Source: Octadecabacter algicola (GTDB lineage Bacteria; Pseudomonadota; Alphaproteobacteria; Rhodobacterales; Rhodobacteraceae). Taken from it: a stretch of DNA of 64,000 nucleotides. Below the pieces are notes generated by a model. It had not been told where the DNA came from and did no database searches. It was given only the letters and a program-made list of their open reading frames with translations. The position numbers and the translations under genes were made by a program. The stretch spans positions 868,001 to 932,000 of the forward strand of contig NZ_JAKGAR010000001.1 of the NCBI RefSeq assembly GCF_021532625.1, in the 5' to 3' direction. Shown here in pieces: positions 1-64,000 of this stretch (position 1 is the first letter of the stretch; every line of letters begins with the position of its first letter).

Positions 1-1
1 T

Positions 2-670
2 GAAACGGGTCCACAGATCATCGTCAATTGGTCGTCGTCTTTCCCCCAACAGTTGTTGGAGATGGGGCATGCGCGGTTCATCCATATCATCCGTGACCCA
101 CGCGACGTGCTGTTGTCTGGCATGCGTTACCACCGAATTGCGCCGCTGGGGAATGAAAAGTTCCTGCGCGAAAAGCGCGATGAATGGGGCGGAAAGAACT
201 ATCAGGACCATCTGAACGCCCTGCCCGACGATCATGCGCGTTTGATGTTCGAGATGGAAAACAAACACGACAAAACCGTGCAGGAAATGCTCAATTGGCC
301 GTATGAATATGGGGTGCCAAACGACCGTGTGGCCGACATCAAGTACGAAGACCTGATTGAGGACACAGACTGCGCCATCTTCCGTGGAATGCTTGAAGAG
401 TGCGACATTGACGGCATCGACATCGACAAAGCCGTCCAAAGCTATTGGGATCGGTCCTTGTTTGGTGGTTTGGCCATGAAAGATGATCGCGAAGATCGTG
501 TCGCGCTACATGTTTCTTCTGGCAAGAAGGCACAGTGGGTTACCAAACTACCACGCGAGATCGCCGAACCTTATGCGGAGCGCTACGCCGATGCACTTAA
601 GACGCTTGGCTATGCGGAAAACTCTGACTGGGTAAAAGACTGCTTGCCCGCAAAAGAAATCGCGGCCTAA
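2..670 (+). CDS. Sulfotransferase family protein (5' truncated by window edge)
   Basis: The reading frame is open to the left edge, so the N-terminus is missing and the TTG at 53 is only the first in-window start. The visible part contains IIRDPRDVLLSGMRYH, which matches the 3'-phosphate-binding Arg/Asp/Pro element of PAPS-dependent sulfotransferases. The C-terminal half has a GKKAQW segment typical of the PAPS-binding end of cytosolic sulfotransferase folds. The family transfers sulfate from PAPS to hydroxyl or amino groups. The acceptor cannot be told, although the convergent ATP-grasp neighbour fits cell-surface polysaccharide modification. The PAPS P-loop would lie outside the window. The sulfotransferase call is fairly secure; the role is inference. 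Confidence 0.75.
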   Translation, partial: ETGPQIIVNWSSSFPQQLLEMGHARFIHIIRDPRDVLLSGMRYHRIAPLGNEKFLREKRDEWGGKNYQDHLNALPDDHARLMFEMENKHDKTVQEMLNWPYEYGVPNDRVADIKYEDLIEDTDCAIFRGMLEECDIDGIDIDKAVQSYWDRSLFGGLAMKDDREDRVALHVSSGKKAQWVTKLPREIAEPYAERYADALKTLGYAENSDWVKDCLPAKEIAA

Positions 671-687
671 GGCCGCGATCCTTTTTT
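659..687 (+). terminator. Rho-independent terminator of the sulfotransferase gene
   Basis: A 9-bp perfect GC-rich stem (659-667 with 671-679) encloses a three-base loop and is followed by C then six T (682-687). The loop is exactly the TAA stop codon of the sulfotransferase gene, so the coding end and the terminator stem overlap. Confidence 0.85.
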
Positions 688-713
688 ACTTGTCCGCTGC
701 TAGGCGCGTGGTT

Positions 714-1745
714 CTAGGTGATCCGCGTGACTTCTGGCATCTTTCTGTCCCAGAATGAACACAGGTACTCGTCCAGCTCGGGCGATTGAACCGCGCGACG
801 GCCCGCGTTTGGCAGGAAGGTCAATTCGCCCAGAATGAGTGATTTGTTCTGAACATAAAGATCAACGCGGCAGTATTGGAACGGCGATCCAAGCTGGATC
901 GCGGCGGCCTGTGCAGCCTCGGTCATCTCTGGCAACGGCACCTCGTGCAGGTTTTCGCGCAGAAATTCATGAGGCATATAGTTCAGCTTTTCATCATAAA
1001 CGGGATTATGACGATCCTCGGTGCCAAGGCCCACGTCCAACTGCAACAATGCCGAACGCCCATTGATGATGTGAAACCGGAAATCTTGTAGCGGGCCATC
1101 ATCTGGATTGGATGTCAGACTTTTCTCAAGGAATACTTTGCGGTCGATAAATCGATACCACCACTGGCACGAATTTTCACCGTATGATGTGCCAAGCCAG
1201 CGGTCTGCCTCACTGCGGATATGGGCCATTTCGTCATCAGAGCACGGAATAGTAACCTTGATATTGTAGGCGCTGCCGTGGTTGGCCTTAAAGTAATAGA
1301 CACCTGGCGTGATGCCATCAAAATTGACCTCATCGCCACTGTCCCAAGTCTGTACAACTTCAGCGGTGCTGACCTGATCGGTCAGTGTCTGAGGAATAAA
1401 CTTTCCAACATGGAGCTTATCTGCGGGCTGGACCTTGGGCATTGGCATGGTGATCGCGTGCAGAATGTTCATCGCGGCAAAGGATTTCGGTGTGTAGAAA
1501 TCCGGCCATTCCTTGATGCTGTTGCAATAGCCGCCAATCCCGCGGCGGGCGGTCTGGCGAAACTGTTTTGTGTTCAGGATACTTTGCGCCGTCATGTAGT
1601 CACGCCCGTCTTTGACGTTCGTGGTTTCGGCGAGGTTCTCGTCATTCCACTTCACAAAATCCGTAACGTACTCAGGGATGTAGCGCGGTCCTACCTTTGA
1701 GATAGGTCGGTTGTAATAGTGGTATTGTTCAAAGAACTGTCGCAT
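714..1745 (-). CDS. TupA-like ATP-grasp family protein
   Basis: About 343 aa. The sequence has features of the TupA-like ATP-grasp family of polysaccharide biosynthesis clusters: KANHGSAYN near the middle, a basic stretch FIDRKVFLEKSL, DFRFHIINGR, and a C-terminal DLYVQNKSLILGELTFLPNAG that resembles the metal-binding Asp/Glu/Asn end of ATP-grasp enzymes. Such enzymes form amide or ester bonds with acyl-phosphate intermediates. The frame stays open back to 2126, but that part overlaps soxG and looks like antisense noise. I therefore start at the ATG at 1745, which has a purine-rich AAAGG upstream. A start between 1745 and 1866 is possible. It is convergent with the sulfotransferase, and both may modify surface glycans. 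Confidence 0.65.
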   Translation of the reverse strand: MRQFFEQYHYYNRPISKVGPRYIPEYVTDFVKWNDENLAETTNVKDGRDYMTAQSILNTKQFRQTARRGIGGYCNSIKEWPDFYTPKSFAAMNILHAITMPMPKVQPADKLHVGKFIPQTLTDQVSTAEVVQTWDSGDEVNFDGITPGVYYFKANHGSAYNIKVTIPCSDDEMAHIRSEADRWLGTSYGENSCQWWYRFIDRKVFLEKSLTSNPDDGPLQDFRFHIINGRSALLQLDVGLGTEDRHNPVYDEKLNYMPHEFLRENLHEVPLPEMTEAAQAAAIQLGSPFQYCRVDLYVQNKSLILGELTFLPNAGRRAVQSPELDEYLCSFWDRKMPEVTRIT

Positions 1746-1866
1746 TTCGTTCCAACCTTTATCGTCGCACTCGTTACTGGGTATTTCTAGCGCAAGGGAT
1801 AGCGCAAGATTGGGACCATTTTGGCAACCAATCTCAGTTTTGAACCCAATATTGTCTCTGACTTGT

Positions 1867-2391
1867 TTACAGTGCGCCTGTCTTTCTGGCCAGTGCTGAG
1901 CGTTGCAAAACGCCTTCTGCGTAATCAGCAACCGAGCGGAAACAAACCAAATCAAATCCTGTGTCATGTCTCCAGAACGCTGCGGCCACCTGCGCCAGCC
2001 GTGTGCGTCGAAAACCCCCGATTGCAAAACTGTCTTTGTGCAGATCGACGGGACACAGGCGCGCCAAAACTTCGTTTGCGTCTGGTCCTGTGATACTGAA
2101 CACCGCACGGGCGTCTGACACATCAACTGTCAGGTAGTGCGTATCGCCCATGTCGGAGGCGATGTTATCCACGGTAGATGCGACATCCTCGTAAGGTACC
2201 ATCAACAACAACTCGTCTGGGGACATCCACGCGACGCCCTTATGGCCATCGCCCGCAATCCGACCCGGCTTGGGGACGGCATGACCTGTTGCGGCCTTTA
2301 CGGCCCGTTTAAGTTTTGACGAGGTAAAATCACCGCGCAGTGTGATCATTCCGCGCGCCGGTGCGCGGTCAACTGTTGCCAGATCAGACAT
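1867..2391 (-). CDS. soxG: Sarcosine oxidase subunit gamma
   Basis: 174 aa from the ATG at 2391. It is the small subunit of heterotetrameric sarcosine oxidase, which oxidises sarcosine to glycine with tetrahydrofolate as one-carbon acceptor and FAD, FMN and NAD as cofactors. The protein has the GcvT-related pattern of the family: LTVDVSDARAVFSITGPDA and DLHKDSFAIGGFRRTRLAQV. The start overlaps the soxA stop by 8 bp, which indicates translational coupling at the end of a soxB-soxD-soxA-soxG operon. The longer frame to 2427 would run further into soxA and is unlikely. Confidence 0.92.
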   Translation of the reverse strand: MSDLATVDRAPARGMITLRGDFTSSKLKRAVKAATGHAVPKPGRIAGDGHKGVAWMSPDELLLMVPYEDVASTVDNIASDMGDTHYLTVDVSDARAVFSITGPDANEVLARLCPVDLHKDSFAIGGFRRTRLAQVAAAFWRHDTGFDLVCFRSVADYAEGVLQRSALARKTGAL

Positions 2392-5300
2392 TCTGTTTTT
2401 CCCCTGCTGGGTCATAGAAAACCGCATTCACAATCTTGGCCTGAACTTCCGTGCCATCGGTTTTGGGGAAGGTAATCACTTCACCCATTCGATCCGGTCC
2501 GTTGTGCACAAGGCCCATGGCGATCCCGCGTTCCAGATTTGCGCTGTAATAGGTGGATGTGATGCGCCCTTGAACATTGCGCTGCCCATTAGCGTTTGTC
2601 CCATCAGCGACCGCATAGGCCCCATCAGGGATCACGGACCCGTCCGTGCTTTCAAGCCCGACCAGTTTCCAGCGGTTCGGGTCAACCATATGGCTGCGCA
2701 ACTGGCCACGTTTGCCCAAGAAGTCCTCTTTCTTTTTGGAAATGGCCCAGTTCAACCCGAGGTCTTGCGGGATCACGGTGCCGTCGGTCTCGTCACCAAT
2801 CATGATGAACCCCTTTTCCGCTCGCAACACATGGAGCGCTTCGGTCCCGTATGGCATCACACCAAATTCCTGACCCGCCTCAAACAGCGCATCCCAGAAC
2901 GCCTGCCCCTCACTGGCTTTAACAGCAATTTCGTAAGACAGCTCGCCCGAGAACGAGATCCGATAAGCGCGGCAATCAAACCCGCCAATCGTACCATCTG
3001 CCCACTGCATGAACGGCAAAGCATCTGCACTGACATCCATGCCGCCCAGTTTTTCTAGAACTTTGCGGGCATTGGGTCCAACAACCGCGATTTGAGCGTA
3101 TTGTTCGGTGACATTGGCAACGTAGACGTCCCAATCCCACCATTCGGTCTGCAACCATTCTTCCATGTGCGCGTGAACGCTATCTGCCCCGCCCGTTGTG
3201 GTGTGGCACAGCCATCTATCATCGCTGATCCGTGCGACCACGCCATCATCGCTCAGGAACCCTTGTTCGGTGCACATCAGCCCGTATCGACATTTGCCGA
3301 CAGGCAGCGTCGACATCATGTTTGTGTACATCATATCGAGGAACTTGCCCGCGTCCGGCCCACTGACGACCAGCTTACCCAATGTAGAAGCATCTAGCAG
3401 GCCAAGGTTCTCGCGAGTATTTTTAACCTCACGGTTTACGGCATCCTCAATGCTCTCTCCGAGCTTCTGATAGGTATAAGCACGTCGCCACTGGCCCACA
3501 GGTTCCCAATAGGCACCATTGGCATCCGACCAGTCATGGATCGGAGTTTTACGCAGCGGTTGGAACAAATCGCCACTGGCTTCGCCGCCGATCGATCCCA
3601 TCGAAATCGGCGTATAAGGCGGGCGGAATGTTGTTGTTCCGGTCGCGGGAATGGGTTGACCCAAAGCATCAGAAAGAACGGCCAAGCCATTAATATTACT
3701 AAGTTTACCTTGATCGGTCGCCATACCCAACGTGGTATAACGCTTGGTGTGCTCAACGCTTTCGTAACCTTCTTGCGCGGCCAATTGTACGTCGCTGACC
3801 TTTACATCGTTTTGATAATCCAACCACATCTTGCTGCGCAACTTATAGCTCGCGCCTTGTGGCATCATCCAAACCGGCGCCATTGGGGCTTCAACTGCGG
3901 CGTCCCCGACCGGTGCAGCGCCCGCGCGGCGTTTGTGGCCCGCAGCGGCAGCCGCGTCGACACCTGCCATATGGCCATTGGCCACGCAGTCGCGTGTCGT
4001 CATCTCGCCATGCGCGATGCCAGCCGTGCTGACAAACCCTTTGCCGTCTGCCCCCAAAGGTGGACGTTCCGGATCGGGGCGGAAATGGCTTTGCGCCTCG
4101 TCCCAGATCAGTTTGCCGCCACAGTGGGACCACAAGTGCACAACAGGGGACCAACCGCCCGACATTGCAACGGCCTCGCATTCGATTTCCTCAAGCACAG
4201 TGCCCTCACCGGCTTGCGAACAAATGCTCACGCCTTCGACCCGCTTACCGCCCTTCACGGAGGCAATACCTTTACCAAACAGCACACGAATACCAAGGCT
4301 TTGCGCCTTATCGGCTAAAGGCCCCGCCGCATCACGCGCGTCAACAATCGCAGGAACAGTCAATCCAGCCCGAACGCAAGCAATCGCAGTACGGTATGCG
4401 TCGTCGTTGTTGGTGACGACAACTGTGCGATCCCCAACAGATGCGCCGTAGTTCACTACGTAATCACGCAGCGCGCTGGCCAGCATTACACCAGGCACGT
4501 CATTTCCGGCCATGCTCAGCGGGCGTTCGATTGCGCCCGTTGCTGTAACGATCTGCTTGGCACGGACGCGCCAGAGACGATGTCTTGGGCCGGATTTATC
4601 GGCTGTGTGGTCCGTCAGACGCTCATAGGCCAAGGCATAGCCGTGGTCGTAAACCCCTGCCCCCATACAACGTGACACGCAGGTAACATTATTCATGTCT
4701 TCAAGCGCTTGCAGGGCATTCTTCACCCACTCACCCGCATCAAGACCATCAATCTCAGCGCCATCCACAGGCGCACGACCACCCCAATGAGACGTCTGTT
4801 CAACCAATAAGACCCGCGCGCCAGCACGGCCCGCCGCCAGCGCCGCTGACAAACCTGCCACACCGCCACCAACAACCATCACGTCCGCATGAGCGTAGAA
4901 ATGCTCGTACGTATCCGCGTCACGCTCTTTAGGGGCTTTGCCAAGACCCGCTGCACGGCGAATGATCGGTTCATAGATGTGTTTCCATAGCGGGCGCGGA
5001 TGAATGAACATCTTGTAGTAAAAACCCGCAGGCATGAACCGCCCCAGCTTGGCGTTCACAGCGCCCACATCAAATTCCAAGGACGGCCAGTGGTTCTGGG
5101 ACGTTGCCGTTAGCCCGTCAAACAGTTCTTGGGTTGTGACGCGCTGGTTTGGTTCAAACCGTCCATCGCTGCCCAGATTGACCAAAGCATTGGGTTCTTC
5201 GGCACCACTGGCGACAATCCCACGCGGACGGTGATATTTGAAAGACCGCCCAACCATCACTTGATCGTTCGCCAATAGCGCGGAGGCCAAGGTGTCCCCT

Positions 5301-5392
5301 TCGAACCCGTGCATCTGCTTGCCGTTGAACTGGAACGCAATCTTTTTGGAGCGGTCAATCAGCCGCCCTTCTCTGGCCAGACGTGTGCTCAT
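2384..5392 (-). CDS. soxA: Sarcosine oxidase subunit alpha
   Basis: 1002 aa, the usual length for SoxA. The N-terminal FNGKQMHGFEGDTLASALL segment is the ferredoxin-like domain. A Rossmann motif GGGVAGLSAALAAG lies around residue 175 and begins the NAD-binding flavoprotein part. The C-terminal third is a GcvT-like folate-binding domain, with LGLLDASTLGKLVVSGPDAG and a later YGTEALHVLRAEKGF. The start is the ATG at 5392, which forms an ATGA overlap with the soxD stop; a start at 5407 is less likely. It catalyses oxidative demethylation of sarcosine together with SoxB, SoxD and SoxG. In roseobacters this serves the catabolism of glycine betaine and related osmolytes. Confidence 0.96.
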   Translation of the reverse strand: MSTRLAREGRLIDRSKKIAFQFNGKQMHGFEGDTLASALLANDQVMVGRSFKYHRPRGIVASGAEEPNALVNLGSDGRFEPNQRVTTQELFDGLTATSQNHWPSLEFDVGAVNAKLGRFMPAGFYYKMFIHPRPLWKHIYEPIIRRAAGLGKAPKERDADTYEHFYAHADVMVVGGGVAGLSAALAAGRAGARVLLVEQTSHWGGRAPVDGAEIDGLDAGEWVKNALQALEDMNNVTCVSRCMGAGVYDHGYALAYERLTDHTADKSGPRHRLWRVRAKQIVTATGAIERPLSMAGNDVPGVMLASALRDYVVNYGASVGDRTVVVTNNDDAYRTAIACVRAGLTVPAIVDARDAAGPLADKAQSLGIRVLFGKGIASVKGGKRVEGVSICSQAGEGTVLEEIECEAVAMSGGWSPVVHLWSHCGGKLIWDEAQSHFRPDPERPPLGADGKGFVSTAGIAHGEMTTRDCVANGHMAGVDAAAAAGHKRRAGAAPVGDAAVEAPMAPVWMMPQGASYKLRSKMWLDYQNDVKVSDVQLAAQEGYESVEHTKRYTTLGMATDQGKLSNINGLAVLSDALGQPIPATGTTTFRPPYTPISMGSIGGEASGDLFQPLRKTPIHDWSDANGAYWEPVGQWRRAYTYQKLGESIEDAVNREVKNTRENLGLLDASTLGKLVVSGPDAGKFLDMMYTNMMSTLPVGKCRYGLMCTEQGFLSDDGVVARISDDRWLCHTTTGGADSVHAHMEEWLQTEWWDWDVYVANVTEQYAQIAVVGPNARKVLEKLGGMDVSADALPFMQWADGTIGGFDCRAYRISFSGELSYEIAVKASEGQAFWDALFEAGQEFGVMPYGTEALHVLRAEKGFIMIGDETDGTVIPQDLGLNWAISKKKEDFLGKRGQLRSHMVDPNRWKLVGLESTDGSVIPDGAYAVADGTNANGQRNVQGRITSTYYSANLERGIAMGLVHNGPDRMGEVITFPKTDGTEVQAKIVNAVFYDPAGEKQNV

Positions 5393-5718
5393 GAGAAATT
5401 CCTCCAAGACCAGCCCGGTCGTTTATCTTTGATCCGTTCAATGATGTATTTTGGTGGTGCAAGGGTTTGTGCGGGATAAGTGCCAAACACCTCAAGCGTC
5501 ATGGTGCAGCGCGCCGCGTGAAACCACTTGCCGCAGCCCGCCGAATGACGCCAGCGTTCCAGATGCACCCCCTTGGGGTTTTCACGCACAAACAAATAGC
5601 CCTCGAAATCTTCTTCTGAACTGTCTGGGCCAAAGCGTTTCAGGTGCGCTTCTCCGCCTGCGTGCAGTTCAGTTTCATCGGCTTGGACGCCGCAATATGG
5701 GCATTCTAGGATCAGCAT
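5389..5718 (-). CDS. soxD: Sarcosine oxidase subunit delta
   Basis: 109 aa. SoxD is the zinc-binding small subunit of heterotetrameric sarcosine oxidase. CPYCGV at residues 6-11 gives the CxxC half of the zinc site, and H73/C76 (GKWFHAARC) are plausible remaining ligands. The ERWRHSAGCGKWFHAAR block is highly typical of the family. The stop overlaps the soxA ATG in an ATGA tetranucleotide. An upstream AAGG is a modest ribosome-binding site. It lies downstream of soxB but is separated from it by about 870 bp holding small membrane-protein genes, so it may have its own promoter. Confidence 0.94.
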   Translation of the reverse strand: MLILECPYCGVQADETELHAGGEAHLKRFGPDSSEEDFEGYLFVRENPKGVHLERWRHSAGCGKWFHAARCTMTLEVFGTYPAQTLAPPKYIIERIKDKRPGWSWRNFS

Positions 5719-5829
5719 GGGGAAACCTTCGACGCGAAGGCAACGCCCCCACGATTGATGTTGAGGGTACGCAAGACGAAGGGCGCAGCCACATGGGCGC
5801 GCCCTCGGTTCATGAGTGGTGGTTGGATG

Positions 5830-6030
5830 TTACTCGCTTGGGACTGTCGGAACAGGTTCATCTGCAACGGGGATCGGTGCCGCAGAGCCGCCGAAGACGG
5901 CGTAAAGAACGCTAAGCAAGATGACAGCGCCGACAAGCATAAAGCCAAGCCCGCCCATGCCGGACCCTTCTTTGATCGGGACACGGTGCGTGCGGTCAGG
6001 CGCCGGTTTGGAAAAATCGTAGTCAGCCAT
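5830..6030 (-). CDS. Small single-pass membrane protein between soxB and soxD
   Basis: 66 aa from the ATG at 6030, which is preceded at the right distance by a perfect AGGAGG ribosome-binding site; this decides the start against the longer frame to 6183. Residues 1-24 are polar (DFSKPAPDRTHRVPIKEG). A GxGGLG turn leads into a hydrophobic segment (about 27-46, FMLVGAVILLSVLYAVFGG), and a short Pro-rich tail rich in acidic residues follows. I do not recognise the family. Its orientation and place inside the sox cluster suggest co-expression with sarcosine oxidase genes, but nothing in the sequence ties it to that enzyme. Confidence 0.65.
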   Translation of the reverse strand: MADYDFSKPAPDRTHRVPIKEGSGMGGLGFMLVGAVILLSVLYAVFGGSAAPIPVADEPVPTVPSE

Positions 6031-6173
6031 TTCAAGTCCTCCTGTTTGGGAGAGGACAGCATGGCGGGATTTTGGAAGCTTGGAATATGAGCGGAAAACG
6101 CCGGAACGTTTGGGCGAGAGGTGGCCGGAAGCGCTGCCTTGAATGGGCCAAAGTCTGCCACTACCTTTATAGG

Positions 6174-6380
6174 ATGACAGCAAATCAAATCATGATCCCG
6201 CTTGCTGGCCTTTTTTTGGTCGCTTGGTTTTTCTATCTTTTTGTAAGATCCCGCCAGCTTGCTCGACGAAAGGCTCTGAACGCCCAGCGCGAGCACCGCG
6301 CCAATGCGCCTGATACTGGGCACGATCGCGCTGCGATTGTTCGCAGCATCATGGAAGGTTATGCAGGGAGCGACAGGTAA
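6174..6380 (+). CDS. Possible small membrane protein, antisense to the sox operon
   Basis: 68 aa from the ATG at 6174. It has one N-terminal hydrophobic helix (about residues 6-24, MIPLAGLFLVAWFFYLFV) followed by a strongly basic segment RSRQLARRKALNAQREHR and a short tail. The positive-inside layout and codon use make a real gene plausible, but the upstream ATAGG is a weak ribosome-binding site and I recognise no family. It diverges from the 66-aa membrane protein gene, leaving about 140 bp in between that could carry both promoters. Confidence 0.4.
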   Translation: MTANQIMIPLAGLFLVAWFFYLFVRSRQLARRKALNAQREHRANAPDTGHDRAAIVRSIMEGYAGSDR

Positions 6381-6589
6381 GCTTTGATTCACACGATGAT
6401 ACTGCTTTGTATTGTTACGGTAATGGCGATACTCATAATTTTGATTTGCAACTGGCAATCTCACGAGGTCGCGTTTCCAAACGACCGCTTCAAAGGCTGC
6501 GCACTTATTCGGTTCGTTAAGTATGTTGTTACGAGACTCGCAACCTTGGTTATGCATCTTTTCTATTAACTGCCCACAAGTACGGCCCA

Positions 6590-7834
6590 TCAGTGCGCCA
6601 CCCCCGCCGCCACTGACTCGTCGATAAACTTCCCTTCCCTGAACCGGAACATGGAAAACTCATCCGTCAGCGGTGACGCGCCTTTGGCCATCAGTTCGGC
6701 CATTGCGAAGCCTGACCCCGGAATAGCTTTGAACCCGCCGGTTCCCCAGCCACAATTAACAAACACACCCTCAACAGGTGTTTTGGACAGGATCGGAGAG
6801 CGGTCCCCAGTCACATCTACGATCCCGCCCCACTGGCGCAGCATCTTTAGGCGGCTCAGGATCGGGAAGGTTTCGTTCAGCGCGCGCACGGTTTCCTCGA
6901 CGTGGTGGAATGATCCGCGTTGGGTGTAGTTGTTAAACCCGTCGGTGCCGCCGCCGATCACCATCTCGCCCTTATCAGACTGGGACAGATAGCCGTGCAC
7001 TGTGTTCGCCATCACAACGATGTCCATGCAAGGTTTAATCGGTTCTGACACAAGCGCCTGCAACGCGACGCTTTCCATTGGCAAACGGAACCCAGCCATT
7101 TCAGCCAGATGGGACGCATGACCAGCTACGACCATACCAAGCTTATCGCAATCAATCGCGCCCTTAGTGGTATCGACACCAACGACCTTGCCGCCCTCGG
7201 ATCGTACGCCCGTGACCTCACACTGCTGGATGATGTCCATGCCCATGTCGCTACACGCCCGCGCATAGCCCCATGCCACAGCATCGTGACGCGCCGTGCC
7301 GCCGCGCGCCTGCCACAGGCCACCTAAGACAGGATAACGTGGCCCTTCGATATTCATGATCGGGCAGAGTTCTTTGACCCGCTTTGGAGTGATCCATTCG
7401 GTGGTCACACCTTGCAACGCATTGGCGTGGGCCGTGCGTTGATAGCCGCGGACCTCGTGGTGGGTTTGGGCCAGCATGATTACGCCACGCGGGCTGAACA
7501 TGACGTTGTAGTTCAAATCCTGCGACATGGTTTCATAAAGGCTGCGGGACTTCTCATAGATCGCAGCAGACGGGTCTTGCAGGTAGTTTGACCGAATAAT
7601 GGTCGTGTTGCGGCCCGTGTTGCCGCCGCCAAGCCACCCTTTTTCTATGATCGCCACATTGGTGATGCCGTAATGTTTGCCAAGGTGCCACGCAGTCGCC
7701 AGCCCGTGGCCGCCTGCGCCAACGATAATTACATCGTATTTCTTTTTTGGTGTCGGGTTGCGCCAATGACGTTCCCAGCCGCTGTGATAGCGTGCGGCCT
7801 CTCGTGCGATGGCAAAAGCTGAAAAACGGCGCAT
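6590..7834 (-). CDS. soxB: Sarcosine oxidase subunit beta
   Basis: 414 aa, full length for SoxB of heterotetrameric sarcosine oxidase. An FAD-binding DAO-type Rossmann motif VIIVGAGGHGLATAWHL starts near residue 35. This is followed by EKGWLGGGNTGRNTTIIRSNY, the family's flavin-attachment region. The C-terminal part has WGGIVDVTGDRSPIL and NCGWGTGGFKAIPGSG, typical of DAO-family oxidases. SoxB carries the sarcosine-oxidising FAD and the interface FMN. It is the first gene of the minus-strand sox group and diverges from ccmI across about 170 bp. Confidence 0.96.
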   Translation of the reverse strand: MRRFSAFAIAREAARYHSGWERHWRNPTPKKKYDVIIVGAGGHGLATAWHLGKHYGITNVAIIEKGWLGGGNTGRNTTIIRSNYLQDPSAAIYEKSRSLYETMSQDLNYNVMFSPRGVIMLAQTHHEVRGYQRTAHANALQGVTTEWITPKRVKELCPIMNIEGPRYPVLGGLWQARGGTARHDAVAWGYARACSDMGMDIIQQCEVTGVRSEGGKVVGVDTTKGAIDCDKLGMVVAGHASHLAEMAGFRLPMESVALQALVSEPIKPCMDIVVMANTVHGYLSQSDKGEMVIGGGTDGFNNYTQRGSFHHVEETVRALNETFPILSRLKMLRQWGGIVDVTGDRSPILSKTPVEGVFVNCGWGTGGFKAIPGSGFAMAELMAKGASPLTDEFSMFRFREGKFIDESVAAGVAH

Positions 7835-7880
7835 GGCTGATCCCCGATCCCTTAGGTGCTGACTTTGGTTTTGGGCCTTT

Positions 7881-7959
7881 TGTCGAAAAATAGGATACTC
7901 AGCGCGGCATTTAAACGCGTTTTTCCGACACGCGGCGCAAACGTCGCATCTAAAGATGC
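7881..7959. promoter_or_regulatory. Palindromic elements in the soxB/ccmI divergent promoter region
   Basis: Two symmetric elements lie between the divergent genes. One is an imperfect inverted repeat, TGTCGAAAAA (7881-7890) facing TTTTTCCGACA (7920-7930). The other is a perfect 14-bp palindrome GCATCTAAAGATGC (7946-7959). Either could be an operator for soxB or ccmI; no binding factor can be named from the sequence. Confidence 0.35.
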
Positions 7960-8003
7960 AGTTGGTGCTTTTGCGGCGGCGAATTAATCATTACATCGGT
8001 GCT

Positions 8004-9233
8004 ATGACAGGTGAATGGATCATTTTCGGGCTAATCTGTGCAGCACTACTGGCGCTCGCTGTTTTGGCAATGTTTGGACCTATGTGGCGCACGCGTCTTA
8101 AGGATGCAGAGGGCAAGGTTGATACGGATATCGATATCTACCGCGACCAACTGCGCGAAGTGGATCGTGACTTGGAACGTGGTGTCCTAGACGAGGCTGA
8201 AGCCGCCCGTACCCGCACGGAAATTTCCCGCCGCCTTTTGGCTGCAGACGCTGGCGCGCGAAGCGAAGCACAAGATGCGCCGCGCACCGCCAGTCGCACT
8301 GTTGCCGCTGTGTTGAGCATCGGGTTGATTGGTGCTGCCGCGGGCCTTTACTTCTCGCTTGGGGCCTTTGGGTATGGCGACGTGCCCCGCGCTGTGCGTC
8401 TGGCCGCATCAGAAGAACGCCGCGCTGAACGCCCTCTTCAGCTTGAGGCGGAAGCCGCAAACCCGATACTGGACGCTATCACACAGGCCGAGCCGGAAAC
8501 CGCTGAAATCCTACAAGCGCTGCGCGGTGCCACTTTTGAGCGCCCCGACGACATCCAAGGCTGGGCCTATCTTGCACAGGTCGAAGCGAGCATTGGCAAC
8601 ATGCAACGCGCCGCCCGCGCTCAAGAACGCACCATTTCAATGTTGGGCGACACCGCCACAAACGAAGATTACGTCCGCCTACTGGATTTCCTTGTCATCG
8701 GAACGCGTGGCTATGTCTCTCCGGAGGCGGAAACGATTGCGCTGACAATCCTACGCCGCGACCCGACCAACCTGCCCGCGCTTTATTACGCCGGCCTGAT
8801 GTATGCCCAAAACGACCGGCCAGATCGCGCCTTTGATCTGTGGCGCCGAGTGGTTGAAGGTGGGGATCAATCCATCTTTCATTGGCGCCTTGCCGCCAGC
8901 CAGATTGAAGATGTCGCCGCGCAATTGGCGATTGATTATGCGCTACCCGATCAGCGCGGCCCGTCGGCTGAAGACCTTGAAGCCGCCGAAGATATGGCCC
9001 CTGAAGATCGTCAAGCGATGATCCAAGGTATGGTCAGCCAGTTGGCCGATCGTCTTGCGACCGAAGGCGGCCCACCCCAAGATTGGGCCCGGTTGATTTC
9101 GTCTCTCATGGTGTTGGGTGAAGAAGATACCGCTCGCACGATCTTGGCAGAAGCCGAACTCGCGTTTGGCGGGGATGTGCAGGCCGTGGGCATCGTGCGC
9201 GCCGCCGCGAGAGAAGCAGGCCTGATCGAATGA
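8004..9233 (+). CDS. ccmI: Cytochrome c maturation protein CcmI
   Basis: 409 aa from the ATG at 8004. CcmI is the membrane chaperone that delivers apocytochrome c to the haem ligation complex. The N-terminal domain has a first transmembrane helix (about 5-24), a soluble loop with the family's IYRDQLREVDRDLERGVLDEAEAARTR (in part), and a second helix near 95-115. The periplasmic C-terminal region is made of TPR-like helices, for example IQGWAYLAQVEASIGNMQRA and LPALYYAGLMYAQNDRP. A start at 7956 would add a basic 16-residue extension and is less likely. The stop overlaps ruvX by ATGA. Confidence 0.88.
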   Translation: MTGEWIIFGLICAALLALAVLAMFGPMWRTRLKDAEGKVDTDIDIYRDQLREVDRDLERGVLDEAEAARTRTEISRRLLAADAGARSEAQDAPRTASRTVAAVLSIGLIGAAAGLYFSLGAFGYGDVPRAVRLAASEERRAERPLQLEAEAANPILDAITQAEPETAEILQALRGATFERPDDIQGWAYLAQVEASIGNMQRAARAQERTISMLGDTATNEDYVRLLDFLVIGTRGYVSPEAETIALTILRRDPTNLPALYYAGLMYAQNDRPDRAFDLWRRVVEGGDQSIFHWRLAASQIEDVAAQLAIDYALPDQRGPSAEDLEAAEDMAPEDRQAMIQGMVSQLADRLATEGGPPQDWARLISSLMVLGEEDTARTILAEAELAFGGDVQAVGIVRAAAREAGLIE

Positions 9234-9706
9234 TTTTTGAAGACCCCATTGATTTCGCCGCCGCCCTGCCCAGCTATGCGCCCCTTACTGGGCTGGACCT
9301 TGGCACCAAGACAATTGGTGTTGCCGTGTCTGATGCCGGACACATGATCGCAACGCCATTGGAGACGATCAAGCGCAGTAAGTTTCAGGCGGATGCAGCG
9401 GCATTGCTGAAAATCATTGAGCATCGCCAAATTGCGGGCATCGTTCTTGGCCTGCCGCGCAATATGGATGGCTCTGAAGGGCCGCGCGCGCAATCCACAC
9501 GCGCCTTTGCCCGAAATTTGACGGGGCTAACAGATCTGCCGATCACCTATTGGGATGAACGTCTGTCCACGGTTATGGCTGAACGCGCCCTGCTTGAGGC
9601 GGATACCTCACGCAAACGCCGCGCCGAAGTGATCGATCACGTCGCGGCTGGCGTGATACTTCAGGGGCTTCTGGACCGCCTACGAAACCTCAAGACCGCA
9701 TCATGA
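9230..9706 (+). CDS. ruvX: Putative pre-16S rRNA nuclease / Holliday junction resolvase YqgF
   Basis: 158 aa, standard length for the YqgF/RuvX family, which adopts an RNase H fold. GLDLGTKTIGVAVSD at the N-terminus contains the first catalytic Asp. GLPRNMDGSEGPRA is the family G-x-P loop. YWDERLSTVMAE holds the conserved Glu, and EVIDHVAAGVILQG holds the C-terminal catalytic Asp. In bacteria it takes part in maturation of the 16S rRNA 5' end and has been linked to recombination. The start overlaps ccmI and the end overlaps the DUF1289 gene, each by ATGA, so the three genes are co-translated. Confidence 0.93.
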   Translation: MIFEDPIDFAAALPSYAPLTGLDLGTKTIGVAVSDAGHMIATPLETIKRSKFQADAAALLKIIEHRQIAGIVLGLPRNMDGSEGPRAQSTRAFARNLTGLTDLPITYWDERLSTVMAERALLEADTSRKRRAEVIDHVAAGVILQGLLDRLRNLKTAS

Positions 9707-9948
9707 GCGACGATCCCAACACCGACCACATCTGGCAGCGCGACGAAATCGAAAGCCCCTGCATCAAAATCTGCGTTGTGGAACCCACGTCGAGGCTGTG
9801 CACAGGCTGCCTGCGCAGCATTGAAGAAATCGGTGCATGGTCAAGCCTATCTGGCGATGCACGCAAGGCTGTGATGGACGACCTGCCCAATCGCACGAAA
9901 CTGATCACCAAACGCCGTGGCGGTCGTGCAGCTCGGTGGAAACGTTAG
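9703..9948 (+). CDS. DUF1289 domain-containing protein
   Basis: 81 aa. It matches the short Cys-rich DUF1289 family: CIKICVVEPTSRLCTGCLR gives the C-x3-C-x8-C-x2-C pattern, likely a metal site, followed by ELIGAW-like EEIGAWSSLS and an RxxL(x)nR helix. The family's function is not established. It is the last gene of the ccmI-ruvX group, overlapping ruvX by ATGA, and its end overlaps the convergent transporter gene by 4 bp. No room is left for a terminator between the two convergent units. Confidence 0.88.
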   Translation: MSDDPNTDHIWQRDEIESPCIKICVVEPTSRLCTGCLRSIEEIGAWSSLSGDARKAVMDDLPNRTKLITKRRGGRAARWKR

Positions 9949-10763
9949 CCGATCAGCACTTTGCGCAGCATGTTCAGCGCAACCAAAATCAGAAAAATAC
10001 CGAACACCCGCTTAAGAGGCTTTGGGTCCATCTTATGTGCCAGTGCCGCGCCCCAAGGCGCGGTTATCAACGTCATGCAAACAACGACAGCAAAGGCCCC
10101 AAAATTGACGGCCCCGACCGTCAGCGGAGGTGCGACATCAATATCGGCAAACAAGAACCCGATAACGGCAGGCAGCGCAATGATCACGCCATAGCCGCTT
10201 GCAGTTGCGACAGCGCGGTGAATGGGCACGCCAAAAAGCGTCATTGTAGGAACCCCAAACGATCCCCCACCGATACCCATCAACACCGACAAAAAGCCGA
10301 TCGCCGGCGATCCGATAATGCGGAAAAGCCCGCGCGGCATCTCATCGCCCAGACGCCATTCCGATTTTCCAAAGGCCATGTAGATACCGATGCAAATCCC
10401 AAGCCCGCCAAACAGGGCTTGCAACACGACAGACCGCAGTTGCGTTGCAACCATCACACCGATGATCGCACCGATGACAATTCCGACACCCCACCCTCGC
10501 AAAATATCCCATTCAACCGCACCCTTTTTACTGTGCGAGTTCAATGATCTAAGAGACGTAACAATAATAGTCGCAAGGGAGGTCGCCAAGCAGATCTGCA
10601 TCAGTTGTGGGCTGTCATAGCCCAGCGCGCTGAAGGCATAAAAAAACGCAGGCACAAGAACGATGCCACCACCAACACCAAGCAACCCAGCCAATACGCC
10701 AGCAAAAGCCCCGATCACCATGAGCAACCCGATGAGGGGTAAAAGGACAGACATTTCAGGCAT
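9945..10763 (-). CDS. Sulfite exporter TauE/SafE family membrane protein
   Basis: 272 aa, polytopic with about eight hydrophobic helices. The glycine-rich first motif VLAGLLGVGGGIVLVPAF and the repeat MGIGGGSFGVPTM are the paired signature of TauE/SafE proteins. Family members export sulfite, sulfoacetate or other organic anions, and some are sulfate-related importers. The substrate here is unknown. It is alone on its strand and convergent with the DUF1289 gene. Confidence 0.9.
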   Translation of the reverse strand: MPEMSVLLPLIGLLMVIGAFAGVLAGLLGVGGGIVLVPAFFYAFSALGYDSPQLMQICLATSLATIIVTSLRSLNSHSKKGAVEWDILRGWGVGIVIGAIIGVMVATQLRSVVLQALFGGLGICIGIYMAFGKSEWRLGDEMPRGLFRIIGSPAIGFLSVLMGIGGGSFGVPTMTLFGVPIHRAVATASGYGVIIALPAVIGFLFADIDVAPPLTVGAVNFGAFAVVVCMTLITAPWGAALAHKMDPKPLKRVFGIFLILVALNMLRKVLIG

Positions 10764-10822
10764 TGTAGGCTCCGGTTTAGGTGTGCGTTAGCTTTGCCCT
10801 GAAAACAGCGGCGCGACAACCA

Positions 10823-11839
10823 TTAGGCTGCGGCTTGTTCCATAGCAGCCAATGCATCTTCGACAACGCTCCATCCTGCTCCGGCACGGTAGGCGTGTTC
10901 TGACAGGTGGCGCCGCCATTGCCGCGATCCGGGCTGTCCGGCAAACAGGCCCAGCATATGGCGCGTGACATGGGCCAGCTTACCGCCGCCCTTGGATTGA
11001 TCTGCGACATGGGCTTCGATGTAGTCGCGCATTTGCAGCACAACATCCACGGGGTCCGGGCCCATGGCCTCACCCCAGATTTCGGCATCCGCCGCGCGCA
11101 AGATGTCTGTCGGGTTGTGATAGGCCGCACGGCCAATCATCACGCCATCCAACCCGCCGTCCAAAAGGGTCTTTGCGTGTTCCAAGCTCGCGATACCGCC
11201 GTTGATTGAGATGTGCAGATGCGGAAACAGCTGCTTCATCTCAAACACCAGATCATAATCCAGTGGCGGAATGTCCCTGTTTTCTTTTGGTGAGAGCCCC
11301 TGCAACCACGCCTTGCGGGCATGGATCGTGACGCGTTCTACACCCGCCGCTACAATCTGCGCCAAGAATTCAGGTAGAACTTCTGCGGGATCTTGATCAT
11401 CCACACCAATCCGGCATTTCACAGTCACTTCTGCGGGTTGGGCCGCAATCATGGCACGGCAGCAGTCGGCGACCAATGCGGGTTGCGTCATCAAAATCGC
11501 CCCAAACGCCCCCGATTGCACACGATCAGACGGGCAGCCGCAGTTCAGATTGATCTCTGGGTAACCCTCTTCGGCGCCCATCACAGCGGCCTTGGCCAAT
11601 TCAACCGGATCAGATCCGCCCAGTTGCAATGCAACGGGCTGTTCGCTCGGGTCAAATCGCAACAAATGCCGCGCATCACCACGGACCAACGCAGGCGAAG
11701 TGACCATCTCCGTATATAGCAACGCACGCTTGGACAGCAGGCGGTGCAGATACCGGCAATGACGATCTGTCCAGTCCATCATGGGTGCAACGCTCAAACG
11801 GGCGGCCGAGTGCAAAAGATGTGGGTTCGAATAGGTCAT
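10823..11839 (-). CDS. dusA: tRNA-dihydrouridine synthase A
   Basis: 338 aa from the ATG at 11839. The N-terminal SVAPMMDWTDRHCRYLHRLL is characteristic of DusA, which reduces U20/U20a in the tRNA D-loop with FMN and NADPH. NLNCGCPSDRVQSGAFGA contains the catalytic Cys. HARKAWLQGLSPKENR is a further DusA block, and SINGGIASLEHA with DGVMIGRAAYHNP closes the flavin phosphate site. The frame extends to 11926 but this overlaps the divergent dioxygenase gene; an ATG at 11875 is also possible. Confidence 0.94.
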   Translation of the reverse strand: MTYSNPHLLHSAARLSVAPMMDWTDRHCRYLHRLLSKRALLYTEMVTSPALVRGDARHLLRFDPSEQPVALQLGGSDPVELAKAAVMGAEEGYPEINLNCGCPSDRVQSGAFGAILMTQPALVADCCRAMIAAQPAEVTVKCRIGVDDQDPAEVLPEFLAQIVAAGVERVTIHARKAWLQGLSPKENRDIPPLDYDLVFEMKQLFPHLHISINGGIASLEHAKTLLDGGLDGVMIGRAAYHNPTDILRAADAEIWGEAMGPDPVDVVLQMRDYIEAHVADQSKGGGKLAHVTRHMLGLFAGQPGSRQWRRHLSEHAYRAGAGWSVVEDALAAMEQAAA

Positions 11840-11913
11840 GGGCGGGCATATAGGGCGTGAAGCCCCTGCTGTCATCCCTTGACGCGCCTTATGCGCGAGG
11901 CCACCAATGACGA

Positions 11914-12711
11914 ATGACACATTCATTGCTGACCCAAACCCAGATCGACGCTTACCAACGGGACGGCGTTGTGCTGATCAAAGGCTTGTTTGCCGATCAC
12001 GTAGATACATTGCGTACAGGCGTTGATCGCAACATGGCCGAGCCCGGCCCCTACGCCGCAGAGAACCTGCATGATCACGAAAAGGGTCGCTTTTTCGATG
12101 ATTACTGCAATTGGCAGCGTATCCCCGAATTTGAAGACGTCATTCGCAACAGCCCCGCCGCTCAGGTCGCGGCTGACCTCATGCAAAGCCAGACCGTTCA
12201 ACTGTTTCATGACCACGTGCTGGTCAAGGAACCGGGAACGAGCAAGGCAACCCCTTGGCACACCGATGGGCCCTACTATTTTGTCGAAGGCAAGCAGACT
12301 GTCAGCTTCTGGTCCCCCCTTGATCCGGTAACCGATGCATCGCTACGTTGTGTAGCGGGATCGCACCTTTGGCCTAAGCCTGTACTGCCGACACGCTGGC
12401 TCGCCGAAACCGCGTTCTTCCCGAATGAGGAAGACTATATGCCCGTGCCGGACCCAGACGCCGAAGGTATGGATATCCGTGAATGGACCATGGAACCCGG
12501 CGATGCAGTGGCGTTCAACTACCACATCCTGCACGGCGCACGCGGCAATGAAACCACCAGCCGCAGGCGTGCGTTCTCGCTGCGCTTGCTTGGCGATGAT
12601 GCCCGTTTCACCGAACGTCCCGGTCCGACTTCACCACCCTTTCCGGGGCATGACATGGTACAAGGACAGCGATTAAGGGACGATTGGTTTCCGGTGATCT
12701 ATAACCGTTGA
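11914..12711 (+). CDS. Phytanoyl-CoA dioxygenase (PhyH) family protein
   Basis: 265 aa. It belongs to the Fe(II)/2-oxoglutarate-dependent PhyH family. The iron site is visible as WHTDG (His and Asp of HxD) and the distal His in NYHILHGARGN; the downstream RRRAFSLRLLGDD has the Arg expected to bind 2-oxoglutarate. VVLIKGLF at the N-terminus is the usual opening strand of the family. The substrate cannot be inferred. It diverges from dusA across a short region, so promoter elements may lie inside the 5' end of the longer dusA frame. Confidence 0.88.
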   Translation: MTHSLLTQTQIDAYQRDGVVLIKGLFADHVDTLRTGVDRNMAEPGPYAAENLHDHEKGRFFDDYCNWQRIPEFEDVIRNSPAAQVAADLMQSQTVQLFHDHVLVKEPGTSKATPWHTDGPYYFVEGKQTVSFWSPLDPVTDASLRCVAGSHLWPKPVLPTRWLAETAFFPNEEDYMPVPDPDAEGMDIREWTMEPGDAVAFNYHILHGARGNETTSRRRAFSLRLLGDDARFTERPGPTSPPFPGHDMVQGQRLRDDWFPVIYNR

Positions 12712-12776
12712 ACGGCTCTAAACATCGTTGGCGCCGCAAACATCTGCTTCGAGCCCAAAGTACTTAATCCTGCAGC

Positions 12777-13373
12777 TTAGCCGGTAGTCGGATTTTCTAC
12801 TGGTTCTTGTCTCTTGCCCCGCAAGCGGCTCATTGTGACAGGCGTGACGCCCAAAAAGGAGGCGATCAGACTATGGGAAAAGGTGCTTTCATAGCTTGGG
12901 AACTCTTGGCGAAACCAGACAAGCCGTTCGGCCCCGCTAAGTGCGGCTAGGCACCACTCTCGATCGGCCTTCCGGCTCAAGGCTTCGCGCAGAATACCAT
13001 TGGCCCAATTTCGGACCGGTTCAGACGAAACCATCCAATTTGTAAGCTCATCACTGTCAATTCGTGCCAGCAAAGCGTCCGTCGTTGCAACCATGGATAC
13101 GAGTGATAACCCGTCGCGCGTTCTTGCTATATTTGGTGTGACGACACATGGCCCCACAAATAATCCGACGCAGACTTCCTTGCCGCCTTGGTCACAAATG
13201 CTACTCACCAGCCGCCCTGACAACAAAATGAATTCACCAGTTTCGGAGTCTTCTTGCCTGGTCAGATGCGCGCCTTTGTTCAAACGAACTCGTTCCCAAT
13301 CAGATGAGAACTCGTCAGCGCAAACCCCGCCCGAGAGGTCGGGCGACTGCAAAAGAAACGTCCGTAAATCCAT
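12777..13373 (-). CDS. Crp/Fnr-type transcriptional regulator
   Basis: 198 aa from the ATG at 13373. A cyclic-nucleotide-binding-like beta-barrel is visible (LNKGAHLTRQEDSETGEFILLSGRLVSSI). A winged helix-turn-helix follows at the C-terminus, with SHSLIASFLGVTPVTMSRLRG as the recognition region. No Cys cluster for an Fnr iron-sulfur centre is apparent, so the sensed signal is unknown. It diverges from the membrane protein at 13452 with about 80 bp between, so that gene is a likely target. Confidence 0.8.
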   Translation of the reverse strand: MDLRTFLLQSPDLSGGVCADEFSSDWERVRLNKGAHLTRQEDSETGEFILLSGRLVSSICDQGGKEVCVGLFVGPCVVTPNIARTRDGLSLVSMVATTDALLARIDSDELTNWMVSSEPVRNWANGILREALSRKADREWCLAALSGAERLVWFRQEFPSYESTFSHSLIASFLGVTPVTMSRLRGKRQEPVENPTTG

Positions 13374-13451
13374 ATTGGCGTCCCTTATCAAATGATAATG
13401 CAGGCGAATTCGTTTGCGGGCACGTATGGCACAATTCAAGGAGTTTACAAA

Positions 13452-14000
13452 ATGACGAACGGAAGACTGTCAAAGCACGCCGGATCGATTGCGGTTAGCT
13501 CGGGAATGATAGCCGCATCACTGTATATGCTAATGATGACTGTTACGCTCGCCCATATCCAAGCGGTTTCGGGGCAAGTACCATTCGACATGCGTCCGAC
13601 TGGCTATGGCCCCACGGAGGCCACTGCTCTCCTTGAAGCCTTGGGCGCGGAAGGACGCGAGTACTATCTTAATCGCCAGATCACTTTGGATACCCTTTAT
13701 CCTGGGATGCTCGCGTTAACACTAAGTGCCACAATCCTCTGGTTTGGACGACGCCTGCCAAACAGACGGCTGATCCACATTGGAGTTGCACTTTCGATCG
13801 GTAGCGCTTTGCTCGACTATACCGAGAACCTTGGCATTGCAGCCATGATTTGGAGCTGGCCAGAGGTCTCTGTTCTTCTGGTGTTTGCTGTTAGTACGTT
13901 CACAATTCTAAAGTCCGTGGCAACAACGTTGACTGTGGCTCTCGTTTTTCTGGTGGGTTTTAAATGGATGCGGCGATCCATAGCAGACCTTCGTTCATAG
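13452..14000 (+). CDS. Polytopic membrane protein of unknown function
   Basis: 182 aa from the ATG at 13452, chosen because AAGGAG sits eight bases upstream. It has about four hydrophobic segments: near residues 12-35, 85-105, 112-135 and 140-170. A 45-residue extracytoplasmic loop lies between the first and second (QAVSGQVPFDMRPTGYGP is part of it). I do not recognise a family with confidence; the layout resembles small four-helix integral membrane proteins next to regulators. Its divergent arrangement with a Crp/Fnr regulator suggests regulation by that protein. Confidence 0.7.
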   Translation: MTNGRLSKHAGSIAVSSGMIAASLYMLMMTVTLAHIQAVSGQVPFDMRPTGYGPTEATALLEALGAEGREYYLNRQITLDTLYPGMLALTLSATILWFGRRLPNRRLIHIGVALSIGSALLDYTENLGIAAMIWSWPEVSVLLVFAVSTFTILKSVATTLTVALVFLVGFKWMRRSIADLRS

Positions 14001-14048
14001 TCGGATTGCGGCAGCAAAGCCCACACAGGGGACGTTAGCCGCGGGTCC

Positions 14049-15155
14049 CTATAGATCCACAGCCTGCCCCGTTTTCGCGCTTTCTTGGGCCGCGATCCCC
14101 ATGGCCACTGCTTTGGCGCCATCACTGACCGTCACCTCGACAGCACCCTGCCCGCGCACAACGGCGTTGAACCTTTGATGCTGGTAGAACGTCGACCCAT
14201 TATGATCGCCTGCTTCCAAAAGCGTTGGATCAACGGGTATTTCAACCAAGGTCGGTCCTTTGGGCGCGCGCGGGCTGACAATCAATTGCGGGATCGGCGC
14301 AGGGCCAAGATCGGTGGGCCAGAACCGTCCTGGTCCAGGAACGCGGCATTCGATCTTACCCTTGGGTCCAACGGCGCTGATTTCTTCTTGGTACTGTGCC
14401 CCTTCGGCGAACATGCAAAGCTCAAGCATCGCGCGGCTGCCATTATCGAAATCTACAATCACATAGCCGTTGTCCCAAATGTCAGGCACCCGTCCATCAT
14501 AGGTCTCGTCTTTGTGGTTCAGTGTCTGCCCCGCACTGGCCATGACCCGCACAGGTTCTGCCTTCAGGATCAGGCGCATCAGGTCAAAGAAGTGGCAACA
14601 TTTTTCAACCAAAGTGCCGCCGGTGTTTTCGTTGAAACGGTTCCAGTCGCCAATCTTGGGCAGAAACGGGAAGCGATGTTCGCGGATCGTGAGCATCGCG
14701 ATCCCGCCTGTCGCGGCTTCGGCTTGTTCAATCAGCGCCGCAACAGGTGGCATGTAGCGGTATTCCATCGCGATCCAAACGGGATGGGGATACTCCTCAA
14801 AAAGAGAGATGAGCTCTGCCTTGTCTGATGGATCAGTATAGAGGGGCTTTTCACACAGGATGGGCAATGGGCGCGTTGCAACGATCTGACGCAACTGATC
14901 GGCGTGAATGTAGTTCGGGCTAACAATCACAACGGCGTCCAAATCCGCGTGCGACAGAAGATCCTCTAGGGTTTCCGCCACATGGGCCGGCGCAGTATTG
15001 CCGCCCTTACCGGCCAGTTCCGCGGCGGCTTCGGCCAGTTCGCGTACAGGATCAAAAACAACCGACACACGGCCGTGGGGCAGCAATGCGATGTTTTGGA
15101 TGTGCTCGTGGGCCATCATACCGCAGCCAATAATTCCGTAGTTCACCATGTCCAT
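14049..15155 (-). CDS. Gfo/Idh/MocA family oxidoreductase
   Basis: 368 aa. The N-terminal Rossmann motif YGIIGCGMMAHEH and the CEKPLYTD block, containing the conserved Glu-Lys-Pro of NAD(P)-dependent sugar and inositol dehydrogenases, define the family. VEKCCHFFDLMRLIL contains the conserved catalytic His region. The substrate is probably a polyol, inositol or sugar acid. It begins 6 bp after the GntR/UTRA regulator gene and is in the same operon. That operon diverges from the flavin monooxygenase, aldo/keto reductase and flavin reductase set, which implies a shared pathway. Confidence 0.9.
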   Translation of the reverse strand: MDMVNYGIIGCGMMAHEHIQNIALLPHGRVSVVFDPVRELAEAAAELAGKGGNTAPAHVAETLEDLLSHADLDAVVIVSPNYIHADQLRQIVATRPLPILCEKPLYTDPSDKAELISLFEEYPHPVWIAMEYRYMPPVAALIEQAEAATGGIAMLTIREHRFPFLPKIGDWNRFNENTGGTLVEKCCHFFDLMRLILKAEPVRVMASAGQTLNHKDETYDGRVPDIWDNGYVIVDFDNGSRAMLELCMFAEGAQYQEEISAVGPKGKIECRVPGPGRFWPTDLGPAPIPQLIVSPRAPKGPTLVEIPVDPTLLEAGDHNGSTFYQHQRFNAVVRGQGAVEVTVSDGAKAVAMGIAAQESAKTGQAVDL

Positions 15156-15160
15156 CGAGG

Positions 15161-15871
15161 TCAGTTCTTTCCTAGTCTTGAGACGTAATTGATTTCGCTT
15201 GGATCAAACCAAGTTCGAGAAAACTCCACGATCCGCCCGGCGTGATTGCGGCCGATCCGTTCGATATATCCGGCCATCTCTCCGGCGGACAGCCCGAACC
15301 GTGGGTCAACCCAATCCGGTGTCGCATCGACGTTGATATGATCTTGCGCGCTGGTGATAACGACCCCCAGAACGCTTGAATAGTAGTGATATAGGCTTTC
15401 TGAGACGGCGCTTTCATCCACGTGATCCGTCACCGCACCATCCAGCCAGATTTCTTCCATCGCGGCAGGTACGCCATCCATGAACCGCAATCGGCGAAAC
15501 CTGAACCCGTTAGGATCTTGGAAGCTCGCCTCGCTTGGCGCTGCCATATGATCGATCGACAAAACTTCAGCCGTTGGCAAACCACCGCCTTGTTTTCGTT
15601 CGATCCGCAAAAAACGATAGATCGCCGGTACATCGCCACGTGCCCGCACATAATTGCCAGACCCCTGCACTCGTTCCAGAAGCTTCTTCTCCTCCAAAAC
15701 CTCCAAGGCATGGCGCAGGGTTCCCACTGCGATGCCCAAGCTGTCGGCCATCTCTCTTTCTGGTGGCAAGCGTGCGCCATCAGCCAAACGACCAGCCGCG
15801 ATATCACGCACAAGCATCTCGGATATCTGCACGTATTTGGGCAACGCTGAGGGGCGCTCACTGTCTGTCAT
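15161..15871 (-). CDS. GntR family transcriptional regulator with UTRA domain
   Basis: 236 aa. The N-terminal winged helix-turn-helix is plain: LPPEREMADSLGIAVGTLRHALEVLEEKKLLERVQGSG (in part). A UTRA ligand-binding domain follows, with RFRRLRFMDGVPAAMEEIWL and the terminal GRIVEFSRTWF typical of HutC-type regulators, which sense small metabolites. It is transcribed with the Gfo/Idh/MocA gene and diverges from the monooxygenase operon. Direct repeats lie in the space between. Confidence 0.93.
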   Translation of the reverse strand: MTDSERPSALPKYVQISEMLVRDIAAGRLADGARLPPEREMADSLGIAVGTLRHALEVLEEKKLLERVQGSGNYVRARGDVPAIYRFLRIERKQGGGLPTAEVLSIDHMAAPSEASFQDPNGFRFRRLRFMDGVPAAMEEIWLDGAVTDHVDESAVSESLYHYYSSVLGVVITSAQDHINVDATPDWVDPRFGLSAGEMAGYIERIGRNHAGRIVEFSRTWFDPSEINYVSRLGKN

Positions 15872-15900
15872 GTTCGCCTCCCTTGTACAGCGACGTCAAA

Positions 15901-15919
15901 TTGATACAGGATTGATACA
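15901..15919. promoter_or_regulatory. Direct repeat in the GntR/monooxygenase divergent promoter
   Basis: TTGATACA occurs at 15901-15908 and again at 15912-15919, giving a period of 11 bp, about one helical turn. It lies between the divergent gntR (start 15871) and monooxygenase (start 15974) genes and is the most likely operator of the GntR protein. It may also supply the -35 element of one promoter. Confidence 0.45.
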
Positions 15920-15973
15920 CAGCATATTGAGTGCTACGCAAGACCCCAGACCATATCTCACGAGGAGGGAATC

Positions 15974-17128
15974 ATGACAGTCGTACCTGTAACATCCGCC
16001 GACCTAGCTGCATCCGAGGTTAGCTGGTTTTCCGCTTTGTGTTCAGATGATTACGCCTACCTTGGAGTACCTGACGGCGCGTTGCGTTCGTCATGGGAGC
16101 ATTGCCGCGACATCGTTCTTGAGGCCGAAAAGCAAGGCTTTCGAAATGTGTTGGCCCCATCCAGCTATCAAGTTGGTCAGGACACGCTAAGTTTCGTCGC
16201 TGGCATGGCGCCCCTAACCGAAAAGATAAACATGCTTGCAGCGATCCGCTGTGGTGAAATGCAGCCGATCATGTTGGCCCGCACAGTCGCCACCCTTGAT
16301 CATATGATGAAGGGCCGCCTGACGCTCAACGTGATTTCATCGGATTTCCCCGGCGAAGTGGCCGAAAGCGGCTTTCGCTATCAGCGTTCACGCGAGGTCG
16401 TGCAAATCCTCAAACAGGCATGGACGCAGGACGAGATTAATCACGATGGCGAAGTCTACCAGTTCAAAGGCGTGCCAACAGCCCCAGCAACGCCGTATCA
16501 AACCGGCGGTCCATTACTGTACTTCGGCGGCTACTCCCCCGCCGCGCTTGAGCTGTGTGGTGAACATTGCGACGTCTATCTGATGTGGCCGGAACCGGAA
16601 GAAAACCTCGCGCAGCGGATGAGAGACGTGAACGCGGTTGCCGAACGCTACAACCGCACCTTGGATTACGGGCTGCGCGTCCACATGATCGTGCGCGACA
16701 CAGAGGCCGAGGCCCGCGAGTACGCCGACCATCTGGTCAGCAAGCTGGATGATGAATACGGCAAACTGATCCGCGATCGCGCCCATGATAGTATTTCCTT
16801 GGGCGTCTCGCACCAAGCTAAAGCACGGGAACTGGCTGATAAATTCGGCTACGTTGAACCGAACCTTTGGACGGGTGTTGGGCGTGCACGATCTGGCTGT
16901 GGTGCGGCATTGGTTGGGTCCGCCGACCAAGTGCTGTCCAAAATTGAAAACTACCGCAAGATGGGCATCCGTTCGTTCATCTTTTCGGGCTACCCGCACA
17001 TCGATGAGGCCAAGTACTTCGGTAAACTTGTCATGCCAGAGCTTGAAACCTGCTCTCTTCCTCATGCATATGGCCGCGTGCCAAGTGACATCCCTGCAAC
17101 CCCTCTCGGAAATGGACCTCGCATCTAA
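15974..17128 (+). CDS. LLM-class flavin-dependent monooxygenase (SsuD-like)
   Basis: 384 aa. It is a luciferase-like monooxygenase of the SsuD/alkanesulfonate type. The IRCGEMQPIMLARTVATLD segment, the GRLTLNVISSDFPGE phosphate-binding loop and GPLLYFGGYSPAALE match the TIM-barrel core of this class. These enzymes use reduced FMN from a partner reductase to insert oxygen into sulfonates, sulfones, amines or other small substrates. A flavin reductase is encoded two genes downstream and fits as partner. A GAGGAGG ribosome-binding site precedes the ATG. The substrate is unknown. Confidence 0.88.
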   Translation: MTVVPVTSADLAASEVSWFSALCSDDYAYLGVPDGALRSSWEHCRDIVLEAEKQGFRNVLAPSSYQVGQDTLSFVAGMAPLTEKINMLAAIRCGEMQPIMLARTVATLDHMMKGRLTLNVISSDFPGEVAESGFRYQRSREVVQILKQAWTQDEINHDGEVYQFKGVPTAPATPYQTGGPLLYFGGYSPAALELCGEHCDVYLMWPEPEENLAQRMRDVNAVAERYNRTLDYGLRVHMIVRDTEAEAREYADHLVSKLDDEYGKLIRDRAHDSISLGVSHQAKARELADKFGYVEPNLWTGVGRARSGCGAALVGSADQVLSKIENYRKMGIRSFIFSGYPHIDEAKYFGKLVMPELETCSLPHAYGRVPSDIPATPLGNGPRI

Positions 17129-18012
17129 TGGAACGTGTTAACCTAACAAACGACCTCTCACTTTCTCGTATGGTTTACGGTATGTGGCGGCTTGGCGATG
17201 TGGACGACACATCCCCCAAAACCGTTCAAGCCAAGATCGAAGCCTGCCTTGAACAAGGCATCACCACGATGGACCAAGCCGACATCTACGGCGGCTACAT
17301 GGCCGAAGAAATCATGGGCGCTGGCCTGACCCAATCCATCAAAGACCAGATCGAAGTTGTCACCAAATGCGACATCCTGATCCCAGCGGGTCGTTATGAA
17401 AACGTGCCAGGAAAATATTATGACACCAGCCGCGAACATATCCTCGCGTCTGTTGACCATTCTTTGCGGCTCATGGGGATCGATAAGATCGATGTATTGT
17501 TGATCCACCGCCCTGATCCGCTGATGGATCACCATGAAACAGGTGCGGCACTGGATGAGGTCGTTGCATCGGGCAAAGTGCGCGCGGTTGGGGTTTCCAA
17601 CTTCAAACTGCACGACTGGACGCTTTTGCAATCCGCTATGAAGACACAGCTGGTCACCAACCAGATCGAAGTGTCTTTGTCGGCGCATGACGCTATGACC
17701 AATGGTGACCTCGCATTTCTGCAAGAACGGGGCATCGCACCGATGGCATGGTCCCCGCTTGGCGGCGGTGCATTGATGACTGAGGACAATGCCCTTGGCC
17801 GTGTGATGGATGAAGTTGCTGGCGAAAATGGCGTGGATCGCGCGGCCGTTGCTGTTGCTTGGTTGCTTGCACACCCTTCCAAAATCCTACCTGTCATGGG
17901 AACAAATAACCTAAGTCGTATCAAAGGCTTCTCTGATGCTTTTAAAGTAGACATGAGCCGCACCACTTGGTTCAAACTCTACGAAGCAGCACTCGGTCAT
18001 GAGGTTGCATAG
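17128..18012 (+). CDS. Aldo/keto reductase
   Basis: 294 aa, a YdhF-like aldo/keto reductase. MVYGMWRLGD opens the barrel. MDQADIYGGYMAEEIMG carries the catalytic Asp and Tyr, and IDVLLIHRPDPLM holds the His of the D-Y-K-H tetrad; the Lys is in VVTKCDI. AVGVSNFKLHDW is the substrate-loop motif and KILPVMGTNNLSRI binds the NADP(H) phosphate. The ATG overlaps the last base of the monooxygenase stop (TAATG), so the two are translationally coupled. Confidence 0.92.
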   Translation: MERVNLTNDLSLSRMVYGMWRLGDVDDTSPKTVQAKIEACLEQGITTMDQADIYGGYMAEEIMGAGLTQSIKDQIEVVTKCDILIPAGRYENVPGKYYDTSREHILASVDHSLRLMGIDKIDVLLIHRPDPLMDHHETGAALDEVVASGKVRAVGVSNFKLHDWTLLQSAMKTQLVTNQIEVSLSAHDAMTNGDLAFLQERGIAPMAWSPLGGGALMTEDNALGRVMDEVAGENGVDRAAVAVAWLLAHPSKILPVMGTNNLSRIKGFSDAFKVDMSRTTWFKLYEAALGHEVA

Positions 18013-18498
18013 ATGACCCCGTTCGATCCTGTTCAAGATCAGCGTGCGTTTCGCACGGCGTTGGGCGCCTATGCGACGGGGGTGACTGTTGTAACGGTGC
18101 CGTCAGCGGACGGCCCGATCGGCATTACAGCCAATAGCTTTGCTTCGGTCTCCCTCGACCCGCCATTGGTACTGTGGTCCCCTGCCAAGGCGTCCAAGCG
18201 GTTCAACTATTTTTCGGGCGCGCCGCATTTCGCGATCCATGTGTTGGACAGCCATCAACAGGAATGCTGCAACGGCTTCACCAAGGATCGAACCGCGTTC
18301 TCAAAATTGGACTGGGAAACCGGAGACCACGACGTGCCCTTGATCAACGGTTGTTTGGCGCGTTTCGAATGCACATTGGACGCAGAGCATGACGCGGGCG
18401 ATCATACAATCCTGATTGGCCGTGTCACACGTGCGCAATCCCGTGACGGGTTGCCACTGCTGTTTCAGGCAGGTCGGTTTGTGTCCCTAAAGGGTTAG
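18013..18498 (+). CDS. Flavin reductase family protein
   Basis: 161 aa, the flavin-reductase-like split-barrel domain. ALGAYATGVTVVTVPSADGP, GITANSFASVSLDPPLVLW and FAIHVLDSHQQ are the classic FMN-binding blocks. It starts directly after the aldo/keto reductase stop. It very probably supplies reduced FMN to the luciferase-like monooxygenase two genes upstream, forming a two-component monooxygenase system. A stem-loop follows the gene. Confidence 0.92.
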   Translation: MTPFDPVQDQRAFRTALGAYATGVTVVTVPSADGPIGITANSFASVSLDPPLVLWSPAKASKRFNYFSGAPHFAIHVLDSHQQECCNGFTKDRTAFSKLDWETGDHDVPLINGCLARFECTLDAEHDAGDHTILIGRVTRAQSRDGLPLLFQAGRFVSLKG

Positions 18499-18503
18499 CA
18501 AAA

Positions 18504-18526
18504 CGGGCACCTTTTGCGGGTGCCCG
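18504..18526 (+). terminator. Stem-loop after the flavin reductase gene
   Basis: An 8-bp perfect stem (CGGGCACC at 18504-18511 with GGTGCCCG at 18519-18526) has a 7-base T-rich loop and begins five bases after the stop. It lacks a T tract, so it may be a weak or factor-assisted terminator or an mRNA-stabilising hairpin. Confidence 0.5.
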
Positions 18527-18684
18527 CCCCATACAAGATCATTCAACTGAACACGGATTGCGCATCCATGCCGCTTGCTCCTTACAAAGCAGCCCCCGAT
18601 TACAGACCACTGCTTAGCAAGAGCTTAAGCGAAAACATTGGAAGTAGATAACGGGTACACCCCACTCCTTGACGCCATCCAACC

Positions 18685-19326
18685 TTATTTTTTTGGTGTT
18701 TTCCGGTAGAACCGCGCATTTGCCTGAACAAACTCTTCAAGTATTTTGCCGAGTCCACCCAACTGGCGGCCCTTCAGATATAGATAACCCGAAAACGCAC
18801 CGATTGCAGCCCCAATGGCGTCCACAATCAAGTCCTGCATCGTGTCGTCGAGTCCGGATTTTTGCATGTTCATCCCAAAGAGTGAGTCCATCGAATATTC
18901 AAAAATTTCCCATAAGCCGCCAAGAGACATGCCGACACAAAACGCCAGCGTCGCAAGTGCCCATGCAGGGGCCGCGTAGCGGTCGCCTTCAAACAGCATG
19001 AAAATCAACAAAAAGCCCATAGCGCCAAAACTAAGGGCGGACATGAAGTGCAGCACGACATCCCACCACCAAAACTTTTCGTAAAAGTCGCCTACCTCGC
19101 CCAAGAACAAGGTCGCAAAGATAAATACGACGATCGAAGCCAATACCGTACGCGGCAAAGATACCCCAAAGAAACGCGCGAACCGACTTGGCAGGAACGT
19201 CAGCCCCAAGGTGACAGAGGCCACAAAGATTGCCGCCAAATTTTGCGTCAGGACACCCGTAAAGATTTCCACGCCAAGCACCGCTTGGATCGCCAATACG
19301 ATATAGTTCGATGTTGTTTTGGGCAT
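18685..19326 (-). CDS. YjdF/DUF2238-like membrane protein
   Basis: 213 aa with about five to six hydrophobic helices. The helix pairs WWWDVVLHFMSALSFG and SLGGLWEIFEYSMDS, followed by SGLDDTMQDLIVDAIGA, match the pattern of the YjdF-type (DUF2238) membrane family. That family has a conserved D..LHF, a W-E-I-x-E motif and a D...D helix. No function is established. The gene stands alone on the minus strand, and its start lies close to the divergent EEP-family gene. Confidence 0.75.
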   Translation of the reverse strand: MPKTTSNYIVLAIQAVLGVEIFTGVLTQNLAAIFVASVTLGLTFLPSRFARFFGVSLPRTVLASIVVFIFATLFLGEVGDFYEKFWWWDVVLHFMSALSFGAMGFLLIFMLFEGDRYAAPAWALATLAFCVGMSLGGLWEIFEYSMDSLFGMNMQKSGLDDTMQDLIVDAIGAAIGAFSGYLYLKGRQLGGLGKILEEFVQANARFYRKTPKK

Positions 19327-19366
19327 GGCACTACATTTCTGTCGTCTGAGCCCTAATATAGATTAT

Positions 19367-20077
19367 ATGATGAAAAACGCACCCCTTCGATTGGCCAGCT
19401 ATAACATCCGTGCGGGGCTCGGCATGGATCTGCGCCGCGACCCTTTGCGGGTTCTGGACGCAATTGCCTCGTTTGATGCAGACATCGTCGCCCTACAAGA
19501 GGCCGATTTTCGCACAGGTAAACGGCCAACCGCCCTGCCGCGTGATGCAATCCAAGAACGAACGTCCCTTGTTCCTTTGCCCGTTGCAGAGAATGGAGTG
19601 AGTTTGGGTTGGCATGGGATTGCGCTGCTCGCACGACCCAATCTGGTCGCACAACAGATACATCGCTACCCTTTGCCAGGGTTAGAACCACGCGGTGCCG
19701 TCGCCGTTGACCTGCCAGACTTACGCATCGTCGGTGTTCACCTTGGACTGCTGCGTCATTCACGCCGTGCACAACTGGATCATATCCGAGAAGAACTGGA
19801 CGCCCTGCCCGAACGGCCTACTGTGATTTTAGGGGACTTCAACGAATGGTCTCGAAAGGTCGGATTGGGGCGTCTCGCGCGGCGCTATACCATCCTGACA
19901 CCGGGGCGAACGTTTCCAGCTAGCTTACCGCTCGGCGCATTGGACCGCGTTGCACATTGCTCTCGTCTATCTGTCCGAATGCTTGATATTCCCCAAAAGG
20001 CTAAGGGCAGACACGCGTCAGACCACCTCCCGATATTGGCAGAGGTCGAACGAAAGGAAACCGTAACGGCAGGCTAA
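19367..20077 (+). CDS. Endonuclease/exonuclease/phosphatase family protein
   Basis: 236 aa from the ATG at 19367. The EEP catalytic signature is complete: LASYNIRAGLG (Asn), VALQEADF (metal-binding Glu), GVHLGLL, ILGDFNEWSR (Asp and Asn), and the terminal ASDHLPILAE (Asp-His pair). Small members without extra domains include phosphodiesterases acting on nucleic acids, lipids or sugar phosphates. Substrate unknown. The frame opens at 19319, which would overlap the neighbour's start, so the ATG at 19367 (or 19370) is preferred. Confidence 0.88.
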   Translation: MMKNAPLRLASYNIRAGLGMDLRRDPLRVLDAIASFDADIVALQEADFRTGKRPTALPRDAIQERTSLVPLPVAENGVSLGWHGIALLARPNLVAQQIHRYPLPGLEPRGAVAVDLPDLRIVGVHLGLLRHSRRAQLDHIREELDALPERPTVILGDFNEWSRKVGLGRLARRYTILTPGRTFPASLPLGALDRVAHCSRLSVRMLDIPQKAKGRHASDHLPILAEVERKETVTAG

Positions 20078-20223
20078 ATGATCGGGCGGCGTTCTTAACA
20101 TGACGCACGACTAGTTTTGCAGTCCTTTTGCCCCTGACAAACCTGCGCACCGGATGTGGAATACACACTCAATCTCCAAGCCGGTCAATAATCACTTAAG
20201 TTGTGAACCCCTATTGGTCGTAG

Positions 20224-21195
20224 CTAAAGAAGCGTCTCGTGGAGCGGACGTCTGGCGCGGGTTGGCGCAGGGCCAGACGGAACACCAAACCGAATAGCTT
20301 GGATAAGGCGTTGGCCTGCGGGGATCCCAAAACGGTCGCAGGTTTCTTGATGGGTTTGCGCACAATCAGACAACGCGGCCATAGGCCAGCCCGCCAAACC
20401 AAGCGACGCAGCCTCAAGACACAAACGCATATATGCTCTGCCAGTAATGACGGGATTTTCGACCTCATTACGATGAAATAGCGCTATTATGGGCGATTTC
20501 AGAGTCAAATTGGATTCCGATGTCAGCTTCTTGGTTTGACGCAAGAGCGACAGGATCTTCCAGAACTTGATCAGAACAAAAGGCACGGCAAAGGCTTCGG
20601 TCTTGGTCATATGCATAGATGCGCGATCCATACCATCCAGCCCAGCCCGCGGGTGCTGGGGATTAAGACGCATCCAGCTGACCAGCTCGCGGCGAAACGC
20701 GGCCGCTTGCATTATTTCATGGCTGGCAAAATCGTTTCGTTCAGCAAGCCAAGCGCGCGCTGGCTCATCAAAGACCAGACGCGTGTCGTCACGGGTCCAG
20801 CCAAACAATTGAACAGGTTGATCTGCGAAACATGCCCGCCATGTGAACCGGTTCTCGAGCTGATTGTGCAAGCCGTCTACATCGCCCTGCGACAACGTTA
20901 AATGCGCCACCGCAACAAGACCTGCCCCATGAGATGTGTCGCCTTCTGTCAGCGTGACATGCGCAGCGATGTGATGCGCCGACAGTGCCAAAACCATCGC
21001 TTCGAGCACAGCACCGCAAGACAGCGCCGCATCGCGCCCAGATGGGTCCCCGACCGCAAGTCCTACGTTTGTGTCACAGAACAAGGACAGCACATCACCG
21101 TCGCGCACCCAGCGGGCCGGTTGTGTGTTGTGCACGGTTGGCGCAAGGCCAGCTCGCATGACGCATTGTTCAATTATGTCCTGGGATATTATCAT
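20224..21195 (-). CDS. Acg-like nitroreductase family flavoprotein
   Basis: 323 aa. APTVHNTQPARW near the N-terminus and GDPSGRDAALSCGAVLEAM are the characteristic blocks of the Acg-type branch of the FMN-dependent nitroreductase superfamily. The C-terminal RAYMRLCLEAASLGLAGWPM matches the second flavin-binding repeat. Some Acg-type proteins sequester FMN rather than reduce nitro compounds. I start at the ATG at 21195, one base past the stop of the upstream membrane protein gene; the TTG at 21204 is the alternative. It is the last gene of a four-gene coupled operon with an E1-like enzyme, which suggests a role in modifying the same unknown substrate. Confidence 0.82.
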   Translation of the reverse strand: MIISQDIIEQCVMRAGLAPTVHNTQPARWVRDGDVLSLFCDTNVGLAVGDPSGRDAALSCGAVLEAMVLALSAHHIAAHVTLTEGDTSHGAGLVAVAHLTLSQGDVDGLHNQLENRFTWRACFADQPVQLFGWTRDDTRLVFDEPARAWLAERNDFASHEIMQAAAFRRELVSWMRLNPQHPRAGLDGMDRASMHMTKTEAFAVPFVLIKFWKILSLLRQTKKLTSESNLTLKSPIIALFHRNEVENPVITGRAYMRLCLEAASLGLAGWPMAALSDCAQTHQETCDRFGIPAGQRLIQAIRFGVPSGPAPTRARRPLHETLL

Positions 21196-21196
21196 A

Positions 21197-22396
21197 CTAA
21201 TCAATCTGCCGCACTGACATCAGGCGCGCCATACGCTGGACCGCAGCCAATTCCAATTCCGCCCGAGGCGAGGTCGCCAGCGACGGCATCGACAGTGCCA
21301 CAAGGGTAAGCGGCGCATCATCTGCGATCAGAATGTGGCTCGCATCAAACAGGTGGAAAAGATGTGCTATATGATCGCCTTCGGGCCCGTCCTGAAACGG
21401 CGGGTCAGATCGGCGCAACACCGGTGCTCGGCCGAAGATATGGCGTAAAACAGGTCTGTCAAAATCCTTGAGCTGCGGGTCCGAGATGAGCGCTGCGCCT
21501 TCAACCAAAGGATGCGCCTGAAGTCCACGTAAGAAGACCAACGCGTCGCCAGATCGATCATCTGCGATGTGGCGTAGCAGTGTCTGAGATTGTTCTTCTG
21601 CCCGCAGTGTCTGGGCTTCAATGAACAACACGGCAACCAGTACAGCAGCCAATATGACTACAAAGGTCAGAATCGTCGTGTCGCGATCCATTGCGGCAAT
21701 ATAAGCAACGACGCCACCTGACAGCCCTGCACCAATAACAATCGCTAGAAACGACACCAGCGGTGCACGGTGCTGCGCCTGCGCCCGCCCCAAGGACACC
21801 GCCAACCAACACAAGAACAGCACCCCAAGGGCGGATATTTGTGCCGGAAGTTTCAGATAAAGGAACAGGAAATCCGCGGCCGCCAAGGGGATCAACAACA
21901 GCAACGACAACGCCAAACGTTCAACGGTCTGGTTTTCGGCGACAGAGAGGCTGTCTTTGTCTCGTGTCAGGACCAACCACGCGCCAATCCCGAACCCGCT
22001 GAGCTGAAATACCAACAGACCCACAAGACGCGCAGGGTCGATGCTGTCCGACCACCACAAAGACAGGACGGCAAAGGCAGTAGTGCCGCCGCCAACCCAG
22101 ATTTTGGCCCATCTAGGCGCATGGCGCCGCAAAAGCCCTTCGGATAGGAGCAGGACCGACAGTGGAATAAGGCTAGCGCCTAGCAGGATGAAAAATCGAA
22201 AGACCTCCCACCCCGTGAGGACCAGCAACGCACGCCCTGCAAACAACATGATCATAACGCGCAGCCCCATCAGGAACCGACGGTTCAAAGGCGCCCATGG
22301 ATCACGTGCGCAGATGACACGCTGCAAAATAAACACCCCCGCCAATGCGGCAAGCGACAGGAACAGATTGACTGTATCAGCGGCCACAAGCGTCAC
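21197..22396 (-). CDS. Polytopic membrane protein with C-terminal cytosolic domain
   Basis: 399 aa. About nine hydrophobic helices span residues 8-260 (near 8-24, 41-60, 66-86, 98-114, 122-142, 159-181, 185-203, 212-234, 241-259). A short helical linker rich in Glu and Gln (EAQTLRAEEQSQTLLRH) then leads to a soluble domain of about 120 aa, with EGAALISDPQLKDF and HILIADDAPLTLVALS. The layout resembles a membrane receptor with a small sensor-like module, but no kinase, cyclase or ATPase motif follows and I do not recognise the family. It overlaps the E1-like gene by ATGA and nearly touches the nitroreductase gene. Confidence 0.7.
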   Translation of the reverse strand: MTLVAADTVNLFLSLAALAGVFILQRVICARDPWAPLNRRFLMGLRVMIMLFAGRALLVLTGWEVFRFFILLGASLIPLSVLLLSEGLLRRHAPRWAKIWVGGGTTAFAVLSLWWSDSIDPARLVGLLVFQLSGFGIGAWLVLTRDKDSLSVAENQTVERLALSLLLLIPLAAADFLFLYLKLPAQISALGVLFLCWLAVSLGRAQAQHRAPLVSFLAIVIGAGLSGGVVAYIAAMDRDTTILTFVVILAAVLVAVLFIEAQTLRAEEQSQTLLRHIADDRSGDALVFLRGLQAHPLVEGAALISDPQLKDFDRPVLRHIFGRAPVLRRSDPPFQDGPEGDHIAHLFHLFDASHILIADDAPLTLVALSMPSLATSPRAELELAAVQRMARLMSVRQID

Positions 22397-23259
22397 GACA
22401 TCAACCCATTCAGAAAGCGCCGCACGATTGGACGCATCAAGGCCGCAACAAAGGCTGGCTTGGGCCGTTCAACACGCGCCTTGTAGGGGTTGAAAAAATA
22501 GCCACGGTTGTCGGTGCCATGCGGTCGGCCAAGAATTGCATTCACTACCTCATAGCACATCAACTGGCCCGTCGTTATGACCATTGGTCCGAACGACATG
22601 CGAGAACGTTTGCCCGCCACAACATCACCAACGATATCCAGATCAATGTAATTTCGAGATGAGGAATGAATTACAACCCATTCTGATTCCTTGATAAAAG
22701 CCTGGGACCTTTGATCATCGGACACAGCATCCCAAGACGTGTCATTCGTCGGATAACCTAGTCGTTCTTCATGGGGTGTGTCACTGGCCAAAGTGACATA
22801 AATCGATGGTAGAGGCGACGCATAAGCGTCAATCACAGTTTTCCCAAGGGCGCGCGCACGACGATAAAGCAGCAGAGATGCGCCAAGATCATCAGTCCCG
22901 TTCACAACAATTACCGAGCGGGTGATCAGGTCGTCTACATGTTTGGTCCAATCGGCGTGATGGACCTCAACCTCGATTTCTGGATTGATCTGTCGCGCGA
23001 TCTCGGCAGTGACTTCGGCTTTGTGGCCGTCAATCGTGTGGGTGAACGCGAACACCTGACGGTTAAGGTTACTAACCTCAAACTCATCCAGATCCGCGAT
23101 GATAAGTTTACCTACCCCAGCGCGAACAAGGCCTAGGATGCAGGCCCCGCCCATTCCGCCCGTGCCGCACACGAAAACCGTCGCGCCGAGCAGTTTGTCC
23201 TGCTCGGCCCGCGTGACAAAACCAATGTTGCGGGTGGTGAATTCTTCATACTCAAACAT
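22393..23259 (-). CDS. E1/ThiF/MoeB-like adenylating enzyme
   Basis: 288 aa from the ATG at 23259. It has the E1-like adenylation fold: VFVCGTGGMGGACILGLVRAG (ATP-binding glycine loop at 32-38), ADLDEFEVSNLNRQVF with the Asp and Arg/Gln of the ATP site (56-68), Lys80 in the GHKAEV helix, and VNGTDDLGAS (120-128) for the conserved Asp. The family adenylates a C-terminal carboxylate. Only three Cys are present (31, 40, 235), none at the usual transthiolation position after VIDAYASPLPS, and no CxxC zinc pairs are seen. It probably activates without forming the classic thioester. Start and stop are coupled to its neighbours (TGATG and ATGA). Confidence 0.85.
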   Translation of the reverse strand: MFEYEEFTTRNIGFVTRAEQDKLLGATVFVCGTGGMGGACILGLVRAGVGKLIIADLDEFEVSNLNRQVFAFTHTIDGHKAEVTAEIARQINPEIEVEVHHADWTKHVDDLITRSVIVVNGTDDLGASLLLYRRARALGKTVIDAYASPLPSIYVTLASDTPHEERLGYPTNDTSWDAVSDDQRSQAFIKESEWVVIHSSSRNYIDLDIVGDVVAGKRSRMSFGPMVITTGQLMCYEVVNAILGRPHGTDNRGYFFNPYKARVERPKPAFVAALMRPIVRRFLNGLMS

Positions 23260-24209
23260 CACTTGTCCCCTTTTGCGGGGCGCAGGATCGAAAACGGACG
23301 CGTGCTGTCGGACCAATACAACACCGGAAGTATCAATCGACGCAGCGCCACATAAAGGCCCGCCCCGATAACGCTCAACACCGCTGTGCGTGGCACTTCG
23401 CGGGTTAAATAGCGGCGGATCGCGGGCAAATCCATCTTGCCAAGCTGCAGCACATCATCCCCGCGTTCGTAATCCAACTCGACCTCACAAAACTCGTTGA
23501 ACTGAGCATCACGATGTTTCGGAGCGTCTTCCCATGTCTTTTTCAGATCATCCGAACCGCCTGTGTAGGCGTTGGTGATGACAAAGCGGTCTTCGTCAAA
23601 TTCGGCGTCAGCGCCCACACCAAAAACATGGCGGTGGTTCGCCATGATCCGGCGCGCCATTAATAGGTGGTTCAGCGTGCGCCTGTCAGCTTCGGGTTTC
23701 GGCCAAATATCGGAAAACATCTCAGAGACCATGCCAACCACGGCCGGCACTTGGGTTACATTTGAAATCCAAAGTGGGCGAAATTGATTGCGGGTGAACA
23801 GCAAGAAACATGTCAGACCATACAGAACCCAAGACAAGCCACCCGAGCGCTGATCTGGGTCCACCATGACGAGACCAAGGTGCAACACATCGACAGGTTC
23901 AGGCTGGACCTCAACGGTCATGATCGCCAGCGCATTAAAGGCAATGGGCGTGCCGTCCTTTAGGGTAACAAGGGTGACGATGGTGTCGCGCAACCTGTCG
24001 CGATCGCCCGAAAATACGCCATAGGTCAAATCGCCCTCATCCAACGTCTTACTGGCGATCTGGCGCAAGTCCGACGTCAGGGTTTGCAGGTCTTGATCTG
24101 ACATCCAGCGACCGGGGCGTTCCAAAATACGCACCACACGATCCCGCCCATTGCGCATCGTCACGTCCATATAGGCATGGCGAAGTGATTTTAAGATGGG
24201 TCCGAGCAT
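23259..24209 (-). CDS. GNAT-like acyltransferase with C-terminal membrane anchor
   Basis: 316 aa. Residues about 75-165 look like a GNAT fold: TLVTLKDGTPIAFNALAIMTVE, then HLGLVMVDPDQRSGGLSWVLYG, in which VDPDQRSGG resembles the acyl-CoA pyrophosphate loop, then LWISNVTQVPAVVGMVSEMF. A hydrophobic segment near residues 275-298 (AVLSVIGAGLYVALRRLILP) would anchor the C-terminus in the membrane. The acyl donor and acceptor are unknown. It is the first gene of the four-gene operon, and its stop overlaps the ATG of the E1-like gene by one base (TGATG). Confidence 0.65.
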   Translation of the reverse strand: MLGPILKSLRHAYMDVTMRNGRDRVVRILERPGRWMSDQDLQTLTSDLRQIASKTLDEGDLTYGVFSGDRDRLRDTIVTLVTLKDGTPIAFNALAIMTVEVQPEPVDVLHLGLVMVDPDQRSGGLSWVLYGLTCFLLFTRNQFRPLWISNVTQVPAVVGMVSEMFSDIWPKPEADRRTLNHLLMARRIMANHRHVFGVGADAEFDEDRFVITNAYTGGSDDLKKTWEDAPKHRDAQFNEFCEVELDYERGDDVLQLGKMDLPAIRRYLTREVPRTAVLSVIGAGLYVALRRLILPVLYWSDSTRPFSILRPAKGDK

Positions 24210-24290
24210 ATTTGCGCCTGATGTTGTTCACATCAAACTATGGGCGGGTTGGCAGACAGGCAAGCAAGGAAAGCCTGACCCCGTAACACA

Positions 24291-24509
24291 TTAAGCAGTT
24301 AGGCCAAGAACCCGTTTGCTACCCTCTGTAGCCAACGGGCTAAGACCATCCTCCCCACTGCTTAGATGATCGGCAAGTTGCTCCAGCATGCGCGGCTCCC
24401 AGAATTCCTTTAGATGTTCGGCAACGCGGCCGGCTTTGTCGGCGTCGGGCTGGCTTTCAAAGAAGGTCGCGATCTGATTGGCCATACGGACTAGTTTTTC
24501 ATGCGACAT
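24291..24509 (-). CDS. fdsD: NAD-dependent formate dehydrogenase delta subunit
   Basis: 72 aa from the ATG at 24509. It matches the small FdsD/delta family: KLVRMANQIATFFESQP at the N-terminus and AEHLKEFWEPRMLEQL, including the conserved F-W-x-P-x-M block. FdsD is needed for full activity of the soluble NAD-dependent formate dehydrogenase complex. The start overlaps the end of fdhD by 11 bp, placing it last in the fds operon. Confidence 0.92.
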   Translation of the reverse strand: MSHEKLVRMANQIATFFESQPDADKAGRVAEHLKEFWEPRMLEQLADHLSSGEDGLSPLATEGSKRVLGLTA

Positions 24510-25308
24510 GGGAAGCGTCCTTTGTCTGAATGCGGTGGGGATGGGTGAAAATCTCAAAACCGTCATCGCGCGCTAGGGCGACTAGGGTAATGTTGGCGGC
24601 CTGTGCGGTTTCAACCGCAAGGGTCGTCGGGGCGGACACAGCGAAGATCACGGCGCATCCCGCCATTGCGGTTTTTTGGACCATTTCGACCGAAACACGA
24701 GACGTCAGAACAACAGCCCCTGCGCTACAGTCGGCTGTTGCGCCAATGAGTTTGTCCAGCGCATTATGGCGCCCCACATCTTCCCGAATGAGGCTAAGCC
24801 CCTGCCCTGATGTGTAAAATCCGGCCCCATGGACTGCACGAGTTGTATCATGCAGGTCTTGCCCGCCACGCAGGGCTTTCATTGCTTTGGCGATATCTTC
24901 GGGCAAAAAGGAAAGGTCAGCGGCCACGGGCGGAACGACCCGTGCGGCCTGTTCCAGACTATCAATCCCGCAAAGTCCGCACCCAACCGGGCCCGCCATC
25001 GCACGACGGCGGGTGGCCAATGTTTCTGCTTGGTCTTCCGGCAGCCACATCTGCACTTCGATACCGTTCGGATGGCTAACGACCTCAACGCTGTCGACCT
25101 CGCCCCACCCTTCGGTACGCGTGAATCCACGACCAAAGTCCTCAAGATCACAAGACGTGGCCATCATGACCGCTTGTGTCGTGCCATTATAGACAAGCGC
25201 CACGGGAACCTCTTCTGGGAGGTTGCGTGTGGCGGGTTCTGCCAAACCACCCCGCACGACCAAAGCATCGGTCGCGCGTGCGCCTTTGCTTGATCGGCGC
25301 GGTGTCAT
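24499..25308 (-). CDS. fdhD: Formate dehydrogenase accessory sulfurtransferase FdhD (FdsC)
   Basis: 269 aa. FdhD passes sulfur to the molybdenum cofactor of formate dehydrogenase. The CxxC pair is in GPVGCGLCGIDS. The family blocks EVPVALVYNG, GRHNALDKLIGA and SRVSVEMVQKTAMAGC are present. It overlaps fdsA by ATGA and fdsD by 11 bp. In Rhodobacter capsulatus the homologue in the same operon position is called FdsC. Confidence 0.95.
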   Translation of the reverse strand: MTPRRSSKGARATDALVVRGGLAEPATRNLPEEVPVALVYNGTTQAVMMATSCDLEDFGRGFTRTEGWGEVDSVEVVSHPNGIEVQMWLPEDQAETLATRRRAMAGPVGCGLCGIDSLEQAARVVPPVAADLSFLPEDIAKAMKALRGGQDLHDTTRAVHGAGFYTSGQGLSLIREDVGRHNALDKLIGATADCSAGAVVLTSRVSVEMVQKTAMAGCAVIFAVSAPTTLAVETAQAANITLVALARDDGFEIFTHPHRIQTKDASHVA

Positions 25309-28205
25309 TCGGCGGCAGGCAGGATACGGCGCGACTGTTCAGCCTGTGCATTGTAGTCTTCTTGCCAGTCTGACGGCCCGTTGGACAAAGCCACCTGTAC
25401 TGCTGTCACCTTGTATTCCGGACAGTTGGTGGCCCAATCGGAATAGTCTGTTGTGATGACATTGGCCTGCGTGTCTGGGTGGTGGAATGTCGTATAGACG
25501 ACACCCGGTGACACACGATCCGTGATCGTCGCTCGCAGCGACGTTTCCCCCGCGCGGCTGGCAAGACGCACGAATTGCCCATCCTGAATGCCGCGTACTT
25601 CGGCGTCGTGCGGGTGGATTTCAAGCAGGTCTTCCTCGTGCCAAACCGTGTTTTCTGTCCGACGCGTTTGCGCGCCAACATTGTATTGCGACAGAATGCG
25701 GCCCGTTGTCAGCAGCAGCGGGAAACGTGGGCCGGTCTTTTCGTCCGTCGCCACGTATTCAGTGATGATGAACTGGCCCTTACCACGCGCGAAACCGTCG
25801 ATGTGCATGATCGGAGAACCGTCCGGTTTGTCGTCGTTGCACGGCCACTGAACAGACCCACGGGTTTCCAACATCTCGTAGTTCACATTGGCAAAACCCG
25901 GTGTGGTTGACGCGATTTCATCCATGATCTGGGACGGGTGTGTGTACGTCCAGCCTGACCCCATTGCATTGGCCAGCATCATGGTGATTTCCCAATCTGC
26001 ATAACCGTTTTTCGGGGCCATGACTTTGCGCACACGGTTGATGCGGCGTTCCGCGTTGGTAAATGTGCCGTCCTTTTCAAGGAACGTCGACCCCGGCAAG
26101 AAGACATGCGCGTAATTTGCGGTCTCATTAAGGAAAAGGTCATGGACGATTACGCATTCCATCGCGGCTAGGCCCGCTTGGACGTGTTTGGTGTCTGGGT
26201 CTGACTGCAAGATGTCTTCGCCCTGACAGTAAAGGCCCTTGAATGTGCCATCGACCGCCGCATCTAGCATGTTCGGGATGCGCAAACCGGGTTCTGGGTC
26301 GATCTTAGTGCCCCAGATCGCCTCGAATACGTCGCGGGTCGCATCGTCCGACACGTGGCGGTATCCGGGCAATTCATGGGGGAATGACCCCATATCGCAG
26401 GCGCCTTGCACGTTGTTCTGGCCGCGCAACGGGTTCACGCCAACTCCGTTCTTACCCAAGTTGCCTGTCATCATTGCAAGGTTAGCGATCGCCATAACCG
26501 TCGTGGACCCTTGGGAATGTTCGGTAACGCCAAGGCCGTAGTAAATCGATCCGTTGCCACCTGTGGCGAACAGTTTCGCCGCCGCGCGCAGTTCTTGGGC
26601 GTCTACACCTGTCAACAGCGCCGTCGCTTCGGGCGCATGACGAGGGTCGCTGATAAACTCGGCGTAATGGGCGAACTCGTCCCAGTCACAACGGGTGCGG
26701 ATGAATTCTTCGTCCATCAAGCCCTCGGTCACGATGACGTGGGCGATGGACGACAAAACAGCGACGTTCGTGCCCGGTAGCAACGGCAAATGATGCTGTG
26801 CTTCGATATGCGCAGATTTCACGATGTTGGTGCGGCGCGGGTCGATTACGATCAGCTTGGCCCCTGCCCGCAGACGCTTTTTCAGACGGCTGGCAAAAAC
26901 GGGGTGCCCATCGGTCGGGTTGGCACCGATGATGATCACGACATCTGTTTCTTCGACGGAATCAAAGTTCTGCGTCCCAGCGGATGTGCCGAACGTTGTC
27001 TTCAATCCATAGCCCGTCGGCGAATGACAGACGCGCGCGCAAGTGTCCGTGTTGTTGTTGCCAAACGTGGAACGGATCAGCTTTTGCACGAGGTAGGTTT
27101 CCTCGTTCGTGCAACGGCTGGACGTGATGCCACCAATAGATTTCACGCCATGCTTGTCCTGAAGATCGCGAAGGCGCGTAGCAGTGTAGCTGATTGCCTC
27201 TTCCCATGACACTTCGCGCCATGGATCGGTGATCTTGTCGCGGATCATCGGGTTCAAAATGCGATCGCTGTGATTGGCATAACCGTAGGCAAAGCGCCCT
27301 TTGACGCAAGAATGGCCGCGGTTCGCTTCGCCGTGTTTGTACGGCACCATGCGCACAAGTTCGTCGCCGTTCAGCTCGGCCTTGAACGAACACCCAACGC
27401 CGCAATAGGCGCATGTTGTGATGACAGATTTATCTGGTGTGCCGAGTTCGATCACAGATTTTTCCTGCAACGTTGCCGTTGGGCAAGCCTGCACGCAGGC
27501 ACCACAAGATACGCAATCCGAGCTTAGGAAATCATCGCCACCCGCGCCCGCAGAAACGCGGCTGTTGAACCCTGATCCTTCGATGGTCAGCGCGAACGTC
27601 CCCTGCACTTCTTCACAGGCGCGCACGCAGCGCGAACAAACAATGCACTTAGACGGATCGTATGTGAAATACGGATTGCTGTCGTCTTTCGGAATAAACT
27701 GCGGGTTCACATCGCCAGCGGTATCGCGGGCTTCAAAGTGATTTACAAAGCCGCCATTTGCGGGCGCTTCATAGCGCACATCCCGCAGACCAACCATTCC
27801 GGCCATGTCTTGCAATTCACAATCGCCATTGGCGGCACAGGTTAGGCAATCCAACGGATGATCGGAAATGTACAATTCCATCACGCCTTTGCGGATCTTT
27901 TTAACCTGAGATGATTGCGTTTTCACAACCATACCCGGTGCAACCGGCGTTGTGCAGGAGGCTGGGGTGCCACGGCGGCCTTCGATTTCCACGACGCACA
28001 ACCGGCAAGACCCAAACGCTTCGACGCTATCGGTTGCGCACAGTTTAGGAACCTTGATCCCTGCTTCAGCGCTGGCCCGCATGACAGACGTGCCTTCGGG
28101 CACCGTCACATCAAATCCGTCAATGGTCAGTGTTACCATCTCGGTGGATTTGGACGCAGGAGTCCCCATGTCCATGTCTTTGGTCGGGATAATGAAGTCT
28201 TTCAT
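25305..28205 (-). CDS. fdsA: NAD-dependent formate dehydrogenase alpha (molybdenum) subunit
   Basis: 966 aa. It oxidises formate to CO2 at a bis-MGD molybdenum site. An N-terminal [2Fe-2S] domain has Cys56, Cys67, Cys70 and Cys84. Then come HPLDCLTCAANGDC (His-Cys3 [4Fe-4S]), two ferredoxin-type clusters (CIVCSRCVRAC and CVSCGACVQAC), and CAYCGVGC with a later Cys300 as the proximal [4Fe-4S] cluster. Cys393-His394 (ARVCHSP) match the molybdenum-ligating Cys and adjacent His of this family. A twin-arginine signal is absent, so the complex is cytoplasmic. It is coupled to both neighbours by ATGA overlaps. Confidence 0.97.
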   Translation of the reverse strand: MKDFIIPTKDMDMGTPASKSTEMVTLTIDGFDVTVPEGTSVMRASAEAGIKVPKLCATDSVEAFGSCRLCVVEIEGRRGTPASCTTPVAPGMVVKTQSSQVKKIRKGVMELYISDHPLDCLTCAANGDCELQDMAGMVGLRDVRYEAPANGGFVNHFEARDTAGDVNPQFIPKDDSNPYFTYDPSKCIVCSRCVRACEEVQGTFALTIEGSGFNSRVSAGAGGDDFLSSDCVSCGACVQACPTATLQEKSVIELGTPDKSVITTCAYCGVGCSFKAELNGDELVRMVPYKHGEANRGHSCVKGRFAYGYANHSDRILNPMIRDKITDPWREVSWEEAISYTATRLRDLQDKHGVKSIGGITSSRCTNEETYLVQKLIRSTFGNNNTDTCARVCHSPTGYGLKTTFGTSAGTQNFDSVEETDVVIIIGANPTDGHPVFASRLKKRLRAGAKLIVIDPRRTNIVKSAHIEAQHHLPLLPGTNVAVLSSIAHVIVTEGLMDEEFIRTRCDWDEFAHYAEFISDPRHAPEATALLTGVDAQELRAAAKLFATGGNGSIYYGLGVTEHSQGSTTVMAIANLAMMTGNLGKNGVGVNPLRGQNNVQGACDMGSFPHELPGYRHVSDDATRDVFEAIWGTKIDPEPGLRIPNMLDAAVDGTFKGLYCQGEDILQSDPDTKHVQAGLAAMECVIVHDLFLNETANYAHVFLPGSTFLEKDGTFTNAERRINRVRKVMAPKNGYADWEITMMLANAMGSGWTYTHPSQIMDEIASTTPGFANVNYEMLETRGSVQWPCNDDKPDGSPIMHIDGFARGKGQFIITEYVATDEKTGPRFPLLLTTGRILSQYNVGAQTRRTENTVWHEEDLLEIHPHDAEVRGIQDGQFVRLASRAGETSLRATITDRVSPGVVYTTFHHPDTQANVITTDYSDWATNCPEYKVTAVQVALSNGPSDWQEDYNAQAEQSRRILPAAE

Positions 28206-28663
28206 GGCCGAACTCGCTTTTTGTGGAATTCAATAATCGCGCGGGCTGCAGTGAGCCGCTTGGTTCTTTTGGAGAGGTCAAATCGCACGGGTGCGAAAAA
28301 CTGGTCGACATTGCGGTTATCGATCATAGAAACCTCACCGTCTTGCAGGTCCGCACCTTCCTCGAATTCGAGGATCAGTTTGCCGCCGTCACGGCGTTCA
28401 AAGAACAACCGCAGCCCGTCGTGAAACGGGAAAAAGAAATAGCCTAAGAAATGCAGCTTTTCGCCCTTTGTAACTTCGCCGTGGCGGTTGGCCGCAAAGG
28501 ATTGCAAGGCCAGATACCGTTGGCCGAAAATCAGCCGTCCGTAATCCAGACCGCTGCTTAACTGGCGCAACCACATATCCACGGGTTCCTCAACGAGGTT
28601 GAATTTCTCCACCATCGCATCAAGGGCGTCATGCCTGAGAGGGATGCCGGTCATTGCGTTCAC
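28202..28663 (-). CDS. Uncharacterised protein embedded in the fds operon
   Basis: 153 aa with no recognised motif. The protein is rich in aromatic residues (LHFLGYFFFPFHDGLRLFFE) and ends in a basic tail (SKRTKRLTAARAIIEFHKKRVRP, in part). There is no signal peptide or membrane segment and Cys is absent. It lies between fdsB and fdsA and overlaps both by ATGA, so it must be co-translated with the formate dehydrogenase subunits. The described R. capsulatus fdsGBACD operon has no such gene between B and A. A role as an assembly factor or extra subunit is only inference from context. Confidence 0.8.
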   Translation of the reverse strand: MNAMTGIPLRHDALDAMVEKFNLVEEPVDMWLRQLSSGLDYGRLIFGQRYLALQSFAANRHGEVTKGEKLHFLGYFFFPFHDGLRLFFERRDGGKLILEFEEGADLQDGEVSMIDNRNVDQFFAPVRFDLSKRTKRLTAARAIIEFHKKRVRP

Positions 28664-30177
28664 TCCGCAGCCTCTTTGGCGGGGGCGAAATCATCTGGAA
28701 AATGGTGAAGCGCGCTGAGAACCGGATATGGCGTAAAGCCCCCCAACGCACATAGCGATCCGTCTTTCATGGTCTCACATAGGTCTTCGAGCAGCTCGAC
28801 AGCAGAGGCATCACCCTGCCCGATCCGGTCAAGAGTTTCGACGCCGCGCACAGAACCGATGCGGCACGGTGTGCATTTCCCGCAACTTTCAATCGCGCAA
28901 AATTCCATCGCAAAACGCGCCATGCTCAGCATGTCGGCGCTATCATCAAAGACAGCAATCCCCGCGTGACCGATCAAGCCACCTTGACCGTCGAATTCTT
29001 CGTAGCAGAATTGCGTGTCAAACTTTTCAGCCGACATGTAGGCACCCAACGGCCCCCCAACTTGCACGGCTTTCACGGGACGGCCCGTCAAAGTGCCACC
29101 AGCTACGGTATTAACAACTTCACCCAAAGGCATGCCGAATGCAGTTTCATAAAGCCCGCCGTATTTTACGTTCCCCGCAATCTGCATCGGGATCGTCCCA
29201 CGCGAACGGCCAAGGCCAAAGTCCGCGTAATACTGCGCGCCCTTCTCAAGGATCACTGGCACAGTGGCGAGGGATATGACGTTGTTCACGACAGTCGGCT
29301 TACCCAAGAACCCTTCGAGAGCAGGAAGCGGCGGTTTCGACCGCACCACACCACGTTTGCCTTCAAGCGAGTTCAAAAGCGAAGTTTCTTCGCCGCAAAC
29401 GTAAGCGCCAGCACCAACACGAATTTCCATATCAAACGCAAGGCCAGAGCCGAGAACGTCATCACCAAGAACGCCAGCCTTACGAGCTAGAACGACGGCT
29501 TTCTCCATAATATCAATGGCGTCGGGGTATTCAGAGCGTAGGTAGACATAGCCTTTGGTTGCCTTCACCGCGAGGCCGGCGATCGCCATCCCCTCGATCA
29601 CAGTAAAGGGGTCGCCCTCCATGATCATGCGGTCGGCAAATGTACCGCTATCGCCCTCATCGGCATTGCAGACGATGTATTTCTGGTCGGCTTCTGCGCC
29701 CAAAACGGTGTTCCATTTGATCCCCGTCGGGAACCCTGCACCACCACGACCACGTAGGCCGGATGTCGTCACTTCTTCGACGACCTCTTGTGGTGTCATC
29801 GCCGCAGCGCGACGCAGGCCAGCCAAACCGCCGTGGGCTTCATAGTCGGTCAGGTCAAGCGGATCAATCACGCCACAGCGCTGGAACGTCAGACGTGTCT
29901 GGCCTTTCATCCATGGAAAATCATCAACCAAACCAAGGCTCTGCAGTTTTCCGTCGAGCAATGCAGGCACATCATCCACACTGACGGGGCCATATCCAAC
30001 ACGCCCTTCGTCGGTTTCAATCTCAACCAATGGTTCAAGCCAAATCATCCCACGCGTGCCGTTGCGCACGACGGTAATATCCAGATCGCGACTTTCGGCT
30101 TCGCGCTGGATCGCGGCGGCGATATCGTCAGCGCCAAGCGCTTTGGCAGCTGAATCGAGAGGGACGAAAATCTTCAT
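28660..30177 (-). CDS. fdsB: NAD-dependent formate dehydrogenase beta (diaphorase) subunit
   Basis: 505 aa. It resembles NuoE/NuoF-type diaphorases. An N-terminal thioredoxin-like part is followed by the NADH-binding GLRGRGGAGFPTGIKW and FMN-binding NADEGDSGTFADRMIMEGDP motifs. A C-terminal [4Fe-4S] site is in ESCGKCTPCRIGS, with the fourth Cys in SLCALGG. It passes electrons from FdsA to NAD. The gene overlaps fdsG and the 153-aa gene by ATGA on both sides. Confidence 0.96.
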   Translation of the reverse strand: MKIFVPLDSAAKALGADDIAAAIQREAESRDLDITVVRNGTRGMIWLEPLVEIETDEGRVGYGPVSVDDVPALLDGKLQSLGLVDDFPWMKGQTRLTFQRCGVIDPLDLTDYEAHGGLAGLRRAAAMTPQEVVEEVTTSGLRGRGGAGFPTGIKWNTVLGAEADQKYIVCNADEGDSGTFADRMIMEGDPFTVIEGMAIAGLAVKATKGYVYLRSEYPDAIDIMEKAVVLARKAGVLGDDVLGSGLAFDMEIRVGAGAYVCGEETSLLNSLEGKRGVVRSKPPLPALEGFLGKPTVVNNVISLATVPVILEKGAQYYADFGLGRSRGTIPMQIAGNVKYGGLYETAFGMPLGEVVNTVAGGTLTGRPVKAVQVGGPLGAYMSAEKFDTQFCYEEFDGQGGLIGHAGIAVFDDSADMLSMARFAMEFCAIESCGKCTPCRIGSVRGVETLDRIGQGDASAVELLEDLCETMKDGSLCALGGFTPYPVLSALHHFPDDFAPAKEAAE

Positions 30178-30641
30178 GCGCCTGCCTCCGCCAAAAGTTG
30201 ATCAAGCTTAGCTGTATCCACCCGCCCAACGACCTTACCATCCACCATGGCGGCAGGTCCGCAGGCGCACAGGCCAAGGCAATAAACCGGTTCCAATGTT
30301 ACGTTACCGTTGCGTGTGGTGCCGTGCCAATTCACGCCCAACTTTTCAAAGGCACGTTCAGACAACGCGTTCGCGCCAACTGCCTGACAGGCTTCAGCGC
30401 GGCAAATCTTGACGACATGCTTACCTGCAGGCGCATCGCGGAAGTCGTGGTAAAATGTGATAACACCGTGCACTTCTGCGCGGGTGATGTTCTGATGATC
30501 CGCGATGATCTGAATGACGTCGTTGGGAATGTAACCAAACTCGGCTTGAACCGCATGCAAGATGGGCAGCATCGGACCTTCTAGATCGCCATGTTCGGCG
30601 AGGATCGCGGCCATAATCTCAGTCGTCGCAGTATCAGCCAT
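30174..30641 (-). CDS. fdsG: NAD-dependent formate dehydrogenase gamma subunit
   Basis: 155 aa from the ATG at 30641. It is a thioredoxin-like [2Fe-2S] protein related to NuoE: ICRAEACQAVGAN and VYCLGLCACGPAAMVDG provide the four Cys ligands, and HGVITFYHDFRDAP is a conserved family block. It is the first gene of the fds operon. The longer frame to 30764 runs into the LysR gene and is not used. Palindromes that may bind the adjacent LysR protein lie upstream. Confidence 0.95.
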   Translation of the reverse strand: MADTATTEIMAAILAEHGDLEGPMLPILHAVQAEFGYIPNDVIQIIADHQNITRAEVHGVITFYHDFRDAPAGKHVVKICRAEACQAVGANALSERAFEKLGVNWHGTTRNGNVTLEPVYCLGLCACGPAAMVDGKVVGRVDTAKLDQLLAEAGA

Positions 30642-30683
30642 CAAAGTCACTCCATCGGGATGAACTATCTTTGCGGTTTTTAC

Positions 30684-30709
30684 ACGGGTAATCAATATCG
30701 TTAACCCGT
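30684..30709. promoter_or_regulatory. Inverted repeat in the fds promoter
   Basis: ACGGGT (30684-30689) faces ACCCGT (30704-30709) with 14 bp between, about 45 bp upstream of the fdsG start. It could be part of the promoter or a second regulator site; no other copy was noticed in the window. Confidence 0.35.
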
Positions 30710-30713
30710 ATAG

Positions 30714-30732
30714 TGATAGAAGAAGTCTATCA
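30714..30732. promoter_or_regulatory. LysR-type operator upstream of fdsG
   Basis: The 19-bp palindrome TGATAGA-N5-TCTATCA, with a T-N11-A core as expected for LysR-type regulators, lies about 75 bp upstream of fdsG and overlaps the stop codon of the LysR gene. A nearly identical element (GATAGA-N5-TCTATC) lies in front of that LysR gene, which supports a shared regulator. Confidence 0.65.
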
Positions 30733-31620
30733 ATTAGACACTGCGGCTGAAAGCGCCCTTGCACGGTCCAAAAGCGTCGCGAGCACCGGCGTAAACGGTT
30801 CTCGCTGTGGTGCTACAAGGCCGACAGTATGGCTGGCATCAGGCTTAATCAGAGGCACAGAACCAAGGTCATCCCCTTTCAGGAAAATCTCGGCCGCGCG
30901 AACGGGAAGAATTGTTGCCAGATTGGAATTCACAACCTGACTAACAAGAACCACGATCGAGGACGCTTCGATCTGCGGCGTGACCTCGACACCCGCCTTG
31001 GCGAGATGTTGATTGATGATCCTTCGGTTTTGCATATCCGGTGTCATCAAACACAATGGGACATCCGCAAGGTCGGCCCACCGCACAGGACCACCCAGCA
31101 AAGGATGCCCCGCCTTGGCCACAAGAACATAGCGTTCGGAATAGATTGGCACTGTCGTCACACGGCCCAAAGGTTCATTGTCTAAATACGTCAAACCAGC
31201 ATCTATTTCTAGGTTTTCCAACATGTTAAGAACCTCAATAGATGTGTTCGATTGCACCGAGAACCGCACATTAGGATGGGCTTCTGCGTAGCCCGCAATC
31301 AGATCACTAACGACGGTTAAGGCTGTCGGGATAACAGCAAGGCGCAGATCCCCGGAAAGCCCTTGGCGGGCGACGCGCATTTCTTGTCGCAGTGATCGGG
31401 CATCGCCAACGATACGACGCGCCCAGTCCAATGCACGCTGCCCTTCGGGCGTAAGCCCGCGATACCGCGAGCCGCGCCAAACCAACATGACCCCCAGCTG
31501 ATCCTCAAGCTGTTTGATCGCGGCCGACAACGTGGGTTGAGTGACCCCTTGGGCATTCGCAGCACGGCCAAAGTGTTCCTCGCGCGCGAGAGCAATGAAC
31601 ATTTCCAATTTGTCGATCAT
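30730..31620 (-). CDS. LysR family regulator, probable regulator of fds
   Basis: 296 aa from the ATG at 31620. The N-terminal LysR helix-turn-helix is clear: FIALAREEHFGRAANAQGVTQPTLSAAIKQLED (in part). The C-terminal effector-binding domain contains LRLAVIPTALTVVSDLIAGY, and the VLVAKAGHPLLGG block is typical. It sits directly upstream of the fds operon in the same orientation. Matching palindromes precede both itself and fdsG. Regulation of formate dehydrogenase by this protein is therefore likely; activation versus repression cannot be told. Confidence 0.92.
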   Translation of the reverse strand: MIDKLEMFIALAREEHFGRAANAQGVTQPTLSAAIKQLEDQLGVMLVWRGSRYRGLTPEGQRALDWARRIVGDARSLRQEMRVARQGLSGDLRLAVIPTALTVVSDLIAGYAEAHPNVRFSVQSNTSIEVLNMLENLEIDAGLTYLDNEPLGRVTTVPIYSERYVLVAKAGHPLLGGPVRWADLADVPLCLMTPDMQNRRIINQHLAKAGVEVTPQIEASSIVVLVSQVVNSNLATILPVRAAEIFLKGDDLGSVPLIKPDASHTVGLVAPQREPFTPVLATLLDRARALSAAVSN

Positions 31621-31633
31621 TTCAAGGCCTTTC

Positions 31634-31650
31634 GATAGAAGACCTCTATC
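31634..31650. promoter_or_regulatory. LysR-type operator upstream of the LysR gene
   Basis: GATAGA-N5-TCTATC starts 13 bp before the LysR ATG, matching the element in front of fdsG in both arms and spacing. The position so close to the start codon fits negative autoregulation. Confidence 0.65.
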
Positions 31651-31748
31651 AAGCAGACCTAACGTAACCAATGCAAGCGTTCAAACTACAGATCGCCAAC
31701 TTTAGCCCTGTGAAACCAGCTTTCGCCGTTGCATCACAGCAACTTAAG

Positions 31749-31763
31749 ACTAGTATTCCAGAT
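31749..31763. promoter_or_regulatory. Possible uronate-regulator half-site before the MATE gene
   Basis: The 15-mer ACTAGTATTCCAGAT is identical to 34095-34109 in front of the ABC importer operon, where it forms part of the ATACTAGTAT palindrome. Here it lies about 30 bp upstream of the probable MATE start, suggesting regulation by the same GntR-type protein. Confidence 0.45.
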
Positions 31764-31793
31764 ATAATTTCATTCCTCAACTCAGGCTTTATT

Positions 31794-33161
31794 TTGTCCT
31801 CCCACCCTCAACAGACGGGAACGTTTTCGACTGGCGCGCTTTTCGGGCTCGCTTGGCCTTTGGGGCTGAAAACAATCATGTTGCAGGGCATTATTGTCAT
31901 AGACGCGCTTCTTGTTGCACCTTTGGGGGAAGCCGCACTGGCCGCTATGGGCCTTGCCGGAGCCATTGGCGGCCTGCTGATGGGCGTGCTGTTTTCCTTT
32001 TCTACAGCAACACAAATCAGAGTGGCACAGGCATTTGGCGCAGCGGGGCCAGTCGCGCTCAAGACCAGTCTTTATTGCGGTCTTCTGATCAATGTGATCG
32101 CGACGATCCTCGGCATTTGCCTTGTGTTTGTCTTTGGCGACCGGATCATCGATGGGTTTGCCCATACACCTTGGATTGCGGAACAGGCTTCGAGGTACTT
32201 GCACGTTTTCCTTTGGGTGGCTGCGTTTGAGGCAGTGGGCCAATGTCTCGCCAGCCATTTTAATGGCTGCGGTAAAACACGTATTCCCTTTTACAGCTAC
32301 CTGATCGCTGTGCCGATCAACATCGGCGTCAGTTTGGTGTTGATTCACGGGCTTTACGGTTTTCCCGAACTCGGCGTTATGGGTGCCGCCGTCGGGAGCG
32401 CCACATCATCCGGCGCACGGCTGATGTTTATGGGGTGGCGGTTCTTTATAGAGGACGGCGAAATTCTAACGGCCAAAGGCTGGTCGAAGCAAACATTCGC
32501 ACTAGCTTTAAGACGGCATTGGGCGTTTTCATTGCCAATCGCGGGGACGTTTATCAGCACGTCGATCGGCAATCAGACCTGTGTTTTGATCTACGCGACG
32601 CTTTCGGTGAATGAATTCGCAGCGATGACTTTGATGTTGCCTTGGGTTCAAACTGCAGGAGTCTTTGGCATGGCATGGGCACAGGCGACCGGCATTGCCG
32701 TGGCTCAATTGCTTGGTCGTTCTTTGGGCGAAAACGCGCTAGACGAGTTTCTAAGCCGAGCATGGCGCGCAGCCTTTTGGGCTGCAGGGGTTGTCGCGCT
32801 GGCCTATCTGTTGCTTTGCCTGTTTTCTGGCAAAATCTACAGCAATCTAGAACCAGAAACGACGGCGATCCTGTTGACGTTCCTGCCCGTTTTGTTGGTT
32901 CTACCCTTTCCCAAAGGGTCCAACGCGATTTGCGGTCAAACGCTGCGCGCCTCGGGCGACACGTTGACTGTTATGAATATCTTCATCATCGGCCAATGGG
33001 GGTTCAAAGTCCCCGTCACTGCCCTGCTGGTGTTGGTATTTGATGTGCATGTCGCGTGGGTATTGTCGCTGCTCTTGTTCGAAGAGCTGGTCAAATTCCC
33101 ACTGTTTCACAAACGCTTATGGCGCGGCGATTGGAAACGCGCGGCGGTGTTTGACGACTAA
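31794..33161 (+). CDS. MATE family efflux transporter
   Basis: About 455 aa if started at the TTG at 31794, the usual MATE length. The frame is open from an ATG at 31671, but the extra 41 residues are not family-like and would cover the putative operator at 31749; the start is uncertain. About twelve hydrophobic helices are visible, with GLAWPLGLKTIMLQGI and AALAAMGLAGAIGGLLMGVLF as the first MATE helices and PLGEAALAAMG as the typical first loop. The family exports drugs or metabolites using Na+ or H+ gradients. It ends 3 bp before the convergent GntR gene and may belong to the uronate regulon. Confidence 0.8.
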   Translation: MSSHPQQTGTFSTGALFGLAWPLGLKTIMLQGIIVIDALLVAPLGEAALAAMGLAGAIGGLLMGVLFSFSTATQIRVAQAFGAAGPVALKTSLYCGLLINVIATILGICLVFVFGDRIIDGFAHTPWIAEQASRYLHVFLWVAAFEAVGQCLASHFNGCGKTRIPFYSYLIAVPINIGVSLVLIHGLYGFPELGVMGAAVGSATSSGARLMFMGWRFFIEDGEILTAKGWSKQTFALALRRHWAFSLPIAGTFISTSIGNQTCVLIYATLSVNEFAAMTLMLPWVQTAGVFGMAWAQATGIAVAQLLGRSLGENALDEFLSRAWRAAFWAAGVVALAYLLLCLFSGKIYSNLEPETTAILLTFLPVLLVLPFPKGSNAICGQTLRASGDTLTVMNIFIIGQWGFKVPVTALLVLVFDVHVAWVLSLLLFEELVKFPLFHKRLWRGDWKRAAVFDD

Positions 33162-33164
33162 TCC

Positions 33165-33848
33165 TTAAGGATCGAAGTAATCCGCATGGGCATCTGAAAC
33201 GGCGTCAATCGTCGCATCGAGCCGGTGCAGGTGTTTCATACCGGCTTCAACAGCGCCCTCCGCGTCATGCTCCTGAACCGCTTTGGCGATTTCTCTGTGA
33301 TCGTCCAACAGCTGCGGCATTCGGTTTTCTTGCGCAAGCCCGAGCTGGCACAACCGATCTACGTTCGCCTTCTCTTGCTTGATAACCTCAAAAGCGAAAT
33401 CAACATGCCCAATGTCACAAAGGATTTGGTGGAACTCATAGTCCATCTCACCGAACTTATCGTAGTCGCCGATCTCAACGATGGCAGCTTGCAGCTCTAG
33501 GCTCGCCTTCAATCGCGCAGCACCCAGCGCATCGCAATTGGCCGCGGCAAGACGCAAGACTTCCGCCTCTACGGATGACCTTACGAAACGGGATTTCGTA
33601 ATTTCGCGCATCGAGAACCGTTTTACCTCGGTAGAGCGTTGCGGCCGGATCAAGAGTAGGTCCAAATTTTCCAAACGGCTAAACGCGTCGCGGACGGGTT
33701 GGCGGGATATACCGAATTTAGCAGCGATTTCGGATTCAGAAATCTTGTCGCCAGGCAAAAGGCGAGATTCAGAAATCTCTGCTCTAAGATAGTCAAATAC
33801 CTCATCGACGCTTGTGCGGCGGTCCCGGGTTTGGGTGGAATTCGACAT
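33165..33848 (-). CDS. GntR family regulator with FCD domain, probable uronate regulator
   Basis: 227 aa from the ATG at 33848, preceded by a GGAG site. The N-terminal winged helix-turn-helix is DKISESEIAAKFGISRQPVRDAFSRLENLDLL (in part). The FCD effector domain shows ITKSRFVRSSVEAEVLRLA, MDYEFHQILCDIGH and the terminal DDHREIAKAVQEHD with MKHLHRL, which supply the usual metal-binding Asp/His set. FCD regulators of this type (UxuR, ExuR) sense uronates. It diverges from the ABC importer and lies beside palindromic sites that recur before uxaC and the TRAP operon. The longer frame to 34034 is not supported. Confidence 0.9.
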   Translation of the reverse strand: MSNSTQTRDRRTSVDEVFDYLRAEISESRLLPGDKISESEIAAKFGISRQPVRDAFSRLENLDLLLIRPQRSTEVKRFSMREITKSRFVRSSVEAEVLRLAAANCDALGAARLKASLELQAAIVEIGDYDKFGEMDYEFHQILCDIGHVDFAFEVIKQEKANVDRLCQLGLAQENRMPQLLDDHREIAKAVQEHDAEGAVEAGMKHLHRLDATIDAVSDAHADYFDP

Positions 33849-34091
33849 ATGTATCTCCAAGTTTCGGCTTGAATAGCCATTCGAAAAACAAATGGCCAAT
33901 AAAATTGTGATGGAGACGGCCCGCTCGAACGTACCAGTCAGCTGTTGGTCCCCGCGCCCAAGCACAAGGTGCCGCAACTGGCATGTCAAACGTCTCTCCC
34001 CCCAACCCCTTTTCCTGTTGCTTTGCCTAAGCAAAACGAACAGTCTCCTCCGAGGCCTTTATACAGTCGACACTCTTTTTATTAGAAAATC

Positions 34092-34103
34092 AATACTAGT
34101 ATT
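34092..34103. promoter_or_regulatory. Operator-like palindrome A (ABC importer promoter)
   Basis: AATACTAGTATT is a perfect 12-bp palindrome. Its core ATACTAGTAT recurs before the TRAP operon at 49006-49015. It lies 95-106 bp before the importer ATPase start, next to a second palindrome whose centre is 24 bp away. Likely bound by the adjacent FCD-type GntR protein. Confidence 0.6.
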
Positions 34104-34111
34104 CCAGATTC

Positions 34112-34131
34112 CCAACTGGCATACTAGTTGG
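34112..34131. promoter_or_regulatory. Operator-like palindrome B (ABC importer promoter)
   Basis: CCAACT (34112-34117) faces AGTTGG (34126-34131) across eight bases. The inner 18 bases, CAACTGGCATACTAGTTG, differ at only two positions from the element at 48287-48304 in front of uxaC. This repetition at functionally related genes makes an operator role likely. Confidence 0.65.
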
Positions 34132-34197
34132 AACGCGGTGATTCTAGCGCCGTGTATGGGAGATTTGCGCACAGCGCTATAACTAAGGGGGGCGACC

Positions 34198-35301
34198 ATG
34201 TCTGGCGTCAAGCTACAGAGTATCGTCAAGGCCTATGGCGCCGTGCAGGTTGTGCACGGGATTGATCTTGAAGTTCAGGAAAAAGAATTCGTTGTTTTGG
34301 TTGGCCCATCCGGTTGCGGCAAATCAACAACCCTACGGATGGTCGCGGGCCTTGAAGAGATTTCCGGCGGTGAGCTGACGATTGACGGCAAGGTCATGAA
34401 CCGCGTTGCACCTAAGGATCGCGATGTAGCGATGGTGTTCCAGAACTATGCGCTCTACCCGCACCTGAATGTTGCCAACAACATCGCATTCGGCCTGAAA
34501 ATCCGCAAAGAAACCAAGCAAGACATCGACGATGCAGTTGCTGAGGTCGGCGGTATCCTTGGGCTGACAGAATACCTTGATCGCAAGCCATCTGATCTAT
34601 CCGGTGGTCAGCGCCAACGCGTTGCAATGGGCCGTGCAATCGTTCGTCGCCCAAAGGTGTTCTTGTTTGACGAACCGCTTTCCAACCTTGACGCAAAGCT
34701 GCGCACACAGATGCGCGCAGAGATTAAACGTCTTCACAAACGTCTTGGCGTAACCAGCCTTTATGTAACCCACGATCAGGTCGAAGCGATGACGCTGGCT
34801 GATCGAATTGTTGTGATGAACGACGGCCGGATCGAACAAATCGGCACGCCGATGGAATTGTTCTTGAACCCTGTAAACTCATTTGTTGCGGGCTTCCTTG
34901 GCGCCCCGCCTATGAACCAGATCAAAGCCACGATCGCGGCCGGTGATACTGGCCCATTGGCACAGTTTGAAGGAGGCGAATTGGCTTTGGCCCCGTTGGC
35001 CGACCTACAGAATGCAGTTGGCCGTGAAGTTATTGTTGGCATCCGCCCTGAATACGCACAGATCGTTACCGAACCGACCGCTGGTTCTGTTGCCTGTAAT
35101 CTTGACCTCGTTGAAACGCTCGGCTCTGAAGCCCTGCTTCATACCACTGTTGGGGATGACCCGTTTGTCATCCGCACCGACACACTTGGTAAAATGGGGA
35201 CGCTTGACGCCGTGACTGGGTTTACAGCCCAGCCCGACCTGATCAAGGTCTTTGATGCCGACACAGGTATGGCCCTTGCCGGCCAGACGCGTGCAGCATG
35301 A
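34198..35301 (+). CDS. ABC transporter ATP-binding protein (AlgS/UgpC/MalK type)
   Basis: 367 aa. Walker A is GPSGCGKSTTLRMVAGLEE, the Q-loop lies in VFQNYALYPHLNV, the signature is LSGGQRQRVAMGRA, and Walker B is VFLFDEPLSNLDAKL. The H-loop is in YVTHDQVEAMTLADRI. A MalK-type C-terminal regulatory domain of about 130 aa follows (VNSFVAGFLGAPPMNQI onwards). It energises the importer formed by the next two permeases and the binding protein. The first permease overlaps it by ATGA. Size and neighbours match AlgS of the Sphingomonas A1 alginate importer. Confidence 0.93.
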   Translation: MSGVKLQSIVKAYGAVQVVHGIDLEVQEKEFVVLVGPSGCGKSTTLRMVAGLEEISGGELTIDGKVMNRVAPKDRDVAMVFQNYALYPHLNVANNIAFGLKIRKETKQDIDDAVAEVGGILGLTEYLDRKPSDLSGGQRQRVAMGRAIVRRPKVFLFDEPLSNLDAKLRTQMRAEIKRLHKRLGVTSLYVTHDQVEAMTLADRIVVMNDGRIEQIGTPMELFLNPVNSFVAGFLGAPPMNQIKATIAAGDTGPLAQFEGGELALAPLADLQNAVGREVIVGIRPEYAQIVTEPTAGSVACNLDLVETLGSEALLHTTVGDDPFVIRTDTLGKMGTLDAVTGFTAQPDLIKVFDADTGMALAGQTRAA

Positions 35302-36263
35302 GCTCTGAACCTGACACCAAAGAGATCGGAGCCCTGCAAATACAAACGCGCGGCCGGATGGAGCGCCTCGTTGATCACGTAAAGAAAGACTGGCAGCTAT
35401 ACGTTCTGTTGCTGCCGACAATCATCTGGCTTCTCGTGTTTCTTTATAAGCCGATGTACGGGCTGCAGATTGCATTCAAAGACTACAGTATCTTCCGCGG
35501 CGTCGCGGCTAGCCCTTGGATCGGGTTTGAGCACTTTGAAACTTTGTTTAGCAGCGAAGGCTTTATGCGGGCCTTACGCAACACGATTGCGATCAGTTTC
35601 TGGAGCCTGTTGATCGGTTTTCCAATGCCTATTTTCTTGGCGTTGATGTTCAATGAGATCCTTCACCGGAAGTTCAAAAGCACTGCACAAACAATTGTTT
35701 ACCTGCCGCACTTCATCTCATCTGTGATTATTGCTGGTATCGTTATCACGGCGTTCTCACCGGGTGCGGGTATCGTGAACACAGTTATGGGGTGGTTCGG
35801 GCTCGACCCGATTTACTTCCTCACCAAACCAGAATGGTTCCGCCCGATCTTTATCGGTACGACCATTTGGCAAGAGGCAGGTTTCCAATCTATCGTGTTC
35901 CTTGCAGCCATCGCTGGCGTGTCCCCGACTTTGTATGAATCTGCTGTGGTGGATGGGGCAAGCCGCTGGCAGATGATGTGGAAGATCACTATTCCATCTA
36001 TCCTGCCGACGATCATCATTATGTTGATCATCCGCATCGGTAACATGCTCGAAGTGTCCTTCGAGATGATCATCCTGCTTTATCAGCCAAGTACTTACGA
36101 GACCGCGGATGTTGTGAACACCTTTATCTATCGTCAGGGTTTGCAGAACGGGCAATATGACTTTGCCGCTGCTGCTGGTCTGTTCAACGCTGTTGTGGCC
36201 TTCGTTTTGGTCATCGGTGCAAACACAATCGCCAAGCGCTTCTCGCGCACATCGCTGTGGTAG
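35298..36263 (+). CDS. ABC transporter permease (AlgM1/LplB type)
   Basis: 321 aa with six hydrophobic helices. YVLLLPTIIWLLVFLYKPMYGLQIAFKDY is the opening helix and loop of LplB-type permeases. The EAA loop is ESAVVDGASRWQMMWKITIPSILP (in part). AlgM1 of the Sphingomonas alginate importer is of similar length (about 324 aa) and belongs to the same permease group. It is coupled to the ATPase gene by ATGA overlap and followed 12 bp later by the second permease. Confidence 0.92.
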   Translation: MSSEPDTKEIGALQIQTRGRMERLVDHVKKDWQLYVLLLPTIIWLLVFLYKPMYGLQIAFKDYSIFRGVAASPWIGFEHFETLFSSEGFMRALRNTIAISFWSLLIGFPMPIFLALMFNEILHRKFKSTAQTIVYLPHFISSVIIAGIVITAFSPGAGIVNTVMGWFGLDPIYFLTKPEWFRPIFIGTTIWQEAGFQSIVFLAAIAGVSPTLYESAVVDGASRWQMMWKITIPSILPTIIIMLIIRIGNMLEVSFEMIILLYQPSTYETADVVNTFIYRQGLQNGQYDFAAAAGLFNAVVAFVLVIGANTIAKRFSRTSLW

Positions 36264-36275
36264 GGGAGAAAACCA

Positions 36276-37157
36276 ATGGCTAATCTTAATCTCTACTCAC
36301 GCAGTGACAAACGTTTCGTCCTGATCAACATGTTCCTGATCGCGATCTTTACGTTGTCCACGATGTATCCGTTCATCTACATCGCCTCATTGTCGCTTAG
36401 CTCTGGCTTTGCAGCACGGGCAGGTCAGGTTGTTCTCACACCAATCGATACAACGATCGAAGCGTACAAATACATCTTGTCGCAACGGATGTTCTGGGTC
36501 TCTTACGGGAACACGTTCTTCTATACGATCTTTGGCACAATCACGTCGTTGCTGTTCTTGATCCCGGGTGCCTATGCCCTTTCACGTCCGCAGCTTTACG
36601 GTCGCCGCTTCTTTAACCTGATGGTCGCCTTTACCATGTGGTTCAACGCGGGCCTGATCCCGTTCTTCTTGAACATGCGTGATCTTGGCTTGCTGGACAG
36701 CTACATCGGTATCTTGATCGGCTTTGCGGTAAACGGGTTCAACCTGATCCTACTCCGCAACTTCTTTGAAGGCGTTCCAAGCTCATTTGAAGAAGCCGCT
36801 CGTATGGATGGCGCAAATGACTTCCAAGTCTTGTGGAAAGTCTACATGCCGCTTGCCAAACCAGCCATCGCCACAGTCGCCTTGTTTTGCTTGGTGTCGC
36901 GCTGGAACGGCTTCTTTTGGGCTATGGTGTTGTTGCGGGACGAAGAAAAAATTCCGCTGCAGGTATACCTGCGCCACACCATCGCGACACTTTCTAACGA
37001 TGACGAATTCGGGGCAACTCTAATTGATGCGCCCTACTCTGTCGAAACGGTGTCTGCCGCGATTATCGTATGCTCGATTATTCCGGTGCTCATCGTCTAC
37101 CCGTTTATCCAGAAGTACTTTGAAAAAGGTATCATGCTGGGTGGGGTGAAAGAATAA
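36276..37157 (+). CDS. ABC transporter permease (AlgM2/YtcP type)
   Basis: 293 aa with six helices, the same length as AlgM2. The EAA loop is SFEEAARMDGANDFQVLWKVYMPLAKPAIATV (in part). The N-terminal FTLSTMYPFIYIASLSLSSG and the GAYALSRPQLYGRRFFN block place it in the YtcP/LplC-type permease group that partners LplB-type proteins for large or unusual oligosaccharides. A GGGGAGAA site precedes the start. Confidence 0.92.
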   Translation: MANLNLYSRSDKRFVLINMFLIAIFTLSTMYPFIYIASLSLSSGFAARAGQVVLTPIDTTIEAYKYILSQRMFWVSYGNTFFYTIFGTITSLLFLIPGAYALSRPQLYGRRFFNLMVAFTMWFNAGLIPFFLNMRDLGLLDSYIGILIGFAVNGFNLILLRNFFEGVPSSFEEAARMDGANDFQVLWKVYMPLAKPAIATVALFCLVSRWNGFFWAMVLLRDEEKIPLQVYLRHTIATLSNDDEFGATLIDAPYSVETVSAAIIVCSIIPVLIVYPFIQKYFEKGIMLGGVKE

Positions 37158-37189
37158 CTAACGAAACGCAACTTCTGGGAGGAAACCTT

Positions 37190-38752
37190 ATGCGTAAACT
37201 AACTTTAACTTCAGCTTTGCTTGCGGGCACAGCATTGGCGGCTCCGGCATTTGCCGACGGTCACCTGCTGATCACAGACGAGCCACTGGAACTTACGATC
37301 CAGATGAACCACGTACGTTACCCGACGTACCAAGAAGACTGGCCTGTTGAACAAGTCGCTCGTGAGCTGACCAACATCCACCTTGTTGACGACACCGTTG
37401 GCGCGAACATGCGTACAGACGAAAACACAGGTAAAACAGAAGCGTTGAACCTGATGCTTGCTGCTGGCGCGATCCCTGACATCGTCGGTTCCAGCCGCAT
37501 CAAAGACTTCGTGAACCAGTATGGTCCAGAAGGCGCATTCTTGCCGTTGAACGACCTGATCGCTGAGCACGCTCCACACCTGACAGCGTTCTTCGAAGAG
37601 CGCCCAGAAATTCAGTCTGCGATCGCAGCATCTGACGGCAACATGTACTACATTCCGTACCTGCCAGACGGCAAATACGGTCGCGCATACTTCATCCGGA
37701 CTGACTGGTTGGAAACACTTGGCCTTGAACGCCCCGAAACAGTTGAAGAACTCGAAGAAGTACTGATCGCGTTCCGCGACGGTGATCCAAACGGCAACGG
37801 TGTAGCGGACGAAGTTCCATACTTCGCACGTCAGTGGCCAGAGCTTATCCGTCTTGTCACACTGTGGGACGGCCGTTCTTCCGGTTCGGACACATACCAC
37901 GACTTCTACGTAGATGACGGCCAGTTGCTGCACCCATACGCACAAGACGGTTACCGCGAAGGCATCGCAAACCTGTCCCGCTGGTATGCTGAAGGTCTGA
38001 TCGACGCAGAAATCTTTACTCGCGGCTCTTCTTCACGTGACTATCTGCTGGGTGAAAACCTTGGCGGCATGACACACGATTGGTTCGCATCCACATCCGG
38101 CTACAACCGTCTGTCCAGCGAGATCGAAGGCTTTGCAATCGAAGCACTCGCACCGCCAGCATCCGTATCCGGCGTTCGCATGGAAGAGCACCGTCGTATC
38201 CCGATCAAGCCTGATGGCTGGGCAATTGGTGCAACCAACGAGCACCCAATTGAAACCATCAAATACTTTGACTTCTGGTTCTCCCCTGAAGGCCGCCGCT
38301 TGGCTAACTTCGGTGTAGAAGGTCAGCAGTACACAGTCGTTGATGGCGAAGCGATCTTCACGGAAGAGTTCCTGACAAACGGTGAGCCGGTGAACAACCA
38401 GCTGTATCGCGTTGGGTCCCAGCTTCAGGCGCGTGGTTACTTCCAAGACTACAACTACGAAAAGCAGTGGTCCAACGAGTTCGCACTCGAAGGTATCGCC
38501 CTTTATGACGAAGGTGACTACCTGATCGATCAGTTCTTGGGCGTTGCATTCACGGCTGACGAACAGCGCGTTTATGACCGCACGTTCTCGTCTATCCGTG
38601 ACTACATGCTCGAGCGTCAGCAAGGCTGGATCCTTGGTAACTCCGACGTCAACGAAGACTGGGATGCTTACCTCGAGACACTCGACTCCATGGGCTACCA
38701 GGACCTTCTTGAGGTCATGAACTCTGCTTACACACGCCAGTACGGCGGCTAA
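37190..38752 (+). CDS. Extracellular solute-binding protein with AlgQ-type calcium site
   Basis: 520 aa with a signal peptide of about 22 residues (LTSALLAGTALAAPAFA). It is a large cluster-F-type binding protein (LipO/YtcQ/AlgQ group). DPNGNGVADE at residues 199-208 reproduces the calcium-binding loop of alginate-binding AlgQ1/AlgQ2 (D199, N201, N203, D207, E208). WYAEGLIDAEIFTRG and IKPDGWAIGATNEHP are other group features. A GGGAGG ribosome-binding site and well-adapted codons point to high expression. With a PL15-type lyase as the next gene, alginate or oligo-alginate is the probable ligand. Confidence 0.88.
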   Translation: MRKLTLTSALLAGTALAAPAFADGHLLITDEPLELTIQMNHVRYPTYQEDWPVEQVARELTNIHLVDDTVGANMRTDENTGKTEALNLMLAAGAIPDIVGSSRIKDFVNQYGPEGAFLPLNDLIAEHAPHLTAFFEERPEIQSAIAASDGNMYYIPYLPDGKYGRAYFIRTDWLETLGLERPETVEELEEVLIAFRDGDPNGNGVADEVPYFARQWPELIRLVTLWDGRSSGSDTYHDFYVDDGQLLHPYAQDGYREGIANLSRWYAEGLIDAEIFTRGSSSRDYLLGENLGGMTHDWFASTSGYNRLSSEIEGFAIEALAPPASVSGVRMEEHRRIPIKPDGWAIGATNEHPIETIKYFDFWFSPEGRRLANFGVEGQQYTVVDGEAIFTEEFLTNGEPVNNQLYRVGSQLQARGYFQDYNYEKQWSNEFALEGIALYDEGDYLIDQFLGVAFTADEQRVYDRTFSSIRDYMLERQQGWILGNSDVNEDWDAYLETLDSMGYQDLLEVMNSAYTRQYGG

Positions 38753-38772
38753 GCGAGCTCTCTAAAATATTT

Positions 38773-38799
38773 GGGGGGAGCGGTGCTTCTGCTCCCCCC
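38773..38799 (+). terminator. Strong stem-loop after the binding-protein gene
   Basis: A 9-bp perfect stem (GGGGGGAGC at 38773-38781 with GCTCCCCCC at 38791-38799) has a 9-base loop and no long T tract. It lies between the binding-protein gene and the lyase gene. It probably works as a partial terminator or 3' stabiliser that keeps binding-protein mRNA in excess. Confidence 0.6.
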
Positions 38800-38835
38800 T
38801 ATTCAACTCTCAGTAAATCAGAAAGCAGTCGCTCC

Positions 38836-41154
38836 ATGTCCGGCCAAACCCTCACGACCCTTGATGAACCAAATGCAGGCCGCCTGACGATTGACTATGC
38901 GCCAAATGGCGATGACATCGCCGAGAACCCGCCACGCTTTAGCTGGCTCCCTGTGATCGAGGATGAGGCGCAATATGTGCTGCGCATCTCTGGCGATCCG
39001 AAGTACCCAGCCAAGACCACACATACCTATCCTGGTATCACCTTGAATTTCTTCACGCCTGACATTGCTTTGCCAGCTGGCGACTATGTCTGGTCTTACG
39101 CTGTATGGGACGCCGAAACCGGCGCACCATCAACAACTTGGAGCAAAGACCGCGCCTTTACTGTCGCTGCGGACCTGCCCGAAGTGCCCCTGCCCCTGCG
39201 TGCCACCCGTCTGGACCACGTCAGCAAAGCCCACCCGCGCCTTTGGCTAACAGCCGATCGTCTAGATCAATTCCGAAAGGATGTAGCAAAGGACGCAGAC
39301 CACTGCACATGGTCGAATTTTTACGAAAAGTCTGTTCTGCCTTGGATGGGTAAAGACGTCTACAAAGAGCCCGCGGGCTATCCGAACCATCAACGTGTCG
39401 CCCCAGTTTGGCGCCAGACCTACATTGACCTGCAAGAAGTCATCTATGCTACACGCCATCTGGCAATCGGTGGTCAGGTCACAGGCGATCAAGCGATGCT
39501 GGACCGCGCTAAGGAATGGTTGCTGGAGGCCGCATCTTGGGACCCAATGGGGGTCACATCTCGCGCTTATACCGATGAATGGGCCTACCGTGTTTGTAAT
39601 GCGTTGGCTTGGGGCTATGACTGGCTTTATGACCAGTTGAGCGATGAGGAACGCGCAACCGTACGCACCGCATTGTTGGAACGTACACGCGACATCGCAG
39701 AACATGCGATCATCAACGCCAAGATCCACCTGTTCCCATATGACAGCCATGCTGTTCGTTCGGTGTCGTTGACGATCATTCCGGCCTGTATCGCGCTGCT
39801 TGGGGATGACGAGGACGACGAAGCCCGTGATTGGCTGAATTACTGCATCGAATTTCTGTTCACCGTCTATTCGCCTTGGGGCGACAGCGATGGTGGCTGG
39901 GCTGAAGGATCGAATTACTGGATGATGGGCATGGCCTATCTGATCGACGCGGCCAACCAGTTGAAGGCCTACACAGGCTTTGATCTTTATAGACGTCCGT
40001 TCCTTCAGAACACGGGTGATTTCCCGCTGTATTGCAAAGCGCCGAACACGCGCCGTTCGACGTTTGGGGATGATAGCACGCAGGGCGATCTGCCCGGCAT
40101 CAAGACTGGCATCAACCTGCGCCAGTTTGGCGGCGAAACCGGAAACGGTGCGTATCAGTGGTATTACGAAGAAAACCTTCGCATGAACCCGGGCACTGAA
40201 ATGGCGTTCTATAATTGGGGTTGGTGGGACACCAACTTTGACGATCTCGTCTACACGTCCAGCTGTGCACCGGTTGAGGCCTCCCCTCCGCCAAGTGGCT
40301 TCCGTCACTTCAAAGGCATCGGTTGGGTCGGCGTTCAGCACGCGTTGGGTGATGACGACAATCACGTTCAATTCGTGTTCAAGTCGTCCAAATTCGGGTC
40401 CATCAGCCACAGCCACGGCGACCAAAACGCATTCTGTATGGCCGCCTACGGCGAAGATATGGCAATCCAGTCGGGTTACTACGTCGCGTTCAATTCTTCC
40501 ATGCACCGCAAATGGCGCCGTCAGACGCGATCCAAGAACGCGATCCTGATCAACGGCAAAGGCCAATATGCCGACAAAGATAAATCCAAGGCCATGCGCG
40601 CCACGGGTAAAATCATGGCCGCTGAACAGCGCGAAGATCATATTTTTATCAAGGGCGATGCTACGGCGGCCTACCAAAGCCTATCCCCGGAAGTAACGCT
40701 GGCCGAACGCGAAATCTATTTCGTGCGCGGCAGCTACTTCGTGATCGTGGATAAGGTCGATGCAGAAACGCCAGTGACAATCGATTGGTTGCTGCACGCG
40801 AACAACCCGTATGATCTTGGCAAAACGTCGTTCCGTAATACGGGTGACAAGGCCGGATTCTATGGTCAGGTTGTGTGGTCCGAAGCGGGCAAACCGACCC
40901 TGACACAGGAAACAGGTTTCCCAGACGTGGCCCCAGAGGATTACAAAGGCCTGCACGAAAGCACCTGTCTGCACGCGCAATATCCGGCGTCGACTCGCCA
41001 CCGAATTGCCACGCTGGTTGTTCCTTACCGCCTTGCCGAACCGAAACGGATTTTCCACTTCATGGATGACCAAGGCTATGACGCGGACCTCTATTTCACT
41101 GACCCAGAAGAGAACACCTTCAAGGTGGTTATGAAAAAGCTGGCCAATACTTAA
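38836..41154 (+). CDS. PL15-type exolytic alginate lyase (DUF4962 / heparinase II/III)
   Basis: 772 aa, close to the length of Atu3025 of Agrobacterium (PL15, exotype alginate lyase), which it resembles throughout. Residues 1-120 form an N-terminal beta domain (RLTIDYAPNGDDIAENPPRF). An alpha/alpha-barrel follows, then a C-terminal beta-sheet heparinase II/III domain. The likely catalytic residues are His305 (FPYDSHAVRS) and Tyr361 (WAEGSNYWMMG), with His525 and His527 in SISHSHGDQNAF, by comparison with Atu3025 His311, Tyr365 and His531 as I recall them. No signal peptide, so it acts in the cytoplasm and releases unsaturated monouronate. A weak ribosome-binding site follows the stem-loop. 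Confidence 0.88.
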   Translation: MSGQTLTTLDEPNAGRLTIDYAPNGDDIAENPPRFSWLPVIEDEAQYVLRISGDPKYPAKTTHTYPGITLNFFTPDIALPAGDYVWSYAVWDAETGAPSTTWSKDRAFTVAADLPEVPLPLRATRLDHVSKAHPRLWLTADRLDQFRKDVAKDADHCTWSNFYEKSVLPWMGKDVYKEPAGYPNHQRVAPVWRQTYIDLQEVIYATRHLAIGGQVTGDQAMLDRAKEWLLEAASWDPMGVTSRAYTDEWAYRVCNALAWGYDWLYDQLSDEERATVRTALLERTRDIAEHAIINAKIHLFPYDSHAVRSVSLTIIPACIALLGDDEDDEARDWLNYCIEFLFTVYSPWGDSDGGWAEGSNYWMMGMAYLIDAANQLKAYTGFDLYRRPFLQNTGDFPLYCKAPNTRRSTFGDDSTQGDLPGIKTGINLRQFGGETGNGAYQWYYEENLRMNPGTEMAFYNWGWWDTNFDDLVYTSSCAPVEASPPPSGFRHFKGIGWVGVQHALGDDDNHVQFVFKSSKFGSISHSHGDQNAFCMAAYGEDMAIQSGYYVAFNSSMHRKWRRQTRSKNAILINGKGQYADKDKSKAMRATGKIMAAEQREDHIFIKGDATAAYQSLSPEVTLAEREIYFVRGSYFVIVDKVDAETPVTIDWLLHANNPYDLGKTSFRNTGDKAGFYGQVVWSEAGKPTLTQETGFPDVAPEDYKGLHESTCLHAQYPASTRHRIATLVVPYRLAEPKRIFHFMDDQGYDADLYFTDPEENTFKVVMKKLANT

Positions 41155-41190
41155 GCCGACCCAACAAGAATATTGAAATTGGACGAAGCA

Positions 41191-41523
41191 ATGACTGTAA
41201 AAAACTACTTTCCAGCTCAAGAAAACGAAACCTTCGACGCGGGCGGCGGACTGACACGCAAAGTCGGCGCCTACAACGACAACATGATGTGCGTCGAAGT
41301 GAAATTCGAAACGGGCACAGTTGCTGCAATGCATAACCATCCCCACGAACAGATCACCTACGTTATCTCGGGAAAATTTGAATTCACCGTTGGGGATAAG
41401 ACCTACATCGTGACGGCTGGTGACAGCCTCTACAAAGAACCACACATCATGCACGGGGCCACATGCCTCGAGGCGGGAACGCTATTGGATATGTTCACGC
41501 CTCATCGTGAAGATTTTCTATAA
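41191..41523 (+). CDS. kdgF: KdgF-like cupin, unsaturated uronate ketonising enzyme
   Basis: 110 aa from the ATG at 41191 (the TTG at 41173 is less likely). It is a single cupin domain: MHNHPHEQITYVISGKFEF supplies the His-His-(Gln) metal ligands of motif 1, and the His of EPHIMHGATCLE supplies motif 2. KdgF converts the 4,5-unsaturated monouronate released by lyases into the open-chain keto form (DEH or DKI). The position directly after an exolytic lyase fits exactly. The two genes are separated by about 36 bp. Confidence 0.88.
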   Translation: MTVKNYFPAQENETFDAGGGLTRKVGAYNDNMMCVEVKFETGTVAAMHNHPHEQITYVISGKFEFTVGDKTYIVTAGDSLYKEPHIMHGATCLEAGTLLDMFTPHREDFL

Positions 41524-41559
41524 TAATACAAATAAAAGAACACCTTAGGGAGAAATGGC

Positions 41560-42441
41560 ATGACTAAGCCTACAATCGGATTTATCGGACTCGGCCTTAT
41601 GGGCGGCAACATGGTTGAGAACCTTCAGACACGCGGCTTTGAAGTCGTTGTTATGGATCTCAACAAAGACGCCGTGAAAGCGGTTCTTGATCGCGGCAAC
41701 GCTTCCGAGGCAAGCACACCAAAAGAACTGGCCGAAGCAAGTGACATTGTCATGCTGGCCCTGACAACATCTGACGTCGTTGAAAAGATCGTTTACGGAG
41801 ATGACGGCATTCTGGCTGGCATCAAAAAAGGGTCTGTATTGATCGACTTTGGCACCTCCATCCCAGCGTCCACTCGCAAGATTGGTGCCGATCTGGCCGC
41901 CAAAGGTGCGGGCATGGTTGATGCGCCACTGGGCCGTACACCTGCGCACGCCAAAGATGGCCTACTGAATATCATGGCAGCTGGCGACAAAGCGACATTT
42001 GACAAGGTGAAACCTGTCTTGGACGAACAAGGCGAAAACGTTTTCTACCTTGGCGCACTAGGTGCTGGCCACGTTACCAAACTGATCAACAACTTCATGG
42101 GCATGACAACTGTCGCAACCATGAGCCAAGCGTTTGCTGTAGCAGATCGCGCAGGCGTTGATCGCCAGCAGTTGTTTGACATCATGTCCACTGGCCCATC
42201 GAACTCCCCTTTCATGGGCTTCTGCAAGAACTACGCAGTTGATGGCGTCAGCGATCTGGGCTTCTCTCTCAACAATGCCAACAAAGACTTGGGCTATTTC
42301 CTGAAAATGGTCGAAGACATGGGCACCCGTGCAGAGATTGCCGAAGGCACATCCCATAACCTGCAAGCGGCTGTTGATGCCGGCATGGGTGACGGCAACG
42401 TGCCAGAAATTTTCGATTACTTCATGAAGCTTCAGGGTTAA
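41560..42441 (+). CDS. Beta-hydroxyacid dehydrogenase, candidate DEH reductase
   Basis: 293 aa. It belongs to the 3-hydroxyisobutyrate/tartronate-semialdehyde reductase family: IGFIGLGLMGGNM is the NAD(P) motif, MVDAPLGRTPAHAKDG the substrate-binding loop, and GAGHVTKLINNFMG carries the catalytic Lys. The alginate DEH reductase described from Vibrio splendidus belongs to this family as I recall. Its place right after kdgF therefore makes reduction of 4-deoxy-L-erythro-5-hexoseulose uronate to KDG the best guess. A GGGAGAA ribosome-binding site is present. Tartronate semialdehyde reduction is the alternative. Confidence 0.8.
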   Translation: MTKPTIGFIGLGLMGGNMVENLQTRGFEVVVMDLNKDAVKAVLDRGNASEASTPKELAEASDIVMLALTTSDVVEKIVYGDDGILAGIKKGSVLIDFGTSIPASTRKIGADLAAKGAGMVDAPLGRTPAHAKDGLLNIMAAGDKATFDKVKPVLDEQGENVFYLGALGAGHVTKLINNFMGMTTVATMSQAFAVADRAGVDRQQLFDIMSTGPSNSPFMGFCKNYAVDGVSDLGFSLNNANKDLGYFLKMVEDMGTRAEIAEGTSHNLQAAVDAGMGDGNVPEIFDYFMKLQG

Positions 42442-42469
42442 GCCTGAACTCAAGAACGAAGGACAGACT

Positions 42470-43213
42470 ATGAAACTTCAAGGCAAAACAGCCATCGTTA
42501 CTGGCGGCGGGCGCGACATCGGGCGTGCAGTAGCAATCAAATTGGCCGCCGAAGGCGCGGCCGTTGCGATCAACTACTTTTCCAGCAGCGAAGGCGCAGA
42601 CAGCGCCGTTGCTGAGATCACTGCAGCAGGCGGCAAAGCGTTCGCCTTGCAAGGTGATCTGAACACGCAAGAAGGCGTCGATGCTTTGGTCAACAAAGCC
42701 TATGACGAATTCGGCAGCGTTGATGTTCTGGTGAACAACACAGGCGGTTTGATCGCACGTATCAAAATCGCTGAGATGTCGCTTGAGCACTGGAACAATG
42801 TGATGGATCTGAACCTGACCAGCACATTCATGATGACCAAAGCATGCTTGGCCAAGATGAAATCTGGTGCGATCGTCAACCTTGCCAGCCAAGCTGGTCG
42901 TGACGGCGGTGGCCCCGGTTCAGTTGCGTATTCCGCATCCAAAGGTGCAGTCATGACATTTACACGCGGCTTGGCCAAAGAGCTCGGCCCCGACATTCGT
43001 GTAAACGCACTCTGCCCTGGCATGATCGATACGGATTTCCACAACATCCACACGCCAGACGCGGCGCGCCGTGGCTTGGAAGCAAACGCACCCGTGCGTC
43101 GCCAAGGTCTGCCGGAAGATGTGGCAAACCTTGTGCTGTTCCTTGCTTGTGAAGACTCCGCCTTCATCACGGGTGCGAACGTCGACATTAACGGCGGAAT
43201 GCTGTTCAGCTAA
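42470..43213 (+). CDS. SDR family oxidoreductase (possible DEH or uronate reductase)
   Basis: 247 aa classical short-chain dehydrogenase. TGGGRDIGRAVAIKLA is the cofactor loop, NNTGG the structural motif, and NLASQAG with YSASKGA supplies Ser-Tyr-Lys. DINGGMLFS closes the fold. DEH reductases A1-R of Sphingomonas and an Agrobacterium homologue are also SDRs, so this and the beta-hydroxyacid dehydrogenase upstream are competing or cofactor-complementary candidates for the same step. Residue choice for NADH or NADPH cannot be settled by eye. A terminator follows. Confidence 0.88.
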   Translation: MKLQGKTAIVTGGGRDIGRAVAIKLAAEGAAVAINYFSSSEGADSAVAEITAAGGKAFALQGDLNTQEGVDALVNKAYDEFGSVDVLVNNTGGLIARIKIAEMSLEHWNNVMDLNLTSTFMMTKACLAKMKSGAIVNLASQAGRDGGGPGSVAYSASKGAVMTFTRGLAKELGPDIRVNALCPGMIDTDFHNIHTPDAARRGLEANAPVRRQGLPEDVANLVLFLACEDSAFITGANVDINGGMLFS

Positions 43214-43227
43214 GACCTCCCGATAAG

Positions 43228-43258
43228 GGGCGGCGCATCAAACGTTGCGCCGCCCTTT
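43228..43258 (+). terminator. Terminator after the SDR gene
   Basis: A 10-bp perfect GC-rich stem (GGGCGGCGCA at 43228-43237 with TGCGCCGCCC at 43246-43255) has an 8-base loop and is followed by TTT. The short T run suggests partial termination between the SDR gene and kdgK, which starts 25 bp later. Confidence 0.65.
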
Positions 43259-43282
43259 GTTCAAATAGGACATCGCCAAGAC

Positions 43283-44230
43283 ATGCCAAACTCTTCCGCT
43301 TCTGACGCAACACAGACACCGCGATTTGTTTCGATCGGCGAATGCATGATCGAAATGGCCCCCGCCTCTATTGATGGCGAATACAAATTGGGATTTGCCG
43401 GTGATACGTTTAACACCGCTTGGTACATCAAGGCGCTGTCCCCATCCGCCCAATCTCGCTTCGTGTCCCGTGTGGGCAATGACGTGGTGTCCGACCGCAT
43501 GTTGGCAATGATGGAAGGATCGGGCATCGATTCCAGCCATATCCTGCGCAGCAAAGAACGGTCTTTGGGGCTGTATATGATCAGCCTCAAGAACGGCGAA
43601 CGCAGCTTTTCCTACTGGCGCGACAGTTCTGCGGCGCGTCAATTGGCGGATGATCGTGAAACCCTTAAGGCCGCAATAGATGACGGCGACGTGATCTATT
43701 TCTCTGGGATCACCATGGCGATCCTCGATACGGTCGGGCGTGATACATTACTGGATGTGGTCCGCGATGCCCGTGCTGCGGGCAAGACGACCGTATTTGA
43801 TTCCAACCTGCGGCCGCGGCTGTGGGCGTCCAATACCGAAATGACCGAAGCGGTTATGCGCGCGGCATCCGCCTGTGACATTGTGCTGCCATCCTTTGAT
43901 GATGAACAAGACCACTTTGGCGACGCTGACATTACGGCCACCCGCGAACGTTACCTCAGCGCGGGGGCGACGACCGTCATTGTCAAAAATGGCGAAGGCG
44001 ACGTGCATTATACCCATGACGGCAAAACCGGCATGGTTACACCACCTGCCGCAACATCCGTTGTTGATACCACGTCTGCAGGTGACAGTTTCAACGCAGG
44101 GTTCCTTGTGGGGATTACCAAACACGGCATTGCAGCTGATGCGATCCTGCAAGCCTCAGCGGTGGCGCGCCACTGCATCAGCCAAAAAGGCGCGCTAGTG
44201 CCCCTGCCCGCTGACATGGTCCTCGACTGA
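43283..44230 (+). CDS. kdgK: 2-dehydro-3-deoxygluconokinase (KDG kinase)
   Basis: 315 aa PfkB-family sugar kinase. FVSIGECMIEMAP and GFAGDTFNTAWYIKAL are the N-terminal KDG-kinase-like blocks. DTTSAGDSFNAGFLVG is the catalytic PfkB motif with the base Asp. It phosphorylates KDG to KDPG, the common product of the alginate and hexuronate branches in this locus. KDPG aldolase is not encoded in the window. Confidence 0.9.
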   Translation: MPNSSASDATQTPRFVSIGECMIEMAPASIDGEYKLGFAGDTFNTAWYIKALSPSAQSRFVSRVGNDVVSDRMLAMMEGSGIDSSHILRSKERSLGLYMISLKNGERSFSYWRDSSAARQLADDRETLKAAIDDGDVIYFSGITMAILDTVGRDTLLDVVRDARAAGKTTVFDSNLRPRLWASNTEMTEAVMRAASACDIVLPSFDDEQDHFGDADITATRERYLSAGATTVIVKNGEGDVHYTHDGKTGMVTPPAATSVVDTTSAGDSFNAGFLVGITKHGIAADAILQASAVARHCISQKGALVPLPADMVLD

Positions 44231-44292
44231 GATGGCCAAGCTGGCCTAGCATTTAGGCAGCACCAAATGGAACCGAAAGACACGAGAACATC

Positions 44293-45441
44293 ATGAGAGA
44301 AACTTGGCGTTGGTACGGGCCGTTTGACGGGATCACCCTGCCCCAAATCACACAAACTGGCGCGGCAGGAATTGTCACGTCATTGCATGAAATCGCCTAC
44401 GGAGAGATCTGGCCTCAGGCGTTGATTGCTGAACGCAACGCCGAGATCAAAGCCGCTGGGTTCACTTGGGATGTTGTTGAAAGCCTCCCAATCCACGAGC
44501 GGATCAAGAAAGGCGAAGGCGACCTTGAAACGCTGTTTGCAAACTACCGCCAATCAATGGCCAATCTCGCAGCCGAAGGCATCAAGACAATCTGCTACAA
44601 TTTCATGCCTGTTCTTGACTGGACACGGACGGACCTGAAATCCCCTGTTTCAGGGGGCGGCACCTGTTTGCGCTTTTCAGCCCCGAAAATGGCGGCCTTT
44701 GAATTGCATATGCTGGGCCGTGACGCTGCTCGTGATGATTACAGCGCGGACACCATCGCCGCCGCTGATGTCTGGTTTCAAGCGAGCGATGAAGCCATGC
44801 GCGCGGACCTTCTACGATCAATTATGTCAGGACTTCCGGGTGCGTTTGATCGCTACGACATTCCGCAATTGCGCGAAGTTCTGGCCACCTACGACGGTAT
44901 CAGTCGTGACGATTTAAGAAGTAATTACAAACGGTTCCTGCAAGAAATTATACCAACAGCGCAAGAGTTGGGAATGAATTTCTGCGTCCACCCAGATGAT
45001 CCACCCCGCGACATCTTGGGACTGCCGCGCATTGTGTCCAACGCCGATGACATCGCTTGGATCATGGATGCGTTTGATGCGCCTGAAAACGGGTTGACAC
45101 TGTGTTCCGGTTCGCTTGGGGCGAACCCGATCAACGATGTGCCTGATATTGCCCGCCGCTTTGGGGACCGAATTCATTTCGCGCACTTGCGCAACGTCGC
45201 GAAAGACCCTGACGGTTCGTTTGAGGAAGCCGCGCACCTTGGCGGGGATACGGATATGGTCGCACTGGTTCGTGAACTTCTTAACGCACAAGCCAAACGC
45301 GGCGTGACGATCCCCTTCCGGCCTGACCATGGCCATGACCTATTGATGGACGATCAGATCGAAACCCAGCCGGGATATCCGATTATCGGACGTCTTCGTG
45401 GCTTGGCGGAAATGCGCGGTGTGATCGCGGCCTTGGGTTAA
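44293..45441 (+). CDS. uxuA: Mannonate dehydratase UxuA
   Basis: 382 aa, slightly short of the 394 aa of the E. coli protein. The N-terminus MRETWRWYGPFDGITLPQITQTG matches UxuA closely (quoted in part by position 1-20). Later blocks NFMPVLDWTRTDL, FCVHPDDPP and LCSGSLGANP carry the metal-binding His/Asp residues of this Fe/Mn-dependent TIM-barrel family. It dehydrates D-mannonate to KDG. The stop overlaps the convergent uxuB stop by 4 bp. Confidence 0.95.
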   Translation: MRETWRWYGPFDGITLPQITQTGAAGIVTSLHEIAYGEIWPQALIAERNAEIKAAGFTWDVVESLPIHERIKKGEGDLETLFANYRQSMANLAAEGIKTICYNFMPVLDWTRTDLKSPVSGGGTCLRFSAPKMAAFELHMLGRDAARDDYSADTIAAADVWFQASDEAMRADLLRSIMSGLPGAFDRYDIPQLREVLATYDGISRDDLRSNYKRFLQEIIPTAQELGMNFCVHPDDPPRDILGLPRIVSNADDIAWIMDAFDAPENGLTLCSGSLGANPINDVPDIARRFGDRIHFAHLRNVAKDPDGSFEEAAHLGGDTDMVALVRELLNAQAKRGVTIPFRPDHGHDLLMDDQIETQPGYPIIGRLRGLAEMRGVIAALG

Positions 45442-46865
45442 CCCAAGGCCTTTTCGATCGCTGCACGGGTACCAAGCGCCCAAACGTCCTGTGCTGCCGC
45501 CGTAACAGGCGGGCTGAGGCGTGGTGCCAAATCAGCGGGCACAATTTCACGGATCGCCAATACAGCAGCAACTTTGTCAGCTGGCGATAAGGCCGCATCT
45601 AGGACATCGCGCAGCTTATCAGCCAATGGATCTCGAACATCGATCGGCGCGCCGGTCTCGTCCATTCCGCCCACATATTTGATCCACGCCGCGACGGCCA
45701 AAGTCAGCATCGGCGCGCTACGCCCCGCCTGATAGGTCTCGCGCAAAGTTCCAAACATTCGTTGCGGCAGTTTTTGACTGCCATCCATAGCAATTTGCCA
45801 CGTCTTATGGCGGATATTTTGATTGGCATACCGATCAAACAACGCATCTGAATACCCAGCTAGATCCACCCCATCAGGCGCGGCAACATTAGGCACAATT
45901 TCCCCCCACAGGGCGCGAACATAGGTCGCAAAGACAGGGTCAGCCACGGTGTCTGAGATCGTTTCATGACCAGCCAAGTACGCCGTATAAGCAAGCGCAG
46001 AATGGGTGCCGTTCAGCATCCGTAGCTTCATGTCTTCAAACGGTTCCACATCGCGAACAAGCTGTACGCCCGCTGCACCAAGGTCGGGCCGCGCATCGTC
46101 GACGAAGTCATCTTCAACAACCCACTGCGAAAACGGTTCATGCAGAACGGGGGCCGCGTCATAGGTGCCCTCTGCATCGGTCAGGCGCGCGATATCGGCG
46201 TCTGTTGTTGCGGGCGTAATGCGATCCACCATGGTACTTGGAAAGCGGGCTTCAGATGCGATCCAACTCGCCAAATCAGGGTCCAGAAGTTCTGCAAACT
46301 CAAGAACCAGCCCGCGCAGAAGTTGGCCATTTTGCGGTAGGTTATCGCAGGTCAAAACTGTAAATGGGCGGGTGCCAGCGGCGCGACGGGCTGCAAGCGC
46401 GCGCACCAAATACCCAATGGTCGATCGCGGAAGATCATGAGCCAGATCATGAACGATATCAGGATGATCGTGGTTCAGTTTTCCGCTTGCGGGATGGTGA
46501 CAATAGCCCTTTTCTGTTACTGTCAGCGATACGATCTGAACCCCTTCGCTGACCATCGCATCCAGAACCGCTTGCGGGTTTTCTGGTGCTACAAGGACGT
46601 CATTCAGAACATCAATGATGCGGCTGCTTTCACCTTCTGCGCCAAGGGACACGGCACGATACGCCCAGTCCTGGTCACGCAGTGCGTCGCGGGTGTCAGG
46701 GCTGCGCAATGATACGCCTACAATACCCCAATCCCCGCCACCCGCTGTCATAGCGTCCATCACATAGGAACAGCCGAACGCGCGAAAAAATGCACCCAAA
46801 CCAAGGTGCACGATCCCTGTTGCAGTGCGTGGGGTGTCTGGTCGTTTCAAGCGTGGTGCAGTCAT
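45438..46865 (-). CDS. uxuB: Fructuronate reductase / mannitol dehydrogenase family
   Basis: 475 aa polyol-specific long-chain dehydrogenase. GIVHLGLGAFFRAF is the NAD-binding opening. SLTVTEKGYCH and FPSTMVDRITPAT are classic family blocks. MKLRMLNGTHSALAYTAYLAG contains the catalytic Lys/Asn/His region. With uxaC (ATGA overlap upstream) and uxuA, it is most probably fructuronate reductase, giving D-mannonate; mannitol or altronate-type activity is less likely in this context. Confidence 0.9.
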   Translation of the reverse strand: MTAPRLKRPDTPRTATGIVHLGLGAFFRAFGCSYVMDAMTAGGGDWGIVGVSLRSPDTRDALRDQDWAYRAVSLGAEGESSRIIDVLNDVLVAPENPQAVLDAMVSEGVQIVSLTVTEKGYCHHPASGKLNHDHPDIVHDLAHDLPRSTIGYLVRALAARRAAGTRPFTVLTCDNLPQNGQLLRGLVLEFAELLDPDLASWIASEARFPSTMVDRITPATTDADIARLTDAEGTYDAAPVLHEPFSQWVVEDDFVDDARPDLGAAGVQLVRDVEPFEDMKLRMLNGTHSALAYTAYLAGHETISDTVADPVFATYVRALWGEIVPNVAAPDGVDLAGYSDALFDRYANQNIRHKTWQIAMDGSQKLPQRMFGTLRETYQAGRSAPMLTLAVAAWIKYVGGMDETGAPIDVRDPLADKLRDVLDAALSPADKVAAVLAIREIVPADLAPRLSPPVTAAAQDVWALGTRAAIEKALG

Positions 46866-48268
46866 AGTTTATAGGCCTTCTTGGCAAGCCCGTAGGCGAG
46901 ATCATGGGCGACGTCAGGTGCTTCATCAAGGTCAAGACGACCCGTTGCAACAAGCGTCGCGAGAAACGCACAATCCACGCGGCGGGCCACATCGTGGCGG
47001 GCGGGGATCGAACAAAATGCGCGGGTGTCATCGTTAAATCCGACGGTGTTATAGAACCCAGCTGTTTCGGTCGCCGTTTCACGGAACCGGCGCATGCCTT
47101 CGGCACTGTCATGAAACCACCACGGCGGCCCTAATTTCAACGCCGGATACACCCCCGCAAGCGGTGCTAGTTCACGCGGGATCGACGTTTCATCCAGTGT
47201 GAACACGATGATAGTCAAATCGGGTTCTTGGCCGACAGCATTCAACAACGGTGCCAAAGCGTGCACGTAATCGGTGCGCATCGGGATGTCGTAGCCTTTG
47301 TCGCGCCCGAACTGCGCGAATATCCCACCGGAATGGTTTCGATAAGACCCGGGGTGGATTTGCAGTACCAGCCCGTCATCCAAAGACATCCTCGCCATTT
47401 CCGTTAGCATATGTCCGCGAAAGGCATCGGCCTCGTCCGCAGTGCAGGTTCCTGCGCGGGCCTTGTCATATAGGGCGGCGGCAACATCTGTTGGCAAATC
47501 TTCGGTGCGCGCACTTGGGTGCCCGTGGTCCGATGACGTCGCCCCATAGGATTTGAACACAGCGCGGCGGGCGCGGTGCGCGGCAAGGTACCCTGCCCAA
47601 GTTGACGTATCTTCGCCCGTCATCTCACCGAGGATTTCAATGTTTTCGGCAAAGCCTTCAAATTCAGGATCAACGACTGCGTCTGGGCGATAGGCCGTTA
47701 CGACCCGCCCCGCCCAACCGCTTTCGCCGATCATCTTGTGCCAGCGCAAATCATCAATCGCACTTTCGGTGGTTGAGATGGCTTCAATATTAAACCGCTC
47801 AAACAATGCACGAGGACGGAACGCGTCCTGTGTCAGGCAATCTGCGATCTTGTCATAAATAGAATCAGCGGTTGTGGCGGACAGCCGGTCCGTGACACCA
47901 AAAACCGTCTGCAACGCGTGATCGACCCAAATCCGCGAGGGCGTCCCGCGGAACAGATGGTAATTTTGCGCAAACAGCCGCCAGATCTTGCGGGGATCAG
48001 TTTCAATAGCACCCCCGTCAACGCGCGGCACGCCCATTGCCTCAAGTGGGATTCCCTGAGAATGCAGCATCCTGAAAACATAATGGTCCGGCGTCACAAA
48101 GAGTTGAGCGGGATCAGCAAAGGGTTCATTTTGCGCAAACCAGCGCGGATCTGTGTGGCCATGTGGGCTGATAATCGGCAAGCTTTTCACGTCTTTATAC
48201 AAAGTACGCGCGATTTCACGAACAGCTGGTTCCACCGGAAACAGACGGTCCTCATTCAACAATGTCAT
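46862..48268 (-). CDS. uxaC: Glucuronate isomerase UxaC
   Basis: 468 aa, standard length. SPHGHTDPRWFAQNEPFADP near the N-terminus holds the HxH metal motif of this amidohydrolase-superfamily isomerase. ISTTESAIDDLRWH and LQIHPGSYRNHS are further UxaC blocks, as is GRDKGYDIPMRTDYV. It interconverts D-glucuronate/D-fructuronate or D-galacturonate/D-tagaturonate. An operator-like palindrome lies 19 bp upstream of its start. uxuB overlaps its end by ATGA. Confidence 0.95.
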   Translation of the reverse strand: MTLLNEDRLFPVEPAVREIARTLYKDVKSLPIISPHGHTDPRWFAQNEPFADPAQLFVTPDHYVFRMLHSQGIPLEAMGVPRVDGGAIETDPRKIWRLFAQNYHLFRGTPSRIWVDHALQTVFGVTDRLSATTADSIYDKIADCLTQDAFRPRALFERFNIEAISTTESAIDDLRWHKMIGESGWAGRVVTAYRPDAVVDPEFEGFAENIEILGEMTGEDTSTWAGYLAAHRARRAVFKSYGATSSDHGHPSARTEDLPTDVAAALYDKARAGTCTADEADAFRGHMLTEMARMSLDDGLVLQIHPGSYRNHSGGIFAQFGRDKGYDIPMRTDYVHALAPLLNAVGQEPDLTIIVFTLDETSIPRELAPLAGVYPALKLGPPWWFHDSAEGMRRFRETATETAGFYNTVGFNDDTRAFCSIPARHDVARRVDCAFLATLVATGRLDLDEAPDVAHDLAYGLAKKAYKL

Positions 48269-48286
48269 AGCTTCCCCCGCTTAGCT

Positions 48287-48304
48287 CAACTGGTATCCTA
48301 GTTG
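48287..48304. promoter_or_regulatory. Operator-like palindrome C (uxaC / peroxiredoxin promoter)
   Basis: CAACTGGTATCCTAGTTG has CAACT/AGTTG arms and differs at two positions from the 18-mer inside the element at 34112-34131. It lies between the divergent uxaC and peroxiredoxin-like genes, 19 bp from the uxaC start, and could control both. Confidence 0.65.
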
Positions 48305-48360
48305 CCTTGGTGCTAGCTGTCACCCAAGATGCGAACCTGAACACAACATTTACAAAGGAC

Positions 48361-48885
48361 ATGCAGATGCCAACATCCAAACCAGTAGCCGGCAGTATAC
48401 TGGCACCAATGTCGTTCCCCAAATTGGGCGGCGGTGAGCTGTCGGTCGGAGGCGAGAACGACAAATGGACGCTCTTTATAGTCTATCGCGGCAAACACTG
48501 CGGTCGTTGTAAGAAGTACCTGAAAATTCTCAACGACATGCGCAGTGATTGGGCCGATGCAGGTTTTGACGTGGCTGTCGTGTCTGCAGATACCGAAGCC
48601 AAAGCACAGGCAGATGTTGCAGAATTCGGTTGGGAATTCGACCTAGGGTATGGCTTAACAGAGGAACAAATGGGTATTTTGGGCGTTTACGTGTCCGATC
48701 CGCTCTCTCCGACTGAAACAGATCGCCGGTTTGCTGAACCGGGTGTATTCGTGCTGCGCCCTGACGGTAGCATCTTATTGATCTCGATCTCAAATGGGCC
48801 ATCTGCACGCCCAGACCTTGTTGAACTGCTGGACGGGATGATCTTTACTATCAAAAATGACCGCCCTCCACGTGGTACAGCCTAA
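48361..48885 (+). CDS. Peroxiredoxin-like (AhpC/TSA, thioredoxin-fold) protein
   Basis: 174 aa from the ATG at 48361, which has AAAGGAC upstream. TLFIVYRGKHCGRCKKYLKIL contains a C-x2-C pair (HCGRC) in the position where peroxiredoxins and thioredoxins have the active Cys. DVAVVSADTEAKAQADV and FEPGVFVL-like FAEPGVFVLRPDG match the AhpC/TSA fold. A role in redox protection or in handling reactive keto-uronates is possible but unproven. It diverges from uxaC across an operator-like palindrome and is followed by a terminator. Confidence 0.8.
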   Translation: MQMPTSKPVAGSILAPMSFPKLGGGELSVGGENDKWTLFIVYRGKHCGRCKKYLKILNDMRSDWADAGFDVAVVSADTEAKAQADVAEFGWEFDLGYGLTEEQMGILGVYVSDPLSPTETDRRFAEPGVFVLRPDGSILLISISNGPSARPDLVELLDGMIFTIKNDRPPRGTA

Positions 48886-48899
48886 GACCTATGAATAAA

Positions 48900-48951
48900 G
48901 TGCTGAGCGGCGCTTTCACAATTTCGCTCGGCACTCCCTTCCTTCTTTTTT
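48900..48951 (+). terminator. Terminator after the peroxiredoxin-like gene
   Basis: A 10-bp stem with one G-T wobble (48900-48909 with 48925-48934) has a 15-base loop and is followed by a pyrimidine-rich tract ending in six T. It separates this gene from the TRAP operon promoter. Confidence 0.7.
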
Positions 48952-49004
48952 CGACCATTTCCAAGAAAAATTACTGGCAATGTTTGACTTGGCGTCATCT
49001 TCCC

Positions 49005-49016
49005 AATACTAGTATA
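49005..49016. promoter_or_regulatory. Operator-like palindrome D (TRAP operon promoter)
   Basis: ATACTAGTAT (49006-49015) is a perfect 10-bp palindrome identical to the core at 34093-34102 before the ABC importer operon. It lies about 70 bp upstream of the TRAP binding-protein start and supports common control of the two importers. Confidence 0.6.
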
Positions 49017-49083
49017 CATGTTTCCACCTGCTCGATAGGGATTCGAGTAGGGGCAAAACGTAAAATGTATCTGGGAGGATCAC

Positions 49084-50067
49084 ATGACTAAAACATTTAC
49101 ACTTAGCAGTGCCGTTGCTGGCAGCTGCCTCGCACTGGCTGCGACAACTGTTTCCGCTGAAGAACTTCGCGGCTGGAACATCCACGTAGAAGACTACCCT
49201 GTTTCCATCGCAATGGAAGCCTTTGCTGAAGAAGTAGCAGAGCGCACAGGCGGCGACCTTACACTGAAAACGTTCCACAACGGCGTTCTGGGCAGCCAGC
49301 CTGACGCGATCGAACAGCTGCGCCTCGGCGTTCTGGACTTTGGTGAATTCAGCCTCGGCCCATTCGGTACATCCGTTCCAGAAGCCAACGTTGTTTCCCT
49401 GCCTTTCATCTTCCCATCCATCCCAGCGATGTATGAAATGATGGACGGTGAAGTCGGTGAAGCTATCTCCGAAGGCATGCGCGCACGTGGCGTTGAGCCA
49501 CTCGGTTGGTACGATGCTGGTGCTCGTTCTTTCTACAACTCCGTACGTCCAATCAACACACCTGCTGATGTTGAAGGTCTGAAAATCCGCGTCATGTCCA
49601 ACGATCTGTTCGTTCAGATGGTTGAGTCCATGGACGGTAACGCGACACCAATGGCGTTTGCGGAAGTTTACCAGTCCATCCAGACTGGCGTTGTAGACGG
49701 TGCGGAAAACAACCCACCATCCTACGAATCCACAAGCCACTACGAAGTAGCGTCTTACTACTCTTTGACAGAGCACCTGATCATTCCTGAGTGTCTCTGC
49801 ATGTCCAAGATCACATTCGATGGTCTGTCCGAAGAGCACCAGGCTATCCTTCGTGAAGCTGGTCACAACTCCGCTGTCTTGCAGCGCGAACTGTGGCAGG
49901 CACGTGAAGCGGCATCTATGGAAATCGTAGAAGCTGGCGGCACAGTCGTAAACACAATCGCTGACAAGGGTCCATTCCAGGACGCTATGGCGCCAGTTTA
50001 CGAAGGCTTCCTCGAAGCGAACCCTGACCTTGCTGATCTGGTTAACCTGATCCGCAACGGCGGCTAA
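49084..50067 (+). CDS. dctP: TRAP transporter substrate-binding protein (DctP), probably uronate-specific
   Basis: 327 aa with a signal peptide ending near residue 24 (CLALAATTVSAEE). DctP-fold blocks are visible: RTGGDLTLKTFHNGVLGS, GLKIRVMSNDLFVQM with the carboxylate-binding Arg, and MAFAEVYQSIQTGVVDGAENN. TRAP systems import acidic ligands, and binding proteins of this subgroup beside UxaC/UxuB genes are known to bind glucuronate or galacturonate. The ATG follows a GGGAGG ribosome-binding site. A strong hairpin after the gene suggests higher expression than the membrane subunits. Confidence 0.92.
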   Translation: MTKTFTLSSAVAGSCLALAATTVSAEELRGWNIHVEDYPVSIAMEAFAEEVAERTGGDLTLKTFHNGVLGSQPDAIEQLRLGVLDFGEFSLGPFGTSVPEANVVSLPFIFPSIPAMYEMMDGEVGEAISEGMRARGVEPLGWYDAGARSFYNSVRPINTPADVEGLKIRVMSNDLFVQMVESMDGNATPMAFAEVYQSIQTGVVDGAENNPPSYESTSHYEVASYYSLTEHLIIPECLCMSKITFDGLSEEHQAILREAGHNSAVLQRELWQAREAASMEIVEAGGTVVNTIADKGPFQDAMAPVYEGFLEANPDLADLVNLIRNGG

Positions 50068-50085
50068 GCTAAGTTGCTTTAGCAG

Positions 50086-50119
50086 ACGGCCCGTGCCTCA
50101 ATATGGCATGGGCCGTTTT
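50086..50119 (+). terminator. Stem-loop terminator between dctP and dctQ
   Basis: A 12-bp stem with one G-T wobble (50086-50097 with 50105-50116) and a 7-base loop is followed by TTT(T). It is likely a partial terminator that favours dctP over dctQM. Confidence 0.75.
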
Positions 50120-50153
50120 GCAATCTATCTACCAAAAAACGTGAGGGGCAAAG

Positions 50154-50684
50154 ATGAGTGGTCGTAAATCCATAATTGACAAGTGCGAGACCGTGTTGGG
50201 GGCGGTCCAATGGGCCAGTATCTTTACAGCCTCGCTTGCCCTTGCAATTTTGATTGTCACCTTCGGGTGGTTGGTCTTTGGCCGCTATGTTCTCAACGTA
50301 ACACCCACGTGGGTTGAACAACTGGCATTGATGTTGATCTGCTACATTGCTTTTCTCGGTGCGGCCGCTGGCGTACGCGACGATACGCACCTAGGCGTAT
50401 CTCTGTTTCGTGACATGGCCCCAGAAGGCGTGCAAAAAGTTCTTATTGTTTTCATCGACTTCATCCTTGCGGCCTTTGGAACAGTGATGTTCCTGGCGGG
50501 CACAGAGTTGATGAGGTTTGGTTGGGATTCGTTCATTCCAATGCTGAACGTCCCTGAAAGTTTCCGGACTTTGGCGATCACACTTTGTGGTGCGTTGATT
50601 GTTCTGCACGCTGGTTCGCGTGGGATCATCCGCCTGCTTACTTTCTCACAGTGGCACCCGCTGCCCCAAACTCAGGAGTCCTGA
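50154..50684 (+). CDS. dctQ: TRAP transporter small membrane subunit (DctQ)
   Basis: 176 aa with four hydrophobic helices, the standard DctQ layout. VLGAVQWASIFTASLALAILIV is the first helix. FGRYVLNVTPTWVEQLALMLICY and AAGVRDDTHLGVSLFRDM are the characteristic family blocks (quoted in part). It joins the binding protein to the large permease. A GTGAGGGG ribosome-binding site precedes the ATG. The gene ends 1 bp before dctM. Confidence 0.93.
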   Translation: MSGRKSIIDKCETVLGAVQWASIFTASLALAILIVTFGWLVFGRYVLNVTPTWVEQLALMLICYIAFLGAAAGVRDDTHLGVSLFRDMAPEGVQKVLIVFIDFILAAFGTVMFLAGTELMRFGWDSFIPMLNVPESFRTLAITLCGALIVLHAGSRGIIRLLTFSQWHPLPQTQES

Positions 50685-50685
50685 T

Positions 50686-51999
50686 ATGGGTCTGCTCATC
50701 TTAATGCTCGTTTTTGGTGTCGGTGTTGTCATCGGCATGCCGGTTGCTTTTGCCATGGGGATCGCTGCGGCGTCTTCCTTCTGGTACGAAGGCTTCCCGA
50801 TGCTTATCACCTTCCAGCGCGCGACAGCTGGTGTGTCTGTTTTCTCCCTTCTCGCCATTCCGTTCTTCGTATTGGCTGGTGAGATCATGCTGCACGGCGG
50901 TATCGCCGTGCGGCTCGTAAAACTCGCCTCTGCGCTTGTAGGTCACCTTAAAGGTGGTCTCGCGATGGTGAACATCTTCTCATCCATGCTTTTTGGCGGC
51001 ATTTCTGGGTCCGCTGTTGCGGATATCTCGGCGCTGGGATCGATCCTTGTGCCTGTTATGAAGGAACGCGGATATCGACCTGACTTTGCAGTCAACGTGA
51101 CAGTGACGTCCTCTATCGCGGGGATCGTTATTCCGCCGAGCCACAACATGATCATCTTTGCGGTTGCAGCCGGTGGCGGCATTTCGGTGTCTGGCCTGTT
51201 CCTTGCTGGCGTTGTGCCCGGTATGTTGATGTGCTTCAGCCTCGCGGTTGCGGCCTATATCCTGTCGATCAAACACGGCTACCCCGCTGAGCCCTTCCCC
51301 GGTTGGCGCGAAGTTGGTCGCAGCGCTGCTGACGCCATCCCAGGTTTCTTTACGGCTGTGATCATTGTTGGCGGCACGTTGTCCGGCATCTTTACGGTTA
51401 CAGAATCCGGCGCCTTTGGTGCGATCTACGCGATCCTGCTAACGACATTCTATTACCGCACGCTGACGCTTAAATCGTTCATCACGGCTTTGACGGGTAC
51501 CGTTCGCACGACATCAATGGTGATGATCCTGATCGCCTTTGCCAGCTCGTTTGCCTATCTTCTTGCGCTTTACCAAGTGCCGGAACGTCTGAGCAACGCA
51601 TTGGTTCTGATTTCGGACAACCCGATCATCATCCTGCTTATGATCAATGTGATCTTGTTGATCCTCGGCATGATCATGGACATGGCTGCGCTGATCCTGA
51701 TCTGTACTCCGATCTTCCTGCCGATCGCCAAAGGCCTTGGCATGGATCCAACACAGTTCGGTATCATGATGCTGATGAACCTAGGTTTGGGCCTGTGTAC
51801 GCCACCTGTCGGGACCTGTTTGTTCGTGGGTTGTGCCGTGGGCAAGATCAAGATCGAACAGGCGTTGAAATCCATCTGGCCGTTCTATCTGGCAATGCTG
51901 GGCGCGCTGATCTTGGTGACTTACGTCCCTGCAGTGTCCTTGTGGCTGCCTGAAAACCTGCCAGTCTTCACAGCTTGGGTGAAATCGTTCTTCTCATAG
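50686..51999 (+). CDS. dctM: TRAP transporter large membrane subunit (DctM)
   Basis: 437 aa from the ATG at 50686, one base after the dctQ stop; the longer frame to 50599 is inside dctQ. It has about twelve helices. MLFGGISGSAVADISALGSIL, IVIPPSHNMIIFAVAAGG, FTVTESGAFGAIYAIL and GLGLCTPPVGTCLFVGCAV are the family's sodium- and substrate-site motifs (each in part). It is the ion-coupled translocation subunit for the acidic ligand bound by DctP. Confidence 0.95.
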   Translation: MGLLILMLVFGVGVVIGMPVAFAMGIAAASSFWYEGFPMLITFQRATAGVSVFSLLAIPFFVLAGEIMLHGGIAVRLVKLASALVGHLKGGLAMVNIFSSMLFGGISGSAVADISALGSILVPVMKERGYRPDFAVNVTVTSSIAGIVIPPSHNMIIFAVAAGGGISVSGLFLAGVVPGMLMCFSLAVAAYILSIKHGYPAEPFPGWREVGRSAADAIPGFFTAVIIVGGTLSGIFTVTESGAFGAIYAILLTTFYYRTLTLKSFITALTGTVRTTSMVMILIAFASSFAYLLALYQVPERLSNALVLISDNPIIILLMINVILLILGMIMDMAALILICTPIFLPIAKGLGMDPTQFGIMMLMNLGLGLCTPPVGTCLFVGCAVGKIKIEQALKSIWPFYLAMLGALILVTYVPAVSLWLPENLPVFTAWVKSFFS

Positions 52000-52044
52000 A
52001 ACGGTTTCGCCTGCGGGCTGCTCATTTCATTTGCTAGGACGAAC

Positions 52045-53103
52045 ATGTCGACAGTACCCAAATCCGCCCTGCACTACCTCAAGTGGCCCTTGATCGTAAC
52101 TGTTGTCGGCTTGGGATTGTCGGCATGGCTTGGTTACGCAACGCACGGAACATTCGGCGCGGTGCTGTCCTTTTTGATGATTGGACTGGTGTTAGCAGCA
52201 CTGGAAATCGCGCTGTCCTTTGACAACGCAATCGTCAACGCCAACAAACTGGAAGATATGACGCCCATCTGGCGTCAACGGTTTCTGACATGGGGTATTC
52301 TGATTGCCGTCTTCGGCATGCGGATCATCTTTCCGCTGGCGATTGTCGCCGTCTTCGCCAAGATAAATCCAATACAGGCGATGCAGCTCGCGATTGCACA
52401 GCCGGACGAATACGCCCGCATCATCGAAGGCGCACATAAATCGATTGTGGCCTTTGGCGGGACGTTCCTGATGATGGTCGCGCTCAGCTTTTTCCTTGAT
52501 CCAGAAAAAGAAATCGACTGGGTTGGCCCTCTTGAAAAACGGCTGCGCCAGTGCGGATCTGTTCGTGGATTGGAAATCGCCTTTGTGCTGGCGATTGTGG
52601 CTGGGGTCTCCCTCGCCCTGCCCGTAGCAAAGCAGACCGGCTTTTTGTTGTCTGGCATCATGGGCATCATCATCTTCACAATGGTTGAAGGCCTCGGCAA
52701 AGCGCTTGATGGTGTTGCAAGAGACGCCACCAAGGTAGGCGCCGCGGGTGGGTTCGGGGCGTTCATGTACCTCGAAGTGCTCGACGCCAGTTTCTCGTTT
52801 GATGGTGTGATCGGCGCTTTTGCCCTGACGACCAACATCCTGCTGATCGCAATCGGCCTTGGGATCGGTGCGATGTATGTGCGTTCCATGACCATCATGT
52901 TGGTCGAAAAAGGCACGTTGAAGGAATTTCTCTACCTTGAGCATGGCGCGTTTTATTCGATCTTTGCGCTCTCCATAATCATGTTTCTGCAGGCGCTGTG
53001 CCACGTCCCCGAAGCCATAACCGGTTCTATCGGGGTCGCTTTGATCGGCGTCTCGTTGTTTTCGTCGATCCGCTACAACAAGCAACAGATCGAGACAGGC
53101 TGA
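52045..53103 (+). CDS. DUF475 / TerC-superfamily membrane protein
   Basis: 352 aa with about nine hydrophobic helices. ALEIALSFDNAIVNANKLEDM and YLEVLDASFSFDGVIGAFAL are the paired acidic transmembrane motifs of the TerC superfamily; the overall length fits DUF475. Family members are implicated in tellurite resistance or metal export, particularly manganese. Its position between TRAP and dehydratase genes is unusual. Transcription from the TRAP promoter is possible, since only 45 bp separate it from dctM. No link to uronates is known to me. Confidence 0.88.
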   Translation: MSTVPKSALHYLKWPLIVTVVGLGLSAWLGYATHGTFGAVLSFLMIGLVLAALEIALSFDNAIVNANKLEDMTPIWRQRFLTWGILIAVFGMRIIFPLAIVAVFAKINPIQAMQLAIAQPDEYARIIEGAHKSIVAFGGTFLMMVALSFFLDPEKEIDWVGPLEKRLRQCGSVRGLEIAFVLAIVAGVSLALPVAKQTGFLLSGIMGIIIFTMVEGLGKALDGVARDATKVGAAGGFGAFMYLEVLDASFSFDGVIGAFALTTNILLIAIGLGIGAMYVRSMTIMLVEKGTLKEFLYLEHGAFYSIFALSIIMFLQALCHVPEAITGSIGVALIGVSLFSSIRYNKQQIETG

Positions 53104-53127
53104 CCCCGAGTTTCACAGAGGTACACT

Positions 53128-54252
53128 ATGAAAGTCCTAATCCACGGAACCGGTTTTGCAGGGCAAGGCCATACAGATGCGTTCCGTTGGGCTGGGGCTG
53201 ATGTGGTCGGAATGGTCGGACGCACCGAACATGTGGTGCAGGAAGTCGCCGGCAAGTTGGCAATCCCTTACGCTGGAACGGATTGGGCCGCCGCCTTGGA
53301 TGCTTGCCAGCCTGATATCGTATCCATCGCCACACCGGGTGGTGCGCATTACGAAGTCATCAAACAGGCCTTAGCGCGCGATTGCCATGTCTTTGTCGAC
53401 AAACCCATGACACATAGCGGCGAAACGGCGGTCGAACTGCGTAACCTCGCACAGGCCAAAGGCGTTAAGACCGCTTACGCCGCGTCGTTTCGCTATGCCC
53501 CCAGCATCCTGCACGCAAAACGCCTCGTCGCTGACGGCGCAATCGGAGAACCGACCGAGGTTGAGTGCATCTCCCACTTCAACCTAGATCGTAACATCCC
53601 GTTTGGGTGGTCTCATGAGGCCGCCGCTGGTGGTGGGCGGCTCAACAACAACTTTACCCATACCCTGTCTATCGTGGCCTCGGTTGTCGGTGATGACATC
53701 CAATCCATCATTGGCGAAGTGCGCGATGACCTTGGCCGCGCGCCAATCGTCGAAGGTGTCCATAACTTCATGACGCGGCGCGATTTCATCCCCGACGATC
53801 TGAATGATCCGACACTGAAATGGGGCGATAGCGATGTGGAATGGTCCTATACCGTTCTGGCAAAGCTCGGCAGTCCTTTGGCGTCAAAACCAGTTTCAGT
53901 CTTGTTCAAACACGGTGGCTTGGTGCCTCGGTTCCATGAAGATCACATTGTGTTCTACGGCGCAAAAGGCGCAATCTACATCAAAGGCCATTATGGCAGC
54001 GGTCAGCTATCGCTTTATCTAGACGGCGCTTGGGTCGATCAAGACTTGCCCGAGGATATCAAAGCAGCCAACCCTGATGTCAAAGGCGAAACCGAACAGT
54101 GCTGGCACTACTTGGCCCGCGAATTTTTGGCTGACATTCAAGGCAAAGACGTTCCCCACTATCCGACCTTCAAAGATGGGGCGCAGTATCAGCAGATCAT
54201 CGATGTGATCCGTCAAAACGACAATTGGACGGACATCACTGATCTGGCATGA
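53128..54252 (+). CDS. Gfo/Idh/MocA family oxidoreductase
   Basis: 374 aa. The N-terminus KVLIHGTGFAGQGHTDAFRWAG is a Rossmann fold with a GTGFAG loop. HVFVDKPMTHSGETA gives the Asp-Lys-Pro variant of the conserved E/D-K-P motif. AAAGGGRLNNNFTHTLSI is the region expected to hold the catalytic His. It probably oxidises or reduces a sugar acid. It lies 24 bp after the TerC-family gene and 30 bp before the ManD-type dehydratase, so a joint role in a side branch of sugar-acid catabolism is likely. Confidence 0.88.
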   Translation: MKVLIHGTGFAGQGHTDAFRWAGADVVGMVGRTEHVVQEVAGKLAIPYAGTDWAAALDACQPDIVSIATPGGAHYEVIKQALARDCHVFVDKPMTHSGETAVELRNLAQAKGVKTAYAASFRYAPSILHAKRLVADGAIGEPTEVECISHFNLDRNIPFGWSHEAAAGGGRLNNNFTHTLSIVASVVGDDIQSIIGEVRDDLGRAPIVEGVHNFMTRRDFIPDDLNDPTLKWGDSDVEWSYTVLAKLGSPLASKPVSVLFKHGGLVPRFHEDHIVFYGAKGAIYIKGHYGSGQLSLYLDGAWVDQDLPEDIKAANPDVKGETEQCWHYLAREFLADIQGKDVPHYPTFKDGAQYQQIIDVIRQNDNWTDITDLA

Positions 54253-54282
54253 TCGGCCATTAAGACGAAAGGGAAAACAGTC

Positions 54283-55509
54283 ATGAAAATCACGAGTGCA
54301 CAGGTCTTTGTAGGTGGTCCCGGTAAGAATTACGTCACCTTGAAAATCATGACTGACCAAGGCGTTTATGGCCTTGGTGACGCGACCCTGAACAACCGAG
54401 AAACCTTGCCCGCAGCCTATCTTCAGGACTACCTGATCCCTGCTCTAATCGGCATGGACCCACGGCGAAGCGAAGACATCTGGCAGTTCTTCTATCGCGG
54501 TGCCTATTTCCGCCGTGGCCCCATTGCGATGGCCGCATATGGTGCGATCGACATGGCGCTTTGGGACATCAAAGGAAAGATCGCGGGGCTGCCGTGCTAC
54601 GATTTGTTTGGCGGCAAAAGCCGCAATGGAGCGATGGTCTATGCCCATGCCACGGGCGCCGATCTTGAGGACCTCATGGACTCGGTCCAGCATTTTGTCG
54701 ATGACGGTTACAAAGCCGTTCGAGTTCAATGCGGTATTCCAGGCATGCCCAGCGCCAGCTATGCAGTCCCCGAGGAAAAGGGATCTTCAACCGAATACAT
54801 GACCAATTTCAGCGGGATACGACCCAAAGTTGAGACATGGGACACCGGAAAATACATGCGCTACATGCCGCAGGCTTTGGCCGATATCCGTGAACGGTTC
54901 GGCCCCGATTTGCATATCTTGCACGACGTCCACCATCGCCTTACCCCGCGCGAGGCCGCAGCCTTTGCAAAAGACGTCGAACCCGTGGACCTGTACTGGC
55001 TCGAAGACCCGACAGTTGCCGACGACCAAGATGCGCTGAAACTGATCCGTCAGCATTCAACAACCCCCATCGCCATCGGCGAGGTGTTCAATTCAATCTG
55101 GGACTGCAACAAGCTGATCGAAAACGAGCTGATCGACTTCATCCGCGTGGCCGCGACCTACGGCGGCGGTATCACCCAACTAAAGCGGATTATTGATCTG
55201 GCTGGCCTGCATCATGTCCGTACGGGCTTTCATGGCGCACCGAGCCATTCCCCCATCAGCATGGCTGCGCAATACCATTTGAACGCGTGGGCCCCTAATT
55301 TTGGCATTCAGGAATATCTGGTGCTGGGAACGCCCGAATGCGACGCCTTGTTCCCCCACGATCACCTTATGGAAAACGGGATGGTTTACGTCAGCGATGC
55401 ACCGGGCCTCGGGGTGGATTTCGACGAAAGCGAGGCCACGAAGTACAGCTACAGTGCTGGCAGCCATCCGGTCGTGCGCCTGCAGGATGGTACACTGTGG
55501 AATTACTGA
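54283..55509 (+). CDS. manD: ManD/RspA-type mannonate dehydratase (enolase superfamily)
   Basis: 408 aa. Magnesium ligands Asp215, Glu241 and Glu267 are visible in HILHDVHH, YWLEDP and AIGEVFNS. His217 and the Arg147/Tyr160 pair (KAVRVQCGIPG, SASYAVPE) agree with the acid/base residues described for D-mannonate dehydratase of this family. WNY at the C-terminus is also typical. The group contains fast D-mannonate dehydratases and slow enzymes active on gluconate, and sequence alone does not settle which this is. It would be a second, unrelated enzyme for the UxuA reaction in the same locus. Confidence 0.88.
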   Translation: MKITSAQVFVGGPGKNYVTLKIMTDQGVYGLGDATLNNRETLPAAYLQDYLIPALIGMDPRRSEDIWQFFYRGAYFRRGPIAMAAYGAIDMALWDIKGKIAGLPCYDLFGGKSRNGAMVYAHATGADLEDLMDSVQHFVDDGYKAVRVQCGIPGMPSASYAVPEEKGSSTEYMTNFSGIRPKVETWDTGKYMRYMPQALADIRERFGPDLHILHDVHHRLTPREAAAFAKDVEPVDLYWLEDPTVADDQDALKLIRQHSTTPIAIGEVFNSIWDCNKLIENELIDFIRVAATYGGGITQLKRIIDLAGLHHVRTGFHGAPSHSPISMAAQYHLNAWAPNFGIQEYLVLGTPECDALFPHDHLMENGMVYVSDAPGLGVDFDESEATKYSYSAGSHPVVRLQDGTLWNY

Positions 55510-55623
55510 TGGTGCTTAAAAATTAGGCACTCCGCCTTGGTTCTGTTTGAATTTTCAAGTCTTAGAGTGGAGGTCTCTGGCACTCCCCAAAACGCTCTCT
55601 TATCGTGATCCGACGAAAATTGA

Positions 55624-56481
55624 ATGCCGGAGAAAATCATCACTCAAGCCGCCCCGATATCATTGCAAGGTGCTGATGCGTTGCAACCTCGTGCCATCGG
55701 TGCGGCGTCACTTTCAGTGAGTGCAGACGATACAGGCCGCACGCGCTTGCAGACAATGCGGCAGGCTGGTTCGACGCGCTTGGTTCTACCACAGACGTTT
55801 CGCCCAGACCTTGAAGCTGTGATCGTCAACACTGCTGGCGGGATCACCGGAGGCGACGCCTATGAATTTGCTTTTGAGGCTGGGCCGAACGCGACGCTAA
55901 CCCTAACAACCCAGGCCGCCGAACGCGCCTATCGTGCGCAAACCGGTGAAACGGGCCGATTGAGCACGCAGTTAACCGTCAACGCGGGCGCGCGGCTCAA
56001 CTGGTTGCCACAAGAGATGATCCTGTTTGAAGGCTGCAACCTGCACCGCTGCCTTGAGATCCAGATGGACGCCTCGGCAGAACTGTTGATGGTCGAACCC
56101 GTTGTCTTTGGCCGCACGGCTATGGGCGAAACCCTACGCGATGTGCAATTCAAAGACCGCATCAAGATTACCCGTGATGGCGTGCCAATCTATGTCGACG
56201 GTGTGGACCTGCGCGGTGATGCTGCGGCCCACCTTGCCACGACAGCAACGGCCAAAGGCGCTGGGGCTATGTGCAGTGTCGTGATGGTCACCCCTGACGC
56301 TGAACGCCACCTTACACCAGTACGTGCCTTGCTGCCCGATACCGCAGGCGCCAGCGTTCTTGGCAGTGACGTTTTGGTCATTCGCCATCTTGCACCGGAC
56401 AGCTATGATCTACGCCGCGATCTGATCCCCGTTCTTGAACACCTTAACCAATCCCCTCTCCCCGCGTCATGGAGGCTTTAA
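55624..56481 (+). CDS. ureD: Urease accessory protein UreD
   Basis: 285 aa. It binds apo-urease and helps UreF and UreG deliver nickel. Family blocks seen: VNTAGGITGGDAYEFAFEAG, LTTQAAERAYRAQTG and LNWLPQEMILFEGCNL. VFGRTAMGETL is the conserved mid-protein motif. It is the first gene of the urease operon, with ureA three bases after its stop. The 114 bp upstream carries the promoter; I see no clear regulator site in it. Confidence 0.93.
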   Translation: MPEKIITQAAPISLQGADALQPRAIGAASLSVSADDTGRTRLQTMRQAGSTRLVLPQTFRPDLEAVIVNTAGGITGGDAYEFAFEAGPNATLTLTTQAAERAYRAQTGETGRLSTQLTVNAGARLNWLPQEMILFEGCNLHRCLEIQMDASAELLMVEPVVFGRTAMGETLRDVQFKDRIKITRDGVPIYVDGVDLRGDAAAHLATTATAKGAGAMCSVVMVTPDAERHLTPVRALLPDTAGASVLGSDVLVIRHLAPDSYDLRRDLIPVLEHLNQSPLPASWRL

Positions 56482-56484
56482 GCC

Positions 56485-56787
56485 ATGCAACTTACCCCGC
56501 GAGAAAAAGATAAACTGCTGATCGCCATGGCAGCCGAAGTCGCCCGCAAGCGATTGGCCCGTGGCGTAAAGCTGAACCACCCAGAGGCAATTGCCCTGAT
56601 CACGGACACCGTGGTTGAAGGCGCGCGCGACGGACGCAGCGTTGCTGACATGATGGAAGCCGGAGGGCTGGTCGTGACCCGCGATCAATGCATGGAGGGC
56701 ATCCCCGAGATGATCCATGAAGTTCAAGTCGAGGCCACGTTTCCCGACGGCACCAAGCTCGTCACTGTTCACAATCCGATTAGGTAG
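56485..56787 (+). CDS. ureA: Urease subunit gamma
   Basis: 100 aa, standard length. The N-terminal [20 protein letters not shown] and later [21 protein letters not shown] are typical of UreA, as is [21 protein letters not shown] (each in part). It forms the (alpha-beta-gamma) urease core with UreB and UreC, which hydrolyses urea to ammonia and carbamate in the cytoplasm. ureB follows 9 bp later. Confidence 0.96.
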
Positions 56788-56796
56788 GAGAACAAC

Positions 56797-57102
56797 ATGA
56801 TCCCCGGAGAGATTTTCCCAGCCGATACCCCTTTGACCCTGAACGAAGGCGCAGAGGCAATTACGTTGCAGGTTGCCAATACCGGCGATCGCCCTGTGCA
56901 AGTCGGCAGCCATTACCATTTTGCAGAAACCAATCCAGCGCTGGATTTTGACCGCGCCGCAGCCCGCGGCATGCGTCTTGATATTGCCGCAGGGACTGCT
57001 GTGCGGTTCGAGCCGGGCCAACGCCGCGACGTCCAGCTGATCCCCTTTGGTGGCGATCGTAAGATTTTTGGTTTCAATCAAGAAGTCATGGGAGACCTAT
57101 AG
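56797..57102 (+). CDS. ureB: Urease subunit beta
   Basis: 101 aa. [17 protein letters not shown] opens the protein, and [19 protein letters not shown] and [21 protein letters not shown] are family hallmarks. A separate ureB gene, rather than a fusion with ureA, is the common bacterial layout. The ureC ATG follows the stop immediately with no gap. Confidence 0.96.
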
Positions 57103-58812
57103 ATGCCTCGTGAAATCCCCCGCCCCCAATATGCTGCCATGTTCGGCCCGACGACTGGCGACAAAGTGCGCCTTGCGGACACCGACCTGATCATCGAAGT
57201 CGAACGCGATCTTACCACCTATGGTGAAGAGGTTAAGTTCGGCGGCGGTAAAGTCATCCGTGACGGTATGGGCCAAAGCCAAGTCACCCGCGCAAACGGT
57301 GCTGTGGATACGGTCATAACCAATGCGTTGATCGTCGACCATTCCGGCATCTACAAAGCGGATGTCGCGCTGAAAGACGGCCTAATCCATGCCATCGGCA
57401 AAGCAGGTAATCCTGACACCCAATCCGGCGTCGATATCATCATCGGACCAGGCACAGAGATTATCGCAGGCGAAGGCCGCATTCTAACAGCGGGTGGTGT
57501 GGACAGTCATATCCACTTTATTTGCCCGCAACAGATGGAAGACTCGCTGCATTCCGGCGTGACGACCTGCTTTGGTGGTGGCACTGGCCCTGCGCACGGC
57601 ACGCTCGCCACGACCTGCACGCCGGGTCCATGGCATATCGGGCGGATGCTCCAGAGCTTTGACGGTATTACCATGAACATCGGCCTGTCGGGCAAAGGCA
57701 ACGCAAGCCAACCAGACGCTCTGGTTGAGATGGTTCAGGCCGGTGCTTGTGCACTGAAACTGCACGAAGACTGGGGCACCACCCCTGCTGCGATTGATTG
57801 CTGCCTTGGTGTTGCGGATGATCTCGATGTGCAGGTGATGATCCACACGGACACACTTAATGAATCCGGCTTTGTTGAACACACAGTCGGTGCGATTAAA
57901 AACCGCACGATCCACGCCTTCCATACCGAAGGCGCAGGCGGTGGGCACGCACCAGACATCATTAAGATCTGCGGCCATGACAATGTCATCCCAAGTTCGA
58001 CCAATCCAACGCGCCCTTTCACGGTGAACACGTTGGAAGAACACCTTGATATGTTGATGGTGTGCCACCACCTCGACAAATCGATCCCCGAAGACATCGC
58101 CTTCGCCGAAAGCCGTATCCGTCGTGAAACCATCGCCGCCGAAGACATCCTGCATGACATTGGCGCGTTTTCGATCATCGCGTCTGACAGTCAGGCCATG
58201 GGTCGTGTTGGCGAAGTCCTGATCCGCACATGGCAAACCGCCGACAAGATGAAGAAACAACGCGGCGCGCTGGCAGATGAAACTGGCGACAACGACAATA
58301 TGCGCGTGCGCCGCTACATCGCGAAATACACGATCAACCCCGCCATTGCGCAGGGCGTTGGCCATGTAATCGGCGATATTTCTGTTGGAAAACGGGCTGA
58401 TCTGGTCCTATGGGACACCGCATTCTTTGGTGTTAAGCCTGAAATGGTTTTGATGGCGGGTACGATCGTCGTGGCGCAAATGGGTGATCCCAACGCGTCT
58501 ATCCCCACCCCACAGCCCGTCTATACGCGCCCTATGTTTGGCCAGTATGGCAGCGCACAACAGCATACCTCTGTCAGCTTCGTGTCAGGTGTCGCACAAG
58601 ACGCAGGCCTGCGAGACAGCTTGGGACTAGGGAAACAAACGGTTGCAGTGAAGAACACGCGTACAATTGGTAAATCGGATATGGTGTTGAACGACGCCAC
58701 GCCCGAAGTCGAAGTTGATCCCGAGACCTATGAAGTCCGCGCGGACGGTGAATTACTCACGTGTCAGCCAGCAGATGTGCTACCCATGGCGCAACGATAC
58801 TTTATGTTCTGA
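57103..58812 (+). CDS. ureC: Urease subunit alpha (catalytic)
   Basis: 569 aa. The di-nickel site is complete: HIHFICPQQ (His pair), [11 protein letters not shown] with the Lys that is carbamylated, [28 protein letters not shown], and the Asp in [11 protein letters not shown]. The active-site flap is [20 protein letters not shown] (in part), with the catalytic His. Length and motifs match active bacterial ureases, with no missing residue seen. Confidence 0.98.
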
Positions 58813-58823
58813 AAGGCGCCCCA

Positions 58824-59435
58824 ATGGCACATGTTTTCCAAACCCTTCGCTCTTCTTTTGTAGCTGGCTTGTTGCTCGCTCCGATCAGCGTGGCTGCGCA
58901 AACCAGTTGCCCAACGGCAAACATGCTGAACGGGCAAGGTATCCGGTTCACGCAAGACAATGGCGACTATGAAATCCACCGCATGGCGTCCAATGGATCG
59001 ATCCAGCAGAACACGTATTTTAGTGGCGATGAGAGCCTGAATTATCTCGCTCACGGGGTTCATGTGCTTCAGTTGAGTTCGATTGAAAACGGGCGGATCA
59101 TTCCAGATTCACTGTGGCAGTTTGTATTCGAAGAACCGATTGCAGACCTACCCGCCCCGGTTGCTGGTGGGACGTGGTCCGCACGGACAACTCAAATCCA
59201 GATGGGTGAAACAACCATCGAACGAGTGCGTCATCGGTGGGGGGCTGCAACCCAGTTCACGATGGGCGGCTGCACGTTGGATGCGATCCCCGTCAGCGTG
59301 AAATATACCAGCCGGGAATACGATCACATCGAAGAAGCGCTGTATTTTCCGGACCTCGGAACGGCAGTTCTGACAGCCTATTCGGATTCCGAAGGCCGAG
59401 ATGAGTTCACCTTCGTTTCTGTTCGGGCGCAGTGA
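58824..59435 (+). CDS. Secreted protein of unknown function embedded in the urease operon
   Basis: 203 aa from the ATG at 58824, preceded by AAAGG. Residues 1-26 form a signal peptide (SSFVAGLLLAPISVAAQ, with cleavage after AQ or nearby). The mature part is probably all-beta, with two Cys (CPTANM near the N-terminus and GGCTLDAIPV later) that could form a disulfide. I do not recognise the family. It lies 11 bp after ureC and 9 bp before ureE. A periplasmic role beside cytoplasmic urease is not explained by known urease biology. Confidence 0.75.
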   Translation: MAHVFQTLRSSFVAGLLLAPISVAAQTSCPTANMLNGQGIRFTQDNGDYEIHRMASNGSIQQNTYFSGDESLNYLAHGVHVLQLSSIENGRIIPDSLWQFVFEEPIADLPAPVAGGTWSARTTQIQMGETTIERVRHRWGAATQFTMGGCTLDAIPVSVKYTSREYDHIEEALYFPDLGTAVLTAYSDSEGRDEFTFVSVRAQ

Positions 59436-59444
59436 GACACATAA

Positions 59445-59915
59445 ATGACGAACCCAACCGCACAGACCATCAAAAGGCACGCCCATGCAAAGGACCCTAT
59501 GGGCCATTGCACGCTGACCTATGATGACCGTTTTTTGCGCCGCAAGATGCTGGCGACAGATGACGGGGTGAAATTCCTTGTCGATCTAGAAAACACCGAG
59601 TCCCTGAACCAAGGGGACGCATTCGTGCTGGGCGATGGCCAGATGATCGAAGTTCACGCGGCCCCTGAACCACTTTACCAAGTGACGGGCGATAATCTGG
59701 TGCAACTGGCGTGGCATGTTGGCAACCGCCACACCCCCTGTCAGATCGAAGCCGATCACCTGTTGATCCAAGCGGACCCTGTCATTGGCCATATGTTGGA
59801 ACACTTGGGCGCTCAGGTGGCAGAGGTAACGGCCCCCTTCACACCAGAAGGCGGCGCCTACGGTCACGGGCGCACCCACAGCCATGAACATGTGGCAACC
59901 GCACATGACCACTAA
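59445..59915 (+). CDS. ureE: Urease accessory protein UreE
   Basis: 156 aa nickel metallochaperone. LTYDDRFLRRKMLATDDG is the N-terminal peptide-binding domain and WHVGNRHTPCQIEADHLLIQ contains the dimer-interface nickel-binding His region. The tail [16 protein letters not shown] is His-rich and should bind additional nickel. It overlaps the start of ureF by about 11 bp, indicating coupling. Confidence 0.94.
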   Translation: MTNPTAQTIKRHAHAKDPMGHCTLTYDDRFLRRKMLATDDGVKFLVDLENTESLNQGDAFVLGDGQMIEVHAAPEPLYQVTGDNLVQLAWHVGNRHTPCQIEADHLLIQADPVIGHMLEHLGAQVAEVTAPFTPEGGAYGHGRTHSHEHVATAHDH

Positions 59916-60552
59916 CCGCGACGTCTTAACCCTGACGCAATGGCTTTCCCCGAGTTTCCCCCTTGGGTCCTTTGCCTATTCCCACGGTCTGGAAACCGCG
60001 ATTGCGAACGGCACCCTCGCGACAGCCACAGACCTTCAAGACTGGCTGACAGACCTGCTGGCACACGGCAGTGGCCGCAATGACTGCATCCTGCTGCGCG
60101 CGGGATATGACTGTGGTGATGATGGATTGGCAGATGTGAACGCAACCGCCCTCGCCTTTGCGGCCTCATCAGAACGTATTCAAGAGACGCTTTTGCAAGG
60201 GGCGGCGTTTTGCCAGACCACGGCGGCGATCTGGGGTGATAATACCCTTCCTGAACTTGCCCTACCTGTGGCAGTTGGGATGGCAGCAGCGCGACAGGGC
60301 ATCGACCAAACACTTACAGCCTCAATGTATCTACAGGCCTTTTGCAGCAATCTGGTGTCTGCCTCTGTACGGGCGGTGCCGCTTGGGCAAACCGAGGGCC
60401 AAGCAGTACTGGCCGCCCTCTCCCCCCTGTGCATCGAAATTGCCGAAGACACCGCAAACGCCACCCTCGATGATTTGCAGAGCACGGCGTTCCTGTCTGA
60501 CATCGCAGCGATGCAACATGAAACACTACAACCAAGGATTTTCCGCTCATGA
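59905..60552 (+). CDS. ureF: Urease accessory protein UreF
   Basis: 215 aa from the ATG at 59905. [22 protein letters not shown] is the conserved N-terminus of UreF, and [21 protein letters not shown] the conserved C-terminal helix pair (each in part). UreF gates GTP hydrolysis by UreG during nickel insertion. A start at 59884 would sit deeper within ureE and adds unlike residues. It ends in an ATGA overlap with ureG. Confidence 0.93.
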
Positions 60553-61166
60553 GCAAACACGGCCCCCTTCGCATTGGTATCGGCGGCCCCGTTGGTGCGG
60601 GTAAAACCACGCTAACGGCGGCTTTGGCGCGGGCGCTGCACCCACGGTTGTCCATTGGTGTCATCACCAATGACATCTACACTCAAGAAGACGCTGAAGC
60701 GCTAATGCGCATGCAAATCCTACCGCAAGAACGTGTGATTGGCGTTGAAACCGGCGGATGCCCCCATACTGCAATCCGCGAAGACGCATCAATCAACCTC
60801 GCGGCGATTGCCGAGATGCGCAAACGCTTCGATGACCTAGACGCCGTAATGATCGAAAGCGGTGGCGACAATCTGTCGGCCACCTTCAGCCCTGAATTGG
60901 CAGATCTGACGATCTACGTGATCGATGTGGCAGCAGGCGAGGAAATCCCGCGCAAAGGCGGACCAGCGATTACAAAGTCGGATATTCTTGTCATCAACAA
61001 AACCGATCTGGCACCACATGTTGGTGCCTCACTTGACGTTATGGACCGCGACGCCACCAAAATGCGCGCGGGCCGTCCCTTTGTGTTCTGTTCCTTGCGA
61101 AATGATCAAGGCGTCGATGAAGTTCTCAGCCTCATCTCTGACATTGGCGGACTGCCGTTAGACTGA
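60549..61166 (+). CDS. ureG: Urease accessory GTPase UreG
   Basis: 205 aa SIMIBI GTPase. The P-loop is [37 protein letters not shown] contains the nickel-binding Cys-Pro-His motif, [12 protein letters not shown] is the switch region, and VINKTDLAP is the base-recognition NKxD. It overlaps ureF by ATGA. Its last 9 bp overlap the end of the convergent urtE gene. Confidence 0.97.
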
Positions 61167-61853
61167 CACCAGTTCGAGCAGTTGTTCACGCCCGACGTTG
61201 GCCGACACATCATCTAACGTGACTGTGCCGCGATCCATAGTCACGAACCGATCGCCCAGTTCAAAGGCGAAATCAAAGAACTGTTCAACCAAAACAATCG
61301 CGATTTCTCCTTGGTCCCGTAGCTTTTGAATGACCTCACCAATGTGTTTGATGATGTTGGGCTGGATCCCCTCAGTCGGTTCATCCAGCAGCAAGACAGA
61401 TGGTTTGGTGATCAATGCACGCGCAATGGCCAGCTGCTGTTGTTGCCCCCCAGACAAGTCCCCGCCGCGACGTGCGGACATGTCCCGCAGCACGGGAAAC
61501 AGATCGTAGATATGGTCTGGCACACCGTGGGCACGGCCCTCAAGGCAGGCAAAACCGGTCTCAAGGTTTTCGGTTACGGTCATCATCGGGAACACTTCGC
61601 GCCCCTGCGGGACATATGCAATCCCTGCCCGCGCGGCGTTCACGGCTGAATGCTTGCCAAGAACCTGACCGTCCAGTGAGATCGCGCCAGATGCAAACGG
61701 ATGACGCCCTGCAATGGCTTTCAGCAAAGACGTCTTGCCCACGCCGTTGGTGCCCATCACGGCCGTAATCTCACCCTTCTTGGCGGAGAGATTGATGCCA
61801 TTCAGAATCTGGCTTTGGCCATATTTCAGCGTTAAATCTTTGACTTCCAACAT
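61158..61853 (-). CDS. urtE: Urea ABC transporter ATP-binding protein UrtE
   Basis: 231 aa. The Walker A is [13 protein letters not shown], the signature [15 protein letters not shown], and Walker [25 protein letters not shown] is especially typical of UrtE. It is the LivF-like ATPase of the urea importer. The convergent placement directly beside the urease operon supports urea as substrate. It is 2 bp downstream of urtD. Confidence 0.95.
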
Positions 61854-61855
61854 GA

Positions 61856-62596
61856 TTATCGCCCCAGATAAACGTCAACGACGTCTTTGTTTTTCGTCAC
61901 GTGATCCAAGCTGCCCTCGGCCAGAACCGAGCCTTCGTGCAGTACGGTCACTTTGCAATTCAGCCGGCGCACAAATTCCATATCGTGTTCAACAACGACG
62001 ACAGCGCGTGTCTTGGCGGCCCTAACCAACAGATCAGTCGTGTGTTCACGTTCGGCTGGCGTCATCCCAGCCGCAGGTTCGTCTACCAGCAACAGGCGCG
62101 GATCCTGCGCAAGCAACATGCCAATTTCCAACCACTGTTTCTGACCGTGACTGAGCGAACCTGATTGTTGATCCAGCGCGTCGGTCAAACCGATTTCATC
62201 ACTGATACCGCGAATGCGATCTTCGCGATTTTCGGTCTTGCGACGCAACAGAACATCGAACGGACCTCGTTTGTTTTTCAACGCCATGGCGATGTTTTCA
62301 CGCACTGTCTGCGCTTCAAACACTGTGGGTTTTTGGAATTTGCGACCAATACCCGCCTGTGCGATCTGGCTTTCGCTCATGCCAAGAAGTGAATCTCCGC
62401 GATCACCGAAGACCACACGGCCTTCGTCGGGTTTCGTTTTGCCCGTCACGATGTCCATAAACGTGGTCTTGCCTGCACCATTAGGGCCAATGACGGCCCG
62501 CAGTTCAGGCTCGGCGATCTGGATGGACAGGTTGTTGATCGCGCGAAACCCGTCAAACGTGACCGAGACGCCGGAAACTTCAAGAAGCGTGCTCAT
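61856..62596 (-). CDS. urtD: Urea ABC transporter ATP-binding protein UrtD
   Basis: 246 aa LivG-like ATPase. Walker A GPNGAGKTTFMDIVTGKT, followed by the UrtD-type RGDSLLGMSESQIAQAGIGRKFQKPTVF (in part). The signature is LSHGQKQWLEIGM, the variant normal in UrtD, and Walker B is LLLVDEPAAGMTPAE. It overlaps urtC by 4 bp (ATGA). Confidence 0.95.
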   Translation of the reverse strand: MSTLLEVSGVSVTFDGFRAINNLSIQIAEPELRAVIGPNGAGKTTFMDIVTGKTKPDEGRVVFGDRGDSLLGMSESQIAQAGIGRKFQKPTVFEAQTVRENIAMALKNKRGPFDVLLRRKTENREDRIRGISDEIGLTDALDQQSGSLSHGQKQWLEIGMLLAQDPRLLLVDEPAAGMTPAEREHTTDLLVRAAKTRAVVVVEHDMEFVRRLNCKVTVLHEGSVLAEGSLDHVTKNKDVVDVYLGR

Positions 62597-63825
62597 GATG
62601 GCTCCCCCTCTTCATTGCGCCACGCGCCTTTGTCGGGGCCAAAATCGCCTTCGCGATCTGGTGGTGTCTTTTTGGCCAAAGCGTCAAAGATACCGCCGAT
62701 GCCTTTGGGAAAGAACAGCGTGACCAACACGAAGGACAAACCAAGCAGTACCAGCCACCAATCGGTCCATTTGATCACATAGAAGCCAAGGTTGATGTCA
62801 GGTGCGGAACCACCTGTAAACCACGAAGACAAAAGCGATACCAAAGCCGCGCCAATCACCGCACCATAAAGTCGTCCACGCCCGCCAATAGCGACCCAAA
62901 CCGCAAGGTAGATCGATGCAATTGGCGCGATTTCGGCAGGGTTAATAATGCCGGCTTGCGGGTAGTAAAGCGCGCCTGCCACGCCAGCAACCATAGCCGT
63001 CAGCGTGAAGACAAAAAGCTTATAATGTTCAACGTGGTAGCCAAGGAACCTAACGCGGGCTTCGTTGTCGCGGATGGCACGAATGACGGACCCGAATTTA
63101 CCAGACACCACATACGCAAACAGTACATAGCCAAGCGCCAATGCGATCGCAGAAGCCCAGAAGAACCAGAGCGAAACAACCGCTTGGCTTTGGTCTTCAA
63201 GACCAGGAATATTTTGCAAACCTGACAACCCGTTGTTGCCCCGCAAACCGGTGTCGTTTTGGAAGAAGTACAATGACAGTGCTAACGTCATCGCTTGGGT
63301 CAGGATGGACAAATAGACCCCTGTCACCCGGCTGCGAAACGCCAGCCAGCCAAACACCAATGCCAACAACCCGGGAACCAAGACTACGGCCAGCAGTTGC
63401 AGTGGCAGGCTGTGTGAGAACGCCCAAATCATCGGGAATTCCGAACTCCCTACAACACCGAAAATCTGACCACCAACAGCGTCTGTAATCTCGGTCACAG
63501 TCGGAGGAAGCGCGTTCGCCTCTAGCGAGGTCAGCACGATCCCTTCGGTGCGCGCATACATCAGCCACATGCCGATCGCGTAACCACCAATGCCGAAGAA
63601 AGCGAAGTGCCCAAGTGAGAGGATACCGCAGTACCCCCAGACCACGTCCATGGCAATCGCCACAAGACACAGGCACAGCGTCTTACCCAAGGTCTTGAGG
63701 AACGAGGTAGAGATTAGGCCTAGCCCCGTGGCTTCGCTCATGACGGTCACAAGGATCGTGAAAATCGCCAAACCAGCAAGGAACCACAGAACTGACGGAT
63801 TGCGCGCGATGAATGTATTTTTCAT
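62593..63825 (-). CDS. urtC: Urea ABC transporter permease UrtC
   Basis: 410 aa, LivM-like permease with about ten helices. AIAMDVVWGYCGILSLGHFAFFGIGGYAIGM (in part) is the conserved first block. SIYLAVWVAIGGRGRLYGAVIGA is the C-terminal inner-membrane motif. GLRGNNGLSGLQNIPG is the loop seen in UrtC proteins. The start is 3 bp after the urtB stop. Confidence 0.95.
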   Translation of the reverse strand: MKNTFIARNPSVLWFLAGLAIFTILVTVMSEATGLGLISTSFLKTLGKTLCLCLVAIAMDVVWGYCGILSLGHFAFFGIGGYAIGMWLMYARTEGIVLTSLEANALPPTVTEITDAVGGQIFGVVGSSEFPMIWAFSHSLPLQLLAVVLVPGLLALVFGWLAFRSRVTGVYLSILTQAMTLALSLYFFQNDTGLRGNNGLSGLQNIPGLEDQSQAVVSLWFFWASAIALALGYVLFAYVVSGKFGSVIRAIRDNEARVRFLGYHVEHYKLFVFTLTAMVAGVAGALYYPQAGIINPAEIAPIASIYLAVWVAIGGRGRLYGAVIGAALVSLLSSWFTGGSAPDINLGFYVIKWTDWWLVLLGLSFVLVTLFFPKGIGGIFDALAKKTPPDREGDFGPDKGAWRNEEGEPS

Positions 63826-63828
63826 GAT

Positions 63829-64000
63829 CTAGTCCCCCGCCGCACGACCCTTGAGGGCAACAATACCCTTGGGTCTGAATTGGATGAACAGGATTACGAA
63901 CAGGATCATGTAGGTCTGTGCGGCCAGCGTATTCGACGGGTTGAAGAATTCGATCCCCTTCTGTGTGAACCCGATCAAAGATGCACCAGCCAGCGTGCCC
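63829..64000 (-). CDS. urtB: Urea ABC transporter permease UrtB (3' end only)
   Basis: The window edge cuts the gene. The remaining 56 codons read through the minus strand to a TAG at 63829-63831 and encode the C-terminus, including FTQKGIEFFNPSNTLAAQ and ILFIQFRPKGIVALKGRA. These are typical of the last helix and tail of UrtB. The gene's place directly before urtC gives the usual urtBCDE order; urtA should lie further right. Confidence 0.9.
   Translation of the reverse strand, partial: GTLAGASLIGFTQKGIEFFNPSNTLAAQTYMILFVILFIQFRPKGIVALKGRAAGD

Follow-up and report, generated by a model that had tools for sequence, protein, structure and literature searches.

An Octadecabacter algicola operon with ThiF and Acg-like genes as a candidate membrane-associated pathway for an acylated amine or amino acid

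What could a putative acyltransferase, an adenylating enzyme, a membrane protein and a flavin enzyme make together, when their genes are packed end to end in one operon? We have analysed this question for an operon in a 64,000-nucleotide stretch of DNA from the marine bacterium O. algicola (the window), using gene structure, family and fold searches, gene neighbourhoods and the literature.

Four tightly coupled genes and their products

From the open reading frames, it is clear that four genes, P1 to P4, lie tightly coupled on the minus strand at 20224-24209, as the first-pass annotation had described; P2 (ThiF) is also called E1 and P4 Acg, and G2 denotes a fifth gene outside the window operon. 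The P1/E1 junction, read from the sequence, is a TGATG common to both genes at 23259, and P3 and P4 are one base apart (TAG-T-ATG); the E1/P3 junction, previously given as ATGA, is a 4-base overlap that reads GTGA, so that the start codon of P3 is GTG. The operon is separated from its neighbours by 81 bp on the upstream side and 146 bp on the downstream side, gaps too small for a ubiquitin-like or precursor gene of at least 60 aa unless it overlaps, in agreement with the earlier remark that none is adjacent. Shorter or overlapping open reading frames are present in the flanks and are not evidence of genes. Scans for promoters (3 sites vs 2.3 expected) and for terminator-like sites (10 vs 6.0 expected) were uninformative.

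P1 (23259..24209, minus strand, 316 aa) is a putative acyltransferase. It has no Pfam match above cut-off (Acetyltransf_1, E 0.21), but its AF2 model (pLDDT 82.0, 18 sequences) is GNAT-like, and Foldseek returned 29 PDB matches at E<=1e-3 with GNAT acetyltransferases on top. The single hydrophobic helix, C-terminal at residues 276-294, makes membrane attachment plausible; of the earlier label "membrane GNAT-like protein", the fold is supported by the model and the membrane part is plausible. A close relationship to FeeM-type synthases was also considered and found unsupported: the P1 profile gave no plausible PDB relative, and FeeM is absent among the best 50 of 817 Foldseek matches, where NatD, PA3270-like and other GNAT proteins are named.

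P2 (22393..23259, minus strand, 288 aa) matches the ThiF family (PF00899, E 1.1e-34), as expected for the E1-like enzyme named before. It keeps GxGGxG and D58, N64, R67, K80 and D123, which, apart from an Asp for which PMC12856293 is the source, we take from MoeB/ThiF work to be adenylation residues. In TrzS, according to the excerpt of that paper, cyclisation requires one Asp of the adenylation motif, D217. No CxxC pair was found in P2, whereas all three sulfur-carrier E1 references have two each; judged by sequence, P2 therefore appears to lack the zinc site typical of the sulfur-carrier E1 proteins (MoeB, ThiF, UbaA), and three of the four PRK14852-like ThiF proteins compared are likewise devoid of CxxC.

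The AF2 model of P3 (21197..22396, minus strand, 399 aa; pLDDT 88.3, 32 sequences) has nine helices, the one at 95-111 being weakly hydrophobic, followed by a C-terminal alpha/beta domain, and so bears out the nine-helix membrane protein proposed earlier. No Pfam family above cut-off and no significant PDB match by profile or fold search (E<=1e-3 for the latter) was found for P3.

P4 (20224..21195, minus strand, 323 aa) is a predicted flavin enzyme of the nitroreductase fold. It matches PF00881 (E 1.5e-7) and the NCBIfam Acg family NF047509 (136.8 bits, E 1.1e-39, under the 199-bit cut-off), vs 42.2 bits for Rv1355c, and its profile recovers the solved Acg structure 2ymv (E 2.9e-15) and no other PDB entry at E<=1e-3, in line with the name "Acg-like nitroreductase". 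P4 thus resembles the Acg/Rv3131-type FMN oxidoreductases in its NF047509 and 2ymv matches, but it stays under the family cut-off and shares its operon with a ThiF enzyme. In a tree it groups with the Acg-like rows, the oxz type being represented there by one proxy on a long, biased branch. The oxidase seems to lean towards Acg-like proteins rather than the oxz (FDO-A) type, and for this reason membership of the oxz family is not claimed. The function of Acg is given as unknown in PMC10404671.

A constant pair with accessory partners

In all 77 informative loci P3 comes right after P1 or with only E1 between them, and the four families P1, E1, P3 and Acg occur together in 34, indicating that the genes are linked beyond chance. 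They do not form a single set, as the first-pass annotation had supposed. P1-P3 is the constant core and stands without E1, G2 and Acg in 37/77 loci; E1 and Acg are accessory genes that come and go around it, and a fixed four-gene unit was rejected. Nor is the membership of four complete, since at its fullest the locus comprises five genes in the order P1-E1-P3-G2-Acg (18/77 loci). Shinella, from soil, has all five in this order, and in the soil bacterium Ensifer adhaerens the four genes looked for, P1, E1, G2 and P4, were each matched. The window operon is one gene short of this arrangement: its G2 lies about 372 kb away in the same Octadecabacter genome.

Among 196 genomes of the order, P1-P3 is present in 22, Acg in 12 and E1 together with G2 in 9, the genomes with E1 and those with G2 being identical. 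A second set of 49 genomes, chosen for P1 and sharing 10 members with the first, gave G2 in 17 of the 18 genomes with E1 and in 0 of the 31 without it (counts that ignore kinship); the corresponding numbers for Acg are 17/18 and 5/31, and gene content is again nearly nested (P1-P3 49 > Acg 22 > E1+G2 17). E1 and G2 are thus coupled by co-occurrence. One MAG carries E1 without G2 or Acg, and Yoonia sp. F2084L has a tight cluster of E1, G2 and Acg alone.

G2 shows 28% identity, over 93% of the length, to a Roseomonas plasmid protein at the ceramide-synthase position, whose neighbours are LptF/LptG-family permeases and a nucleotidyltransferase; the gene context of G2 itself differs from that of CerS. 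G2 is probably an acyltransferase distantly related to bacterial ceramide synthase. The likeness to the CerS described for Caulobacter (CC_1154, excerpt of PMC11324152) is to the Roseomonas relative holding the same position and not to CC_1154 itself, and G2, unlike CerS, co-occurs with a ThiF enzyme. G2 and P1 are both GNAT-like yet unlike each other.

Described relatives and alternative readings

The set was said earlier to match no described system. A comparable kind does exist: as presented in the excerpts of PMC10404671, PMC12856293 and PMC12479983, an acyltransferase, a ThiF enzyme and a nitroreductase-fold oxidase make acyl-oxazolones, and such a trio is proposed for N-acyl-dehydroamino acids. 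The oxzAB genes of Pseudoalteromonas rubra and tyzACB/trzAS of Mycobacteriales, like the operon, combine an acyltransferase, a ThiF-type activator and a nitroreductase-fold oxidase, and share with P2 the adenylation residues and, in three of the four PRK14852-like ThiF proteins, the absence of CxxC. They differ in that the oxidase here leans to Acg, that a membrane protein, P3, is added, and that neither P1 nor G2 matches TIGR03694, which is exceeded by two acyltransferases beside PRK14852-like ThiF genes; this last difference is judged by those neighbours and not by OxzA, TyzA or TrzA themselves. The nasY clusters (stieleriacines, thalassotalic and kyonggic acids), in the portion of PMC12479983 consulted, likewise have a gene for an N-acyl amino acid synthase in the vicinity of ThiF and nitroreductase genes, with tight spacing in two producers, but no membrane protein is described for them there. 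The several synthase copies of Stieleria are all of a single kind; P1 and G2, by contrast, are dissimilar. The ThiF network in the excerpt of PMC12856293 comprises 2416 sequences in 24 subclusters; the word "Alphaproteobacteria" is absent from the main text as available, and a search of open-licence PMC literature, as far as its texts extend, found no paper on this alphaproteobacterial gene set.

In the ThiF tree, the oxz-type rows are proxies picked by their match to PRK14852, a family found in 4 of 249 genomes at E<=1e-30 and never above cut-off. The P2 clade and these proxies are not sisters; both are set apart from MoeB/MoeZ/UbaA/ThiF (94/89, not starred), on the same side as tcdA and other long branches.

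Several other readings were weighed against these data. One operon could hold two modules, E1-G2-Acg being biosynthetic and P1-P3 serving sensing or signalling, with P1 making an acylated signal and P3 perceiving it; P3 would then be a receptor-like protein of many membrane helices whose C-terminal domain lies in the cytosol. Consistent with this, the sub-threshold Pfam signals of P3 are 7TMR-DISM_7TM (1/32 members, E 0.0066) and DUF5831 (1/32, E 0.023), and the PDB entries it matches loosely, below significance, are for the most part 7TM receptors. The pair also stands without the other three in 10 of the 22 order genomes that bear it, a glycerate-kinase gene lies near 28 of 36 P1-P3-only loci, and the Yoonia cluster keeps the trio by itself. 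However, E1 sits between P1 and P3 in 35/35 loci having E1, no output domain is recognised in P3, and at the thresholds used E1, G2 and Acg never occur without P1-P3 among the 196 genomes. We regard this division as possible, though rather unlikely.

If G2 were of the true ceramide-synthase type, E1, Acg, P1 and P3 might tailor a modified sphingolipid or long-chain amine, which would suit the Roseomonas relative and its permease and nucleotidyltransferase neighbours; the identity of only 28% speaks against such a route, and we consider it improbable. Less credible still is the modification of a ubiquitin-like protein or ribosomal precursor peptide by P2. ThiF-type enzymes do act in this way elsewhere, for example in pantocin-type loci, but the pantocin-type ThiF lies across the tree from P2 (94/89, branch not starred), the flanks leave no space for a non-overlapping 60-aa precursor, and P2 is without the CxxC pairs of the three references, so such a system was set aside. 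Also at odds with it, C31, beside the nucleotide-binding loop, is the sole invariant Cys in nine aligned P2 homologues, and a further homologue has no Cys at this position.

A proposed acylation, oxidation and activation route

The best reading is that the operon is an alphaproteobacterial variant, with other partners, of the acyltransferase, ThiF cyclase and flavin oxidase pathways (oxz, tyz, trz, nas). In more specific terms, it may be a membrane-associated route by which an amine or amino acid bearing a fatty acyl group is made and tailored in the manner of oxz/tyz/trz, a proposal to which we give an even chance. We infer its substrates, order of steps and product as follows. Together with P3 at the membrane, P1 would make or present an acylated amino compound, which P4 with FMN would oxidise (desaturate); P2 with ATP would adenylate a free carboxylate, leading to ring closure (oxazolone-like) or capture, and G2, as a ceramide-synthase-like N-acyltransferase, would be the acylating partner of P2.

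This reading is supported by the families and folds of P1-P4, by the retained residues of P2 and its lack of CxxC, and by the role of TrzS D217 in cyclisation noted above. In addition, the families PRK14851 and Rv1355c, in which ThiF is fused to a nitroreductase, are matched over one part by P2 and over another by P4, though far under cut-off; a Vibrio plasmid carries a distant P1 relative with a ThiF gene directly after it; and the Yoonia cluster, the E1-G2 co-occurrence and the position of the Roseomonas G2 relative point the same way. It is weakened by P4 being nearer to Acg than to the single oxz-type oxidase compared, by the missing TIGR03694 match of P1 and G2, by P2 not being a sister of PRK14852-like ThiF, and by the MAG with E1 alone of the three. 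Moreover, since P1-P3 so often stands alone, its role need not belong to the chemistry of E1, G2 and Acg. The membrane-associated modification pathway suggested at the outset is thus supported for its acyltransferase, carboxylate activator and flavin redox components, as judged from families, folds, residues and conservation, but not for its set of four genes, which is incomplete.

The near-nested gene content of both genome sets suggests the order P1-P3, Acg, then E1 with G2. The full five-gene system might accordingly yield a class of doubly acylated, ring-closed, desaturated aminolipids, in which P1-P3 would supply the parent lipid, Acg would oxidise it, and the ThiF enzyme and the ceramide-synthase-like transferase would finish it; we find this doubtful, if conceivable.

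Taken together, these results place an Acg-like flavin enzyme in the context of a pathway, next to an enzyme that activates carboxylates, which can be tested in soil and marine bacteria, and they link a ThiF enzyme with an acyltransferase resembling ceramide synthase. They also bring out a conserved pairing of an acyltransferase with a membrane protein; among solved structures, no matching fold was found for the latter.

Operon structure and the P1 and P3 folds

The minus-strand operon occupies positions 24209-20224 of the window and encodes, in order, P1 (a GNAT-fold putative acyltransferase, 316 aa), P2 (the ThiF-like adenylating enzyme, or E1, 288 aa), P3 (a membrane protein, 399 aa) and P4 (an Acg-like flavin enzyme, 323 aa). 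The TGATG overlap of P1 and P2, read directly from the sequence, and the 1-base gap between P3 and P4 are as the first-pass annotation described them; the P2/P3 junction, given there as ATGA, is in fact GTGA, the start of P3 being GTG. The reported lack of a 60-aa precursor gene also holds, as a non-overlapping one has no room beside or inside the operon. On the same strand, the FdsD gene (24566-24291) lies 81 bp upstream and the FdhD gene (25308-24499) beyond it; both (24291-25308) belong to a formate dehydrogenase cluster that adjoins the upstream side. An endonuclease/phosphatase-family gene (19319-20077) is convergent, 146 bp downstream. A 213-aa ORF at 18685-19326, with no Pfam or NCBIfam family above cut-off, has a relative near the operon of another genome (G182).

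P1 and P3 likewise gave no Pfam family above cut-off. The core of the P1 model (pLDDT 82.0, from 18 sequences) is GNAT-like and drew 29 PDB matches at E ≤ 1e-3, NatD and PA3270-type acetyltransferases on top; one hydrophobic helix (276-294) lies at the C-terminal end. The P3 model (pLDDT 88.3, from 32 sequences) combines nine helices with an alpha/beta domain at the C-terminus, the hydrophobicity of helix 95-111 being weak; no PDB fold was matched at E ≤ 1e-3, with 7TM receptors on top at a non-significant E of about 0.01.

A conserved P1-P3 pair and its partners

Of 196 genomes from the order, 22 carry an intact P1, and the same 22 carry P3, directly 3′ of P1 or separated from it only by E1. 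P4 (E ≤ 1e-15) occurs in 12 and E1 (E ≤ 1e-40) in nine of the 196, always within these 22. In one further genome (G018), P1 is a remnant with two stops (L085, about 8537-9409) and P3 has no match, which looks like loss of the system. Against 398 genomes of the phylum, the P1 profile gave eight matches including this remnant, all within the window's class.

A profile search of genome contigs with the P1 alignment yielded 183 relatives, of which the best 80 were used; these include Octadecabacter, Pseudooctadecabacter, Yoonia, Loktanella and Ruegeria, as well as Mesorhizobium, Rhizobium, Devosia, Hyphomicrobium, Bradyrhizobium and others. Three loci that end too early (L087, L101, L133) were left out, and in all 77 remaining loci P3 follows P1 or P1-E1. 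The arrangements are P1-P3 (37/77), P1-E1-P3-G2-Acg (18/77, where G2 is a fifth, GNAT-type gene), P1-E1-P3-Acg (16/77), P1-P3-Acg (5/77) and P1-E1-P3 (1/77); one Acg match of the P1-P3-Acg loci is partial (L150, residues 157-319) and another, in L149, is spread over two ORFs. From these counts, the four families proposed as one set are indeed together in 34 of the 77 loci, but P1-P3 stands alone in 37.

In the Yoonia-like genus, 10 of 11 genomes have P1-P3 only, the other (G032) carrying E1, G2 and P4 at a separate place. Here P1-P3 lies downstream of sugar ABC-transporter genes in 9/11 genomes and is followed by a glycerate-kinase gene in all 11; in L067 (2337-11685) and similar Yoonia loci, sugar ABC-transporter, FGGY-kinase and TIM-barrel genes flank one side and a glycerate-kinase-like (DUF4147/MOFRL) gene the other. 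Such a gene is near 28 of 36 P1-P3-only loci (L129 left out). A di-haem cytochrome c peroxidase/MauG-like gene, as in L088 (12971-14536), lies convergent at the operon's end; the count is a minimum of 18 among 42 loci lacking E1 and of 6 among 35 having it. In Shinella (L166:13258-16656), the operon faces a convergent acyl-ACP-phospholipid O-acyltransferase gene, and L146, from a Rhizobiaceae-group MAG, has a long ORF at about 15489 that looks similar.

Coupling of G2 to E1

G2 (about 365 aa, PF00583, apparently two-domain) is absent from the window's operon. A homologue with 50% identity to the query, which came from the separate E1-G2-Acg cluster of Yoonia sp. F2084L (L084), lies in the same genome at C7:1264200-1265297, about 372 kb away, and about 60 bp downstream on the same strand of a trimethylamine-methyltransferase-family (MttB) gene that is directly 5′ of it (L170:7198-9941). 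Across the order, G2 (E ≤ 1e-40) is found in exactly the nine genomes that have E1, one match (G174) containing a TGA; Octadecabacter dasysiphoniae, of the window's own genus, has neither gene. G2 is unlinked to the operon in five of the nine, and since the place appears common to them these are not five independent moves.

We have also checked this coupling outside the linked loci, the expectation being that a genome with E1 and no linked G2 has G2 elsewhere, and that one without E1 has none. The test covered 49 of 59 candidate genomes (nine P1-P3 loci and L129 were left out), 10 of them also among the 196. G2 was present in 16/16 genomes with P1-E1-P3-Acg (13 of these positives new), 0/5 with P1-P3-Acg, 1/27 with P1-P3 and 0/1 with P1-E1-P3; one match (G569) contains a TAG. 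The single P1-P3 positive, L109, belongs to Yoonia sp. F2084L (genome G032), and the one genome with E1 and neither G2 nor Acg is the MAG of L146. With E1 and P4 sought across the whole genomes, G2 is in 17/18 genomes with E1 vs 0/31 without (Fisher 2.8e-12, kinship ignored), and P4 in 17/18 and 5/31, respectively.

A plasmid-encoded protein of Roseomonas mucosa aligns with the G2 of the window's genome over nearly its full length at 28% identity; its gene is preceded by two genes for LptF/LptG-family permeases and one for a sterol-desaturase-family protein, with a nucleotidyltransferase gene next downstream. In the part of PMC11324152 available, the Caulobacter gene for ceramide N-acyltransferase, CC_1154, falls by its number between CC_1156/CC_1155, part of a second Lpt gene set, and the nucleotidyltransferase-like CC_1153. 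On these grounds we term G2 ceramide-synthase-like, the comparison with CC_1154 being one of gene position.

Enzyme types and a candidate pathway

P2 is a ThiF protein (Pfam, E 1.1e-34), and P2 and P4 each match part of the ThiF-nitroreductase fusions PRK14851 and Rv1355c, far below the NCBIfam cut-off. A 13-row alignment shows the glycine loop, D58, N64, R67, K80 and D123 preserved in P2, which has none of the CxxC pairs of the ThiF, UbaA and MoeB references. Proxies for ThiF proteins of the oxz (acyl-oxazolone) type, L183-L186, were picked by their PRK14852 match; both L183 and L185 come with a TIGR03694 acyltransferase ORF, and L185 with a nitroreductase-like one as well. An N-terminal stretch resembling RNIG-x-V-T-x-x-EQ is common to P2 and the proxies, of which three out of four have no CxxC. 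In a 25-row tree the P2 group is strong, and the proxies with a Rhodococcus ThiF form another strong group; both lie opposite MoeB/MoeZ/UbaA/ThiF (94/89, not starred), but the tree does not join them as sisters. Beyond Alphaproteobacteria, a pairing of P1 with ThiF is seen on a Vibrio plasmid (examined in one of three matched records), where a ThiF gene comes directly after a distant relative of P1 (E 4e-6, about 20% identity). One annotated gene order (Pantocin-A-family RiPP, ThiF, 2OG oxygenase, DMT transporter) is common to a Sinorhizobium plasmid (L191:3474-6291) and a Vibrio plasmid (L173:4463-7349).

P4 has the nitroreductase fold (Pfam, E 1.5e-7). Its top NCBIfam match is the Acg family (136.8 bits vs a cut-off of 199), and its profile matches a single PDB entry at E ≤ 1e-3, Acg 2ymv (E 2.9e-15). 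A 16-row tree places it closer to Acg-like plasmid proteins, some adjoining universal-stress genes, than to the single, long-branched oxz-type oxidase. In the available part of PMC10404671, Acg is classed in FDO-B with its function stated as unknown, and TyzC, OxzB and Rv1355c in FDO-A.

An acyltransferase, a ThiF protein and a nitroreductase-fold oxidase make acyl-oxazolones, or proposed N-acyl-dehydrotyrosines, according to the accessible parts of PMC10404671, PMC12856293 and PMC12479983; as excerpted, PMC12856293 has cyclisation before desaturation for TrzS and either order for Tyz. The present set is undescribed among the literature matches listed, the published ThiF network lying outside this comparison. 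Judged from sequence, we would keep it out of the oxz family, since the oxidase result leans away and the ThiF tree does not join P2 and the proxies as sisters. The near-nested content (P1-P3 > P4 > E1 + G2) fits a pathway in that order and is also compatible with a separate role of P1-P3; that P1-P3 functions independently of the other genes appears rather unlikely. Our favoured reading, given about an even chance, is that the operon encodes a pathway for acyl-lipid tailoring that acts in the manner of the oxz/tyz/trz systems. In such a pathway P1-P3 would be the membrane-side core, P4 would perform the desaturation, and G2, because of its link with E1, would most probably supply the acyl group on the substrate of P2.
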